51,423 nt of DNA, from positions 1-51,423 of the forward strand of contig PHGD01000016.1 of NCBI GenBank assembly GCA_011090425.1, in the 5' to 3' direction. The DNA is from Nitrospira sp. LK70 (GTDB taxonomy: Bacteria; Nitrospirota; Nitrospiria; Nitrospirales; Nitrospiraceae). The notes beneath the pieces are model-generated. The model ran no database searches and was not told where the DNA came from. It saw only the letters and a program-made list of their open reading frames with translations. Both the position numbers and the translations under genes were made by a program. Below, in pieces: positions 1-51,423 of this stretch; within the stretch, counting starts at the first letter, position 1; the number at the start of each line of letters is the position of its first letter.

Positions 1-1
1 C

Positions 2-673
2 AAACCCAGCGTGTCCTGTCCCGGTGAGCCGCTCTTCTTCGGTGGAGCCGGACTCGAAATGTCCGAGACCCAATTCCCCGATGGATACGGCGTGAAGCTG
101 TCGGCAACCGACAAATTGATGACGGTCGTCGCCTTCTATCACGGTGCCCCACCCACCAAAGACGTCATTACAACGTTCACGATGTATTTTGCGCCGAAGA
201 TCAAACCGGTCAAGGAGATGGAGGTCTATCAGGTCGGCGTCAACATCGTTTGCTTCACCAAGTTCGGCGACCGCCCGCCGGATCAGACAGACGAAGGGAT
301 CGAACTCGGGGCAGGTGTCCAAGTCCGTACGGCACCATTGAAGTTTAGTATGGATGGCTGCGTCAAATACGCGTATCCCCACGGCCACGATGAATTGCTC
401 CTGATTGCATTGGAGAATAAAACCAAGGGAGAGACCCTCCTCCGGACTGTACCGGATGTTGAGCGGGACGGAACGCTCCGCGAATTCTTACCCCATCAAG
501 TCTATAAGGACGTCCGGGGTTTCCCCATCTCCAAAGAGGATGACTATGAAATGGTAATGGTCTACCATCATTCGCTACAGAGAACTGAACTCCAACATGG
601 CATGGGCAATTACTTGCTATACATGACTCCAGGGGCTTGCTCGGAGCAAGGCAAGACTGCCGCCGCGTACTGA
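2..673 (+). CDS. Copper type II / SURNod19-like protein, C-terminal part (partial)
   Basis: The frame is open to the left edge, so the 5' end is missing; the GTG at 11 is only the first possible start inside the window. The readable 224 codons contain a GAG-E...PDGYG segment near the start, a PHGHDE segment in the middle and an H-GMGNYLLY segment near the end. That order (PDGYG core, paired His, terminal H-x-MG) recalls stress-up-regulated Nod19 / copper type II monooxygenase-like proteins, which bind copper through His and Met. The match is from memory of the family pattern, so function is uncertain. A strong hairpin follows the stop. No signal peptide can be judged because the N-terminus is outside the window. 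Confidence 0.45.
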   Translation, partial: KPSVSCPGEPLFFGGAGLEMSETQFPDGYGVKLSATDKLMTVVAFYHGAPPTKDVITTFTMYFAPKIKPVKEMEVYQVGVNIVCFTKFGDRPPDQTDEGIELGAGVQVRTAPLKFSMDGCVKYAYPHGHDELLLIALENKTKGETLLRTVPDVERDGTLREFLPHQVYKDVRGFPISKEDDYEMVMVYHHSLQRTELQHGMGNYLLYMTPGACSEQGKTAAAY

Positions 674-679
674 TCTCCT

Positions 680-735
680 CTCGCAGGCTTGTCGGCAGGA
701 ACCATCCGACAGGCCTGCGAGCATCCCGAAGTTTT
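680..735 (+). terminator. Probable intrinsic terminator of the first gene
   Basis: A 16-bp stem (arms 680-695 and 706-721, one G-U pair, 10-nt loop) begins 6 nt after the stop codon at 673. It is followed by a short T run at about 731-734. Position and stem strength fit a transcription terminator. Confidence 0.65.
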
Positions 736-1098
736 CTACCGTCCAAAATTCTGCTTCAAACAGCCCTGTCATCATGGCCCGCACGAAAGAATCGGCCCTC
801 AATGTGAATCGATTGAGTGCATTCGCTGCCATCTTTCGCTCTCCTTTGCCTCATGCCTTCTTTGCCTTAGACAAATACTTCCGAACTTGAACCCAGCCCG
901 TCTGCTGGCTGATACAGCGACGGGACCAATCCAGTTCGTTCCGTCCACGGCAACCAACGTCTACTCATCATTGTACGGAAGACCAAATCCGTTGGATGAA
1001 ACAGCCCCTCGGGTGTATACTTTCTGACTAGGAATGATACGTAGCCATGTTTTCACCACGACAAACGACGCCCGCATAAGACCTCACGCACCAGACTC
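736..1098. other. Intergenic region without a supported gene
   Basis: This gap lies between the first gene's terminator and the histidine kinase at 1099. Open frames on both strands here are short, Cys/Pro-rich and lack ribosome sites, so none is called. It should hold the promoter of the kinase gene, but no clear -35/-10 pair was identified. Confidence 0.5.
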
Positions 1099-2376
1099 AT
1101 GACTGATCGCAAGGCTCCGCAATCGGGCTCTGATCAATCAATTGTGGCATCGCTGCAACGGCTCACACAGTTCGCGCGGGACATGGGACACCCGGCCAGC
1201 CTCCCCGTCATCGCAGGGCGCATACTTTCCAGCCTCTCTGAAGTATCCCGGCACTCTCAGGGTGCGCTCTATGTGTTTGATCGCGACCGCGAATGTTTCT
1301 GCCAGGTGGTTTCACAAGGGCAGACCCCTTCGATAGCAGGATCTCCCATCGTTGCCCTCAACCATCCCCTAGTTCAACAACTGGATAACCACCAAGACAT
1401 CCTCGACTCATACGCCTTGACCGATTCCCTACATGAGGCATCGTTGGACAATACGCCTGGTGCCCAACTCGCCACACTTCCCATCAATCTGGCCATCCCG
1501 CTGCTGAATCGAGGAAAATTAATTGCCTTCGTGTTGCTCCAATCCCCGACAGGTCCCACTGTCATTCCTTCCCATACCATGGAACTCCTGGCTGCTATGG
1601 CTCAGAATGCCGCCAACGCGCTCGACTCTTTCCTGCTGTACGAGGATCTCGGACAGTCCCAGGCTCTCATGCGACGAACCGATCGATTGCGTTCTTTGGA
1701 GACCATTGCCGGAGGTTTCGCTCATGAAATCAGAAACCCCTTGACGTCGATCAAGACCTTCATTCAGCTGGCTCCGGAACGCAAGGATGACAGTCGATTT
1801 ATCGGTGAATTTGGTCGAATTGTTCTCGAGGACGTCAATCGAATTGAACGGTTGCTTCAGGAGATTCTCGACTACGCTCTATACATGGAGCCTCAGTTGA
1901 CCGATGAGGATCTGAATGAAATCGTCTCGTCCTGCCTGTACTTCATCCAGGTGAAAGCCGACAAACGAGGGATTAAGATTGAAAAAGATTTGGCGCCTGA
2001 GCTGCCCCGTGGCATGTTAGATCGGCAACAGGTCAAACAGGTGCTTTTGAACCTGCTCTTGAACGCGATGGATGCCATGAGCGATAAAACCGGAACCCTT
2101 CGTGTACGAACCACTAGGCTCCAGAAAGCGGACGGTGCGGTGTGGTCTCAAATAGAGATCGAAGATACGGGACACGGCATCTCACCAGAAAATCTTGACC
2201 ACATCTTCGACCCGTTTTTTACCACCAAACACACGAGCGCCATGAACGAAGGAACGGGGTTGGGACTGACCATCGCTCATCAAATCATTCGGGAGCATCG
2301 CGGAGAGATTCAAGTTCAGAGCACGAAAGGGATCGGAACGACCTTCCGCATCAAACTTCCCTCCCATCAAGGGTAA
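1099..2376 (+). CDS. GAF-domain sensor histidine kinase (NtrB-like)
   Basis: This 425-residue cytoplasmic protein has a GAF-like sensory domain at about 20-185 and a HisKA domain with the phospho-accepting His209 in GGFAHEIRNPLTSI. The HATPase_c domain carries the N-box (NLLLNAMDAM), DTGHGI, DPFFTTK and GTGLGLTIAH motifs. No transmembrane segment is visible, so the signal is probably cytoplasmic. The ATG at 1099 gives a normal N-terminus. The gene is followed after 16 nt by an NtrC-type regulator, its probable partner, so the two likely form an operon. The signal is unknown; GAF domains bind small molecules or nucleotides. Confidence 0.92.
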   Translation: MTDRKAPQSGSDQSIVASLQRLTQFARDMGHPASLPVIAGRILSSLSEVSRHSQGALYVFDRDRECFCQVVSQGQTPSIAGSPIVALNHPLVQQLDNHQDILDSYALTDSLHEASLDNTPGAQLATLPINLAIPLLNRGKLIAFVLLQSPTGPTVIPSHTMELLAAMAQNAANALDSFLLYEDLGQSQALMRRTDRLRSLETIAGGFAHEIRNPLTSIKTFIQLAPERKDDSRFIGEFGRIVLEDVNRIERLLQEILDYALYMEPQLTDEDLNEIVSSCLYFIQVKADKRGIKIEKDLAPELPRGMLDRQQVKQVLLNLLLNAMDAMSDKTGTLRVRTTRLQKADGAVWSQIEIEDTGHGISPENLDHIFDPFFTTKHTSAMNEGTGLGLTIAHQIIREHRGEIQVQSTKGIGTTFRIKLPSHQG

Positions 2377-2392
2377 AAGGCAAGGAGCGCTT

Positions 2393-3823
2393 GTGGAAAG
2401 CTCGGTTGCTAAGCAACGAATTCTGTTGATCGATGACGATCCCCGAGTCCGTGCCTCTCTGAAGATGGTCCTCGAACCACTCTATGACATTCTCCAAGCT
2501 AGTGACGGACATGAGGGGCTCGATGTGTTTCGGAAGGATGAGCCAGACCTCATCCTCCTCGACGTTCTTCTCCCCGGAACCGACGGCCTCGCAGTGCTTC
2601 AAACGCTCCGCATGGAGAGTAAGATAACCCCTGTCATCATGATGACAGGCACCAAATCCGTCAAAACAGCCGTCGATGCCATGAAGCTTGGAGCCGCTGA
2701 CTATCTCTCAAAACCGTTCGACGTCGATGAACTCCGTATCGTCATCGATCGAGTCCTCAACTCCTCCGAATTGGAGCGAGAGGTCAAGCAACTGCGGGCG
2801 CAAGTCGTCCAGCGCTATGCCTTCCATAATCTGATCGGCAAAAGCCAAGGCATGCAGGAGATCTACTCAAAAATCGAGCAGGTCGCCGACAGCCGTACCA
2901 CCGTGCTCATAACGGGAGAAAGTGGCACGGGGAAGGAATTGGTGGCGAGAGCCTTGCACTACAACAGTTCCCGGCGCGAACGCCCCTTCATTGCACTGAA
3001 CTGCGCTGCTTTGCCTGAAACGCTCATTGAAAGCGAACTCTTTGGCCACGAAAAGGGGTCGTTCACGGATGCCACAGCTCGACGCGTCGGACAGTTCGAG
3101 TTGGCGAACACCGGAACGCTGTTCCTGGACGAAATCGGCGATTTAAGTCCCGTCACACAAGCGAAGCTTCTGCGTGTCATCCAAGAGCGAGAATTTACGA
3201 GGATCGGGGGGGTTCAGCCGATCAAGGTCGATGTCCGCATTGTGGCGGCGACGAACAAGGATATCGACGAACTGGTTCGAAAGGGGCAGTTTCGAGAAGA
3301 CCTGTACTACCGCATCAACGTCATTGCACTCTTTCTCCCCCCGCTCCGGGAACGTGGTGAGGATATTCCCCTCCTGGCCAGACATTTCCTCGATAAACGG
3401 CTGGAAGCGGAGCGACGTCCTCCGATCGACTTCGGAAAAGACGCTCTGGAGCTTCTTACTCGTTATGCTTGGCCGGGCAATGTTCGCGAGCTCGAAAACT
3501 TCGTCGAGCAAGCATTCATCTGGTCGCAACATGCTGCGCAAATCACACCCGAACATTTGCCGACGCTGATGAAGAGCGACTCCCGTTCAACGTCGCTTCG
3601 AGACGATACTCTCGCTGGTCGCATGTCGCTTGAAAAAGCCGTGATGGAGTTTGAACGGGAAATTATCCTTGATGCGCTAAAACGAACCAATCACGTACAA
3701 ACCCACGCCGCGAACTTACTGGGAATCAGCCGCCGGATGCTGAAATACCGAATGGACACCCTCGGCATCGGTCGTCCAGACAATTCCGCCATCCAAGAGC
3801 ATGCTCCACCCATGCAAGAATGA
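2393..3823 (+). CDS. Sigma-54-dependent response regulator, NtrC family
   Basis: This 476-residue protein has a receiver domain at 8-122 (acidic pair in LLIDDD, phospho-acceptor Asp57, Lys107). An AAA+ sigma-54 activation domain spans about 145-375, with Walker A GESGTGKE (175-182) and Walker B GTLFLDE. A Fis-type helix-turn-helix lies at the C-terminus (AANLLGISRRMLKYRM). It starts with GTG at 2393 behind an AAGGAG at 2382. The sigma-54 contact loop, normally GAFTGA, reads GSFTDA (222-227): the Thr is kept and two neighbours differ. Such proteins hydrolyse ATP to open sigma-54 promoters. It is paired with the kinase just upstream; target genes are not evident in the window. Confidence 0.93.
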   Translation: MESSVAKQRILLIDDDPRVRASLKMVLEPLYDILQASDGHEGLDVFRKDEPDLILLDVLLPGTDGLAVLQTLRMESKITPVIMMTGTKSVKTAVDAMKLGAADYLSKPFDVDELRIVIDRVLNSSELEREVKQLRAQVVQRYAFHNLIGKSQGMQEIYSKIEQVADSRTTVLITGESGTGKELVARALHYNSSRRERPFIALNCAALPETLIESELFGHEKGSFTDATARRVGQFELANTGTLFLDEIGDLSPVTQAKLLRVIQEREFTRIGGVQPIKVDVRIVAATNKDIDELVRKGQFREDLYYRINVIALFLPPLRERGEDIPLLARHFLDKRLEAERRPPIDFGKDALELLTRYAWPGNVRELENFVEQAFIWSQHAAQITPEHLPTLMKSDSRSTSLRDDTLAGRMSLEKAVMEFEREIILDALKRTNHVQTHAANLLGISRRMLKYRMDTLGIGRPDNSAIQEHAPPMQE

Positions 3824-4022
3824 CACACTTATGCACAAGAATGTCACAATTCTGCACATATTTACCTAGTGACCAACAATAAGAATAGATATCCTATTAT
3901 TATTTGAGGCTACGTATAGTTGTTCATCTCACCATCCACCCCTTTATATTGAAAAGCTCTCTAACATAATGAAAAGGAATGAGAATTGCTTGCTGGCACG
4001 TAGTTTGGGATAAACAACGAGC
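3824..4022. promoter_or_regulatory. AT-rich intergenic region with an imperfect tandem repeat
   Basis: The stretch is clearly AT-richer than its surroundings. At its left end two imperfect copies of a roughly 20-nt unit lie head to tail: 3812-3830 (overlapping the upstream stop codon) and 3831-3851. Both follow the pattern ATGCA..AGAATG.CACA.TT. It lies directly upstream of the receiver/HD-GYP gene and is a plausible regulator-binding region, though no binding protein can be named. Confidence 0.35.
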
Positions 4023-5147
4023 ATGGTCACGGCTTCTCGTCAGGCAGGGACACAACCGACAGTCCTCGTAATTGATGATGAAGCGGGGCCCCGCGATGCT
4101 CTTAAAGTGATACTTCGCACCTTCTGCGACGTTCGTTCAGCAGAAAACGCCAAGACAGCTCTTGAAGTCCTCGCCCAGGAACCCATTGATGTGATCACGC
4201 TTGACCAAAAACTCCCTGATCGTCACGGACTCGACCTTCTCAAAGACATAAAGCACCATCGCCCCGAGGTAGAGGTCGTTATCGTCACGGGATACGGGAG
4301 CCTGAAGTCTGCCATGGAAGGTATCCGCCACGGAGCCGCTGGGTATTTGCTTAAACCTTTCAATGTGAATGAACTGACTACCCTCATTCGGCAGACGATG
4401 GACAAGAAACGCCGACTCGACTTTCTTCGACGCTGTCTTCTGACACTCACGGATCTTTGGGGTTCAGAGGAAGAGAGCACACGAGCATGGGATCAGGTCA
4501 AGACGGGATATGCTGCATTGTCCGACCCACAAGGCGACGTCGCCTTACAGCACGACGACATGAACCTGCTTCCACTCTTGTCCGATATTTTGGAAGCCAC
4601 AGACCGTCAATTACTCAATCATTCCAGCCGAGTGAGTTTCCATGCCACGTTGATGGCCAGCCGACTCAATCTGACCGCCTCCGAGCAAGAAGCATTGGCC
4701 CTAGGGGCCCTTTTGCATGACATAGGGAAAACCAGCATCCCATCGTATAGGTTTTCAGAAGACCAGATCCTTCCGTCCGGCGAAGCATCCCTCTGTAGGG
4801 AACACCCCGACAGAGGCGCACGGATGATTGCCCCATTGGGTTTACCTATTGAGGTGGGACAAATCATCGCATCCCATCACGAGCAATGGGATGGACAAGG
4901 TTACCCTCGTGGACTCCGAGGCACGGATATTCCGTTGTTGGCTCGGATTGTCGGCATCGCTCAAACGTTCGATCATCTGACCGCCGACGTACCTGGGCGC
5001 GTCGCTCTCCCACTGGATGCCGCCATCCGCCGGCTCTCCCTTCAATCCCATGAGCATTTCGATCCGCTGTTGCTGGAATTCTTCTTACAGGTCGTGAAGG
5101 ACTCGCCCCTCTCGCCTCCCGCCCTGGACATCGCTCCCGCCGCTTGA
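4023..5147 (+). CDS. Response regulator with HD-GYP phosphodiesterase domain
   Basis: This 374-residue protein has a receiver domain at 13-130 (VIDDE acidic pair, phospho-acceptor Asp61, Lys111), a linker, and an HD-GYP-type domain at about 190-360. The HD motif is LLHDIGK (231-236), and the GYP signature HHEQWDGQGYP runs 285-295, followed by a normal IPLLARIVGIAQTFD segment. HD-GYP proteins hydrolyse cyclic di-GMP with a two- or three-metal centre, so this is probably an RpfG-like phosphodiesterase controlled by phosphorylation. It begins with ATG at 4023. It could be driven by the kinase at 1099 or by an unlinked kinase. Confidence 0.9.
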   Translation: MVTASRQAGTQPTVLVIDDEAGPRDALKVILRTFCDVRSAENAKTALEVLAQEPIDVITLDQKLPDRHGLDLLKDIKHHRPEVEVVIVTGYGSLKSAMEGIRHGAAGYLLKPFNVNELTTLIRQTMDKKRRLDFLRRCLLTLTDLWGSEEESTRAWDQVKTGYAALSDPQGDVALQHDDMNLLPLLSDILEATDRQLLNHSSRVSFHATLMASRLNLTASEQEALALGALLHDIGKTSIPSYRFSEDQILPSGEASLCREHPDRGARMIAPLGLPIEVGQIIASHHEQWDGQGYPRGLRGTDIPLLARIVGIAQTFDHLTADVPGRVALPLDAAIRRLSLQSHEHFDPLLLEFFLQVVKDSPLSPPALDIAPAA

Positions 5148-5148
5148 T

Positions 5149-6828
5149 CTATTCCTGCGTTTCGGCGATCAACTCTGCTGCCGCAGATCGTGCCTTTTGA
5201 GTGATTCGCTCTCCACCAAGCATGCGCGCAATTTCTCCCTCGCGACTCATACCGGTCAACGAACGCACCGTCGTGACCGTCCGTCCCTTCACTTCCGACT
5301 TTTCAACCGAGAAATGATGTTGAGCTTGAGAGGCGACCTGAGGAAGATGCGTGATGCACAACACTTGATGGTATCGGCCCAACTCCCTTAGCCGTTTCCC
5401 GATCGTGGCCGCAACAGCCCCTCCGACCCCTGTGTCGATCTCATCGAAGATCAGGACCGGCACATGATCGACATCGGCAAGGACGGATTTCAACGCCAAC
5501 ATAACACGCGATAGTTCGCCGCCGGATGCCACACGAGATATCGACTTCATCGGCTCACCGGCATTGGCCGACAGCAGAAACTCGACACGATCGCTTCCAT
5601 CAGGACCGTAGACATCGGCAGATCCGATCGGCATGACTTGAACAAGAAACTGGACCGATCCCATTTTCAGCGCGCTGAGCTCTTTGTCCACCAATTTCGT
5701 CAACCGCTTCGCTGCTTCCGTTCGCTGTTCTGAGAGCGTTCGCGCCAGCACCGACATGTTTCGTTGTTGTTCATCAATGAGATGATCATACCGATCGAGC
5801 TCGCTGTCTGCTCCTCGAAGTTGTTCCAGGTCGTGCTTCACCCGGTTATGCGTCTCCAGGACAGCTTCTATCGTCCCTCCGTATTTCCTTTTCATCCTCT
5901 GGATGACGGCCAAACGATCCTCGATCGCACTGAGTCGCATGGGGTCGGCGTCCAAGCCCTCGGCATAACGACGAAGCGAATCGGCGACTTCTTTCAGGAG
6001 CACCTTGGCCTCGGAGGCAAATCGAAGGGTCTGCTGCATCCCAGGATCAATCTGAGACAGTTCTGCCAATACGCGCTCCATCGACACCAGGTTCGCCAAG
6101 ATACCTTGCGCGTCGTCGTGAATTCGTTCCTGAGCTTCTGATGCCAGCTCAGCCAGACGTCGCGACGATCCCAACCGATGTCGTTCGGCTTGCAGTAACT
6201 CTTCCTCTCCGATTCGACAGGCAGCCTCATCCAATTCCTGCTGTTGAAAACGCAACAAATCCTCTTGCTGGGCTCGCTGCTGCAGCCTAGCCGCCAGCTC
6301 AGCTCGTGCTTCACGGAAACGTATCCAAGTACAATGGGTCGTTCGATACTGAGACCGCAGCTCCAGGAGACGGCCATAGGCATCCAGAACCTCGAGCTGA
6401 GCGGAGTTGGACAAGAGCGATTGTTGGTCGTGCTGGCCATGAATATCGATGAGCGTACCGGCGAACCCTTCCAGCACATGGACCGGGCTTAAGACTCCAT
6501 TCAAATAAACCCGGTTTCTTCCTGATCGGGCAATGATGCGTCGAATGATGAGTTGAGAATCTTGGGATCCCAGGACCTCCTGTGCTCGCAGCCGCTGTAG
6601 GAGAGGATGTGCGGGCGGAATCTCGAACGACGCTTCCAGCTGGGCTTCGTCTTCCCCGAATCGAATCTGGTCGTTTGAGGCCCGCCCACCCACAAGAAGG
6701 GCCACGGCATCGATCAACAAAGACTTCCCGGTTCCCGTCTCTCCGGTCAACACGGTAAATCCTGAGTCAATAGTCAGACTCAGTCGTTCGATCACAGCAA
6801 AATTTGTGATGCGCAGCTCAGTGAGCAT
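5149..6828 (-). CDS. recN: DNA repair protein RecN
   Basis: This 559-residue SMC-like ATPase acts in recombinational repair of double-strand breaks. The N-terminus MLTELRITNFAVIE is typical, and the Walker A motif is GETGTGKS at about 30-37 (GETGAGKS is more common). A long central coiled-coil region follows. Near the C-terminus are the ABC signature VASGGELSR, the Walker B strand VLIFDEIDTGVGG and the His-switch segment CITHLPQVA. Length fits the family. It starts 17 nt after the trxA stop, suggesting co-transcription with the minus-strand cluster. No SOS box is expected upstream within an operon and none was seen. Confidence 0.97.
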   Translation of the reverse strand: MLTELRITNFAVIERLSLTIDSGFTVLTGETGTGKSLLIDAVALLVGGRASNDQIRFGEDEAQLEASFEIPPAHPLLQRLRAQEVLGSQDSQLIIRRIIARSGRNRVYLNGVLSPVHVLEGFAGTLIDIHGQHDQQSLLSNSAQLEVLDAYGRLLELRSQYRTTHCTWIRFREARAELAARLQQRAQQEDLLRFQQQELDEAACRIGEEELLQAERHRLGSSRRLAELASEAQERIHDDAQGILANLVSMERVLAELSQIDPGMQQTLRFASEAKVLLKEVADSLRRYAEGLDADPMRLSAIEDRLAVIQRMKRKYGGTIEAVLETHNRVKHDLEQLRGADSELDRYDHLIDEQQRNMSVLARTLSEQRTEAAKRLTKLVDKELSALKMGSVQFLVQVMPIGSADVYGPDGSDRVEFLLSANAGEPMKSISRVASGGELSRVMLALKSVLADVDHVPVLIFDEIDTGVGGAVAATIGKRLRELGRYHQVLCITHLPQVASQAQHHFSVEKSEVKGRTVTTVRSLTGMSREGEIARMLGGERITQKARSAAAELIAETQE

Positions 6829-6845
6829 GGCTGCGAGGAGAGTAC

Positions 6846-7193
6846 TTAGGCGGTCCCTGCATGTTGAACGAGCAGTGAGTCGATCATCTCTTTGAACTGA
6901 CGTTTTGGCCTGGCACCCACCAGCTTCTCAACCTGCTGGCCGTTTTTAAAGAAAAGAATGGTGGGGATACTCATCACCTGATAACGTCCCGCGACCTCTG
7001 GATTCTCATCGGTGTTCAGCTTTCGAACTTTGAGCTTTCCGGCATATTCCTGGGCCAATTCGTCGACGATGGGAGCCACCATTTGGCAGGGACCGCACCA
7101 CACGGCCCAAAAATCAACCATGACAAGTTCAGAAGCCTTCATGACTTCGGCATCCCAGGTGGAATCTTCGACTTTCAAGACATCACCAGCCAC
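6846..7193 (-). CDS. trxA: Thioredoxin
   Basis: This 115-residue thioredoxin fold has the redox motif WCGPC (Cys33 and Cys36), the cis-Pro segment SIPTILFFKNG and the usual KLNTDENP strand. The chosen start is the GTG at 7193. It has a perfect AAGGAGG 8 nt upstream (7202-7208) and gives the classic N-terminus V-AGDVLKVEDSTWDAEV. The in-frame ATG at 7223 would place that ribosome site inside the gene and add ten residues. Thioredoxin reduces cytoplasmic disulfides. It sits between lptD and recN on the same strand. Confidence 0.96.
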   Translation of the reverse strand: MAGDVLKVEDSTWDAEVMKASELVMVDFWAVWCGPCQMVAPIVDELAQEYAGKLKVRKLNTDENPEVAGRYQVMSIPTILFFKNGQQVEKLVGARPKRQFKEMIDSLLVQHAGTA

Positions 7194-7279
7194 GTCTGCA
7201 CCCTCCTTCAATGTTGAGATCATGAATACGCACCAACGTTGGCATCGTACCCCACCATTGTTTTTACTGTCAAATACGG

Positions 7280-9748
7280 TCATCGGCCGGTTTGAGCTCC
7301 GGGCAAGGTCTCGCCAGTTTCCGCAGCCTGCGGAGGCAGGCCATAGGGACCTCCCGGCGCCGCCCAAGGAAGACCACGCTCACCCCACAGGAGCGGGCTC
7401 AAGAGAGTCCGTATCACACGCGTCCCGGAGTCCTCGGTCCAGCCGATCCCGGTGAGGCTCAACATGAAGCTGTACTGCTCGCGGTCCGGGAATTTCATAA
7501 AATAAAACCCCACCGACCAACACTTGCAGGGGTTCTGATAGAGCGCAACCGTATCCACTTCCGGAACTAGTCCGCTTTCGACGTCATAATAGGCCTTTGC
7601 CCCGAAGGTCCATCCCCAAGGGGTGCGGAACGCGCCGCCCATCGTGGCAAACAGGATTCCATTGGCCGGAGCAAACACTTCATTGAACGAAATGGCATTC
7701 CAAATATCCCCTCTCCGTACCCGCGAGCCGTCTCGTGCGTAACGCTGGCCCACCTCGACATACCAATTGGTTCCTTCTTGAAAACGAAGGTCGGTGTTGA
7801 TTTGACTGAACCCGAGTTGGTAGGGATCGACGAACGCATCGATCGTCAGATACCGATTGATCGGCGGGCGTAGCGCCCAGGCCTGGGACGCGGGTCCGAA
7901 TATCGGCGCACCCATTTGGGAGAGTCCGAATTGCGACGGAAGATTGTTGCCGATGACGGCCCGCATCCAGATATCAGAAAACCTTTTCCCTTGAATCGGC
8001 ACGGTCGCCGGTTGGAGCGGCTGGGTAATCGTTCCTATGGCGGGAGGAACGCCGGAGTCGTAATCAGCCGCCATCGTCTGCACATCACCGACATGATAGC
8101 TCTGGGCCACCATCAGATCGAGCCAATTGAAAGCGTTTCGCTTGCCGGATTCCAAGAGACGGCTGCGCAGCATGTAGGTCAGCAGATTCTTCCCCGGCAG
8201 ATCATCGACTGCGTCGATTTGAGGCAGATTGGACTGGTTGGTCACAGGAACATACTCGTAGGTGACCCTCGGTTCGATCGTATGCAGAAGACTGTTTCCA
8301 TCAGCCAGTGGGAACCGGCGTGCCAGCTTCGAAGTCGCATCCAGTCCCAGCCAAAACGTTTCTCGATTCTGCGCCTCATCATTTTGTATGCCCCTGGTAT
8401 AGTACACCTCACGAAACTTCGCCTGGGGGCGGAGTCCAATCATCCGCCCGAGATGAAACACCTCGGTCGAAATACCCGGAACCACGTTGATCCGACTGAG
8501 TGTAAATCCTTCCTGTCGGAACCAATAGACCTGTTGCCCGTCCATGCCGAAGAGGACAGGTGAATTGAACAATGAGACATAGGGTAGGTTATAGCCGGCC
8601 TCCGGGAGACGTTGGAACGTGTCCGCTCCTCCCAGTTGTAACGGCTGTAGATAAAGCCCCAGGAGATAGAGATTGCCGTAGGGCAAGCGCTGGGTCGCCA
8701 AGAAGTTTGATTCAGAACTCGGTAGCGCTCGGAGCGCTCCGGAATTGCTCAACTGATTCAAAATCTGTGGGTCTGAAAGCAAATTCGCGTTGGCTCGGAG
8801 CAAGAGGGTATCGGTGATGTATTGCGTATGGGTTCCGGTAAGCACCGCCCGTCCCTCTTTCGCAGGTTGCCCGCTTTCGCTGGCACCGGAGACGTTGGGA
8901 AGCTCCAGCTGTTGTAGATAGCTCACAAACCACTGGCCGCGAGATCGCCGGTCCAGAGCATACCGATACAGAAAATCCGACCCATACCCTAGGTTACTGT
9001 AGTACGATGGGGTCACCGTCAGATCGTGACTCGGATTGATCGCCCAAAAAAAGCTCTGTTTCACGTGGAATCCGAATCGATTATCATAGGTCGGGATCGG
9101 CATCAGAAATCCGGTTCGTCGTCTGTTCATCGGATAGGAAAAGAAGGGCACTGGAATCGTAGGCACGTCTAATACGCAGAACCAGGTGCCCTTCAATCCC
9201 AACGTGTCCCCGAGCGTCAGATCCAGATCTTTAAACCGAAAGCGCCAGGCCGGCACTTCTCCATCTTGCGCATCACAATTCGTAAAACTGCCGTCTTTCG
9301 CTCGGTAATGATATTCGGAAAATCTCTGTAGGAGGCCGCCGGATATTGAGGAGTTGGTCGTCGGAACGTAGAGCCGGCCATGCGTCACGACGCCGGCCTC
9401 AGTATTGATATTGAGATCCATCCGCTCAGCCGTCACGTCAGCCTGCGGGTCTGTTAAATGGACATGGCCGACGGCGGTGAGAATCCCCGGCAAGGCTTGA
9501 ATGGTAGCGTGGTCAGCCGTCAGCTTGATCGTTCCCTGCTGAATCACGACCGATCCGTTCGCTTCGAAGACGTCTTCCTCTTGTCGATAGTCGATACGTT
9601 CTGCCGTGATGTCGAGAGGAGCGGATCCAGCGGAGGATGTTCCGGCACCCACTCGGTTGTCTGCCGCTGATCCAGGAAACGGAACGACAACGAGGGCGGC
9701 GACGGCGAAGAAGAGCCGCCAGCGGACCGACGCGAGAGGACCCGCCAT
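7280..9748 (-). CDS. lptD: LPS-assembly outer-membrane protein LptD
   Basis: This 822-residue protein has a signal peptide (positively charged start, hydrophobic core, cut near GSAAD). An OstA/LptA-like jellyroll at about 40-150 is followed by a long beta-barrel rich in alternating Tyr/Phe/Trp and turn residues. LptD, with LptE, inserts lipopolysaccharide into the outer leaflet. The ATG at 9748 directly follows the folC stop (TAG-C-ATG) and gives the best signal peptide; an in-frame GTG at 9781 inside folC would add 11 residues. The few Cys (FTNCD, WFCVLD, NPCKC) do not mirror the E. coli four-Cys pattern exactly. No LptE candidate lies nearby. Confidence 0.93.
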   Translation of the reverse strand: MAGPLASVRWRLFFAVAALVVVPFPGSAADNRVGAGTSSAGSAPLDITAERIDYRQEEDVFEANGSVVIQQGTIKLTADHATIQALPGILTAVGHVHLTDPQADVTAERMDLNINTEAGVVTHGRLYVPTTNSSISGGLLQRFSEYHYRAKDGSFTNCDAQDGEVPAWRFRFKDLDLTLGDTLGLKGTWFCVLDVPTIPVPFFSYPMNRRRTGFLMPIPTYDNRFGFHVKQSFFWAINPSHDLTVTPSYYSNLGYGSDFLYRYALDRRSRGQWFVSYLQQLELPNVSGASESGQPAKEGRAVLTGTHTQYITDTLLLRANANLLSDPQILNQLSNSGALRALPSSESNFLATQRLPYGNLYLLGLYLQPLQLGGADTFQRLPEAGYNLPYVSLFNSPVLFGMDGQQVYWFRQEGFTLSRINVVPGISTEVFHLGRMIGLRPQAKFREVYYTRGIQNDEAQNRETFWLGLDATSKLARRFPLADGNSLLHTIEPRVTYEYVPVTNQSNLPQIDAVDDLPGKNLLTYMLRSRLLESGKRNAFNWLDLMVAQSYHVGDVQTMAADYDSGVPPAIGTITQPLQPATVPIQGKRFSDIWMRAVIGNNLPSQFGLSQMGAPIFGPASQAWALRPPINRYLTIDAFVDPYQLGFSQINTDLRFQEGTNWYVEVGQRYARDGSRVRRGDIWNAISFNEVFAPANGILFATMGGAFRTPWGWTFGAKAYYDVESGLVPEVDTVALYQNPCKCWSVGFYFMKFPDREQYSFMLSLTGIGWTEDSGTRVIRTLLSPLLWGERGLPWAAPGGPYGLPPQAAETGETLPGAQTGR

Positions 9749-9749
9749 G

Positions 9750-11048
9750 CTAACCACGAATCGGTGACAGCCCACAGCCACGCACTGCCGCTTTGATATC
9801 CCCTAGGAGCATCAACGATCCGGCAATACAGATGAGATCGTGAGGCATGGCTCGGCTTCTGGCGACTGTCATCGCGTCCATGGGAAGAACGGCCTCGAGC
9901 ACCGGTCCCTGCCATTCGTGCAGCGTTGCACGAAGCTCTCGGACCGTAGCAGACCGCGCGAGAGTCGCCTGCGTCAGCACGATTTCCGACACAAAGGGCA
10001 ACAGTGGAGCAATAAATCCATGTCGATCTTTATCCCGCATCATGCCCCATACGAGGATGATCCGAGAGGTGGAGTGACTGATGGAAAAGTCCTTGAGATA
10101 CTCCGCGAGCGCATGCGCGGCGGCAGGATTGTGGGCGCCGTCGAGCAGGACCTTTGGATACTCGTCGATCAGCTCCAAACGACCTTCCCATGAGACCGTA
10201 CGCAGGCCAGCACGCACGGCTATGTCATCCGCGTCGATTCCTGTTCGACCCACCGCTTCAAGGAGTGCCAACGCACAAGCGGCATTATCCAGCTGGTGAC
10301 GTCCTTCCAGACCGCAGATCAGATTCTCATAGACGCGCGTCACTCCCCGATAGGTGAGTCGCTCAGGACGATGTCCATCAATAGCAAAGTCCCGGCCAAG
10401 CTGCCACAGAGGGGCCGATCGATCCTGCGCAATCCGTCGCAGGACCTGTTCTGCTTCCTGCCCCATCCGCCCGATCACCACCGGTACAAACGGCTTGATG
10501 ATTCCCCCCTTTTCAAACGCGATCGCCTCCTCCTTGTGCCCCAGATACTCCTGATGGTCCAAACCGATCGTGGTGATCGCAGTGGCCAGCGGTTGCTCCA
10601 CGACGTTGGTTGCGTCGAACCGTCCGCCCAACCCGACTTCCAATACGGCGACGTCGACTTCTGAATCCGCGAAATAGAGGAACGCCAAGGCCGTCGTCAT
10701 CTCAAAAAAGGTCGGTTCCAGATCATCTTTCAGAGCGACTCGTAAACGCGCGATCACCGCTTCAACTTGATTCTCCGTGATCATGCACCCGTTGACACGA
10801 ATCCGTTCCCGAAATTCGACGAGGTGGGGAGACGTATACAGCCCAACGCGTCGACCTGACTGCTGAAGCACCGACGCAACCATCGCCGCCGTTGAACCTT
10901 TGCCGTTGGTTCCTCCGATATGAAGCGTGCGAAGCGAGCGATGGGGATTGCCGACCCTGTCTAACAGAATCCGCATCGGCTCCAGCCCCAGCTTGATACC
11001 GTGCTTCTGAAGCGCGTAGAGGTACTCGATGATGGAGGAGTAGCTCAT
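9750..11048 (-). CDS. folC: Folylpolyglutamate synthase / dihydrofolate synthase
   Basis: This 432-residue Mur-ligase-family enzyme adds glutamate to dihydropteroate and/or folates. The P-loop GGTNGKGST lies near residue 45. The motifs LEVGLGGRFDATN, TTIGLDHQEYLG and the C-terminal LLDGAHNPAAA segment are all typical. The ATG at 11048 is preferred; two TTG codons just upstream (11054, 11051) are in frame but no better placed. The order accD-folC-lptD on one strand with tiny gaps suggests an operon; accD-folC adjacency is widespread in bacteria. Confidence 0.95.
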   Translation of the reverse strand: MSYSSIIEYLYALQKHGIKLGLEPMRILLDRVGNPHRSLRTLHIGGTNGKGSTAAMVASVLQQSGRRVGLYTSPHLVEFRERIRVNGCMITENQVEAVIARLRVALKDDLEPTFFEMTTALAFLYFADSEVDVAVLEVGLGGRFDATNVVEQPLATAITTIGLDHQEYLGHKEEAIAFEKGGIIKPFVPVVIGRMGQEAEQVLRRIAQDRSAPLWQLGRDFAIDGHRPERLTYRGVTRVYENLICGLEGRHQLDNAACALALLEAVGRTGIDADDIAVRAGLRTVSWEGRLELIDEYPKVLLDGAHNPAAAHALAEYLKDFSISHSTSRIILVWGMMRDKDRHGFIAPLLPFVSEIVLTQATLARSATVRELRATLHEWQGPVLEAVLPMDAMTVARSRAMPHDLICIAGSLMLLGDIKAAVRGCGLSPIRG

Positions 11049-11073
11049 CAACAAGTCGGGAGGATGCAGAAAG

Positions 11074-11910
11074 CTAAAAATGATTCACGAGGGTGCCGAT
11101 CGTCTCCTTGAGACGCTTACGCTCGACGATCATATCGATCATGCCGTGTTCGAGAAGAAATTCGGCCCGTTGGAACTGATCCGGCAACTGTTGTTTGATG
11201 GTTTGTTCGATGACACGAGGTCCGGCAAACCCGATCAGCGCTTTCGGCTCGGCAATGATGACATCTCCCAGCATTGCCACGCTGGCTGTGACGCCGCCGA
11301 ACGTGGGATCGGAGAGGATCGAGATGAACGGCAGTTTGGCCTCGCCTAACTTCGCGATCGCGGTCGATGTCTTGGCCATTTGCATCAACGAAAGAATACC
11401 TTCCTGCATCCGGGCACCCCCGGAAGCAGTGACCAAGATGACCGGCAGCTTCAGTTCCAACGCACGATCAATCGCTCGACAGAGCTTTTCGCCGACCACG
11501 GATCCCATACTTCCACCCATAAAGCTGAAATCGAAGACGCAGAGCACCACACAGTGCCCATTGACCAGACCTTCGCCGATAACGAGGGCATCTTTCCGGC
11601 CCGTCTTTTCTTGATGAGCCTTCACACGATCTCGATAGGCCTTGGTGTCTTGGAAGGTCAATGGATCTTGGGGTTCGAGTTCGGCATCCCATTCTTTGAA
11701 GGTCCCGAGGTCGATGAGTAACCCGATTCGCTCGGTGACCGAGATCGGAAAGTGATACTCGCACTTCGGGCACACTTTGCTGTTCCGGTCGACTTCCTTC
11801 CGATAGACGATCTCCCGGCAATGGTTGCACTTGAGCCACATCCCCTCGCTGCCTTTCGAACGTGGCGACGGGCTAGATTCTGCGGGCTTCTCTTTCTTGA
11901 ACCAGGCCAT
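11074..11910 (-). CDS. accD: Acetyl-CoA carboxylase carboxyltransferase subunit beta
   Basis: This 278-residue subunit makes malonyl-CoA for fatty acid synthesis together with AccA. A zinc ribbon with Cys28, Cys31, Cys47 and Cys50 is followed by the crotonase-like carboxyltransferase fold, including the segments [11 protein letters not shown] and [11 protein letters not shown] and the GPRVIEQT region. The ATG at 11910 has an AGGAGA ribosome site. It is the first gene of the accD-folC-lptD-trxA-recN run. Confidence 0.97.
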
Positions 11911-11996
11911 TGCGCTCTCCTATCGGGTCTTGCACTCGATTCTCATAAGCAATGCCGAGCTTTGAGAAAGCATGCCATATCCACAGAGAGATGGTT

Positions 11997-12707
11997 TCAT
12001 TCCCCCGCAGACGACAGCGCCAACTTGAGCAACATCCACATGCCAATCGAGACACTGGCAACACTTGCCACACCCTGTACCGCCATAAAAAGGCGCTGAC
12101 TCATCGAACGCGAACAAATGACCGGCACACTGATCGTCAGCCCGATCACTATCATGCCGATAATCGAGCCGACTCCGAAGACGAGGATGGACAGAAGTCC
12201 GGCCCCCATCTCTTTCGTGGTGGCAAGAATCGTCAGCATCAACGCCGCCGATCCAGCCAGTCCATGAGCCATACCGATGCAGAGAGGGCGGATTGACTGA
12301 ACCATCCAATGCCGGTGCCGGTGATCCTCCTGCCACTGGTGGCTGTGCAGGTGGGAATGTCGTTCACCCTCGTGGTGATGGCTATGCACATGCCATCGTG
12401 CTCGGTAGAGTTTCAGCGCCAAGGAAGTGCCCAGGGCAATCAAAAGTATCGCCACCGCGGATTCAGCCAAGAATTCGAATTCCTGGGGAATGCGAATTCT
12501 CCATGCAAGCACAACCGACCCGACCAGCAATAGGGTGAAAGTGTGCCCAATGCCCCAACAGAGCCCCACTGCCCCAGATGCCAGAAGTGAGGGCCGCTCC
12601 GCAAGCACCGTCGAGACAGCGGCCAAATGATCGCTGTCCAAAGCATGCTGCAGCCCCAACAGGAATCCGAAGCCTAGCAACGACACAAATTGGGGATCAG
12701 GCAGCAT
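11997..12707 (-). CDS. Nickel/cobalt permease-like membrane protein (NicO/NiCoT/UreH type)
   Basis: This 236-residue protein has about six hydrophobic segments. TM1 carries the HALDSDH motif (His21, Asp24, Asp26, His27), the H-x4-D-H-like signature of nickel/cobalt permeases. A matching GMAHGLAGSAAL segment lies in the second half. Between the halves is a very His-rich loop (106-133, with HVHSHHH and HSHLHSH clusters) that probably binds metal at the membrane face. Substrate cannot be decided from sequence; Ni2+ or Co2+ uptake, or efflux as in RcnA, are all possible. It lies between accD and the molybdopterin genes. No metal riboswitch was seen in the 103-nt gap upstream. Confidence 0.82.
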   Translation of the reverse strand: MLPDPQFVSLLGFGFLLGLQHALDSDHLAAVSTVLAERPSLLASGAVGLCWGIGHTFTLLLVGSVVLAWRIRIPQEFEFLAESAVAILLIALGTSLALKLYRARWHVHSHHHEGERHSHLHSHQWQEDHRHRHWMVQSIRPLCIGMAHGLAGSAALMLTILATTKEMGAGLLSILVFGVGSIIGMIVIGLTISVPVICSRSMSQRLFMAVQGVASVASVSIGMWMLLKLALSSAGE

Positions 12708-12810
12708 GTTCTAGGAAATCAAACCCATGGACGACCTTCTTTTGAATAGTCGGCTGAAACAGAACTCTCGAAGGCGGGCGCCTATTGTAGCAGATCCGTC
12801 TATGAGAATC

Positions 12811-13875
12811 TCATCCTCCGCGGGCATGCATCTCTAAGTGTGGATCTTCACGGAGGCGATCGATCTCGATCAACCCTCCGTCTCGAAGCCCCACTCGTTC
12901 CAGCGCCTTACGCTCCTCCGCTCCGCGATCGCGGCGAGCAGCCCATCCCGATCGAATGATTTCCCGCATGTGGTCCGGGTGCTCGTTCATGCGAAGCGGC
13001 TTGCGGAGATCGACTCCCGACCCCGCATACAAGCACAGGTACCACAAGCCGTCGGCCGTAAGACGGCTGCGATCACAATGCGAACAAAACGGCGCCGTCG
13101 TCGAAGGAATAATCCCAAAGATCGCGCCATCCGGCAAGCGAAATCGCTGTGCTGGGGCGGCTCCTCGTCCCGGAAGCGGCGTGATCCGACCATACCGTCG
13201 GCTTAACAGATCCAGGATCATGTCTTGCGACAGAACCTTATCCAGGCTCCACTCGTTCGCCCCCCCGACATCCATATATTCGATGAAGCGAACCTCAGCC
13301 TGACAGTGTTTAGCAAATTCGATTAACGCACCCAGTTCATCCTCATTGAACCCACGAATGGCGACCGTATCAAGTTTGAAGTTGGTAAAGCCAGTTTTCC
13401 CGACCGACTCGATACCTTCCAGAACTCGTGAAAATTCATCCCGCCCGGTCAGTTGCCGGAACCGCTCTGGTCGGAGCGTATCGAGACTGATCGTCACCCG
13501 ATCAAGCCCCGCCTCGTAGAGTGCTTGCGCACAGTCGGCAAAGAGTATGCCGTTCGTGGTCAAGGCCACTTCAGTAATCCGCCGATCCTGTCGGAGTAAC
13601 CGCACCAGCCGTGCAAGATCTCGCCGCAGCAAAGGTTCACCACCGGTCAATCTGATCTTGTCGACTCCCAGATCAGCGAAGTATCTCGCGAGCGTCGCCA
13701 TTTCCTCGAGGCTGAGGATATCCTCGCGCGGCAGCCAGATGTACTCAGGCTCCGGCATGCAATACCGGCAGCGAAGATTGCAGCGATCCGTGACAGACAG
13801 TCGCAGACTGCCGAGTGGTCGACCGAACGTATCAACCACCGATGACAGAGAAGTATCGATCGATCCTGAACTCAC
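12811..13875 (-). CDS. moaA: GTP 3',8-cyclase, molybdenum cofactor biosynthesis
   Basis: This 354-residue radical SAM enzyme converts GTP to 3',8-cyclo-GTP, the first step of molybdopterin synthesis. The SAM 4Fe-4S cluster motif is C32-x3-C36-x2-C39 (RCNLRCRYC). The C-terminal substrate cluster is C264-x2-C267-x13-C281. The protein ends in the conserved Gly-Gly needed for activity. The start is GTG at 13875 behind a weak purine-rich site. moaA, moaD-moaE and moaC follow one another on the minus strand, so the cofactor pathway genes are probably co-transcribed from moaC. Confidence 0.97.
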   Translation of the reverse strand: MSSGSIDTSLSSVVDTFGRPLGSLRLSVTDRCNLRCRYCMPEPEYIWLPREDILSLEEMATLARYFADLGVDKIRLTGGEPLLRRDLARLVRLLRQDRRITEVALTTNGILFADCAQALYEAGLDRVTISLDTLRPERFRQLTGRDEFSRVLEGIESVGKTGFTNFKLDTVAIRGFNEDELGALIEFAKHCQAEVRFIEYMDVGGANEWSLDKVLSQDMILDLLSRRYGRITPLPGRGAAPAQRFRLPDGAIFGIIPSTTAPFCSHCDRSRLTADGLWYLCLYAGSGVDLRKPLRMNEHPDHMREIIRSGWAARRDRGAEERKALERVGLRDGGLIEIDRLREDPHLEMHARGG

Positions 13876-13941
13876 GAGTCCCTCTTACTGCAACCTTACC
13901 GCAACGGACGCTCAACCTTTCACCTGTGACGTTTAACACCC

Positions 13942-14637
13942 TTAAGGGTGTTCCTCCACCCACACTTCCCCTTCCGGCGTATGTTCCAGCTTCCAGATCG
14001 GCGTGATTTGCTTCAACTCGTCGATCGCCCACTTGCAGGCTCGGAATGCGTCCGCACGATGTTCGGCCCCGGCGATGATCAAGACGATGTTTTCACCGAT
14101 CGCAATTTCACCGTATCGATGGATGATGAGCAACTCTAGGATATCGAACTCTTTCAACGCTCGTTCCCGAATTTCACACAGCTTCCTCTGCGCCATTCCT
14201 TCGTAATGCTCGAACGTAATGCCATCGACAGCCCGCCCGCGGGACCGATCACGCGCAATGCCCAAGAACGTCGCGATTCCTCCGATTCGCTTCGATCGGC
14301 TGCGCACCAAATCAAGTTCCCGATCGATGGAAAAATCCTCCCGCTGCACACGGACGAATTGACCATCGTGAATCTGTTCCAGCCCTGTGCCTCCGGCAAA
14401 CGGAGGGAGCAAGGCAACCTCATCGTTATCCCGAATGACTGTTTCTTCCTGTGCGATTTCCTGATTCACCGACACAAGCACCTTCTTCTTCTGAATCAGT
14501 TCGCCGATCGTGGGATAGCGAGTGAGGATGTGCTCTATCAGCTCTTTAACCGGTCGCCCATTGGCCACATTCAGCGACAGGGAACTCTGATTTCCCGCCA
14601 GCATTTTCGTCATACCGAACAATCGAACCGTGATCAT
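13942..14637 (-). CDS. Fused MoaD-MoaE molybdopterin synthase
   Basis: This 231-residue protein joins both subunits of molybdopterin synthase. Residues 1-83 are a ubiquitin-like MoaD ending in LLPPFAGG. Residues from about 92 are MoaE, with HRYGEIAIGE, AEHRADAF, the catalytic-type Lys in DELK and WKLE, and the end motif TPEGEVWVEE. In separate MoaD the C-terminal Gly-Gly becomes a thiocarboxylate. Here it is internal (Gly82-Gly83), so cleavage after it would be needed, as reported for Mycobacterium MoaX. ATG start at 14637. The gene sits between moaC and moaA. Confidence 0.93.
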   Translation of the reverse strand: MITVRLFGMTKMLAGNQSSLSLNVANGRPVKELIEHILTRYPTIGELIQKKKVLVSVNQEIAQEETVIRDNDEVALLPPFAGGTGLEQIHDGQFVRVQREDFSIDRELDLVRSRSKRIGGIATFLGIARDRSRGRAVDGITFEHYEGMAQRKLCEIRERALKEFDILELLIIHRYGEIAIGENIVLIIAGAEHRADAFRACKWAIDELKQITPIWKLEHTPEGEVWVEEHP

Positions 14638-14649
14638 CGTCCCCCAGTC

Positions 14650-15156
14650 TTAACCTGAACCATAATCCTTCCTGGTATATGTCCCTGACTTCCCGCCTGA
14701 TTTGGAAAGCAGGGAGACATCACTGAAACTCATCCCTCGATCCACTGCCTTGCACATGTCGTAAATGGTCAGCGCCGCGACCGTGGCCGCCGTCATCGCC
14801 TCCATTTCGACTCCCGTCGGCCCTGTCGTCTTAGCGGTTGCCGTAATGGTGATGGAACAGCGCCCCCCTGCGTCGGGCTGCGGCTCCTCTTTGAAGGAGA
14901 GATCGACACTGGTGAGTAGAATCGGATGACACATGGGGATCAGGTCCGGCGTCTTCTTCGCACCCATCACCCCCGCAACCTGCGCAACCGCCAAGACATC
15001 GCCCTTGGCGATCTTGCCTCGTTGAATCTTTTCAAGAGTTTCGGGGAACAGAAACACCTTGGCTTGAGCAGTGGCAAGCCGTTCGGTCGAATCCTTGGTA
15101 GTGATATCGACCATCCGCGCCCGTCCCGATTCATCGAAGTGGGTGAATTCGTCCAT
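14650..15156 (-). CDS. moaC: Cyclic pyranopterin monophosphate synthase
   Basis: This 168-residue enzyme converts 3',8-cyclo-GTP to cyclic pyranopterin monophosphate, the step after MoaA. Diagnostic segments are [14 protein letters not shown] at the start, [12 protein letters not shown] with the active-site His, GVEMEAMTA and the C-terminal KSGGKSGTY loop. The ATG at 15156 matches the usual family N-terminus. The frame stays open to an ATG at 15261, which would add 35 residues unlike the family. It is the promoter-proximal gene of the moaC-moaDE-moaA set, 12 nt from moaDE. Confidence 0.95.
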
Positions 15157-15326
15157 TTTGTCTGTTGAATCAGTATGTTGCAATCGATACGTAGCGGGAT
15201 TATAGGTGCCGCCGGAGAGGAAGGTCAAGAAAGGGAGATTTTCCTCGGCGCTTTCCACCATGTGGTCACTCGCCGCAACAAAGCCTGTGTTTGCATGATG
15301 ATCACCGTAGGGTTACAGAGCAGGTT

Positions 15327-16856
15327 TCACGGGAGATAATAGCGAATCGTCGTCATGATCGTATGCTGTTCCCCCCAGGGCGTTATCCCGTTTAAGCCCG
15401 ACCACACAGTGCGATGTGTGTACTGATAGGAGAGTCCGAGCGCGACGATCCCAAGATCTGAGTTGATCATCCGATACCAAAACCCAGGTTGAACCTGGCT
15501 GACGGTCTGATTGCCGGCGTGGCAAGGCTGAGTTCCCGGATCTTCGACTCCACAACCACTGAGGTCAGCCAAGGGGGAACCGTATCCGATCGATGTGCCG
15601 GCATAGGCTGTTCTCGCGTAATGCTCTAACCCGTAGTATGCATAGACATCCCAATCCTCTCCCGGATGCCATTCGAGTCCTGCCATAAAATGGACCGCTG
15701 GAATCGGCACAACCCTGCCCGAGGGGCTGGCGACGACATCGGCCCCGATCGTGGAGGCATAGCGACCGATTCCTTGTCCTACCAAACCTTCAGCGATCAG
15801 AGTGAGCCTTGGTGTTACGGGAAGCACGGCAGCCAGTCCTAGCCCGCCACCGACAGCGACATGGTTCTCACCACCTAATCGATCCCGAAAAAATCTGACA
15901 AGACCTTTCATTTCCCAGTGCCCATATCTGGGCTCCCATACCAGCTTCCCTACGATGTCCGGTGCAAGATCAGTCGAAATACCATTGGCTCCCGGCGTGG
16001 CACTGGTGGTGAAAAAATTAGAGGGATTTTGGGCATTGGAGGAGGTATTGAAACCCTGTACGCCGGTCGGCTGAACGACTCCGTTCACATTGGTTTCTGG
16101 ATTTTCGATCGAAACAGCCATGAGGAAACTGGGACCGAAGGCTTTGGTGACACGCAATCCCCATTGCCGCGCCCAATTGTTCCCCACCACTGTTTGGAGG
16201 TCCGTGTTAAGAGGGATGAACTCGTGTCTCGGCTTGATTCTGTCGCGATAGGTGGTGAGAAGAGACCAGCTTTGGCCGAACAAGACGGAGAGGCCATTAG
16301 GAAGATCGACATTACCCCACACTTGGCGCAGCCTCGGCCCCCAGCTATTCGTCTCCAATTCGTTCGAGTAGGTCGAGCCGCCGAGAAAGTCGAATTCGAC
16401 ATAGCCGGCGACCGCAGTTTTCCGATATTCCCCTTCGACTAAGAGGTTCAAACGGGAACCACGAGCCGTTCCTCGAAATTCCGAAAGCTGGCTGTTGGCT
16501 GACCCTTGGAGCGCGATGTTTCCATACGTACTTTGAACGTCTGCATTTTCATTGGTAGAACGGAAGATAGCGGTTCCGTCGAAAAAACCACCAGGTGAAA
16601 TGACGATGCCTTTGTACCGAAACAGCTGGTATCCTCGCCCAGCAATCCGCCCCGCAGTGGATAACCCCCGACTCGTAGATTGTTGCCCCTCCTCCGCTGT
16701 GGCATTCGCATCCGAGCCTTCCGGACTACTGGCCGGTTGATCCACCGCCGAGGTATCAGCAAATACCTCCGCGCTCGAATACCACTGCATGAACAAAAGG
16801 GCGAGGAAGGCTAGCCTGGCAAAGTAAGAGCGATCACGACCGACATTCCACGACAT
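15327..16856 (-). CDS. Outer-membrane beta-barrel protein, porin-like
   Basis: This 509-residue protein has a signal peptide (hydrophobic core ARLAFLALLFMQW, cut near VFA-D) and a Ser/Pro/Glu-rich linker at about 33-65. A long region of alternating hydrophobic/polar strands with many aromatic residues follows, ending in RYYLP, a plausible barrel end strand. The layout recalls DcaP-like porins, but no specific family can be assigned. Two Cys near 445-455 (SGCGVEDPGTQPC) could form a disulfide in an extracellular loop. It starts with ATG at 16856 and is not obviously linked to the moa genes downstream. Confidence 0.65.
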   Translation of the reverse strand: MSWNVGRDRSYFARLAFLALLFMQWYSSAEVFADTSAVDQPASSPEGSDANATAEEGQQSTSRGLSTAGRIAGRGYQLFRYKGIVISPGGFFDGTAIFRSTNENADVQSTYGNIALQGSANSQLSEFRGTARGSRLNLLVEGEYRKTAVAGYVEFDFLGGSTYSNELETNSWGPRLRQVWGNVDLPNGLSVLFGQSWSLLTTYRDRIKPRHEFIPLNTDLQTVVGNNWARQWGLRVTKAFGPSFLMAVSIENPETNVNGVVQPTGVQGFNTSSNAQNPSNFFTTSATPGANGISTDLAPDIVGKLVWEPRYGHWEMKGLVRFFRDRLGGENHVAVGGGLGLAAVLPVTPRLTLIAEGLVGQGIGRYASTIGADVVASPSGRVVPIPAVHFMAGLEWHPGEDWDVYAYYGLEHYARTAYAGTSIGYGSPLADLSGCGVEDPGTQPCHAGNQTVSQVQPGFWYRMINSDLGIVALGLSYQYTHRTVWSGLNGITPWGEQHTIMTTIRYYLP

Positions 16857-17136
16857 CGCACTGCTCCGGATCTATTTTTAGTGGCTTCACGCTCCGACAG
16901 AGACCGGTTCTCCTCTTCCATGCTCCGTATGGTCAAACGCAGTTCCGTTGTCGCATCGACTATGGTTTTATGCCTGCCATGTCGCCACCATCTCTGGTCG
17001 CGCCCATGCCGCCATAGCGGCACACAGGCAAGCTCCTCGACTCTTCATCTTGCCGGCGAAAATGTGACGTCCTCGGCGCCGTCACTCAGGACCTACAGGA
17101 CTCATGGCAGCGAGGCCGCTACTCTAGCACGTTACT

Positions 17137-17532
17137 CTAGTTGGATGAGACCATAGCTCTCTCCAGCTCGCCCTCACTTCGATCTTCAGGTAGGACAGAC
17201 GCGTATTGGTGTTTAACATGATCGTAGGGGCGCCCTGCCTGTCCGCCGATGCGTGCCCCGGCCTGTCCCTCTACTCCTTCTTCAGGTTGGACCTCTGCAG
17301 GTTTGAGATGATCATAGGGCTGTCCAGCTTGCCCCCCGATTCGTTCTCCAGCTTGGACAGACGCGAACTCTTGTTTGATGTGCTCGTATGGGAGCCCTGC
17401 CTGGCCGCCGATTCGTTGAGCGGAACGGGAGACCGTTGTCTCATCTCCAGCCCACGTCGTCTCATCTGACAGGCCGACAGCCAGCACAGAGCCACAAGCG
17501 ACGGTACAAACGATTTTGGCTAGCGCTTTCAT
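17137..17532 (-). CDS. Exported protein with three GGQAG-x-PY(D/E)H repeats, unknown function
   Basis: The start at ATG 17532 is fixed by a perfect AAGGAGG 6 nt upstream. It gives a 131-residue protein with a signal peptide (MKALAKIVCTVACGSVLAVG, cut around TWAGD). The mature part has three copies of RIGGQAG-x-PY(D/E)H-x-K, at about 40-53, 64-77 and 94-107, joined by Glu/Gln/Val-rich spacers. An extra partial unit GVEGQAG precedes the third. The family is not recognised. The periodic Gly, Tyr and His suggest a repeated binding site or a structural coat protein in the periplasm or beyond. A minus-strand terminator and short leader frame lie about 180-260 nt upstream. Confidence 0.7.
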   Translation of the reverse strand: MKALAKIVCTVACGSVLAVGLSDETTWAGDETTVSRSAQRIGGQAGLPYEHIKQEFASVQAGERIGGQAGQPYDHLKPAEVQPEEGVEGQAGARIGGQAGRPYDHVKHQYASVLPEDRSEGELERAMVSSN

Positions 17533-17714
17533 AGGAACCTCCTTGCTTGGAAAAAGCTTGGGAAGATCTACAGGGAAAAACGACACCCTCTGCATTGGTG
17601 CAGACAAGAAGGACGTGATGATGTGACACTTCAAGACAGAGCTGTGGCTCTCTGGAGAATGTACGAATGAAAGGGGAAAGGAAAAAGCGGAAGGGGCTCT
17701 ACCGAGGGGGCCCA

Positions 17715-17751
17715 TAAAAAAACTCCTACCAGATGATGTCAGGTAGGAGTT
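17715..17751 (-). terminator. Intrinsic terminator on the minus strand
   Basis: A perfect 10-bp stem (arms 17721-17730 and 17742-17751, 11-nt loop) is followed on the minus strand by seven T (17716-17722 read in reverse). This is a textbook rho-independent terminator. No minus-strand gene lies before it except a 13-codon frame ending at 17753, so it may end a small RNA or act as an attenuator for the repeat-protein gene downstream. Confidence 0.75.
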
Positions 17752-17752
17752 A

Positions 17753-17794
17753 TCATTCCCCTCGACTGAGAGGACGGTTCTTGGTGAACTCCAT
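17753..17794 (-). other. Possible 13-residue leader peptide before the terminator
   Basis: An ATG at 17794 opens a frame reading MEFTKNRPLSRGE and stops at 17753, directly against the terminator stem. The position is typical of a leader peptide, but there is no clear ribosome site and no run of a single regulatory amino acid. It could be chance. Confidence 0.2.
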
Positions 17795-17972
17795 CACCGC
17801 GTTAATTTATTCAGTAAACACTGCAAGCCTCACACCAAACAAAAGCCTGACGAAACGGCTCGGTTCTACAGGCTCAAGCACGACAAGAAGCTTATTCGCA
17901 CAGTGGGCCATGTGCAGGATCTCACACGTTTAGTCACCGGCTTCATTGATCCCCCCGCGCCTTCGAAACCCA

Positions 17973-17987
17973 TGTTTACAGTAAACA
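17973..17987. promoter_or_regulatory. Perfect 7-1-7 palindrome, candidate operator
   Basis: TGTTTACAGTAAACA is a perfect inverted repeat with a single central base. A second half-site-like copy, CAGTAAACACTG, lies at about 17812-17823. Both are in the region upstream of the hypothetical gene at 18152 and the minus-strand terminator. The binding protein is unknown. Confidence 0.4.
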
Positions 17988-18151
17988 ATACGGCGTCATC
18001 GGAAGAAGTTCTGCTGCGAGCCTCACCCTGCCCCTCTTTTTGCAGTCTGGAAAATCACCGCCCGTTTCAGTACACTCTCCCAATCCCAACCGCTTCGTCG
18101 GAAGGAACAACTGCCGTATCACAGCTTCACGATCTTGCAACGAGGATTCCG

Positions 18152-18562
18152 ATGGGATTTCTAAGCAGGCTTCTCGACATGCCATCGTTCAATGGCGCCA
18201 CCAACGCGCTCTTGGTAGAACTCGCTCTCCCCGAACTCACGGACCTTCAACGCTCCCAATTGAAAGGCCGGGTTATTGAATTGTTCCAAACGCATCGCGC
18301 TTCAGATGGTGCGGCGGAAGTCGCATTGGTCGAGCTGAATCAAACGCCGCGCGTTTTTCAGCTGAACATACTGGCACTCGCCATGAAGGACCTTGGGTAC
18401 CCCCTTCCGTTCAAGAAAGAAAAGATACAGAAGATCAAGAGCCCCTTCGATCCACACCACGCGGATGAGCACGCCATGAGAGCAGTCGCGCGACGCCTGA
18501 AGTGGCAGTACGGCGTCGAGGTCTGGATCGCAGAAGAATCGATCAGTTTTGATTCGTGGTAA
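18152..18562 (+). CDS. Conserved-looking hypothetical protein
   Basis: A 136-residue soluble protein starting at ATG 18152, with GAGG 9 nt upstream. The frame is open further left to 17903, with another ATG at 17972 lying on a palindrome, but that extension is low-complexity and unlike the rest. The core is helical and charged: LLVELALPELTDLQRSQLKGRVIELFQTH, then LNQTPRVFQLNILALAMKDLGYPLPFKKE, a His-Asp rich FDPHHADEHAM and a C-terminal WQYGVEVWIAEES strand. I do not recognise the family. It ends 83 nt before skp and may or may not be co-transcribed with it. Confidence 0.55.
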   Translation: MGFLSRLLDMPSFNGATNALLVELALPELTDLQRSQLKGRVIELFQTHRASDGAAEVALVELNQTPRVFQLNILALAMKDLGYPLPFKKEKIQKIKSPFDPHHADEHAMRAVARRLKWQYGVEVWIAEESISFDSW

Positions 18563-18645
18563 CAATACCATCGCTTGACAGACCCACGGAGCGCGGTTAT
18601 TCTGCCGCGGTTCCCTCATTCAGGTCAGGAGGCCCAAGAGACGAT

Positions 18646-19194
18646 ATGCGTATTCCTGCTTTGCAAACCCTGTTGCCGACGATGCTGCTCGCTCTGCTTG
18701 TTCCGCTCTCAGCGACATCCATCCAAGCCGCGGAATTTAAGATGGGGGTAGTGGACCCTCAGTCTGTCTTAGAAAAATCCAAGGCAGGGAAGCGAGCTCT
18801 CGACGGACTGAAAGAATATGTCTCGACCAGGCAGAAGCTCCTGGCGAAGGATGAGGACGACCTTCGCAATTACGAAAAGCAGCTGAAAGAGCAAGCTCCC
18901 AAGTGGAGTGACGCTGAAAAGAAAGAGAAGGAAGGCCAGTTCCGAACGAAGGTCCAGGATTTCCAGAAGCGCGCGCAGGAATTCAACATGGAGCTCCAGA
19001 AGAAACAGAAGGAGCTGGTGGACGAGTACATGAAGAAGATCTCCGTTGCGACTCAAACGGTCGCTGAAAAAGGAGGCCTCGCGCTTGTGGTGGATAAGGG
19101 CAGCGAGCAGACCGTCAAGATCGTGATCTACAATAAGGACACGATTGATCTGACCGAGCAGGTGATTAAGGAGTTCGATCGAGTGAACAAGTAA
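18646..19194 (+). CDS. Periplasmic chaperone Skp/OmpH family
   Basis: This 182-residue protein has a signal peptide (hydrophobic TMLLALLVPLSATSIQA, cut before AEFKMG). A beta strand (KMGVVDPQSVLEKSKAGKRAL) precedes a long, highly charged coiled coil at about 60-140. A closing strand pair follows (LALVVDKGSEQ, VKIVIYNKDTIDLT). This is the Skp layout: a trimer whose helical arms cradle unfolded outer-membrane proteins in the periplasm. The ATG at 18646 is preceded by AGGAGG at 18627, which is rather distant. The bamA-lpxD context often seen around skp is absent here. Confidence 0.85.
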   Translation: MRIPALQTLLPTMLLALLVPLSATSIQAAEFKMGVVDPQSVLEKSKAGKRALDGLKEYVSTRQKLLAKDEDDLRNYEKQLKEQAPKWSDAEKKEKEGQFRTKVQDFQKRAQEFNMELQKKQKELVDEYMKKISVATQTVAEKGGLALVVDKGSEQTVKIVIYNKDTIDLTEQVIKEFDRVNK

Positions 19195-19212
19195 CCTGGG
19201 ACGGTCGTCAAG

Positions 19213-19578
19213 CTATTCCAGTGGGTACCCTGCCTCTCTCCACGCCCGAATCCCTCCATCCATAGAGAGCACATTCCCATACCCCATCTGCTGCAAGGCA
19301 TCAGCCGCCAGCGCCGATCGATACCCGCCGCCACAATAGAGCACGACTGAGTCCTGCTTGTCAGGAACCACCACCTCAATATCCCGCTCAATGATCCCCT
19401 TCCCAAGATGTCGAGCGCCTCGAGCATGGTCCTTGGCGAATTCATGATCTTCCCGAACATCGATGAAATGGAACCGCTCGCCCCGGTCGAGACGAGCCTT
19501 CACCTCGGCCACGCCACACTCCTTGACACGTCGTTTCGCCTGTTCGACAAGTCGCAAGAACCCTGGATTATGCTTCAT
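19213..19578 (-). CDS. Rhodanese-domain sulfurtransferase
   Basis: This 121-residue single rhodanese domain has the FHFIDVREDHEFAKDH entry motif, the active-site loop YCGGGYRS with catalytic Cys82, and the closing segment MDGGIRAWREAGYPLE. Rhodaneses carry a persulfide on the Cys and move sulfur between donors and acceptors. There is no signal peptide, so it is cytoplasmic. It ends 18 nt from the convergent skp gene and starts 16 nt after the radical SAM gene stop, so the two are probably co-transcribed. Confidence 0.9.
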   Translation of the reverse strand: MKHNPGFLRLVEQAKRRVKECGVAEVKARLDRGERFHFIDVREDHEFAKDHARGARHLGKGIIERDIEVVVPDKQDSVVLYCGGGYRSALAADALQQMGYGNVLSMDGGIRAWREAGYPLE

Positions 19579-19594
19579 GCTTCCTCTGCTTTCT

Positions 19595-20608
19595 TCAAAA
19601 CAGCGACACCTGTTCGGTACCTGGACGTCGAAACGTTTGCGGGATGATGCTCATGTCATCTTCAGAAAATCCCACCCTCCGTTTCGCAAGGGCGAATAAC
19701 TGTTCGATCAGCTCCCAATAGGGTCCCTGTCCCGCCTGCCGCTTGAAAAATCGGCTCTCGGTCAACGTCCCGCCCCTGACCTCATGGAGCCGATTGGTGA
19801 TCTTTCTGATCCGTCCCGGAAAAGCCTCCCGCATCCGCTCCAAGAACACCGGCTCCAGGCTGCCGGATAATCTCACCAAGTTATATGTAGCAGTACGAGC
19901 TCCGACACAATAGGCGTGATCCAGCAAGGCAGGAATATCATCTTCATTAAGACCGGGAATGACAGGGGCAAGGGAAATTCCTGTCGGAATGCCGGCCTCA
20001 GAAACAGCCTTCATGGCGGAGAACCGCTTGCCGATCGACGGCGCCTGCGGCTCCACCTTGCGAGCCATATCGTCCGAGGCGAAGGGAATACTGAAATACA
20101 CCAGTACCGAAGCTTCTCGGTGCAACCGAAGCAGCAGGTCCAGATCACGAAGAATCAATGCGCCTTTTGTGATGATACCGACAGGGTTCCGATAATCCGC
20201 GCAGACCTCCAAACAAGCACGGGTCAATCCGTACAGTGCCTCAAGCGGTTGGTAACAGTCCGTGTTTCCAGAAAAGACGATCAGTTCTCCATGCCATGAC
20301 GGCTTGTCAAAGGCACGCCGAAGCAGCCGCGGAGCATCCTGCTTCACCACGATCTTGCTCTCGAAATCGGTTCCGGCGCCGAATCCCCAATATTCATGCG
20401 AAGGACGCGCGTAACAATAGGCACAGGCATGGAAGCAGCCTCGATAGGGATTCACGCTCCAGCGAAAAGGTAAATCCGGGCTCTCGTTACGGCTTAAAAT
20501 CTCCCGACTGTCGTCTGCATAGAGTGTCAGCTTGGCTGAGCCGGCTGGTTCAAGCAGGTCCCGATGCTGTGACTCAAATGGGTTTGGAGGATTTGAGATT
20601 TGGCGCAT
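19595..20608 (-). CDS. Radical SAM protein, PA0069/SPL-like family
   Basis: This 337-residue protein has the 4Fe-4S motif C58-x3-C62-x2-C65 (GCFHACAYCYARPSHEY), the NPYRGC lead-in and strands such as PVGIITKGALILRDLDLL. These are seen in the PA0069 group related to spore photoproduct lyase; function in that group is unknown. The ATG at 20608 has an AGGA 7 nt upstream and is preferred over the TTG at 20644. It lies next to a rhodanese gene on the same strand. Confidence 0.85.
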   Translation of the reverse strand: MRQISNPPNPFESQHRDLLEPAGSAKLTLYADDSREILSRNESPDLPFRWSVNPYRGCFHACAYCYARPSHEYWGFGAGTDFESKIVVKQDAPRLLRRAFDKPSWHGELIVFSGNTDCYQPLEALYGLTRACLEVCADYRNPVGIITKGALILRDLDLLLRLHREASVLVYFSIPFASDDMARKVEPQAPSIGKRFSAMKAVSEAGIPTGISLAPVIPGLNEDDIPALLDHAYCVGARTATYNLVRLSGSLEPVFLERMREAFPGRIRKITNRLHEVRGGTLTESRFFKRQAGQGPYWELIEQLFALAKRRVGFSEDDMSIIPQTFRRPGTEQVSLF

Positions 20609-20796
20609 CGATCCATCCTGGCTCTTGCACCGAAGCGAAGTCAATTCTCCATCGACCTTTCCTTGCGAACTTTCCTTGGATTCTCATTTTCGGGCGACGC
20701 CCTGGTCCAGGACGGGACAATGTGGCGATCCAAAACCGAATATAAATTCCCGAACTCCGTTTACGTCGGACCCAGGGCTGCCTATAATCCTCCGCC

Positions 20797-21852
20797 ATGC
20801 AGCAGTCTCAGCCCATCTCTATCGCAGGCGCCGGTCCCGCCGGCTTAACGGCTGCGATCACCTTGGCACGGGCCGGGCATCGGATCATCGTGCATGAGCG
20901 CCGGCCGGACGTGGGCATGAGGTTCTGCGACGATTATCAGGCGTTGGAGAACTGGACCTCGGAAGAAGATGTCCTGGACACAATTCGCCGGCTCGGAATC
21001 CAGCCTGACTTTTACTGCCAACCGATCACCCGCTTGTCGTCCTACGGCCCGCGCAGCGCCGCCCAGGTGACGTTTGCAGAACCCCATGCCTACCTCATTC
21101 GACGGGGCGCGAAACCCGGTTCTCTGGACAGCGCATTGAAGCGACAGGCGCTCGATCTCGGGATAGACATTCGTTTTGAGAGTGTTCTGACGGAAGCAGA
21201 AACGGATATTGTCGCTGTGGGCCCCCGCCAAGCTTGTGCGATCGCAGTCGGCTGTGTCTTCGACACAGATATGAATGAGCAGGCGGCCGTGCTGCTGGAT
21301 AACCGGCTCGCCCCCAAGGGCTATGCCTATCTGCTGGTCGCGGAGGGACGAGGCACGTTGGCCACGGTGCTCTACGATCAGTTTTCAGCGGGGAAAGCCT
21401 GTCTGGAACGAACCATAGATCGTGTTCAAAATCTCGTGGGCCTCACAATGCGCAACGTGCAACACTTCGGTGGCTACGGCACATTTGACCTGACCAGGCC
21501 GTTAGTCAGTGGCCGACGACGCTACGTCGGCGAGGCGGCGGGATTACAGGACAATCTGTTCGGCTTCGGCATCAGGCAGGCGATGGTCTCCGGCCACCTC
21601 GCCGCCCGCAGTATCATTGAAGGATCGCAGTACGATCGATTGTGCCGAACTTCATTAGGCGGTCAGCTGCGGGCCTCACTGATCAATCGCTACTGGTACG
21701 AGTTCATGGGACAACCAGGGTATGACCTCCTCGTGCGCCTCAGCAGTCGGGCCCGGAATCAGAGAAACTTTTGGTCAAGGATCTACACGAAACCGATGCT
21801 CCGGCTGCTGCTCTATCCCCTCGCCCGACTGGCAATCCGACGGCCTCGATGA
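20797..21852 (+). CDS. FAD-dependent oxidoreductase, geranylgeranyl-reductase-like
   Basis: This 351-residue flavoprotein has an N-terminal Rossmann motif ISIAGAGPAGLTAAITLARAGH and a paired acidic residue (VHERR). A second FAD segment RRRYVGEAAGLQDNLFGFGIRQAM resembles the GD-A...P..G.G motif of the geranylgeranyl reductase/PHBH group; the usual GD is GE. The substrate is unknown; family members reduce or hydroxylate isoprenoids and aromatics. ATG at 20797, with no strong ribosome site. The C-terminal 60 residues are Arg-rich and partly hydrophobic, which could let it touch the membrane. Confidence 0.75.
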   Translation: MQQSQPISIAGAGPAGLTAAITLARAGHRIIVHERRPDVGMRFCDDYQALENWTSEEDVLDTIRRLGIQPDFYCQPITRLSSYGPRSAAQVTFAEPHAYLIRRGAKPGSLDSALKRQALDLGIDIRFESVLTEAETDIVAVGPRQACAIAVGCVFDTDMNEQAAVLLDNRLAPKGYAYLLVAEGRGTLATVLYDQFSAGKACLERTIDRVQNLVGLTMRNVQHFGGYGTFDLTRPLVSGRRRYVGEAAGLQDNLFGFGIRQAMVSGHLAARSIIEGSQYDRLCRTSLGGQLRASLINRYWYEFMGQPGYDLLVRLSSRARNQRNFWSRIYTKPMLRLLLYPLARLAIRRPR

Positions 21853-21975
21853 ACGTACGCCGCTGCGGTTTGCTTCATAGGATGAATCACCTATAGAGGT
21901 AACTTCTATCCTGGGCACCGTATCGTCATGGACACCAAGCGGCGCCCGGGCAAATCCCAAAAAAGGAGGAGGACA

Positions 21976-22461
21976 ATGTCGATCCTGATGCTCATCATCA
22001 CATTATTGATCGGTGTTCCTGCCATCGCAGGGGTACCGGTGAAGGAAGAGTCATACAAGCAGGCCGTGAGCGAACTGGAAGAGAAGGGGTCGGTGCCGCT
22101 GATCGACGCCGTGAGCCGGTCGGAGGGCAAGGGACACTTGGAAGGAATCAGGTTTCACCCGCGGATTGTCGGTGGCGAGGACGCGGAGATCAAGGACAGC
22201 CCCTGGCAGGTGTCGATCGTCGCGGCGGAATCCACCTCAAACCTGACCGGACACTTCTGCGGAGGATCCCTGATCAAACCCAACTGGGTCCTGACGGCGT
22301 CGCATTGCGTCAGTCGAGGCACGATGCCGGATCAAATCGACATCATCTCAGGGACCGATGATCTTCGGTCGGGTGGGAAAAGAAGCTCGGTCAAACAAAT
22401 CATCATCCATGGCAAATCCAACGCGAATACGAATGACAACGACGTTAGCGGGCATTCTTGA
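21976..22461 (+). pseudogene. Truncated trypsin-like serine protease (S1 family)
   Basis: The start at ATG 21976 is fixed by AGGAGGAGG just upstream. It gives a signal peptide ([19 protein letters not shown]), a pro-region and the activation site [10 protein letters not shown] at 63-70. The protease core then begins normally: [18 protein letters not shown] has the catalytic His110. The frame stops a few residues after NDNDV, exactly where the catalytic Asp (D156, in the position of NDIALL) is found in the family. The whole C-terminal half with the catalytic Ser is missing. The gene is therefore almost certainly broken, by deletion joining it to foreign sequence (see 22452-22565). Confidence 0.8.
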
Positions 22462-22565
22462 ACGGTCTTGAAAGGACGAGATACTGGAAGGCCGAAGACG
22501 GAGAACTCGTCTTGATGAGCGAAACCCACGAAGCAGTCCTGCTGCTTAAGGCGCATACCCAATGA
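22452..22565 (+). pseudogene. C-terminal remnant of another gene (possibly META/HslJ-like)
   Basis: Right after the protease break, a different frame reads [20 protein letters not shown] and on to a stop at 22563-22565, ending LLLKAHTQ. The pattern of an alpha helix, then a Tyr-x-x-x-DGELVL strand, recalls the last part of META/HslJ-type lipoproteins. It has no start codon or ribosome site of its own. It is best seen as the 3' stub left by the same deletion that cut the protease gene. The family label is tentative. Confidence 0.4.
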
Positions 22566-22573
22566 CGTGCGTC

Positions 22574-25276
22574 TTACGCCTGTTTCAGCGCGAAATCGTA
22601 GCTGCCGTAGTGAATGTAGTCGGCCCAATCGACGGATTTGAGCTCGCTACGCACCCTTTCTCGGCCGGCCAGGAGCGCTGCGCCGATCGTCCTCTGTCGT
22701 AACAGTTCCATGTAGAAGGTTTGAGCAAAGGCTTCAGCCGACTGATCCCCGACCGGCCAATACGTTCCCACATAGTTCGCCACGCCTCCGCGCAAGAACG
22801 CCTCCGCCAATCCCACCGCCCGCTCGATGCGCTTGTCCATATCGAGGTCTCGCTGCTTCTTTTCAGGCGGCTTTCTGATACGGCCCGCTTCACAGGCGTT
22901 GAAGAAGACCAGGCTCGGAAGATTGCCGATCGCCGCCAAATCTGCGCCATTCAATATTTCTTTCCCGTGGCACAGAATGCCGCTGCGAGCCGGCATGCGA
23001 GAATCAAAGAAAGCATGTCCGGCATAGTGGACCACATCATAGGCGCCTGACCGAAATTTCGTCAGCAACGCGGCCTTCGTGGCTTGTGGGCCATGGACTT
23101 TTTCGACAACGACCCCCGGTTGAGCGCTGAAGAGACTCTCGATCCGTTCCCCTTCCCTCTCGGCTCCCGGCAAATCTTGAGTGGGATTCACGACGAGGAG
23201 GAGTTTGAGCTTATCGGTGCGCTGCCGCTGCTCCAGCCACTTGGCCACCGACAAGTTACCGGCAAGATAACGTCGGCTCAAACCTTGACTGATCGCCGGT
23301 GCCCATCCGTCGATCTGGATCGTCTCCCAAGGGATACGTGAGGATGGGGCATCATGCACCACGACCAGATGTTGCTGTTTCATCTGTGGGAGCACGGCGA
23401 GGATTCGTTGCGGAAGCACGAGGTGCGCCAACTCATCACCGAATCGAGTCAGCGCGTCAAGACTGAAGGACGGAGACTCCACCTTTTTAAAGTGTCGATC
23501 CAGGGCCTCGCTCATGAGCTGTTGCGTATCCGTGATGACGCTGGCCTTGGATCCCGGCGTCAGGATGGACGACGTCAAGCTGATCACACCCTTCTCTTGA
23601 TCGGGCGCCTCCTGTCGAACCAGCAAGTAGGCCGGCTCCGGCCCTTTCGGAGCTCGTGACCCGCTGGGCACCAACGGAGGCTTGAGTCGCACCTCATCGA
23701 ACGTGACTTCTATGTCCTCGAAGAGTGGAGTGGTCGCAAGCCGCAAGAGGGCCGACCGAATGTCTTGATAGCGTTGCTGGTTCATCTCGCAAACCGTAAT
23801 TCGTCTGAACCAATGGTCCCCGTCCGTGTCTTTCAGCGCACGGAAAAAGCCGGTCAGCAAATCTTGCAAGGCATGGTCGATGTCCTGGCCGCTCCGCCCT
23901 CCCAGCAATACCGTGCCGAATTCTTCGACGCTCGTTCTGATACAGGTGCGAACGATATTCTCTGCGCTTACCTGCAAGACGGTATCGCTAAACTGATCGA
24001 AGTCGCCGAGCCCGGCGAAGACGATGAAATCCGCTTGGAGCGGGTGGCGGCCGGTCGGCATCACGAACACCTCGCCCACATTGCCGTCGAACATTCGTCT
24101 CGCCGTAAAATCTCGAATGGCCCCACCCATCCGTTCATCGAGCGCATCGGCCGGGCCGCTGGGAGCGACATTGCGGTAAATGCCCAACACGTAGGCGCGG
24201 CTGTCCAACTCTGTGATGCTACCCAGCGCCAGTCGGATGTCGAGGCGATGCTGTCTTCGACGGCCGACAATCACCTGATTCAACGGCTGCTCAAGCAGAG
24301 CTGGTTGCGCTGCCGCGACGGCTGGGGCACCGGCCGCAACCGGTTGTGTCCGACTGTCGGGAGCGACAAAGCCGTCCAGTGCGTACCGAATATCCTGCTC
24401 GGTTAACTCCTTCCCTTTACGGCCCCCATAGGCAGGGGTGCGGAGTTCCTGCTCCGGCAGGGCGCGGGCCGTGCTGCGTTGGCTCGGTGCCCATTGCTGA
24501 GGCAACAGCGACGTATCGCCCTGCTGCAGAATGTCGATGGTCGCTTGAGCGACGAGGCGATTGTTGGGCAGACTGCCGTGTGATTCCTCTATATAGTAGG
24601 TCTTCGTTCCCTCCAGTTCGGCAAAGGCTTTCGGCACCGTTCCATCACCTTCGTTGGAGTGCTGATACACGAATTCATTGTCACGCAGCTCCAAATCAAC
24701 GACCGTTTCCTGGTTCACTCCGGCGATGAGGAAGAAGCGATCGTCAGCCGGCGCGAGCGACTGCTGAACCGGCGGCACCTGTACCAGGAGGGACTGCTGC
24801 GGCTTGGGACCTTCGGTCGGCCAGGAGCCGACATCGAACAGATCGATGTCGTTGAACACCTCCTTCGTCGGGAGCAGCTGGTACAGACCCGGGAACGTCG
24901 TGAACACCAGCGCCGACAGCTCCTCGGCATCGTGCACTAGATCAATGGCAGCGACTTGCTTGACCACTGGGTAGACGGCCCGAATGGCCTGCACCGGCGC
25001 GAACGATCCATGGTTCGGGGTTCCAAGCATCACCAGACGATTGATCTTCTTTGTCACGGACGAGTCTCGTGCCACAGCCGCCCGCACGACCAAGCCTCCC
25101 ATACTATGCGCCACAAGCTGCACCTGTGCTGCCGGTTCTTGTTGCAGCTGAGTCACCAATTCCTCTCCCAGGACATTCAAGCCTTTTCGCCAGTCGTAGT
25201 AGTGAAAATCCGCATCGAAGCCTGCCGACTTCAACCGCAACCTCAACCCCGCATAGGCTAATGGAATGGCTCCCAA
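22574..25276 (-). CDS. Lipase / M17-N-like / CHAT-protease multidomain protein, main part after frameshift
   Basis: The frame has 900 codons and first offers a start at TTG 25276, but it really continues the upstream frame 25318-25686. Domains: alpha/beta hydrolase at 1-240 with LVAHSMGG (nucleophile Ser58) and LGTPNHG; a Pro/Ala/Gln-rich linker; a region at about 340-500 resembling the N-terminal domain of M17 leucine aminopeptidases; and a C-terminal CHAT caspase-like domain at about 570-900 with the His-Cys pair His754 (VVHYAGHAFFD) and Cys795 (VFFNACEAGR). CHAT domains are cysteine proteases often used as effectors. A serine esterase and a caspase-like protease in one polypeptide suggest a regulated, possibly self-harming or defence-type protein. 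Whether it is made depends on the frameshift. Confidence 0.8.
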   Translation of the reverse strand: MGAIPLAYAGLRLRLKSAGFDADFHYYDWRKGLNVLGEELVTQLQQEPAAQVQLVAHSMGGLVVRAAVARDSSVTKKINRLVMLGTPNHGSFAPVQAIRAVYPVVKQVAAIDLVHDAEELSALVFTTFPGLYQLLPTKEVFNDIDLFDVGSWPTEGPKPQQSLLVQVPPVQQSLAPADDRFFLIAGVNQETVVDLELRDNEFVYQHSNEGDGTVPKAFAELEGTKTYYIEESHGSLPNNRLVAQATIDILQQGDTSLLPQQWAPSQRSTARALPEQELRTPAYGGRKGKELTEQDIRYALDGFVAPDSRTQPVAAGAPAVAAAQPALLEQPLNQVIVGRRRQHRLDIRLALGSITELDSRAYVLGIYRNVAPSGPADALDERMGGAIRDFTARRMFDGNVGEVFVMPTGRHPLQADFIVFAGLGDFDQFSDTVLQVSAENIVRTCIRTSVEEFGTVLLGGRSGQDIDHALQDLLTGFFRALKDTDGDHWFRRITVCEMNQQRYQDIRSALLRLATTPLFEDIEVTFDEVRLKPPLVPSGSRAPKGPEPAYLLVRQEAPDQEKGVISLTSSILTPGSKASVITDTQQLMSEALDRHFKKVESPSFSLDALTRFGDELAHLVLPQRILAVLPQMKQQHLVVVHDAPSSRIPWETIQIDGWAPAISQGLSRRYLAGNLSVAKWLEQRQRTDKLKLLLVVNPTQDLPGAEREGERIESLFSAQPGVVVEKVHGPQATKAALLTKFRSGAYDVVHYAGHAFFDSRMPARSGILCHGKEILNGADLAAIGNLPSLVFFNACEAGRIRKPPEKKQRDLDMDKRIERAVGLAEAFLRGGVANYVGTYWPVGDQSAEAFAQTFYMELLRQRTIGAALLAGRERVRSELKSVDWADYIHYGSYDFALKQA

Positions 25277-25317
25277 TGCGGTGAAATTGTTGGTTGACCC
25301 ATCGAGAGCGAGCTGAG

Positions 25318-25686
25318 TCAGCCTCCCCGCGCAATATCCACCGGATCAAACCACAACACATCGTCACGAATCGAACGGCCTTTTCCGATCGTCGACCCCA
25401 TGATGCCTGGCAGAATCAGCACCCGCTGACCACCTCGGACTGCCCGGCGTTGAGCTTGTGTCGCCAGCTCTCGCAGCTCTTGATACTGGGCTTCGCCGAA
25501 ATACGACTTCAGGAGGTCGGCGTCCTTGCCCGTCGTCAACGCGTCTTCGATCTGGTCTTCGCGGTAGGAATAGGCGGCAAACTCTTTTCGACCTTGCACG
25601 TCCTTCGCGTCTCGGCGGCTCGGCCTCTGCCGTTTAGATGAGGATGAGAGGGACCGTCTTCGCTGCTTCGGCTTTGGCTTCGCCAT
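25318..25686 (-). CDS. N-terminal part of the lipase/CHAT protein, cut off by a frameshift
   Basis: The 122-residue frame starts at ATG 25686 behind GAGAGGGG. A basic, Ser/Arg-rich tail is followed by a charged helical region and then VLILPGIMGSTIG, the first strand and oxyanion loop of an alpha/beta hydrolase. It ends DIARGG at a TGA (25318-25320). The next frame (-1) reads on without a break as LTQLALDGSTNNFTALGAIP into the 900-codon frame, restoring the hydrolase fold. The break lies at a G-rich site (CGCGGGGAGGCTGA). Possible causes are a one-base deletion, a sequencing error or programmed slippage. Confidence 0.75.
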   Translation of the reverse strand: MAKPKPKQRRRSLSSSSKRQRPSRRDAKDVQGRKEFAAYSYREDQIEDALTTGKDADLLKSYFGEAQYQELRELATQAQRRAVRGGQRVLILPGIMGSTIGKGRSIRDDVLWFDPVDIARGG

Positions 25687-25731
25687 GACGGCCCCTCTCG
25701 ACAGTAATTCTTACTTTTTCCTAGCGGCCTG

Positions 25732-26865
25732 TTAGAAGTGGAACGAGAGCCCTCCGACTACATGGTTAATCGTGTAATCAGCCTTCACTCCTGCTCCTCC
25801 TCCGTGAGAGCCATCGGCCGTGTAATCGAAGGGCGCAAAATTGTATTTATATTCACCAAACAGTGCGATGCGCTCGGTGACGAAATAGCGCAGCCCAGCC
25901 AAGGCATTGAAGCCGGGCACGGCGTTATCGGAGGCGCCGTTGCCATTGTTCGAGAGATGGGCAAAGAAGACCCCGAGCCCTACCCCTCCATAGGGTTGCA
26001 ACCGGCAAAACTCCCGCTCATAGTGAGTTTCATAGCGAATCTCTCGATCTACCTTCGCATCCCGCTCCACGCGTATCACCTCTCCCGTTTTTGCATCTCG
26101 CCGTTCCACGTACAGCTCTCCCGTCTTGGGATCTCGCCGCTCCCTGTAGATGTCTCCGGTGCTCGGATCTCGCCGTTCTTTGTACAGCTCTCCTGTCGTC
26201 GGATCCTTCTGCTCCATGTAGGTGCCTCCATCCGTCCGCGTCCCCGCCCGTTCCGTTCGCGTTTCCGTTCGCTCTCTTTTCGTTTCACAGCCGAATTTGA
26301 GCCGGCCGACTACATTGAAGGCCAAGGTCGTGACTCGCTGGTGGATCCCGGGCAACTGACCGTCCTGCTCCACATGGGGAGTCGTGTTGTAGGCCTCCAT
26401 CTCTAGGCCCAACCAATCCAATCGATCGCCGAAGTAATGCCCGACTTTTCCACCATAGACGACCGAATCAGCAAGATCGCGATCATTACCCCGAACTCCG
26501 GACAGGAGTCCCGTGCCTTCCACGTCACTGAGCCCACCGCCGAATGTATAGCCTCCGAACCCTGCCACGTACGTTTCGCTCGGACGCACCAGTTTCCGTT
26601 CAATTTTCGTTTCAGGTTCGGCAGCTCTGGTTGGTTCGGCCTTTTTCAACTGCTCGGCCTCCTTGGTCTGTTCCGCTTCCGTCGGCGTCGTGGTAGGCGG
26701 CTGCTGACTGGGGATCGGCTCCGCGGGGACCGGCTCTACAGGAACAGGCTGTTCGGGCGTCGGTTGCGAATAGGCGACCGGCAATTCCATAGGCATCAGG
26801 CTCCATGACAACGCCAACATCGCTCCATAAGAAACCAGTTTTCTCGATCGCAATCCCTTGTGCAT
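25732..26865 (-). CDS. Outer-membrane beta-barrel protein with a 12-residue tandem repeat loop
   Basis: The ATG at 26865 has AGGAGG 6 nt upstream and gives 377 residues. The signal peptide is followed by a Pro/Glu/Thr-rich linker (about 34-90). An OmpA/OprF-type eight-strand barrel begins at TYVAGFGGYTFGGG and ends GGLSFHF, a classic C-terminal Phe. Inside the barrel sequence, at 221-268, are four near-identical 12-residue units of the type DP(T/S/K)TGE(L/I)Y-x-ERR, flanked by Arg/Glu-rich stretches. These are encoded by a 36-nt DNA repeat at 26062-26205. The insert is highly charged and would lie in one long loop. Confidence 0.75.
   Translation of the reverse strand: MHKGLRSRKLVSYGAMLALSWSLMPMELPVAYSQPTPEQPVPVEPVPAEPIPSQQPPTTTPTEAEQTKEAEQLKKAEPTRAAEPETKIERKLVRPSETYVAGFGGYTFGGGLSDVEGTGLLSGVRGNDRDLADSVVYGGKVGHYFGDRLDWLGLEMEAYNTTPHVEQDGQLPGIHQRVTTLAFNVVGRLKFGCETKRERTETRTERAGTRTDGGTYMEQKDPTTGELYKERRDPSTGDIYRERRDPKTGELYVERRDAKTGEVIRVERDAKVDREIRYETHYEREFCRLQPYGGVGLGVFFAHLSNNGNGASDNAVPGFNALAGLRYFVTERIALFGEYKYNFAPFDYTADGSHGGGAGVKADYTINHVVGGLSFHF
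26062..26205 (-). repeat. 36-nt tandem repeat, about four copies, within the barrel gene
   Basis: On the minus strand, four adjacent 36-nt units encode DPTTGELYKERR, DPSTGDIYRERR, DPKTGELYVERR and DAKTGEVIRVER. The frame is conserved and nearly all differences leave the pattern D-x-x-TGE/D intact. Copy number may vary between strains. Confidence 0.85.
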
Positions 26866-26957
26866 CGCGAACCTCCTCTTGCGTATAAAAAAAGTAGTTG
26901 GGCCATGTGTGATCGGGTGATGCGGGACAGCTCGATCCCGGTCTTTCAAGGCCAGGA

Positions 26958-27233
26958 TTACTTGACCTTCTCCTTCATTTCATTGGCTGTTCCCTTCGCC
27001 CGTTCCATTTCACCCTTGACCTTGCCCTTCGCTCGTTCCGCTTCGGCACTGACCTTGTTGCCCTTCACATCTTCGATTGCCCCCTTCGTCTGACCCTTCG
27101 CCTCCTCTGTGAGCGCCTTGGCTTCCCCTTTCATTTTCTCCATGGTGGCGGTGGTCTCACTCGAGAACGAGGTCGTGGCGAATCCGGTCACTGCGAACAG
27201 GGTGATGATGAGATGGAACATCCAAGCCTTCAT
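26958..27233 (-). CDS. Small exported CsbD/LEA-like protein
   Basis: This 91-residue protein starts at ATG 27233, with GGGAG upstream. It has a signal peptide (MKAWMFHLIITLFAVTGFATTSFS). The mature part is an entirely charged, Ala/Lys/Glu-rich helix built of loose units such as EKMKGEAKALTEEAKGQTKG and AERAKGKVKGEMERAKG. The KG-x-x-KG-x-x pattern is seen in CsbD-like and LEA-type stress proteins, which are mostly disordered in water. No enzymatic role is expected; a periplasmic protective or envelope-stress role is a guess. Confidence 0.6.
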   Translation of the reverse strand: MKAWMFHLIITLFAVTGFATTSFSSETTATMEKMKGEAKALTEEAKGQTKGAIEDVKGNKVSAEAERAKGKVKGEMERAKGTANEMKEKVK

Positions 27234-27957
27234 GGTGTAGTCTCCCTTCGTGTTAGAGCCATTAGGCTGTCCCCTCTTGGTCAATTGTTTGTTCTGAAGC
27301 GACGGAGGTTGATTTCCCTCGCTGCGACATGAGCAGGATCGGCCGGCCAACTTGTTGCCGTAGGAGCAAATGGCCCTGGCCTAATGGCCCAACAATATAG
27401 AGAAGAAGCTCCCTTAAAGCTAGTATTATGTACCGATAATATTAAATACTGATAGGGCTGAACGGTCCCCATTTTCTATTGTCCGCCCCCCGTCCTGGTT
27501 CGAACGAGACGTGAAGATACGTGAACATAATCCTCTTGTTCGGCGATAGTCTTTCACGTCACGGTAGAAGGTTACACTGTTGCGTCAGGGCTGTGGTCTC
27601 ATTCTCGGAGTGAGACAGTCTCGCCTGCGCGGCAAGCAGCCTTGAAATATTTTTTGTGGACTTGCACAGAAAAGATGTGTTAACGATGTCCGAACAATTC
27701 GTCAAGCCGTTCGCGACGGTTTGCGCGAGAAGCGTCGGCTCCTATAGATTGCTGATAGTCGAGAGGGGGAAGTTATGGCGGCAAAACACACAAGGAAAGG
27801 CGACAAAGAAATCGGGAAAGAAATCGGGAAGGGTCACGGAACCGCATCGGCCGCTCGGCTCGAGCCGGCGGTTCCCATAGCTAGCATGGCTAGCGATGAA
27901 GCACAGCACACGAGCCGACTAGAACCATCACCTACACAAGAATTGAGGAGGTCAGAC
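27234..27957. other. Long intergenic region before the PHA island
   Basis: About 720 nt with no convincing gene. Frames starting at 27656 and 27775 are open, the second being an in-frame 5' extension of the phasin-like gene. The extension is Lys/Gly/Ser-rich low-complexity sequence. An AT-rich dyad lies at 27422-27450. The region probably holds divergent promoters for the minus-strand gene at 27233 and the PHA genes. Confidence 0.5.
27422..27450. promoter_or_regulatory. Nested AT-rich inverted repeats, candidate operator
   Basis: Two nested dyads share one centre region. The arms AGTATT (27422-27427) and AATACT (27445-27450) form the outer pair. TATTAT (27424-27429) and ATAATA (27436-27441), around a GTACCG spacer, form the inner pair. 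The site lies in the gap between divergent genes, where an operator or promoter is expected. Confidence 0.3.
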
Positions 27958-28395
27958 ATGGCTGCTGAAGCGATGAGCGAGGAAAGAGCGAACGGCGGGT
28001 ACAGAGAAATGGCGAAGACCTGGAAGGACGGATATCTTCAAGGTTTGAACCTGTGTCTGCAATGGCAGGAAGACAACGAGCGCCTGATCAGGGATTCGTT
28101 CAAACAGGGTTTGTCCGGGTCGCGGCAATTCCTGACTTGGTGGAAAGACTGGGTGGAAGATCAAGCGCAGAAACAAGAGGAGGCCCAGAGACAGTCGAGC
28201 GTGACCAGTCCGCTTCCAGGCTTGACCAAGCAGTCGACCGGCGTTGTTCTGGCGGCGATCGAACCGATTTTCAAACATTCGGAGACGGTTGCTGAGAACT
28301 CTTTCGGATATTATGAGCGTTCGGTGGCGGCCCCGTCGAGGACCTACGTCCGTGAGATCAACAAGCAAGTGTTGAACGTGATGATTCCTTCGTAA
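27958..28395 (+). CDS. Phasin-like polyhydroxyalkanoate granule protein
   Basis: The ATG at 27958 has a perfect GAGGAGG 6 nt upstream and gives 145 residues. An alternative ATG at 27775 with GGGGGAAG would add a 61-residue low-complexity tail. The protein is amphipathic and helical, with Trp-rich units (MAKTWKDGYLQGLNLCLQWQ, FLTWWKDWVEDQAQKQEE). It resembles phasins and the PhaE-like proteins encoded downstream, and lies at the head of the PHA gene island. Phasins coat PHA granules and control their number and size. It is followed by a strong hairpin, so it may form its own transcript. Confidence 0.6.
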   Translation: MAAEAMSEERANGGYREMAKTWKDGYLQGLNLCLQWQEDNERLIRDSFKQGLSGSRQFLTWWKDWVEDQAQKQEEAQRQSSVTSPLPGLTKQSTGVVLAAIEPIFKHSETVAENSFGYYERSVAAPSRTYVREINKQVLNVMIPS

Positions 28396-28421
28396 ATCCG
28401 AAACTTGCAGAGTAGTGGTAG

Positions 28422-28457
28422 ATGGCCAAGGGGCGAACAGGTGCGCCCCTTGGCCAT
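28422..28457 (+). terminator. Strong hairpin after the phasin-like gene
   Basis: A perfect 14-bp stem (28422-28435 with 28444-28457, 8-nt loop) lies 26 nt after the stop codon. The T run expected of an intrinsic terminator is lacking, so it may act by pausing, with Rho, or as an mRNA-stabilising end. Confidence 0.55.
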
Positions 28458-28745
28458 AATATGATGCTGTATACGTCAGCGTGCTGCTGGTTCGTCGGTG
28501 TCGAGGACCTCGGGAACTTCCCCACAGCATTTCGGCAGCTCCCCTAACTATTCGGCCCAACGATTCAGAGGTCAGCCGACCATCGCAACCTCTGTGTGAG
28601 GGGAAGTCTAACTGCTCGCTGACGGATAGGATCTAGACATCAGGGTCAGATGCGCCTAGTATTGCGCTGAACATTCGACCCTAGGCTGCAGCAATTTAGG
28701 AAACCTTATGGATCTGCACTCGAATCTCAAACAAGGAGGTGGGTT
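28458..28745. other. Intergenic region upstream of phaA
   Basis: About 290 nt with no supported gene. It should hold the promoter of the phaA-phaB-phaE-phaC genes. The only clear signal is the AAGGAGG ribosome site at 28733-28739. Confidence 0.5.
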
Positions 28746-29924
28746 GTGCAACAGGTACTCATAGCCGGAGCGGTGCGCACCCCGATCGGCAATCTGAACG
28801 GATCGCTGAGCACCTTGAGCGCCACGGCCTTGGGAAGTTCCATCATCCGGGAAGCCTTACGGCGGGCCCATGTTCTTCCTGAAGCCGTGGATGAAGTCAT
28901 CATGGGAAATGTGCTCTCAGCTGGACTTGGCCAGGCTCCTGCCAGGCAAGCAGCAAAGGGAGCGGGGCTCGCTGATACCGTCTGTGCCACGACGGTGAAT
29001 AAAGTCTGCGGGTCAGGGTTGAAAGCCGTCATGCTGGGTTGCCAGTCGATTCAATCCGGAGACGCCGAAGTCGTTGTGGCAGGTGGTATGGAAAGTATGA
29101 GCCGTGCCCCTTATATTCTGGAGCGGGCCAGGTCCGGATACCAAGTGGGACATGGAGAACTCATCGACAGCATGATCAAGGACGGGCTCTGGGATCCGTA
29201 CGGGAACCTCTCCATGGGGGCTTGCGGTGAGTTGTGTGCCGACAAGTATCAACTCACGCGTGAAGAACAGGATGATTTTGCGGTGCAGAGCTATGGCAGG
29301 GCGCTGAAGGCCAGGCAGGAAGGATGGTTCAGCGGCGAGATCATGGAGATTGAGGTGCCGGGGAAACCGAAACCAATCGTTGTCCGCGATGATGAACGGC
29401 TTGCACGATTCGACGAGGCCAAATTGCGCAAGCTCAAGCCGGCCTTTAAGCAGGACGGAACCATTACGGCAGGCAATGCATCCGGCATGAACGATGGAGC
29501 AGCTGCCGTGGTGCTGCTCTCCGAGGAACGAGCCAAGTCAATGGGTGTGGTCCCACTGGCAAGAATCCTTGGGTACACTCAAAAGGCGATCGCGCCCGAG
29601 TGGTTCACCATCGCGCCGATCCAGGCCATTTCGGCCTTGTTGAGCAAGCTGCGAGTGGATGCGGCTCAGATCGATCTCTATGAGGTGAATGAGGCGTTCG
29701 CGGTCGTGCCGATGGCCGCCATGAAGGAACTGAGGATCGATCTGGCCCGATTGAACGTCCATGGCGGGGCGGTCGCACTCGGTCATCCGCTTGGCGCGAC
29801 GGGCGCTCGCATGCTGACCACGTTGTTGTACGCGCTGAAGCGGATGGGTCTGAAGCGAGGGATCGCAAGTCCTTGCATAGGCGGCGGAGAGGCGGTCGCG
29901 CTGGCGGTCGAACTCTTGAACTGA
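28746..29924 (+). CDS. phaA: Acetyl-CoA acetyltransferase (beta-ketothiolase)
   Basis: This 392-residue thiolase has the nucleophile Cys88 (VNKVCGSG), the catalytic His347 (GGAVALGHPLGATGAR) and Cys377 (SPCIGGGEAVA). It condenses two acetyl-CoA to acetoacetyl-CoA, the first step of PHB synthesis. It starts with GTG at 28746 behind AAGGAGG. Context fixes the role: phaB, PhaE-like genes and phaC follow on the same strand. By sequence alone it could also serve in fatty acid or ketone metabolism. Confidence 0.92.
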   Translation: MQQVLIAGAVRTPIGNLNGSLSTLSATALGSSIIREALRRAHVLPEAVDEVIMGNVLSAGLGQAPARQAAKGAGLADTVCATTVNKVCGSGLKAVMLGCQSIQSGDAEVVVAGGMESMSRAPYILERARSGYQVGHGELIDSMIKDGLWDPYGNLSMGACGELCADKYQLTREEQDDFAVQSYGRALKARQEGWFSGEIMEIEVPGKPKPIVVRDDERLARFDEAKLRKLKPAFKQDGTITAGNASGMNDGAAAVVLLSEERAKSMGVVPLARILGYTQKAIAPEWFTIAPIQAISALLSKLRVDAAQIDLYEVNEAFAVVPMAAMKELRIDLARLNVHGGAVALGHPLGATGARMLTTLLYALKRMGLKRGIASPCIGGGEAVALAVELLN

Positions 29925-29995
29925 GCCGTCTTCACCATGGTCGGTGCAACCGGCTGTGCAAACGATAACCGTACTGGACAAAAAGAGGAAGACAC

Positions 29996-30748
29996 ATGGG
30001 AGATGCGTTAAAGGGTCGAGTGGCGCTGGTGACTGGAGCAGTGGGAGGGATCGGCCAGGTGATCGCATCCCAGATGGCGAAGGAAGGGGCTGCCCTCGCC
30101 CTCCATTATCTTGTCGAACCGGACAACGTGGCGGCGGATTTTCTCAAGGGATTTACCCAAGAAGGATATCGAGCGAAGCTCTACAAAGCGGATCTCTCGA
30201 AGTACGAAGCAGTCACGGCTGTGGTCGACACGATCATCAAAGACTTCGGCCAGATCGATATTCTCGTCAATAATGCCGGGATCACCAAGGATCGAACCCT
30301 CAAGAACATGACTCCCGACGAGTGGGAACAGGTGATTGCGGTCGATCTCTCCTCGGTCTTTTACTGCACGAAGGCGGTGATCAACCAGATGTTTGCCCGG
30401 GGCTATGGTCGCATCATCAGCATCAGTTCGGTGGTCGGAGAGAAGGGGAATGTGGGACAGACGAATTATGCGGCGGCCAAGGCCGGGATCATCGGCTTCA
30501 CGAAATCCCTCGCGTTGGAAACGGCCAAGAAGGGTATTACCGTGAACGCCGTTGCACCGGGATTCGTGAAGACCGCCATGACGGACAAAATTCCAAAGGA
30601 GATCATTGAGAAGATCGTCGAGACGATCCCCGTGGGGCGAATGGCCGAACCATGGGAAATTGCCCGAGCGGTTGCGTTTCTGGCGGATGAAAAATCTTCC
30701 TACGTGACCGGTCAGGTGTTAAGTGTCAACGGGGGTCTGTACATGTGA
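29996..30748 (+). CDS. phaB: Acetoacetyl-CoA reductase
   Basis: This 250-residue short-chain dehydrogenase has the cofactor motif TGAVGGIG (13-20), NNAG at about 92-95 and the catalytic Ser144/Tyr158/Lys162 set (SISSVVG, YAAAKAG). It reduces acetoacetyl-CoA to (R)-3-hydroxybutyryl-CoA, probably with NADPH, giving the monomer for PhaC. FabG-like activity cannot be excluded, but the place between phaA and phaE/phaC argues for PhaB. ATG at 29996 with an AGAGGAAG ribosome site. Confidence 0.9.
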   Translation: MGDALKGRVALVTGAVGGIGQVIASQMAKEGAALALHYLVEPDNVAADFLKGFTQEGYRAKLYKADLSKYEAVTAVVDTIIKDFGQIDILVNNAGITKDRTLKNMTPDEWEQVIAVDLSSVFYCTKAVINQMFARGYGRIISISSVVGEKGNVGQTNYAAAKAGIIGFTKSLALETAKKGITVNAVAPGFVKTAMTDKIPKEIIEKIVETIPVGRMAEPWEIARAVAFLADEKSSYVTGQVLSVNGGLYM

Positions 30749-30821
30749 GCAGGTCTGCTCTCATGCATGAACGGACCGCTACAGAAGGTAATCACAACAA
30801 AGAATACACATGGAGGGAGCG

Positions 30822-31325
30822 ATGGAAACGATGGAATGGACCAAACAATCGGAAGAGATGTTCAAGACCTGGACCGACGGGCAGATGAAGATGTGGAATG
30901 ACTGGTTGAAGGCGATACAAGGATTCGGGAAGTCTCCCTCCAGCCAGGTGTGGGACAAGACGCTTGACGCGTGGGATGAATCCATCAGGAAGATTCTGGA
31001 CGCTCAGAGCGATTGGACCAAGCGCTGGACGGAAAGTTTCACCGCAAGCCAGGGCACTCCAAAGGAAATGGTGGAATGGGCCAAGCAAGGTCAGGAAATG
31101 AGCAGCCGGTGGACGGAGACTCAGAGGCAGCTCTGGACCAATTGGTTCCAGGTCGTGAGAAAGCTGGACCCCACTGCGGCAACGGGGATGAATTGGGCGG
31201 GAGAGGGTCAGAAATTCTTGCAGGGGTGGCAGGACGCTGTTCAGAAAGCGATGGATAGTCAGGCAGAATGGGTTCGCCAATGGTCCGCAGGCGGTCAGAA
31301 GTCCAAGGGAAAAACCGGAGGGTGA
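30822..31325 (+). CDS. PhaE-like / phasin-like protein
   Basis: The ATG at 30822 sits 2 nt after GGAGGGAG, which itself overlaps an earlier in-frame ATG (30810). That earlier ATG needs its own site and has none, so either start is possible. The product is about 167 residues, helical and very rich in Trp, Gln and Lys. Repeated units such as MKMWNDWLKAIQG, SDWTKRWTESF and RQLWTNWFQVV match the N-terminal unit of PhaE encoded next (QKQMWESWIGLMR). It is probably a granule-surface or synthase accessory protein that arose by duplication of the PhaE N-terminal module. Confidence 0.65.
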   Translation: METMEWTKQSEEMFKTWTDGQMKMWNDWLKAIQGFGKSPSSQVWDKTLDAWDESIRKILDAQSDWTKRWTESFTASQGTPKEMVEWAKQGQEMSSRWTETQRQLWTNWFQVVRKLDPTAATGMNWAGEGQKFLQGWQDAVQKAMDSQAEWVRQWSAGGQKSKGKTGG

Positions 31326-31379
31326 ACCGAGGGCGATAACGAGTGTAACTCGGGTGTAACTATTTGGGGGGGGGATACC

Positions 31380-32447
31380 GTGTATTCGACTGAGCAGTCC
31401 GAGACGATGGCCAAAGCATTAACCGACGTTCAGAAGCAGATGTGGGAAAGCTGGATAGGTCTGATGCGTGCGGCACCAGCCCCAACGCCGGTGTCGCCCG
31501 CCATGGCCGACCAGTGGCGTGACACCGCGACTCAGGCGCTCAAAGGCTGGACGACCGAAGCCGAGAAAATTGCGAAGGACGTCGGTCAACGGCTGATCAA
31601 CTCCCAAGATTGTGTCCTGCGTTTTCTCGAACTTTCGCTCAACTCATGGAATGCCATCGCTCCCAAGGTTGAGGCCGGTGAGGACTGGAACACCGTCCTG
31701 GCCAAATATACCGAGCAACTGCGCGAGCAGTTCTTGCTGTCTCCCCAGGCAGCGCAAAAGGCGAACCAGGACACGGGTGAGCTCTGGGGTCTCTACCTGG
31801 AGCAGTGGCATAAACTTGTCCAGCCATGGGCGTCGTCCATACAGCAGGCTCCGTGGCGTGTCGGCCAAGCTTCCACCGGAGATGGATCGGCCCTCGTCGA
31901 GCTGATGCAACTCTATGGAGACGCGTACGAGCGCACCTTCGGCCGTCTTATCGAGAGCCCGAGCCTCGGACACACGCGCGAACTGAACGAAGACCTCCTC
32001 AAGGGATTCTCGGCCTGGGTGGAGTACCGCCAGGCGAGTTTTGCATATCAAGTCGAATTGGGTGAAACCTGGACGCATGCCTTCGAAGCGTTTATGCGGA
32101 ACCTGATCGCCAAGACCGAAAAGGGCGAGACCGTTCAGAGCCTGCGGGAACTCCTGTTTCAATGGATCGACGTCATCGATCAGGTATTCGCGAAGGCCTT
32201 CCGATCCGACAACTACATTCAGTTACAGGGGCACTTGCTGAACACGGCGATGACGTACCGGCTCCATGAGCGCGGAATCGTCGAAACCTTTCTGAAAACC
32301 AGTCATGTGCCCTATCGAAGCGAGATGGACGAGGCCCACCGCAGAATCTATCATCTCCGCAAGGAAGTGAAGGAACTGAAGAAAGAGCTGCAGGCCATCA
32401 AGGCGCAACTTTCCACCCAGGCTAAGAGTCAACCGGCCCAAGGATAA
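31380..32447 (+). CDS. phaE: Class III PHA synthase subunit PhaE
   Basis: The 355 residues begin with Trp-rich helices like those of the preceding gene. A long helical body (DWNTVLAKYTEQLREQFLL, LFQWIDVIDQVFAKAFRSDNY) and a C-terminal coiled coil (RRIYHLRKEVKELKKELQAIKAQL) follow. PhaE binds PhaC and activates the class III synthase. The GTG at 31380 lies 5 nt after a run of nine G (31366-31374), which must serve as the ribosome site. An ATG at 31407 is an alternative. phaC starts 44 nt downstream. Confidence 0.88.
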   Translation: MYSTEQSETMAKALTDVQKQMWESWIGLMRAAPAPTPVSPAMADQWRDTATQALKGWTTEAEKIAKDVGQRLINSQDCVLRFLELSLNSWNAIAPKVEAGEDWNTVLAKYTEQLREQFLLSPQAAQKANQDTGELWGLYLEQWHKLVQPWASSIQQAPWRVGQASTGDGSALVELMQLYGDAYERTFGRLIESPSLGHTRELNEDLLKGFSAWVEYRQASFAYQVELGETWTHAFEAFMRNLIAKTEKGETVQSLRELLFQWIDVIDQVFAKAFRSDNYIQLQGHLLNTAMTYRLHERGIVETFLKTSHVPYRSEMDEAHRRIYHLRKEVKELKKELQAIKAQLSTQAKSQPAQG

Positions 32448-32491
32448 CCATCCATCGATGGATGGCGCCGAGCCGGCAAGGAGATTACGAA

Positions 32492-33586
32492 ATGTCTCGT
32501 TCGTTCTATCTGAGTCCTGAGCAGACCATGCGTGAACTCATCGACCTGAACCGCAAGGTCGTCACTGGAATCGAGCGCCTAAGCCATGTCCGGGAAAAGG
32601 ACATTCAGGCCGGGGTCAGTCCAAAGGAGGAAGTGTATCGAGAAGACAATGTGGTCTTGTATCACTACATCCCCATGGTGGAGAAACCGTTCCACATTCC
32701 CGTTCTCATCGTGTATGCCTTGGTCAACCGGCCCTACATGGTCGATCTGCAGGAAGACCGATCATTGGTCCGCAATCTCCTCAAGCTGGGCATGGACGTC
32801 TATCTGATCGATTGGGGATACCCTGGCCGAGGAGACCGATGGTTGACCCTGGACGACCATATCAATGGGTATATCAACGACTGTGTGGATGTGGTGTGTG
32901 AATGGCACGGATTGGACCGGATCAATCTTTTGGGGGTCTGTCAGGGAGGCACCTTCAGCCTCTGCTACACGTCACTCTATCCCGAAAAGGTCAAGAACCT
33001 GATCACGATGGTCACCCCAGTGGATTTTCACGTCCAAGAAGGCGTGCCCAATCTTTGGGCCGGATGTAGTACGACAGCCCACACCATGGACGTGGATACC
33101 TTGGTCGATGCCTTCGGCAACATCCCCGGCGAGTTCATGAATCTCGGGTTCCTCATGCTGAAACCCTTTCAGTTGGGCCTGGGAAAATACCTTGAAATGA
33201 TCGACATCATGGACAACGACGAAAAATTGCTCAATTTCCTCCGCATGGAGGAATGGATCTTTGACAGTCCGGACCAAGCGGGTGAGACCTATCGACAGTT
33301 CATGAAGGACTTCTACCAGGGCAACAAATTGATCAGCGGCAATGTCATGATCGGAACGAAGAGGGTCAACCTCTCTCAGGTCCGGGTGCCGGTGTTGAAT
33401 GTGTATGCCGAGCAGGATCACCTCGTTCCGCCGGCCTCCTCCATCGCGCTCGAGCGTTATGTAGGAACCACAGACTATACTCTGCGGTCCTTCCCCGTTG
33501 GGCACATCGGCATGTATGTCAGCGGAAAGGTGCAGAAAGACCTCCCTCCCACCATCGTAAAATGGCTAAAAGAACGAACCGCCTGA
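32492..33586 (+). CDS. phaC: Class III poly(3-hydroxyalkanoate) synthase subunit PhaC
   Basis: This 364-residue alpha/beta hydrolase-fold synthase has the lipase-like box LGVCQGG with nucleophile Cys150, Asp309 (YAEQDHLVPP) and His338 (VGHIGMYVSGK). The short length fits class III, which needs PhaE, encoded just upstream. It polymerises (R)-3-hydroxyacyl-CoA into PHA on granules. The ATG at 32492 with AAGGAG 9 nt upstream is preferred over the in-frame ATG at 32462. Confidence 0.95.
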   Translation: MSRSFYLSPEQTMRELIDLNRKVVTGIERLSHVREKDIQAGVSPKEEVYREDNVVLYHYIPMVEKPFHIPVLIVYALVNRPYMVDLQEDRSLVRNLLKLGMDVYLIDWGYPGRGDRWLTLDDHINGYINDCVDVVCEWHGLDRINLLGVCQGGTFSLCYTSLYPEKVKNLITMVTPVDFHVQEGVPNLWAGCSTTAHTMDVDTLVDAFGNIPGEFMNLGFLMLKPFQLGLGKYLEMIDIMDNDEKLLNFLRMEEWIFDSPDQAGETYRQFMKDFYQGNKLISGNVMIGTKRVNLSQVRVPVLNVYAEQDHLVPPASSIALERYVGTTDYTLRSFPVGHIGMYVSGKVQKDLPPTIVKWLKERTA

Positions 33587-33680
33587 CCGACAACGACTGC
33601 GCCCGCTCGTCCCTGCCGCGTGGCGCGCTGGCGCGACGCTCTCGGCCAGTGCGCCTCCTCCTGGAAAAGACGCGCCGGCG

Positions 33681-34478
33681 GTGAAGACGTATTCCGTATG
33701 GGCAGCTCTGGCCGCGGGGATTGTGTCGATCGGCTCAATGGCCTTGTTGGGCGGATGCGCCGGGCACGGCTACGAATGGCAAGCGCAGACGCGCTCCTTG
33801 CCGTTGTCCTCCCCGATGAGTCCCCTGGTTCTCCACCAAGAACCGATCGCCGTCCTCGAGACATTGACGTCGTTTCCCGAGAGGGGCATGCGACAAGGCT
33901 TCAGCTCCGCACTCGATCGAGCGCTCTCCGAATCCGTCCACCAGCCGGTCACTGTGATGCCCAGTCATCATGTGTTGAGCCAGCTCAACGGAGCTGGCCT
34001 GACGGCCGATTATGAGGAACTCGTCGTCGCGTACGAGCGAAGCGGCGTGTTGGATCGGGCGCGACTGCAGCGCATCGGGACCGCGTGTCGCGTGAACTAT
34101 GTTTTTCAGCCCGTCTATTCGACATTCAGCCAGGAGACCGAGGATCGATTCAGCCTGTATGGCTGGCGTCTGCTCCAAACCCGCATCACGGTGCTGCGAC
34201 TCGGCCTGGAACTTTGGGAGGTGTGGACCGGTAGATTGGTCTGGGCTTCCTCCGGAGAAGTCACGATCGCCAGCGACGTTATGGGACAGGCGCGCATCCC
34301 GCTTGATCGCGCCGCGGAAATCCTGTGGTCGGCCATGCTTCAGGACCTTGAGGAGGGAAGAATCAACTCCACCTACACCCACATTGGGAAGGCGATGAAG
34401 TCCCTGAATTCTTTCTCTGGCAAACGAAAGCCGACCCTGTCCGATACCGGGCCTCCGCGTGATGGCGGAGCGAGTTAA
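33681..34478 (+). CDS. Predicted lipoprotein of unknown function
   Basis: This 265-residue protein has a lipoprotein signal (VWAALAAGIVSIGSMALLGGCAG: hydrophobic core and a G-G-C lipobox). The mature part has a predicted mixed fold with PIAVLETLTSFPERGMRQGF, a middle RVNYVFQPVYSTFSQ strand pair and WEVWTGRLVWASSGEVTIA. The last segment recalls periplasmic or outer-membrane lipoproteins with a TolB-N/CsgG-like fold, but that is weak. It starts with GTG at 33681 without a clear ribosome site. Its 3' end reaches close to the secreted esterase gene, so the two may be co-transcribed. Confidence 0.6.
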   Translation: MKTYSVWAALAAGIVSIGSMALLGGCAGHGYEWQAQTRSLPLSSPMSPLVLHQEPIAVLETLTSFPERGMRQGFSSALDRALSESVHQPVTVMPSHHVLSQLNGAGLTADYEELVVAYERSGVLDRARLQRIGTACRVNYVFQPVYSTFSQETEDRFSLYGWRLLQTRITVLRLGLELWEVWTGRLVWASSGEVTIASDVMGQARIPLDRAAEILWSAMLQDLEEGRINSTYTHIGKAMKSLNSFSGKRKPTLSDTGPPRDGGAS

Positions 34479-34533
34479 CCACGTGCCGGTGGAGGCCGGG
34501 GCTGTCTCCAGGGCCTCAATGGAGGGCATCGGC

Positions 34534-35466
34534 ATGCCTCGACGTCTACAAACCCCATTGGTCAAGCGCTGCATGATTGCTCTGTATGCCGTGCTGTTGG
34601 CATTGTCGGCGGCGACGGCTGAGGCTTCCCACAAGGTGGCGCACTGCAAGCCGCTGCCCGCCGACAATGAGTTCGCTTCCGACTTTTCCCTCATCACGGA
34701 CCAGGAGTGGGGAATAGGCCTCGGAGGATGGGGCGGCATTCGGAAAGGCCATCCCCTGCGTCGACCTCCCGTCATTTTCGTCCATGGCAACACCAGAGAT
34801 GCCTGGGACTGGGATGAGGAAGGACGAAGCGTCAAGCAACGCTTCTTGGAAGCCGGCTACACCATGCAGGAGATCTGGGCGATCTCATACAACGGGAAGT
34901 CCACCAAGCTCAATCCTCCCCCTCTGCAGTGTCGAACGGACAACAGCAGCAATGTCTCCGACCTGACGGCCTTTGTGAACGCCGTATTGACCTACACGGG
35001 CACAACGAAAGTCGACATCGTGGCGCATTCCCTGGGCGTGACGCTCGTACGAAGCGCAATGAGAGCGACCCCCGAGCTGTCGCAGGCGGTGCGCAAGTTT
35101 GTGGGGATTGCCGGTCCTAATCACGGGACGACGGTCTGCCGTCGTGCCTGGCTGGTCTGGCTCATCGGTTGGCAGGAATTCGTGGGATGCGACGAGCTCG
35201 CTCCTGGTTCCGACTGGCTGGCGAGACTGAACGATGGTCGCGGCAGGGGCGAAACACCGAGCCCCGCACGGTACATGACGATCTATGATGGAACCGGAGC
35301 GGACATCTTTTACCGCCCATGGCTCTTCGGATGGCCTGTCGGGGATGCGGACAGTCCGGCTCTCGAGGGGGCGGAGAACAAGCGGCTGCCTGGATTGACG
35401 CATGACGAACTGAAAACTGATCCACAGGCCGTGACCCTCTTCCTTCGATTTGTATCCGACCCGTAG
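34534..35466 (+). CDS. Secreted PhaZ7-like esterase / PHA depolymerase candidate
   Basis: The ATG at 34534 has GGAGGG 7 nt upstream and gives 310 residues with a signal peptide (MIALYAVLLALSAATAEA). A glycine-rich GLGGWGGIRK segment is followed by the oxyanion strand PPVIFVHGN (79-86) and the nucleophile box DIVAHSLGV with Ser166. VRKFVGIAGPNHG lies downstream. This succession, including YTG-TTKVDIVAHS, closely recalls Paucimonas PhaZ7-type PHB depolymerases and other class 2 lipases. The catalytic Asp and His are probably in IYDGTGADIFY and LPGLTHDEL. Lying in a PHA island it may degrade PHA or oligomers outside the cytoplasm, though a plain lipase role is possible. Confidence 0.7.
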   Translation: MPRRLQTPLVKRCMIALYAVLLALSAATAEASHKVAHCKPLPADNEFASDFSLITDQEWGIGLGGWGGIRKGHPLRRPPVIFVHGNTRDAWDWDEEGRSVKQRFLEAGYTMQEIWAISYNGKSTKLNPPPLQCRTDNSSNVSDLTAFVNAVLTYTGTTKVDIVAHSLGVTLVRSAMRATPELSQAVRKFVGIAGPNHGTTVCRRAWLVWLIGWQEFVGCDELAPGSDWLARLNDGRGRGETPSPARYMTIYDGTGADIFYRPWLFGWPVGDADSPALEGAENKRLPGLTHDELKTDPQAVTLFLRFVSDP

Positions 35467-35762
35467 GTCTATCCAGTCTCTGTGCTGCTGCCACAGCCGA
35501 CCCGTTGCGCCGAGACATTCGTAAGCGGCCTGGACAGGATCCAACAGGTCGCCAGGAAAGTAAATCGGGCATGAGACCGCTACCCACGCAACTCCCGCTC
35601 AAGCAATGGGCTCAGGGCGGCCGCTGCCTGCGTTTGTAATACTGCATCTCGATGTGCTAAGAGTGTACGAGTAACGCCGCGAATACTCGGCCCTTCAGGG
35701 TTTTCGCCAATCGATCCCATCACAAGCACAAGAACTTTTCACTAGCCAGCAGGAGGTCGTTT

Positions 35763-36785
35763 ATGCAGACACGCAAGGTCAATTTGGCGCTTCAAGGGGG
35801 TGGCTCACATGGCGCCTTTACGTGGGGCGTGCTCGATCGCTTGCTTGAGGAAGAAGATCTTGAGATTACGGGAATCAGCGGGACCAGCGCCGGTGCAATA
35901 AACACCGTCGCTCTCGCCGACGGCCTGGCTCGGGATGGCAAGAAAGGCGGCAAAGCCGCGTTGACTGCGATGTGGGAGGCGATCGGGCGGATGCCTGGGC
36001 TGGCCACGTTGTGCAATCCCTTCGGCATAGGGGACCGGTTCAGTTTCGATTCCTCGCCGGTCTATCTGTTTTTTGATTTGATGTCTCGTATGTGGTCGCC
36101 GTATAAGCTCAACCCGTTCAACTATCATCCGGTTCGTGCCTTGCTCGACGAGTCGATTGATTTTGATCGACTCCAGCGCAACGAGACCATCCGCGTGTTT
36201 CTGTGCGCGACCAATGTCCGGACAGGAAGGCGAAAAGTGTTCGGTAATGGCGAACTGTCCGTGGATGCGGTCTTGGCCTCCGCATGCCTGCCGCACCTCT
36301 TCCAGGCGGTTGAAATCGATGGTCAGGCCTACTGGGACGGCGGCTATTCCGGGAATCCGGCGATCGCTCCGCTCTTTCACGAAACTCCGGTCGATGATCT
36401 CATCATCATCGGCATTAATCCGTTGATTCGACCCGAGCTGCCTTGGAAGGCCAGCGAGATCATCGACAGGACCACTGAGATCAGCTTCAGCACCGCATTA
36501 TTCTTGGAACTGGAAGCCGTGAAATATGTCCTCGCCTTGCCCGGTAGGGATCAGGATGGTCATCCCTTGAAGGGCCGGAATCCCCGACTGCACGAGATCC
36601 ATGCCGAAGAGCTGCGCGAGTTCGGCGCATCGAGCAAACTCAACAATGAATTGCGCTTCCTGCGGCACCTCCACGCCATTGGGCGGCGGATCGCGTCGGA
36701 ATGGATCGATAAGCATCTGGATGCCGTAGGGAAGGAGTCGACCTTGGCAGCCACCCTGACGGCCCCGTCCGTGTCCGACCGCTGA
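35763..36785 (+). CDS. Patatin-like phospholipase
   Basis: This 340-residue patatin-fold protein has the oxyanion loop GGGSHG (12-17), nucleophile Ser42 in GTSAG and catalytic Asp192 in WDGG. No signal peptide is present, so it acts in the cytoplasm or at a membrane. Patatins hydrolyse acyl esters; a similar serine dyad occurs in some intracellular granule-associated lipases, and its place right after the PHA genes makes a granule role possible. ATG at 35763 with CAGGAGG upstream. The 296-nt gap before it holds no gene, so it probably has its own promoter. Confidence 0.88.
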   Translation: MQTRKVNLALQGGGSHGAFTWGVLDRLLEEEDLEITGISGTSAGAINTVALADGLARDGKKGGKAALTAMWEAIGRMPGLATLCNPFGIGDRFSFDSSPVYLFFDLMSRMWSPYKLNPFNYHPVRALLDESIDFDRLQRNETIRVFLCATNVRTGRRKVFGNGELSVDAVLASACLPHLFQAVEIDGQAYWDGGYSGNPAIAPLFHETPVDDLIIIGINPLIRPELPWKASEIIDRTTEISFSTALFLELEAVKYVLALPGRDQDGHPLKGRNPRLHEIHAEELREFGASSKLNNELRFLRHLHAIGRRIASEWIDKHLDAVGKESTLAATLTAPSVSDR

Positions 36786-36803
36786 CGGCTCTTCGGTCAG
36801 CGG
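36779..36803 (+). terminator. Hairpin overlapping the patatin stop codon
   Basis: A perfect 8-bp GC-rich stem (36779-36786 with 36796-36803, 9-nt loop) spans the TGA stop. There is no T run, so termination strength is uncertain. Confidence 0.35.
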
Positions 36804-36900
36804 AGCTCCCGGTCTCATTGCCTCAGTTCTTCTCGCCATGTCGAGTTCGACGCGGGGTCGAATCGACCGACGTACAAATCGCTCGGGCAGGTTGCATGTA

Positions 36901-37872
36901 ATGGAACCTGTCGGCATCCGAGTCGTGAAGAGCGGCTGGTTCACCACAGTCCAAGACCTGGGACGGTACGGCTACCAAGAATACGGCGTCACCGTTGCGG
37001 GAGCGATGGATTGCTTCGCCGCAACAGTTGCCAATCGCCTCGTGGGAAATTCCGACGGCGCAGCAGTCCTCGAACTCACCCTGAAAGGACCTGAGCTTCA
37101 GTTCGAGCGAGACGCGATCATCGCCATCACCGGCGCGGATCTCTCGCCGACTATCGACGGCATGGGCATACCACTTTGGGAATGCATGGAACTCCGGCGT
37201 GACAGCCGATTGAGCTTCGGCAGGCCGCACGCCGGGTCTCGTGCGTACCTCGCCATCGCCGGCGGCATTGATGTCCCACTGGTTCTCGGCAGCCGTTCTA
37301 CCCACTGTTCGAGCGAAACAGGTGGACTTCAGGGAAGACCGTTGAAACAGGGAGACATGCTCCGCAGTGGACGACTCAGCCGATCCATCTGTCGTTTAAT
37401 CGGGAAACGGTTGCCTGCCCAGTTGCTTCCTCGTTACAGCCGATCGGCGACCCTCCGTATCGTCCCTGGTCCGCAACGAGAGGTCTTCTCGGTTGGGTCG
37501 CTCGTGACCCTGACTGACTCCTCCTACCAAGTCGCTCCACAATCCGACCGCATGGGCTATCGATTGATCGGGCCGAGGATGACCTTCACGCGATCAGCAC
37601 ATTTCATTTCCGATTGTACCGTGATCGGAGCCTTGCAGATCCCACCGGACGGACAACCCATTCTCCTGATGGCCGACCGACAGACTACCGGCGGATACCC
37701 CAAGATCGCCGTCGTCATCTCGGCCGATCTCCCTCTGGCCGCTCAGCTGGTGCCTGGTCACGCCATCTCTTTCGTTCAATGCACCATCGCCGAGGCCCAG
37801 GCAGAGTTGCGGCATCGCCGCTTGCTGCTCGATATGGCCCTTCCGCCACAACAGCGTTCACTCCTGTCGTAA
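36901..37872 (+). CDS. pxpC: 5-oxoprolinase subunit C / KipA-like carboxyltransferase
   Basis: This 323-residue protein matches the biotin-dependent-carboxyltransferase-like KipA/PxpC family: GWFTTVQDLGRYGYQEYGV at the start, GAMDCFAATVANRLVGN, TGADLSP, RAYLAIAGGI and the C-terminal segment QILPPDG/QPILLMADRQTTGGYPKIA. PxpABC cleaves 5-oxoproline with ATP. Here no pxpA or pxpB (kipI) gene is adjacent, so the partner must be elsewhere or the role differs. The ATG at 36901 matches the family N-terminus; the frame is open back to 36838. Confidence 0.85.
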   Translation: MEPVGIRVVKSGWFTTVQDLGRYGYQEYGVTVAGAMDCFAATVANRLVGNSDGAAVLELTLKGPELQFERDAIIAITGADLSPTIDGMGIPLWECMELRRDSRLSFGRPHAGSRAYLAIAGGIDVPLVLGSRSTHCSSETGGLQGRPLKQGDMLRSGRLSRSICRLIGKRLPAQLLPRYSRSATLRIVPGPQREVFSVGSLVTLTDSSYQVAPQSDRMGYRLIGPRMTFTRSAHFISDCTVIGALQIPPDGQPILLMADRQTTGGYPKIAVVISADLPLAAQLVPGHAISFVQCTIAEAQAELRHRRLLLDMALPPQQRSLLS

Positions 37873-37929
37873 TAAGGCTTGGTCCTCGGTCGGTATCCAC
37901 TATTGGCTTCTGAACGGCGAGGAGGAATT

Positions 37930-40665
37930 CTATGGAGAAGGGTTTGCGAACCAACTCCGGACGGCGTGATGGAGTTCGGATAGCTTGAACGGCTTCAACA
38001 CATAGGCCTGAGCACCCAGGCTGATGGCACGCACCGCGAGGTCCTTCGATTGCGCCGCCGTGATCACGACGATGGGAGTCTGTTGGTTCCACCGTCGCAC
38101 CTGACGGAGAACCTCGAGTCCATCCAATTGTGGAAGGCCGATATCCAAGAGGACTCCGGCAAACCGGCGTTCCTGCATGGCCTTGATGGCCTGTATCCCG
38201 TCGACAGCCTCTTCCGTTTCATATCCCTCAGCGGTCAAGCGATCGGCCAAGAGTTGTCGAATGTCCGGGTCGTCATCCACGATCAGCAATCGCTTCGAGA
38301 CCGGTTGGTCATGCGCTGCTGCCAACGGGGCGGCTGGGATGAGGGGGAGCGTCACAGAAAATTCGGAACCCTGGCCCGGTTCGCTACGTACGGTGATCCG
38401 CCCGCTATGGAGTTCGACGAGCGTCTTCACGATGGAGAGGCCTAAACCGAGCCCTTGCCCTTCCGTGCGTTGCGGTCGTCTTTGCACTGTCCGGTAGAAT
38501 GGATCGAAAATCTTTGCCAATGCCTCCTCGGGAATCCCGGGCCCCGTATCGCGGACGCGAATGGTGGCGAAGGCCCTATCGGACGCGGACACCGACACGT
38601 CGATGCGTCCCTCTGTCGGTGTGAATTTGATGGCGTTGTGCACCAAGTTGGTGAGGATTTGGATCAACCGATCCCGGTCGACCCAGACAATGAGTACTGA
38701 AGGTGGATAATGACTCGTCAGCAGCTGCTGTTTTTCCTTCGCCAAGGGTCGAAGCTGTTCGATGACCTCCGCCACGCAACGTTCCAAATCCACCTCCGCC
38801 GGGCAGAGGGCAAGCTGGCCCGTTTCAATGCGGGTTCGGTCAAGGAGGTCGGTGATCATTCGGATCAGTCGCTCGAGATTGTCGGAGATGCGCCCCAGGT
38901 ACCGTTGCTGTTTGCTGTTCAACGGACCGGTCAGCCCATCGAGGAGGTTCTCCACGTAGCCCTTCACCGACGTGAGCGGCGTTCGTAACTCATGCGAGAC
39001 ATGCGACAAGAAGCTCGACCTGATCTGGTCCGCACGTTCCAACTCTGCCGTCCGTTCCCGGACTTTGGCTTCCAACCCGGTATTCAGCTCCTCAATCTGT
39101 GCGTATGCCGAGGCGTTGTCCAGAGCGATGGCCACCTGGCTGGAGACCGTCTCCATTAATTCCAGGTCATCGTCCGTCAAGCTGTTCGGCGCAGTACGGT
39201 CAACCGTGAGCGTGCCGAGCAGACGGTCCTTTGCTTTCAGCGGCACCCAGATCACCGAATTCGTGCCGGTCCATGCAGCCAATTGCTGATTCATCGGATG
39301 CAGACGCGCCCAAACGGTCCTGATGTCGCGAATCAGCACCGGCTTGCCGGCGCTCAGCGCCGACGCTGGAAATTCGTCGGGATCGGACACAGGCAGCTCT
39401 CGCCGACGTACGAATTCTGCGATGTCATCGGAGACTCCTACGACCCTGCCGCTGTGAAGAACCCGGCGTACCGGGTCGTAAAAGCTGATCATGGCTCGAT
39501 CGTAGTGGAGATCCTGGATGAGGGTCTCCAGGACAGTCTGCACCAGTGGCTCGCGGTCGAGCGTCGATCCGAACGAGAGGCCTGCGCGGTGGAGCGCGGT
39601 GAGCTGACTCACTTTGCGACGGAGTTCGACACGGGTCTGTTCCTGATCGAGGTACGCTTCCTTGAGTTCTGCGTACCGTTCTTCGACAAACTGCGTTTGC
39701 TCGTTGATTAACGACTCGCGCTTGCGATTCGCGGCCCGTTGACGAGATTCGGACAACATTCCCGCCGCCAAGGTGGGTGCCGTCGCCAACAGCAACGCCT
39801 CGATTCCGGACACCATGGGATAGAAATAATGGAGGTACAGCCACGCCGCGACTCCCGGCACGAATGTCCAGGCAGACCAAAATGTTTGTCGCGGCTCGGG
39901 CTGCCAGCGTACCTCCCATTCACACCAGGGTTCCCCGTCGACGATACAAGTCCGATCCGTCACTCTTGCTGGCGGTCCTCCGTGAATAAGCGACGGAGCC
40001 GCCACTATTCGTCCCTTGGTCGAAGCGCAGACCTGGTGGGCGCAGGCTTTGAGATACGGTCCAAACTGCTTCAGCGTATGCTCGGTAAAGCGAAGCCGAT
40101 AGATCATCGAGCAATTCGTGACCTCAGCGATCTCGCACTCGACGGTCCCCTGCGTGTACCGTTGGGTCCAGTACAAGGCAAGTTTGGAGAACTGCGCAAG
40201 CGTAAACGGACGCCCCAGCACTCGAAACACCGGTGAAATGACTGTGGTCAGGCCGGTATTGTAATGAAACTGCGGATCGCCCGAGAGCTGCTTGCAGAAT
40301 TCCCGCAGATAACTCAAGAATTCATAGGAATAGCTGTTCCATTCCTTTCGCAAGAATGCGGGTGTCACATGGTAGGAGGGATCTGGAATACGTCCATTGA
40401 GCAGCCGGCATAACTGTTCGACAGTCTGGACGGCCGCCGTTCCGCCGGATTTTTCCGCACAATGTTCGAGATGTTGGATCGCAGAAACGACGAGGGTTCC
40501 GCTCACGTCGGAAATTTTTTGCCCCTGCTCATCCTTCCCAAAAGGCCGAAATTTCATCAGCGGACGATCGAGGATCGTGTGCTCCTGAGGCAACAACTCC
40601 TTCTGCTCTTCACTGTCCGACCGAAGGGCGTCGGCAGCAAGCGGGCTTGCCGATACATCAGGCAT
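37930..40665 (-). CDS. Membrane hybrid sensor histidine kinase with V4R-like sensor and C-terminal receiver
   Basis: This 911-residue protein has an N-terminal soluble region (about 35-255). It holds a predicted helical bundle and a Cys-rich end (CIVDGEPWCEWEVRW) that recalls V4R/heme-NO-type small-ligand domains. Next are two transmembrane segments (262-305), a coiled coil, a GAF domain (about 360-520), HisKA with His558 (LSHVSHELRTPLTSV) and HATPase_c (DTGPGIPEE, GLGLGLSIVKTL). A C-terminal receiver carries Asp841. The ATG at 40665 overlaps the lipoxygenase stop by 8 nt, so translation is probably coupled. This suggests the kinase senses a product or substrate of the oxygenases, but that is inference. 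Confidence 0.9.
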   Translation of the reverse strand: MPDVSASPLAADALRSDSEEQKELLPQEHTILDRPLMKFRPFGKDEQGQKISDVSGTLVVSAIQHLEHCAEKSGGTAAVQTVEQLCRLLNGRIPDPSYHVTPAFLRKEWNSYSYEFLSYLREFCKQLSGDPQFHYNTGLTTVISPVFRVLGRPFTLAQFSKLALYWTQRYTQGTVECEIAEVTNCSMIYRLRFTEHTLKQFGPYLKACAHQVCASTKGRIVAAPSLIHGGPPARVTDRTCIVDGEPWCEWEVRWQPEPRQTFWSAWTFVPGVAAWLYLHYFYPMVSGIEALLLATAPTLAAGMLSESRQRAANRKRESLINEQTQFVEERYAELKEAYLDQEQTRVELRRKVSQLTALHRAGLSFGSTLDREPLVQTVLETLIQDLHYDRAMISFYDPVRRVLHSGRVVGVSDDIAEFVRRRELPVSDPDEFPASALSAGKPVLIRDIRTVWARLHPMNQQLAAWTGTNSVIWVPLKAKDRLLGTLTVDRTAPNSLTDDDLELMETVSSQVAIALDNASAYAQIEELNTGLEAKVRERTAELERADQIRSSFLSHVSHELRTPLTSVKGYVENLLDGLTGPLNSKQQRYLGRISDNLERLIRMITDLLDRTRIETGQLALCPAEVDLERCVAEVIEQLRPLAKEKQQLLTSHYPPSVLIVWVDRDRLIQILTNLVHNAIKFTPTEGRIDVSVSASDRAFATIRVRDTGPGIPEEALAKIFDPFYRTVQRRPQRTEGQGLGLGLSIVKTLVELHSGRITVRSEPGQGSEFSVTLPLIPAAPLAAAHDQPVSKRLLIVDDDPDIRQLLADRLTAEGYETEEAVDGIQAIKAMQERRFAGVLLDIGLPQLDGLEVLRQVRRWNQQTPIVVITAAQSKDLAVRAISLGAQAYVLKPFKLSELHHAVRSWFANPSP

Positions 40666-42295
40666 TAATGCTGACCTCAAGTTGGGCAGGGTAAATCTTC
40701 CATGGCGCCCACGGCTCCCGCTCCATCGCATGCTCTAAATCTCGGAGCCGGTCCGTAAAGACTCGAAAGACTCTCTTCGCTTCTTCCATCCGCTCACCCT
40801 CCAGCGCCAGACTGGTCAAGTCGCTCAATAAGGGAGTGCGCACAATATTGAGAACATAGTTGGTGTTGACCAATCGTTGGTAGACGTCTTCAGGCACACG
40901 GCGATTGTCGCGATAGACACGCACGGGATGTGTGTGTGCCCATAATTGATAGTTCCAACAGTGCGTGCCGACCTGCTCATGGTGCACGCATTCCATGTAC
41001 ATCAGTTTGGCGACTACGTTGGCGAGTGCAACACATCCCAGCTTGACCGGGGGGAGCCCCAGACCGTTTGGAAGCAATCGGTCCAACTCGCCGACCCAGT
41101 CTTGTATCTGCTCATCGTACCGTATCGCCTCGTCGGTATAGTAGAGCCGGAAGTACCGGTAGGCATGGGCCTGCATGATCCGAAACAGGCGCTTGCAATT
41201 GTCGAGTGTCGGGGTAGGAAGTATTCCACGTATGTCGCGACGATGCCGGTCTTCCCTGGGATCGAAGCTACCCAACCGGAACGTTGCGGTCGACTTGCTG
41301 ATCAAATGACAGAGGCCCTTGTAGGTCAAACTGTAGACCGCTTCAAAATCGCCGCCCGGCACCAGTTGGCCTAACGTCGCCAGCCGATTGCTGGCCTGTG
41401 TCCCGACCAGATGCGGCCAGAGGAGTCGGTACAACGGATGAGAGTCGGTCAGCTTTGTGCGGGTCGCAAACGCAAAGAGCTCGCCGCCAACCAAATGGGT
41501 CCAGGTCCAGTGCCGTATGAGGGCGGTATCAGTCGTGGCGGCACAAACAGCAATGCGCGATGCAAGCGGCCACTCGGGATCGCCCGGGACAATCGTTCCA
41601 AGCTGACATTCAATCCGACAGGGTTTGAGCGTGACGTCTTGCTCATGGAATTGAAACAGCACGTGAGCCCAGGGTTCGTAGAGGTCCGGATATGACTCGT
41701 ACGATGAGAGCTCACGCAAATCCCACTCGTACTGCGTACGAGTACCTTTCACTTTCTTCAAGTAACCGGCATAAGGCCCCCGCAAGGCCAGCATACCGAG
41801 ATCCGGGAACTGTTCCAGCTCAGGCGGCAAGGTGGGCGGCTTCAGCGTTCTCTTCGGATCAAGGTTCAACGCTGCCGACGTTTGTATCACCGTCCGGCGG
41901 TGTCCTTTGGTATAGGCTTGATCCAGAGCGACATAGGGGTCAGCCGGAATCTCTGGGCGGCCCGGCTGCATAGGACCACATGTGGTGGTATAGAGCCATG
42001 CTAACACGCGCAGGACCAGTTCTTCCGGAAAGAATTTCGGATACAGCCTGGTCAACAATCGCCGTAGCATTCCCTGCTTGGCGCGGCCCTCGTCTTGTAG
42101 CGAATGATCGGCGATCCGAATATCGCTGATCGGGATGCTCGGATACACCTGTACCAACGGGATCAATTGAAGACGAGCAGGCGTTCGATGGGGACGATCG
42201 ACCACCATCGGGATATTGCGTTGATATTTTCTCTTCGCCACGAAGTTCCAGAATCCCTTCCGAAGGGTCCATTGTAATGTGGTCATCAACGACAT
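40658..42295 (-). CDS. Lipoxygenase-family protein
   Basis: The ATG at 42295 has AAGGAGG 8 nt upstream and gives 545 residues. The key segment HWTWTH (His262 and His267) equals the H-W-x-x-T-H iron-ligand helix of lipoxygenases. It is followed by the expected LVGGELFAFATRTKLTDSHPLYRLLWPHLVGT, which matches the HP(I/L)Y-LL-PH signature. A second His-rich helix (HHEQVGTH, 438-445) should supply further ligands. The C-terminus (YPAQLEVSINA) lines up with the family end PNSI.I, but ends in Ala rather than Ile. There is no N-terminal PLAT domain and no clear signal peptide. Lipoxygenases add O2 to polyunsaturated fatty acids. The gene lies 67 nt after the heme dioxygenase and overlaps the kinase gene. 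Confidence 0.75.
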   Translation of the reverse strand: MSLMTTLQWTLRKGFWNFVAKRKYQRNIPMVVDRPHRTPARLQLIPLVQVYPSIPISDIRIADHSLQDEGRAKQGMLRRLLTRLYPKFFPEELVLRVLAWLYTTTCGPMQPGRPEIPADPYVALDQAYTKGHRRTVIQTSAALNLDPKRTLKPPTLPPELEQFPDLGMLALRGPYAGYLKKVKGTRTQYEWDLRELSSYESYPDLYEPWAHVLFQFHEQDVTLKPCRIECQLGTIVPGDPEWPLASRIAVCAATTDTALIRHWTWTHLVGGELFAFATRTKLTDSHPLYRLLWPHLVGTQASNRLATLGQLVPGGDFEAVYSLTYKGLCHLISKSTATFRLGSFDPREDRHRRDIRGILPTPTLDNCKRLFRIMQAHAYRYFRLYYTDEAIRYDEQIQDWVGELDRLLPNGLGLPPVKLGCVALANVVAKLMYMECVHHEQVGTHCWNYQLWAHTHPVRVYRDNRRVPEDVYQRLVNTNYVLNIVRTPLLSDLTSLALEGERMEEAKRVFRVFTDRLRDLEHAMEREPWAPWKIYPAQLEVSINA

Positions 42296-42362
42296 AAGCC
42301 AGCCTCCTTCACGAGAAGGAACCAATAGGTTTGCGCCGCATCCAGCGGTCGGGGCTCCTCAA

Positions 42363-44204
42363 TCAGGTCGGTTTGTGTCCAGCCGGTTCGTGAATGTTAT
42401 GCCAAGGAAAGAACGCGTTGCCCAATCCCTGTAGGGCCGGAGCGAGCGTCGGATAGTGGCGGAGCAGGACGCTGGTCAGATCATTCATCTGCACCCAATC
42501 GATTCCCATGGGGGTATAGACTTCCGGGCGGAAATCAGCCGTGAAGAACCGATCGCTCTTCAGTCTCCGCGGCGCCATGAGCGTGAAGATGCGAAATGCG
42601 GTGTCGCTGATCGCAAAGCCATCAGGCGGCTCTTCCGCGAGCAACCCGACCAGGGTGTCGATGCGCTCAACATCATCTTGGTATAAATCCCGGAGTGTTT
42701 TCGCCCATTCACGGTTTAACTCTTCGAAGCTCCGTACAGGGCGCATGCGCAACATGCGTCTGAAGTTGTTGTAGCGAGGCACCGCCCGTTCACGATCCCG
42801 GAAGACATCGATCGCGGCCACATCGAGGATCTCCTCCTTGCCGTCCGGAAGGAGCTTGATCCGCTTGAAATCTTGAAGAAAGCGAGGAAAATTGCCCAGT
42901 GTGAGTTTCCCTGGGTGTGCCAAGCCGAACGAGAACCACATATTCTCGATGCCCAGCTTGTCCATCACGGGGCGCGTGTTGTTGCCTTCGACTTCTCTGA
43001 AGGTCTTGTAGTGACAAACACTCGGGTCTGTGAGCGAGTTGAACCGATAGTCGTCGGGAATCAACGGATGCAGCCGATAGACGGCGACAAACTCTTCGGT
43101 CAGGGAATAGGGAACGGCATGATGATCCGTGGGAGACCCTGGAAGTCCTCCCAACACGTCGTTGTCGCTCAATCGCCCGAATCGCTTGCGAATCTGTTCT
43201 CCGAATGCGCCCCACCAATTGATTCGCATCGCGCGATCGGCCGTTGGGTGCTGCAGCAATGCGGGCGTCCATTCCACGGTGTGGATTTTGGTCATGAGGG
43301 CGCTGTTGATCAGGCGGGCTTGTTGGAAGAGTTGTTCATCGGTCCATGACGGATAGCTGACATGCAGGGCTTCGCAGATCGCGTTGTGCTCCAACGCAAA
43401 AAGCGTGTGAAACATGCTGAGGCCGATCCAATAATTGTCGTTGAAGCCCGTGAGATCAATACCTGGCTGGTCCGCGTCGATTGTTGCCATCGATGGGAGG
43501 CGTCCATCGATGAGGATGAGCTTACCATGCTGAGCCTCACCGCGGACCAGCTGTTGGCGGGTGACATCGCTTCCGTACAGTTGGGATCCGTCCCACCAGT
43601 GCGTCTCGGTGTTTAAGAAGACCGGCATAGAGGCAGGACAGCCTCGAGCGCGTGGCGCTTCGTTGGTTTTGCGAACCATCATCGGGTCCTCATGCCATTC
43701 GTCACCCGGTCCCAACTGAATCGGCGTATCCGGGTAATCGCTTCGGTCATGATTGAACCAGTCATGCAACTGAAACTGAATCCAGGCGGCAAGGAGCAGA
43801 TTCACTGAGGTGGCCGGAATGAACTGTATGCGTGTCAAGAGCACACGACTGACGGTCTTGGGACTGGGGTTCTCGATACCAGGGTCTTGCGAGACTGGGA
43901 TCAAATTCAATGGACAGTTGCGGCCGAACGGCGTTCCTGCTTGCCCCATCGAAGGGTATTGCAGATCATTATGCGATCCGTCCGCCCGTCGTGCCGAAAG
44001 ATCGGTCGCATGGAATGGACATCGCTTGCCCGTGGTTTCGGCAAACGGGGTCGTATCGTGTAAGTTCCATCGCCGAAGGTCGTACTGAAGAGCGATCAGG
44101 TTGAGAAGCCCCAGCAGTTTCGGCAGTCGATGCCAAGGAACCATACGGTTCAATGCCCTATAACACCACGCCATCACGCGCAATGCCCTACCCGAGCGTC
44201 TCAT
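42363..44204 (-). CDS. Heme-dependent fatty acid alpha-dioxygenase / cyclooxygenase-superfamily peroxidase
   Basis: The 613 residues have the animal-peroxidase/COX layout. FQLHDWFNHD carries the distal His147, TETHWWDGSQLYG is a calcium/heme-pocket landmark, and NYWIGLSMFHTLFALEHNAIC and MTKIHTVEWTPALL are diagnostic helices. EFVAVYRLHPLIPD carries the radical Tyr376 and the proximal heme ligand His379, in the same Y-x-x-H spacing as COX Tyr385/His388. Overall it most resembles plant alpha-dioxygenases, which put a hydroperoxide at C-2 of fatty acids. ATG at 44204 with GGAGG upstream. It is the first gene of a three-gene minus-strand set with the lipoxygenase and kinase. Confidence 0.88.
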   Translation of the reverse strand: MRRSGRALRVMAWCYRALNRMVPWHRLPKLLGLLNLIALQYDLRRWNLHDTTPFAETTGKRCPFHATDLSARRADGSHNDLQYPSMGQAGTPFGRNCPLNLIPVSQDPGIENPSPKTVSRVLLTRIQFIPATSVNLLLAAWIQFQLHDWFNHDRSDYPDTPIQLGPGDEWHEDPMMVRKTNEAPRARGCPASMPVFLNTETHWWDGSQLYGSDVTRQQLVRGEAQHGKLILIDGRLPSMATIDADQPGIDLTGFNDNYWIGLSMFHTLFALEHNAICEALHVSYPSWTDEQLFQQARLINSALMTKIHTVEWTPALLQHPTADRAMRINWWGAFGEQIRKRFGRLSDNDVLGGLPGSPTDHHAVPYSLTEEFVAVYRLHPLIPDDYRFNSLTDPSVCHYKTFREVEGNNTRPVMDKLGIENMWFSFGLAHPGKLTLGNFPRFLQDFKRIKLLPDGKEEILDVAAIDVFRDRERAVPRYNNFRRMLRMRPVRSFEELNREWAKTLRDLYQDDVERIDTLVGLLAEEPPDGFAISDTAFRIFTLMAPRRLKSDRFFTADFRPEVYTPMGIDWVQMNDLTSVLLRHYPTLAPALQGLGNAFFPWHNIHEPAGHKPT

Positions 44205-44612
44205 GGTGTCCTCCCAGCTTCTCTTGAGTGGTTCCCTCTTCAGACCTTTTCACTTATGCAAGACATGGACGCATGGAAAGCATCGGACAGGCTCTGTGGA
44301 ACGCTGTCTGGCAAAATGGTCAAACACAAGGAATGACTTGTGGTTGCAATCGTAGTGATCGTCGAGACGGATGTGAAGGAGGATCAGTCTGATTTCTGAC
44401 TAGGACTTTTACCGGTATCTGTTCCGATACAGAACCATCAGAAAAAGATACACCCATAGATACAGCTCAATAATCAAGTGGGTATTTGCTCTAGAATGCC
44501 TATGGTGGAATGAGCATCCGGGTGGAAACAACTTTCGAGGCATATCGCATTGTAAGGCCTTGTATGAGAGACGCTGTTTATGCCATGATTGCGCCCTAAC
44601 AAGGAGGTACGC
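44205..44612. promoter_or_regulatory. Divergent intergenic region with a candidate operator at 44414-44436
   Basis: This 408-nt gap lies between the minus-strand oxylipin operon and the plus-strand 33-residue peptide gene. It is AT-richer than the flanks. It has an imperfect palindrome (GGTATCTGT at 44414-44422 and ACAGAACC at 44429-44436, 6-nt spacer) and two further GATACA copies to about 44465. No gene is supported within it. It should hold promoters for both directions. Confidence 0.4.
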
Positions 44613-44714
44613 ATGGACCATATAAAAATCATGATTTACGGGTTTATCGGCATCGGGGTAGTCGTTGCAATCACGGCTTTGCTCACCAACTTACTTGGTA
44701 TCGCCAGGCAGTGA
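44613..44714 (+). CDS. 33-residue single-pass membrane peptide
   Basis: The ATG at 44613 is preceded by a perfect AAGGAGG (44601-44607), 5 nt away. It opens 33 codons: MDHIKIMIYGFIGIGVVVAI then TALLTNLLGIARQ. This is one long hydrophobic helix with Lys at the N-terminal side and Arg-Gln at the end. The ribosome site is among the best in the window, which makes chance unlikely. The family is not recognised; small membrane peptides often bind and tune larger membrane proteins. It is divergent from the alpha-dioxygenase operon. Confidence 0.6.
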   Translation: MDHIKIMIYGFIGIGVVVAITALLTNLLGIARQ

Positions 44715-45238
44715 GCCTGCCGAGGGGAGCATTCCTCGCTGGATCGCCAGTCTGCTCACAGAAATGAGAGAAGACAGCCTTTCATGGGGGGTCTGTACTT
44801 TGTCGTAGCTCCACAATAACCTGGCACATTTCAACAAAATTAAGCTCCGCCTGTGCGTACAAACGCTACAGGCTCGTATGCGCGAAACGGTGAGATGTGC
44901 CAGTGTTGTGGGTCTGACCTTTGAGGTGGAACCGATCAAGGCGGAGGGCCTTGAGTACTCCGACTACCTTCATCAGCGGTCCTCGAAGCGGATTCGTTCA
45001 ACCTTCTCTTCGGTCAGCAGGCTGGCTTTACGAGCATGGCGGGGCCTCCTCCGCTGCCTCGCAAAGAGGATCCACATGAGACAGACGGACGCAGATGAGG
45101 AGTACCGGATTGGCTTGAATTCTCTACTTATAGGCTCTGTGCTTGACTGTCGAATGCATCGCGGTGCCGCTCGAATAGCCGGCGTGAGGCAGCCTCGAAC
45201 CTCACGTTTCCTACCGCGTCTGTCACGCTCCTACTTTA
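44715..45238. other. Region without a convincing gene
   Basis: About 520 nt. A plus-strand frame at 44878-45261 (127 codons) and a minus-strand frame at 44691-44939 are open, but both have shadow-like composition (Arg/Ser/Cys-rich, no ribosome site). Nothing else is seen; it may be decayed coding sequence. Confidence 0.45.
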
Positions 45239-45520
45239 TCAAAATCGACTGGAGCTGTTGAACGTCACGTACGGGAAGCAATGAGGGACGGAGGTCTCTG
45301 GCTGCATGTAACGCATTGCCCGCTCATACAGCCTCCCCTTCCGCTTAACCGAAGCGATCACGAAGAAGGATGATCTTGGATCGTCGTAAGGAAAGACCAA
45401 ACGTCCACCGGTTCCTACCGCCATCGGGCCGATATAACTATCGTCGGTCTTGTCACCTGCGACATTCTTGAAGAACAACCGCTCTCGCAGTCGGTCCACA
45501 TCGGTATACAATAGTCTCAT
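45239..45520 (-). CDS. Small hypothetical protein
   Basis: A 93-codon frame starts at ATG 45520. The sequence MRLLYTDVDRLRERLFFKNV and later GGRLVFPYDDPRSSFFVIASVKRKGRLYERAMRYM has a protein-like mix of strands and helices, unlike most shadow frames nearby. There is no clear ribosome site. It is divergent from the DedA gene, 11 nt apart. Family unknown. Confidence 0.4.
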   Translation of the reverse strand: MRLLYTDVDRLRERLFFKNVAGDKTDDSYIGPMAVGTGGRLVFPYDDPRSSFFVIASVKRKGRLYERAMRYMQPETSVPHCFPYVTFNSSSRF

Positions 45521-45531
45521 ACCAACAGCGG

Positions 45532-46206
45532 ATGGGACCTGGCGAAGACATCCCAGCCATTGTGGATCAATTAACAGGCCACGAGCGGAACATCATGGAG
45601 ACAATGTTTGCTTGGGTCCACAACTATGAGTACCCAGCCATTGTCCTACTCCTCATGCTGGGGATTGTCGGTCTCCCCATCCCCGATGAAACGCTGCTGC
45701 TCTTTGTCGGCTATTTGAGTTTTAAAGGCGAATTGTCGACAGCGCTCTCACTGTCAGCCGCCGTGGTGGGCAGCGCCTGTGGGATCACGATCAGTTACGG
45801 CCTGGGTCATCTCTTGGGGGCACGCGTCCCCACGATAGTAGGGCCATGGCTCCATATCGACCAAACCAGCTTTCGTACTGCGCAGCGGTGGGTCAGCCAA
45901 TGGGGAAAGTATGGACTCCTTATTGCCTACTTTATACCGGGTCTGCGGCATCTGGGCGCACTGATGTTAGGTGCATCCGGACTTCAATATCCCACCTTTG
46001 CAATTTTTGCCTACACCGGTGCGGTCCTTTGGTCTACCACGTTTATCACAGTGGGCTATCTTCTTGGTGAAGAATGGGTGACCTCTTCCACAACCCTTCA
46101 CCATATGTTCAGATGGATCGGCATGGGAGCCCTGATGACCGTGGTAGGGCTAATTATAGTGATGCGGCTTCGGCGTCCGCAAAGGAAGTCAGAGAAATTC
46201 GACTGA
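45532..46206 (+). CDS. DedA-family membrane protein
   Basis: This protein of up to 224 residues has four to five hydrophobic segments. It shows the DedA-type pattern GLPIPDETLLLFVGYLSFKG, a re-entrant-like ISYGLGHLLGARV, then the conserved RFIPGLR-like segment IAYFIPGLRHLGALMLGASG. DedA/VTT proteins flip phospholipids or C55 carriers. The ATG at 45532 lacks a ribosome site; an ATG at 45595 would give a shorter, more usual N-terminus (METMFAWVHNYEYP). The true start is uncertain. Confidence 0.85.
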   Translation: MGPGEDIPAIVDQLTGHERNIMETMFAWVHNYEYPAIVLLLMLGIVGLPIPDETLLLFVGYLSFKGELSTALSLSAAVVGSACGITISYGLGHLLGARVPTIVGPWLHIDQTSFRTAQRWVSQWGKYGLLIAYFIPGLRHLGALMLGASGLQYPTFAIFAYTGAVLWSTTFITVGYLLGEEWVTSSTTLHHMFRWIGMGALMTVVGLIIVMRLRRPQRKSEKFD

Positions 46207-46375
46207 GCCACAATGTCTCGCCGTGAGAGCGGCAATCGAATTCCACCACGCCTGCATCGGTACTGAGCAAGGTTTCGTGGCCCATGATCGCGTGGAGATG
46301 ACTCAAGGTACGCGAAGAGACGCTGCATATGTGTAGTGGCTGTCTTACTCCGCGCGCGTGCAAGGAGGCGGGTCA

Positions 46376-48487
46376 ATGTTTGACCGTCTGATCCAGGTTT
46401 CGCTCGAGAAAAAGCTTGCGGTGAGCCTCGGTGCTGCGCTCCTCCTCTTACTTGGGATCGGAATCATTTCTTATCGTAGCACGGCTGACCTCATCGATCA
46501 TGAATCCCGAGTCGTGCACACGCATGAGATCAGAGAAGCGATTGAGCAGCTGCTTCTCCTCATGGAGGACTTGGAATCCAAATACCAGATCGATCTGCTG
46601 ACAGGTCAGCGGCAATACCTGCACTCCTATCATGAAAAGCGTCAGAACATAGAGGCAGCCTTGCACACCCTTGCCGGCCAGACGTTGGACAGTCAAGTTC
46701 AGCGACAACACGTGTTGACGTTACACCGGCTGATCGATCTGAGGTTGACGCAATCCCGAACATTAATCGACCTCAGAGATGCCGACAAGATCGACATTCA
46801 TGAGCTGAAGGCACATCTCGACGTCGGTACAGAGACGATGAACAAGATCAAAGTCGTGCTCGGGAAGATGCGGGAGCAGGAGCAGATGTTATTGGCCGGC
46901 TGGTCGAAGCGCACAGACAGCGCGGCTGCGTTCACATTGTCGCTCATTTTTGGTGGAACCCTCTTGACCATTGTCCTGGCCGGCGGGGGAGGACTCGTGA
47001 TCTTTTACGACCTGGCGAAACGCCGCCAGGCTGAAAAGGCCGTCATGGTGGGGCACACCCGCCAAGCCTTGATTTTGCGCAGTTTGCCCATCGTGATGTA
47101 CTCTGCAAAGCCTTCGGGAGACTATGGGGCCTTGTGGGTGAGCGAGAACAGTGAGGCGGTGACCGGTTATCCACCAAAAAGTTTTGTGGATAACCCATCC
47201 CTTTGGGCATCGCGGCTCCATCCCGACGATCAAGAAAAGACTCTGGCGGAGTTCAACAAACTGTCCGAGACCGGCGCACTGGCGACTGAGTACCGCTGGC
47301 AGACATACGACGGCAGGTACCGCTGGTTCCGCGACCAGGCGGTGTTGATCCGACGGTCAGACGGAACCTCCCAAGAACTCGTCGGCCTCTTCGCCGACGT
47401 CACCGCACAACGACAAACGGATGAACTGATTCGGAGGCAGGCCGACATCATCAATCAAATCCAAGAAACGGTGATCACTGTTGATATGAACGGCTACGTG
47501 ACAAGCTGGAATAACGGGGCGGAACGATTGCTTGGATATACGGTCAACGAGGCCCTTGGCAAACATATCTCATTTGTCTACCCAATGGAGGACCGCGAGT
47601 TCCTGGAACGTGACGTGCTTGCCCCTGTCAAGGCCAAAGGAACCCATCAGGTCGAAATCCGGAGACGCACCAAGTCCGGAGCACTACGGGTTGCCCACCT
47701 TTCACTCGTCTTGCTGCGGAATGACAACGGTGCTCCAATCGGCATCGTCGGCTATTCGATGGATATCACCGATCGAAAGCGCGGAGAGGAGGCGCTGCTT
47801 AATTCCCGCAACCAACTTGCGGCGCTCGCCGTTCGCTTGGAGTCGGTGCGTGAAGAAGAACGAGGACGAATCGCGTTGGAAGCTCATGATGTGCTGGGAC
47901 AAGCCTTGACGGGCTTAAAACTAGATGTATCGTGGGTCTACAAGCAAATTAAAGAATCGAATGGCTCGTTCGAGCCATCTGCTGTCCTGTCACGATTGGC
48001 TTCGTCGCTGGAGCTCGTGGACTCCACCATTCAATCGGTGAGGGAGATCGCGACGACATTAAGGCCCGGTGTGTTGGATCAACTCGGTCTGGAAGCCGCG
48101 GTTGAATGGCAAGCGCGCGAGTTTCGCCATCGAACCGGAATCGCCTGTACTACCAGTATTTCGCCGGACCGGATCGGTGTGGGGGATCAGCAATCGACCG
48201 CGCTCTTCCGCATCCTCCAAGAGGTCTTGACGAATGTGGCTCGGCATGCCCATGCTAGCAATGTGGACATCAGACTGGAAGAAACCCGCGACCATGTGAT
48301 CATGCAAATCAGGGACAATGGCCAAGGCATCACCCTCGATGAAAAGTCCGGGCCGCAAGCATTCGGCCTGCTGGGGATGCGCCTACGCGCCAAACAGCAG
48401 GGCGGTGCGTTCGACATTCAGGGCAGGCCGGGAATCGGAACAACGGTCACCGTCAGGATGCCACGATCTCCGACAAGCGATGATTAA
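46376..48487 (+). CDS. CHASE3/PAS sensor histidine kinase, NarX/LiaS type
   Basis: The ATG at 46376 has AAGGAGG 7 nt upstream and gives 703 residues. Between two transmembrane segments (about 10-35 and 188-212) lies a helical CHASE3-like extracytoplasmic domain. Two PAS domains follow (about 230-345 and 355-470). HisKA_3 has His504 in EERGRIALEAHDVLGQALTG, and the short ATPase has DNGQGI and GLLGMRLRA. This kinase class signals to NarL/LuxR regulators, and the next gene is one, overlapping by 8 nt. The H-box Ala before His (usually Leu or Ile) is a minor variation. Confidence 0.93.
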   Translation: MFDRLIQVSLEKKLAVSLGAALLLLLGIGIISYRSTADLIDHESRVVHTHEIREAIEQLLLLMEDLESKYQIDLLTGQRQYLHSYHEKRQNIEAALHTLAGQTLDSQVQRQHVLTLHRLIDLRLTQSRTLIDLRDADKIDIHELKAHLDVGTETMNKIKVVLGKMREQEQMLLAGWSKRTDSAAAFTLSLIFGGTLLTIVLAGGGGLVIFYDLAKRRQAEKAVMVGHTRQALILRSLPIVMYSAKPSGDYGALWVSENSEAVTGYPPKSFVDNPSLWASRLHPDDQEKTLAEFNKLSETGALATEYRWQTYDGRYRWFRDQAVLIRRSDGTSQELVGLFADVTAQRQTDELIRRQADIINQIQETVITVDMNGYVTSWNNGAERLLGYTVNEALGKHISFVYPMEDREFLERDVLAPVKAKGTHQVEIRRRTKSGALRVAHLSLVLLRNDNGAPIGIVGYSMDITDRKRGEEALLNSRNQLAALAVRLESVREEERGRIALEAHDVLGQALTGLKLDVSWVYKQIKESNGSFEPSAVLSRLASSLELVDSTIQSVREIATTLRPGVLDQLGLEAAVEWQAREFRHRTGIACTTSISPDRIGVGDQQSTALFRILQEVLTNVARHAHASNVDIRLEETRDHVIMQIRDNGQGITLDEKSGPQAFGLLGMRLRAKQQGGAFDIQGRPGIGTTVTVRMPRSPTSDD

Positions 48488-49118
48488 CATTCTCCTTGCA
48501 GACGATCACCCGTACCTGCGCCGAGGCCTGACGCAGATTCTCACCGATGAGTTTTCCGGAGCCGTGATCGGAGAGGCTTCGAACGTCCATGAGTTGGTGG
48601 AGCAAGCCCAGCAACGCCGCTGGGATGTGGTTGTATTGGACTTAACCATGCCGGGACGCGGCGGGTTGGAGGGGTTGCACGAACTGAAACGGCTCTTCCC
48701 AAACCTGCCCGTATTGGTATTGAGCATGCATCCGGAGGACCAGTTTGCCGTACGTGTGTTACGTGCCGGTGGAGCCGGGTATCTGACGAAGGAAAGCGCT
48801 CCCCAGGAATTGGTGCAGGCCATCAAGGTGATCTCGCGCGGAGGGAAATACATCACACCCAAAACGGCTGAACTCCTGGCATCGCACCTTCATCAACAGA
48901 GCGACCACGAACGACCGCCTCACAGTTCCTTGTCCGATCGCGAGGACCAGGTGTTTCGCCTGATTGCCGGCGGCAGCACGATCACGGAGATCTCCGACCA
49001 GCTGTCTCTCAGCATCAAGACCATCAGTACCTACCGCACCCGCATCCTAGAGAAGCTGAATCTCAAGACCAATGCAGACCTGGCGCGCTACGCGGTGCAA
49101 CATCACCTCGTGGAATGA
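48480..49118 (+). CDS. LuxR/NarL-family response regulator
   Basis: This 212-residue protein has a receiver (LLADDHPYLRRGL, phospho-acceptor Asp54, Lys in YLTKES) and a C-terminal LuxR helix-turn-helix (LSDREDQVFRLIAGGSTITEISDQLSLSIKTISTYRTRI). The ATG at 48480 overlaps the stop of the kinase upstream, so the two are translationally coupled and form one two-component system. Targets are unknown. Confidence 0.95.
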   Translation: MINILLADDHPYLRRGLTQILTDEFSGAVIGEASNVHELVEQAQQRRWDVVVLDLTMPGRGGLEGLHELKRLFPNLPVLVLSMHPEDQFAVRVLRAGGAGYLTKESAPQELVQAIKVISRGGKYITPKTAELLASHLHQQSDHERPPHSSLSDREDQVFRLIAGGSTITEISDQLSLSIKTISTYRTRILEKLNLKTNADLARYAVQHHLVE

Positions 49119-49401
49119 TCACGACAGTCGACCCCTCCCTGTCTTCCCGACGTAGTTCACCGCCAGTGGTCATAGACCCATAGCTCCCCTACTCTGCCGA
49201 GTCGCTTCCCTGTCGGACAATTCCCACAGACAACTCCAGCCGACTCCCACATGTATGAGCGCCTTGGTCCTATCCTCCTGAGTGGGGCGATAGTGTTTAC
49301 TACAGTCCATGGCCTTTCGCTGCTCACAACCTCGTAGACCTTGTGCGGGCCGAGTGGTGCACAGGCTTCCTCGGGTGAGATGATTGAAGGAAAGGAGTGG
49401 G

Positions 49402-49611
49402 ATGAGCTGTCCCCGTTGCGGAGGGATGTCAGCAGCTGATCTTGCCGCCGCGATGGACGAATTGGTCTGCGGGTGGGCGGTAATCGATGGTCCCTACTGT
49501 CATTGCGACGAGGTCGAAAGTTCGATGCAGGCAGGTTCGGCGGGAGAGAGGACCGATGGTCCGGCAGTGCCTCCGAATCGCAGCACGACATCGGAGAGGA
49601 GAAGACCATGA
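49402..49611 (+). CDS. Small Cys-rich protein, possible zinc ribbon
   Basis: The ATG at 49402 lies just after AAAGGAG and opens 69 codons. MSCPRCGGM supplies a C-x2-C pair and YCHCDE a C-x-C pair about 30 residues later, which together could bind zinc. The tail (about 45-69) is Ser/Arg/Pro-rich and probably disordered. The stop overlaps the start of the receiver-like gene (ATGA at 49608-49611), a sign of translational coupling. Family not recognised. Confidence 0.5.
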   Translation: MSCPRCGGMSAADLAAAMDELVCGWAVIDGPYCHCDEVESSMQAGSAGERTDGPAVPPNRSTTSERRRP

Positions 49612-50003
49612 TCGGCTATGGGAAACGTTTGCTACTCATCCATGATCCGGAGACAACGCAACTGCCTCTCGACGCAATACTAGAGCAGGAGGGATTTGTC
49701 GTTGTGCAGGTGCCTGATGGGGTTCAGGCACTATGCGAGATGCAGTTTCACCACTTTGATGCGATCATCATCGACTCGCCCATTCCTGACCTTCATGGGC
49801 TCGATCTCCTTAAGCAATCTCCAACGACCTGGCCCGAGCGACCGATCATACTATTCACGGAAGTCGCCTGGGATACGTACGACGTGGCGCAGGCGCTGGG
49901 AGCTTTTGCCTGGGTACGAAAATCATCTGACCCGAGCATCCTGTTGGGCATGCTGAGCTTGGCCATGATTCAGAGAGTGGAACGGGAATCCGTACGGGCA
50001 TGA
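49608..50003 (+). CDS. Stand-alone receiver-like protein
   Basis: This 131-residue single domain has the receiver fold: LLLIHDPETTQLPLDAILEQ at the start, FDAIIIDSPIPDLHGLDLLKQ with the phospho-acceptor Asp, PIILFTEVAW and the closing AWVRKSSDPSILLG with the conserved Lys. The first acidic pair is HD rather than DD, so metal binding may be weakened. An AGGAGAAG site precedes ATG 49608. It overlaps the Cys-rich gene by 4 nt. It may be a phosphorelay shuttle or a sink for a nearby kinase. Confidence 0.75.
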   Translation: MIGYGKRLLLIHDPETTQLPLDAILEQEGFVVVQVPDGVQALCEMQFHHFDAIIIDSPIPDLHGLDLLKQSPTTWPERPIILFTEVAWDTYDVAQALGAFAWVRKSSDPSILLGMLSLAMIQRVERESVRA

Positions 50004-50103
50004 GAGCAGGTTGGTCCATAGCGCAGCGGGAGACAGTCTATGACCACGGAACATGCGGATACAGAGCTGGCTATCCTGACCATGCTTCAACGAGACAGAA
50101 GTC

Positions 50104-50310
50104 ATGACGATGGACGAGATCTTGACCGTTGGACAACCAAACTCCACTTGGAGCCAAGTGTTTCTCGCAATCGGCCACCTGAGTCGACAGAACCTGATCG
50201 CGCTCCATCGAATGGGCCTGAGCTATCACATGAGCCTGATGAACCACGAGTGGCCCCTCGATCAGGAGCACCATCCGGCTCGATGCGACGGCGTGTCTGG
50301 ATTAATGTGA
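50104..50310 (+). CDS. Possible small protein
   Basis: This 68-codon frame from ATG 50104 reads MTMDEILTVGQPNSTWSQVF and on to HLSRQNLIALHRMGLSYHMS, a reasonable helical pattern. A larger frame from 50040 (104 codons) overlaps it but is Arg/Pro/Ser-rich like a shadow. There is no strong ribosome site for either. It is kept only as a possible gene. Confidence 0.3.
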   Translation: MTMDEILTVGQPNSTWSQVFLAIGHLSRQNLIALHRMGLSYHMSLMNHEWPLDQEHHPARCDGVSGLM

Positions 50311-50323
50311 GGGTAGAACCGGG

Positions 50324-50446
50324 GTGTCACTTATCTTCCTCTGTTGCCTTGTGATGGTCAGCGCAGTCAGCTCATTTGGGCTGATGCTGTGGCTCGTAGT
50401 GCTGGGAATTGTGTGGTTCGTCATGCCGGGAATGAAGGGGGGATGA
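50324..50446 (+). CDS. 40-residue small membrane protein
   Basis: A frame from GTG 50324 (a shorter form begins at ATG 50354) encodes about 40 residues, almost all hydrophobic: SLIFLCCLVMVSAVSSFGLM then LWLVVLGIVWFVMPGMKGG. This gives one or two membrane helices and a short basic tail. The frame has many codons for Leu, Val, Trp and Phe and no polar interruptions, which is unlikely by chance. A weak GAGGG lies 9 nt upstream of the GTG. No family recognised. Confidence 0.45.
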   Translation: MSLIFLCCLVMVSAVSSFGLMLWLVVLGIVWFVMPGMKGG

Positions 50447-50625
50447 GGTAAGCCGACTGTGTTGAACATCTGTGCTCTCGACCCACAGTATTTTATTCAT
50501 CCGCCATGGAGTAGGTCGCATGAGAGAAGTGTCTATACTCAACTCAAGACGAGATTCAAGCACTCATGCCCTGCATGGGAAAGCATGACTCTAGATGAAA
50601 CCTGTCAAGGATTTGGGAGGTGCCT

Positions 50626-51174
50626 ATGTTTCAACAGGCAGAGCAACATATAGAGAACGGAGAGAAGGAAGCAAGTGTGTCGATCGCTGGACGAATTCTG
50701 CTGGCTGTGGACGAGTCCGAAAACTCCCATCGCGTCGTCCAGTATGTTGGATCTCTGCTGAGCCGAACGCCCAACGCCGTCATCACCCTCTTTCATGTGC
50801 TCAAGCCCATGCCTCGGAGGTTCCTGGAGCATGGTGGGTCGGAGAATCCAACGGTCGAGGCGCAATTGAGCGTACAGTTGCGTCATGAGCAGGACGCCTG
50901 GATTCAGAAGGAACGGGAATCCGAGTGTCATGTCCTGAAGCAGGCGTGCGAGACACTGGCACAATCCGGGTTCGACATGAACCGCGTGGCGGTGAAGTAT
51001 GGTCATGACGACGATATTGCCAGAAATATTCTCGAAGAGGCCCGAAACGGGCATCACGATACCATTGCCGTAGGACGGCAGGGGATATCGCGGATCAAAC
51101 AGATCTTCGGCGGCGGCACAACCGACCATCTCCTGCACGCCGCCAAGGGATTTGCGATTTGGGTGGTGGCATGA
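50626..51174 (+). CDS. Universal stress protein (UspA family)
   Basis: The ATG at 50626 has GGGAGG 5 nt upstream and gives 182 residues. After a short charged tail the Usp fold begins with RILLAVDESENSHRVVQYVG. VITLFHVLKP and the C-terminal ATP-binding-type loop VGRQGISRIKQIFGGGTTDHLLH follow the family pattern (G-x2-G-x9-G-x-T). Single-domain Usps bind ATP and form dimers in stress and growth arrest. An NDH-2-like gene follows on the same strand. Confidence 0.9.
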   Translation: MFQQAEQHIENGEKEASVSIAGRILLAVDESENSHRVVQYVGSLLSRTPNAVITLFHVLKPMPRRFLEHGGSENPTVEAQLSVQLRHEQDAWIQKERESECHVLKQACETLAQSGFDMNRVAVKYGHDDDIARNILEEARNGHHDTIAVGRQGISRIKQIFGGGTTDHLLHAAKGFAIWVVA

Positions 51175-51292
51175 AAACGGGTGGAGACTCATACCTTTTG
51201 CACCACCCTCAGGGACTCTCACTTCTCCCGCCTCGAATTCTAGCCGCTCAACTTCATGCCTCTCTGAACATATTCGTTCTCGCTGAGGACTC

Positions 51293-51423
51293 ATGGTGAA
51301 CGGAAAGCCGCGCGTGGTGATTCTGGGTGGAGGCTTCGGCGGGATGTATGCCGCGTTGGAATTCGAACGCGCCCTGGCACGCGGAGCCGATTTGGATGTC
51401 ACCCTCGTCAACCAGGACAATTT
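51293..51423 (+). CDS. NAD(P)/FAD oxidoreductase, NDH-2-like (5' part only)
   Basis: The gene begins at ATG 51293 after GAGG and runs off the right edge. The 43 readable residues show a Rossmann dinucleotide motif RVVILGGGFGGMYAALEFER with an acidic partner, then DVTLVNQDNF, the classic N-terminus of type II NADH dehydrogenases and related quinone oxidoreductases. Only the family can be judged. Confidence 0.75.
   Translation, partial: MVNGKPRVVILGGGFGGMYAALEFERALARGADLDVTLVNQDN

Follow-up and report, generated by a model that had tools for sequence, protein, structure and literature searches.

A gene for a GGQAG-repeat protein with a signal-like start lies between a fluoride riboswitch and a DcaP-like porin gene in Nitrospira

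Nitrospira sp. LK70 carries a small gene whose product begins like an exported protein and contains three copies of a GGQAG-bearing unit, which raises the question of what such a protein does and under which condition it is made. A sequence-only reading of the window (the whole 51,423-nt stretch of DNA analyzed) had described this open reading frame, its strand, its repeat units, its signal-like start and its perfect ribosome binding site, and we found each of them as described (Table 1; 131 codons plus a stop). That reading missed a fluoride riboswitch upstream of the gene and a linked porin gene, which are what give the GGQAG gene its meaning.

Table 1 Features of the GGQAG locus in the window.
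Feature	Position	Strand	Evidence
DcaP-like outer-membrane porin, 509 aa, second gene of proposed operon	15327..16856	-	synteny, model, fold match
GGQAG-repeat exported protein, 131 aa	17137..17532	-	homologues; no Pfam or NCBIfam match
Repeat 3 RIGGQAGRPYDH, residues 94-105	17218..17253	-	pattern search, repeat analysis
Repeat 2 RIGGQAGQPYDH, residues 64-75	17308..17343	-	pattern search, repeat analysis
Repeat 1 RIGGQAGLPYEH, residues 40-51	17380..17415	-	pattern search, repeat analysis
Signal-peptide-like N terminus, residues 1-29	17446..17532	-	alignment and single predicted helix 2-21
Shine-Dalgarno AAGGAGG of GGQAG gene	17538..17544	-	sequence, leader alignment
Intrinsic terminator hairpin, 10-bp stem then T run	17715..17751	-	sequence, hairpin scan, 11 leaders
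Fluoride riboswitch aptamer (RF01734)	17737..17807	-	cmscan 47.9 bits, gathering 34, full model 1-64

The three RIGGQAGxPY(D/E)H units share the same residues and use clearly different codons, which indicates that protein-level selection maintains them; a recent DNA duplication as their source was therefore rejected. A 5-mer in three copies appeared in only 2 of 20,000 shuffles of the mature part, and the repeat is not due to chance. The search for GGQAGxPY[DE]H suggested in the sequence-only reading gave 17 matches at the DNA level. They come from 9 of the 196 related genomes searched and belong without exception to the GGQAG family; the reversed control pattern gave none in the same 196 genomes. 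The dN/dS values of GGQAG homologues (0.17-0.38 in the seven pairs computed) indicate a real coding gene and, together with the existence of homologues, reject a spurious ORF. The signal peptide is likely cleaved after TWA, as judged by eye. The protein had no match in Pfam or NCBIfam, which agrees with its earlier description as unrecognised; neither of the two outcomes named there as refuting that description, a profile match or a complete lack of homologues, was found. Searches against PDB sequences returned only adenylate kinases (E 0.09-1.1), which we took as chance hits and not as relatives of solved structure. AlphaFold, run on 18 aligned rows, predicted one helix (residues 2-21) and otherwise disorder, with pLDDT mostly below 50.

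Homologues were found in 19 of the 196 related genomes by protein search (E up to 0.01), and the six named records found are Nitrospira MAGs. In a phylum-wide set of 395 genomes, a profile search detected the family in 18, belonging to three genera; it occurs in Nitrospira and sister genera. The alignment defined R-x-GGQAG as the invariant core over the whole family. The claim of invariant Gly, Tyr and His thus holds for the Gly of this core, whereas Pro, Tyr and His of the unit are kept in a close subgroup only, Tyr and His falling outside the invariant columns. Members of the wider family have the same type of signal peptide, and some add a C-terminal domain, which in the one member scanned (L145) gave a weak S1-like match below the cut-off. 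Six exported-looking proteins (L138, L139, L140, L145, L146 and L149) combine this signal-peptide type with a C-terminal domain GEVLRVEGxNYFVKGxDGKEVR..., and some of the six carry one GGQAG-like unit. Judging from these sequences, the leader seems to be common to several small Nitrospira envelope proteins.

When the whole window was scanned against Rfam, the single match was a fluoride riboswitch with a complete core, located on the same strand as the GGQAG gene and 204 nt upstream of its ATG. We aligned and folded 11 leaders from 10 genomes (G116, from a sister genus, contributing two), and the 5' arm of the terminator was found to lie inside the aptamer, forming the expression platform. The core segments GGTGATGGAGTTCACC and ACTCCTACC were kept in the aligned leaders, apart from single-base differences in G031 (GATGGGG) and G016 (ACTCCTGCC). 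According to the available text of PMC2864571, the terminator also overlaps the aptamer in crcB RNAs, and the ligand is expected to raise expression. Judged by its layout, the window leader would switch transcription on when it binds fluoride. The sequence-only reading had predicted strong expression from the ribosome binding site. The site is indeed good; however, it does not equal constant high expression because the riboswitch terminator lies upstream, and constitutive strong expression from the Shine-Dalgarno sequence is unsupported. Expression of the GGQAG gene is probably strong when fluoride is present.

Besides the window, the riboswitch was detected upstream of the gene and on its strand at 9 of 20 homologous GGQAG loci scanned (43.6-53.6 bits). 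It was missing at the other 11, comprising three close relatives (L008, L010, L020) and eight diverged loci (L012-L016, L026, L027, L030). A laxer scan (E 0.5) of L008, L010, L020, L012, L013, L014, L016 and L030 did not find it either, and a hidden riboswitch before the three close copies was rejected. Nor was it found at any of 13 further, mostly diverged, GGQAG loci. Since some members have no riboswitch, the family is not only about fluoride.

Across the 196 genomes, RF01734 matched in 49 (E up to 0.001; 69 rows), of which 63 rows were surveyed after dropping G107:C53 (contig end) and G048, G173, G139, G116:C7 and G165 (below gathering). The first recognized gene, assigned by similarity to one representative per class, was an antiporter in 29 cases, the GGQAG gene in 10, an ABC-transporter-like gene in 9, CrcB in 4 and the porin in 1, with 10 "other" rows not fully resolved. 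At 9 of the 10 GGQAG loci behind a riboswitch, the porin gene came next, and the combination of riboswitch, GGQAG gene (one copy broken) and DcaP-like porin recurs in 10 of the 196 genomes. In G116, porin and GGQAG gene each lie behind their own fluoride riboswitch (53.6 bits before the porin), so the two genes are tied separately to the same signal. Downstream of the GGQAG gene in this genome are a DUF6799 gene, an antiporter gene (PF00999) and a Usp gene. In G010, G016 and G024 the GGQAG riboswitch stands back to back with one that controls an antiporter, and the genome of the window has a second fluoride riboswitch before an antiporter on another contig.

Several other genes met in the survey are recorded here. 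The ABC-transporter-like protein (560 aa at L090:355-2037 (+); PF00005 at 34.5 bits, weak CydC-like match) reads QSNVQKTAM, by eye, where Walker A is expected, and its sequence suggests that it may not be a normal ATPase. Two exported-looking proteins without a Pfam match, at L108:1027-1857 (+) (G012, C2:113155) and L095:404-1573 (+) (G094), lie behind fluoride riboswitches and may be other outer-membrane proteins. Similar exported-looking proteins of 136 aa follow fluoride riboswitches at L093:641-1051 (+) (G088) and L105:995-1405 (+) (G082), and a Pfam scan of the G088 protein gave no match. At L057:796-1110 (-) (G098), the gene behind a fluoride riboswitch encodes a small helix-hairpin-helix protein whose start is signal-like. 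Tandem same-strand fluoride riboswitches occur in G089 (L101; starts about 0.96 kb apart) and G088 (L093; about 0.6 kb). Elsewhere in the window, a trypsin-like ORF (21928-22461 (+)) lies next to an ORF of 900 aa (22574-25276 (-)) that combines lipase-like and CHAT protease domains.

Homologues of the 509-aa porin were found in 14 of the 196 genomes: the 10 with the riboswitch-GGQAG locus, one with a fragment (G036) and three with more distant copies (G123, G126, G185), whose scanned flanks gave no riboswitch. Its structural model, of low confidence (pLDDT 50), has 16 predicted strands, and the best PDB match by Foldseek was DcaP (6eus), at E 2.2e-11 and 17% identity; OmpF-type porins came next. 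No match was found for the window porin in Pfam, NCBIfam or PDB sequences (the last at E up to 1); because a sequence profile match is missing, we name it DcaP-like and do not file it as DcaP. Among its homologues, L119 has a Porin_2 match (E 3.2e-4) that does not reach the curated cut-off, and L120 was left out of the alignment since its ORF was in the wrong frame. The window porin has no clear N-terminal coiled coil; in that region, L119 and L121 carry a charged stretch rich in Lys, Glu and Gln.

The two genes are separated in the window by 280 nt, which is a long gap for an operon. No terminator-like site was found in any of the eight GGQAG-porin gaps examined, including this one, by the same hairpin scan that detects the riboswitch terminator. 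Both proteins are under purifying selection (dN/dS). The operon may run on into moaC: terminator-like sites were also absent from the porin-moaC stretches scanned in six genomes, but a near-consensus promoter (TTGACC, 18 nt, TATAAT; 15199-15228 (-), by eye) precedes the conserved moaC start. As a separate observation, the porin dS between the window and G116, which belongs to another genus, is 0.44, equal to that for same-genus G010, and the dS of the GGQAG gene between window and G116 is far higher (1.68). Such values suggest that the porin may have moved between genera.

Known fluoride exporters are mostly undetected in these genomes. CrcB (PF02537) was detected in one of the ten operon genomes (G040) and undetected in nine, and CLC (PF00654) was found in none of the ten, with positive search controls; across all 196 genomes, CrcB occurs in 97 and CLC in 29. 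Among the 79 genomes of the genus, CrcB was present in 1 of 9 operon genomes vs 48 of 70 others (p = 0.0015, Fisher test) and in 6 of 22 riboswitch genomes vs 43 of 57 others (p = 0.0002), in tests that ignore shared ancestry and include several incomplete genomes. Neither PF02537 nor PF00654 domains were found in the GGQAG protein or the porin.

We consider it likely that a two-gene envelope operon induced by fluoride begins with the GGQAG gene, and that both products are exported and have a role in fluoride tolerance. The sequence gives good support to fluoride regulation of the GGQAG-porin locus, and we infer co-transcription, export and fluoride induction of the two genes. In the first step, cytoplasmic fluoride would bind the RF01734 aptamer, which would block the terminator hairpin and allow both genes to be transcribed; this predicted switching is strongly supported by the sequence. 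After export, the GGQAG protein would be a flexible and mostly disordered chain in the periplasm, and the porin would form a DcaP-like channel of 16 strands in the outer membrane. Finally, the porin would drain fluoride and other anions from the periplasm so that fluoride or HF exported across the inner membrane is kept from re-entry, a riboswitch-controlled CPA2-type cation/proton antiporter would restore pH, and the GGQAG protein would act beside the porin, either partnering it or serving as a disordered protein that protects and buffers ions. That the porin drains anions including fluoride, with the repeat protein as its flexible periplasmic partner, is a tentative proposal: we infer possible fluoride passage only from the fold resemblance at 17% identity, and the low-confidence models of both proteins say nothing on how either works. 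It appears rather unlikely that some Nitrospira without either known exporter class use an envelope-based defence in which a riboswitch-controlled inner-membrane antiporter is joined by a dedicated outer-membrane anion channel and the GGQAG protein, the latter two moving or holding fluoride outside the cytoplasm; if they do, the GGQAG repeat would be a new fluoride- or porin-handling element.

An equally tentative reading gives the GGQAG protein a general, hydrophilin-like role in the periplasm, where it would shield envelope proteins or membranes in acid and fluoride stress independently of the porin. Hydrophilins are defined by more than 6% glycine and strong hydrophilicity, and the mature part of the window protein falls within this definition (Gly 13.7%, GRAVY -0.89), as does the wider range of the five members computed (Gly 13.7-20.7%, GRAVY -0.87 to -1.36), all of which, the window's included, lack Cys and Trp. 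The disordered model and the wider R-x-GGQAG family lacking a riboswitch, as expected for a general stress protein, point the same way. Furthermore, the riboswitch-linked GGQAG copy is broken in one of ten genomes (G024) beside an intact porin, so the protein is not essential to the porin in that genome. (The riboswitch-linked copy of G012 is short, at 79 aa.) However, no Pfam match to LEA or KGG-type families was found, and the strict R-x-GGQAG conservation exceeds what general physical chemistry needs, suggesting a specific contact.

It is unlikely that the porin serves import, with carboxylates or nutrients brought in as a by-pass when fluoride blocks enolase and the GGQAG protein as an accessory. 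The available text of PMC12338516 states that carboxylic acid use in Acinetobacter needs DcaP-family porins, and that of PMC11139923 that the riboswitch controls enolase elsewhere; an enolase gene also lies behind a fluoride riboswitch in G100. In G024 and G016, a permease of the sodium:bile-acid-symporter family (PF01758) is encoded 37-87 nt behind the porin gene; in G036 it is next to the porin fragment. However, this permease is found widely, in 42 of 196 genomes, and stands away from the porin in the five other contexts mapped, and it was rejected as a constant operon member; sequence cannot separate fluoride exit from nutrient entry.

Binding of a metal ion or of peptidoglycan by the repeats in the periplasm, also raised in the sequence-only reading, found no support and is improbable. 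Fluoride chemistry involves Mg, Ca and Al, and a cation buffer would make sense; Tyr, Asp/Glu and His are regularly placed in the close subgroup. However, Tyr and His are not family-wide, the first unit of the riboswitch-linked G116 protein (RIGGQAGRGYESLK) has no such His, the mature part has neither Cys nor Trp, and no profile match to a peptidoglycan-binding domain was found. A relic riboswitch, or one with another target, that has come to stand before the GGQAG gene by chance is highly improbable: the leader is long (176-228 nt from aptamer end to ATG in all 11) and the locus neighbors vary, yet 10 divergent genomes keep aptamer and terminator intact and G116 has one riboswitch per gene.

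The proposed fluoride-induced envelope operon would extend fluoride tolerance to the outer membrane and periplasm, and the Nitrospira that carry it mostly lack the known exporters. These nitrite-oxidizing bacteria matter for wastewater, and the uncharacterized GGQAG repeat family gains a testable condition, fluoride. Literature searches found no link of a fluoride riboswitch to a porin, within a coverage that takes in few subscription papers and makes the novelty provisional; no such arrangement was described in the titles and opening abstract lines on fluoride riboswitches with Nitrospira or the outer membrane, and the letters GGQAG gave unrelated text matches only.

Compared with known systems, the locus resembles the E. 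cloacae FRM operon, as described in the available text of PMC5533749, in having RF01734 upstream of fluoride genes with antiporter and Usp partners also present, and differs in its exported repeat protein, its outer-membrane porin and its genomes mostly without CrcB. Like Fluc/CrcB and CLC-F, its genes follow a fluoride riboswitch (CrcB follows 4 of the 63 surveyed); unlike them, neither window protein is an inner-membrane exporter. After exporters, Na+/H+ antiporters are the next commonest riboswitch genes in the accessible part of PMC11139923, and the genes reported in the parts available of PMC5533749, PMC11139923 and PMC2864571 encode exporters, antiporters, Usp proteins, and enzymes of metabolism or repair that are located in or at the cytoplasm. 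The porin resembles the 16-strand trimeric DcaP family (6eus; PMC12338516, in the text available, which also reports anion preference and a carboxylate role for DcaP) in the best fold match and strand number of its low-confidence model, and differs in its low fold-alignment identity, its missing sequence match, its lack of a clear N-terminal coiled coil and its place behind a fluoride riboswitch. The GGQAG protein is glycine-rich, hydrophilic and predicted to be disordered, with repeated Gly-Gly, like hydrophilins, LEA and KGG-repeat proteins, and unlike them it appears to be exported and has no profile match. Fluoride-riboswitch operons are known, and the envelope genes in one are the new part; the locus hints that Nitrospira also deal with fluoride at the cell envelope, in a way not described so far.
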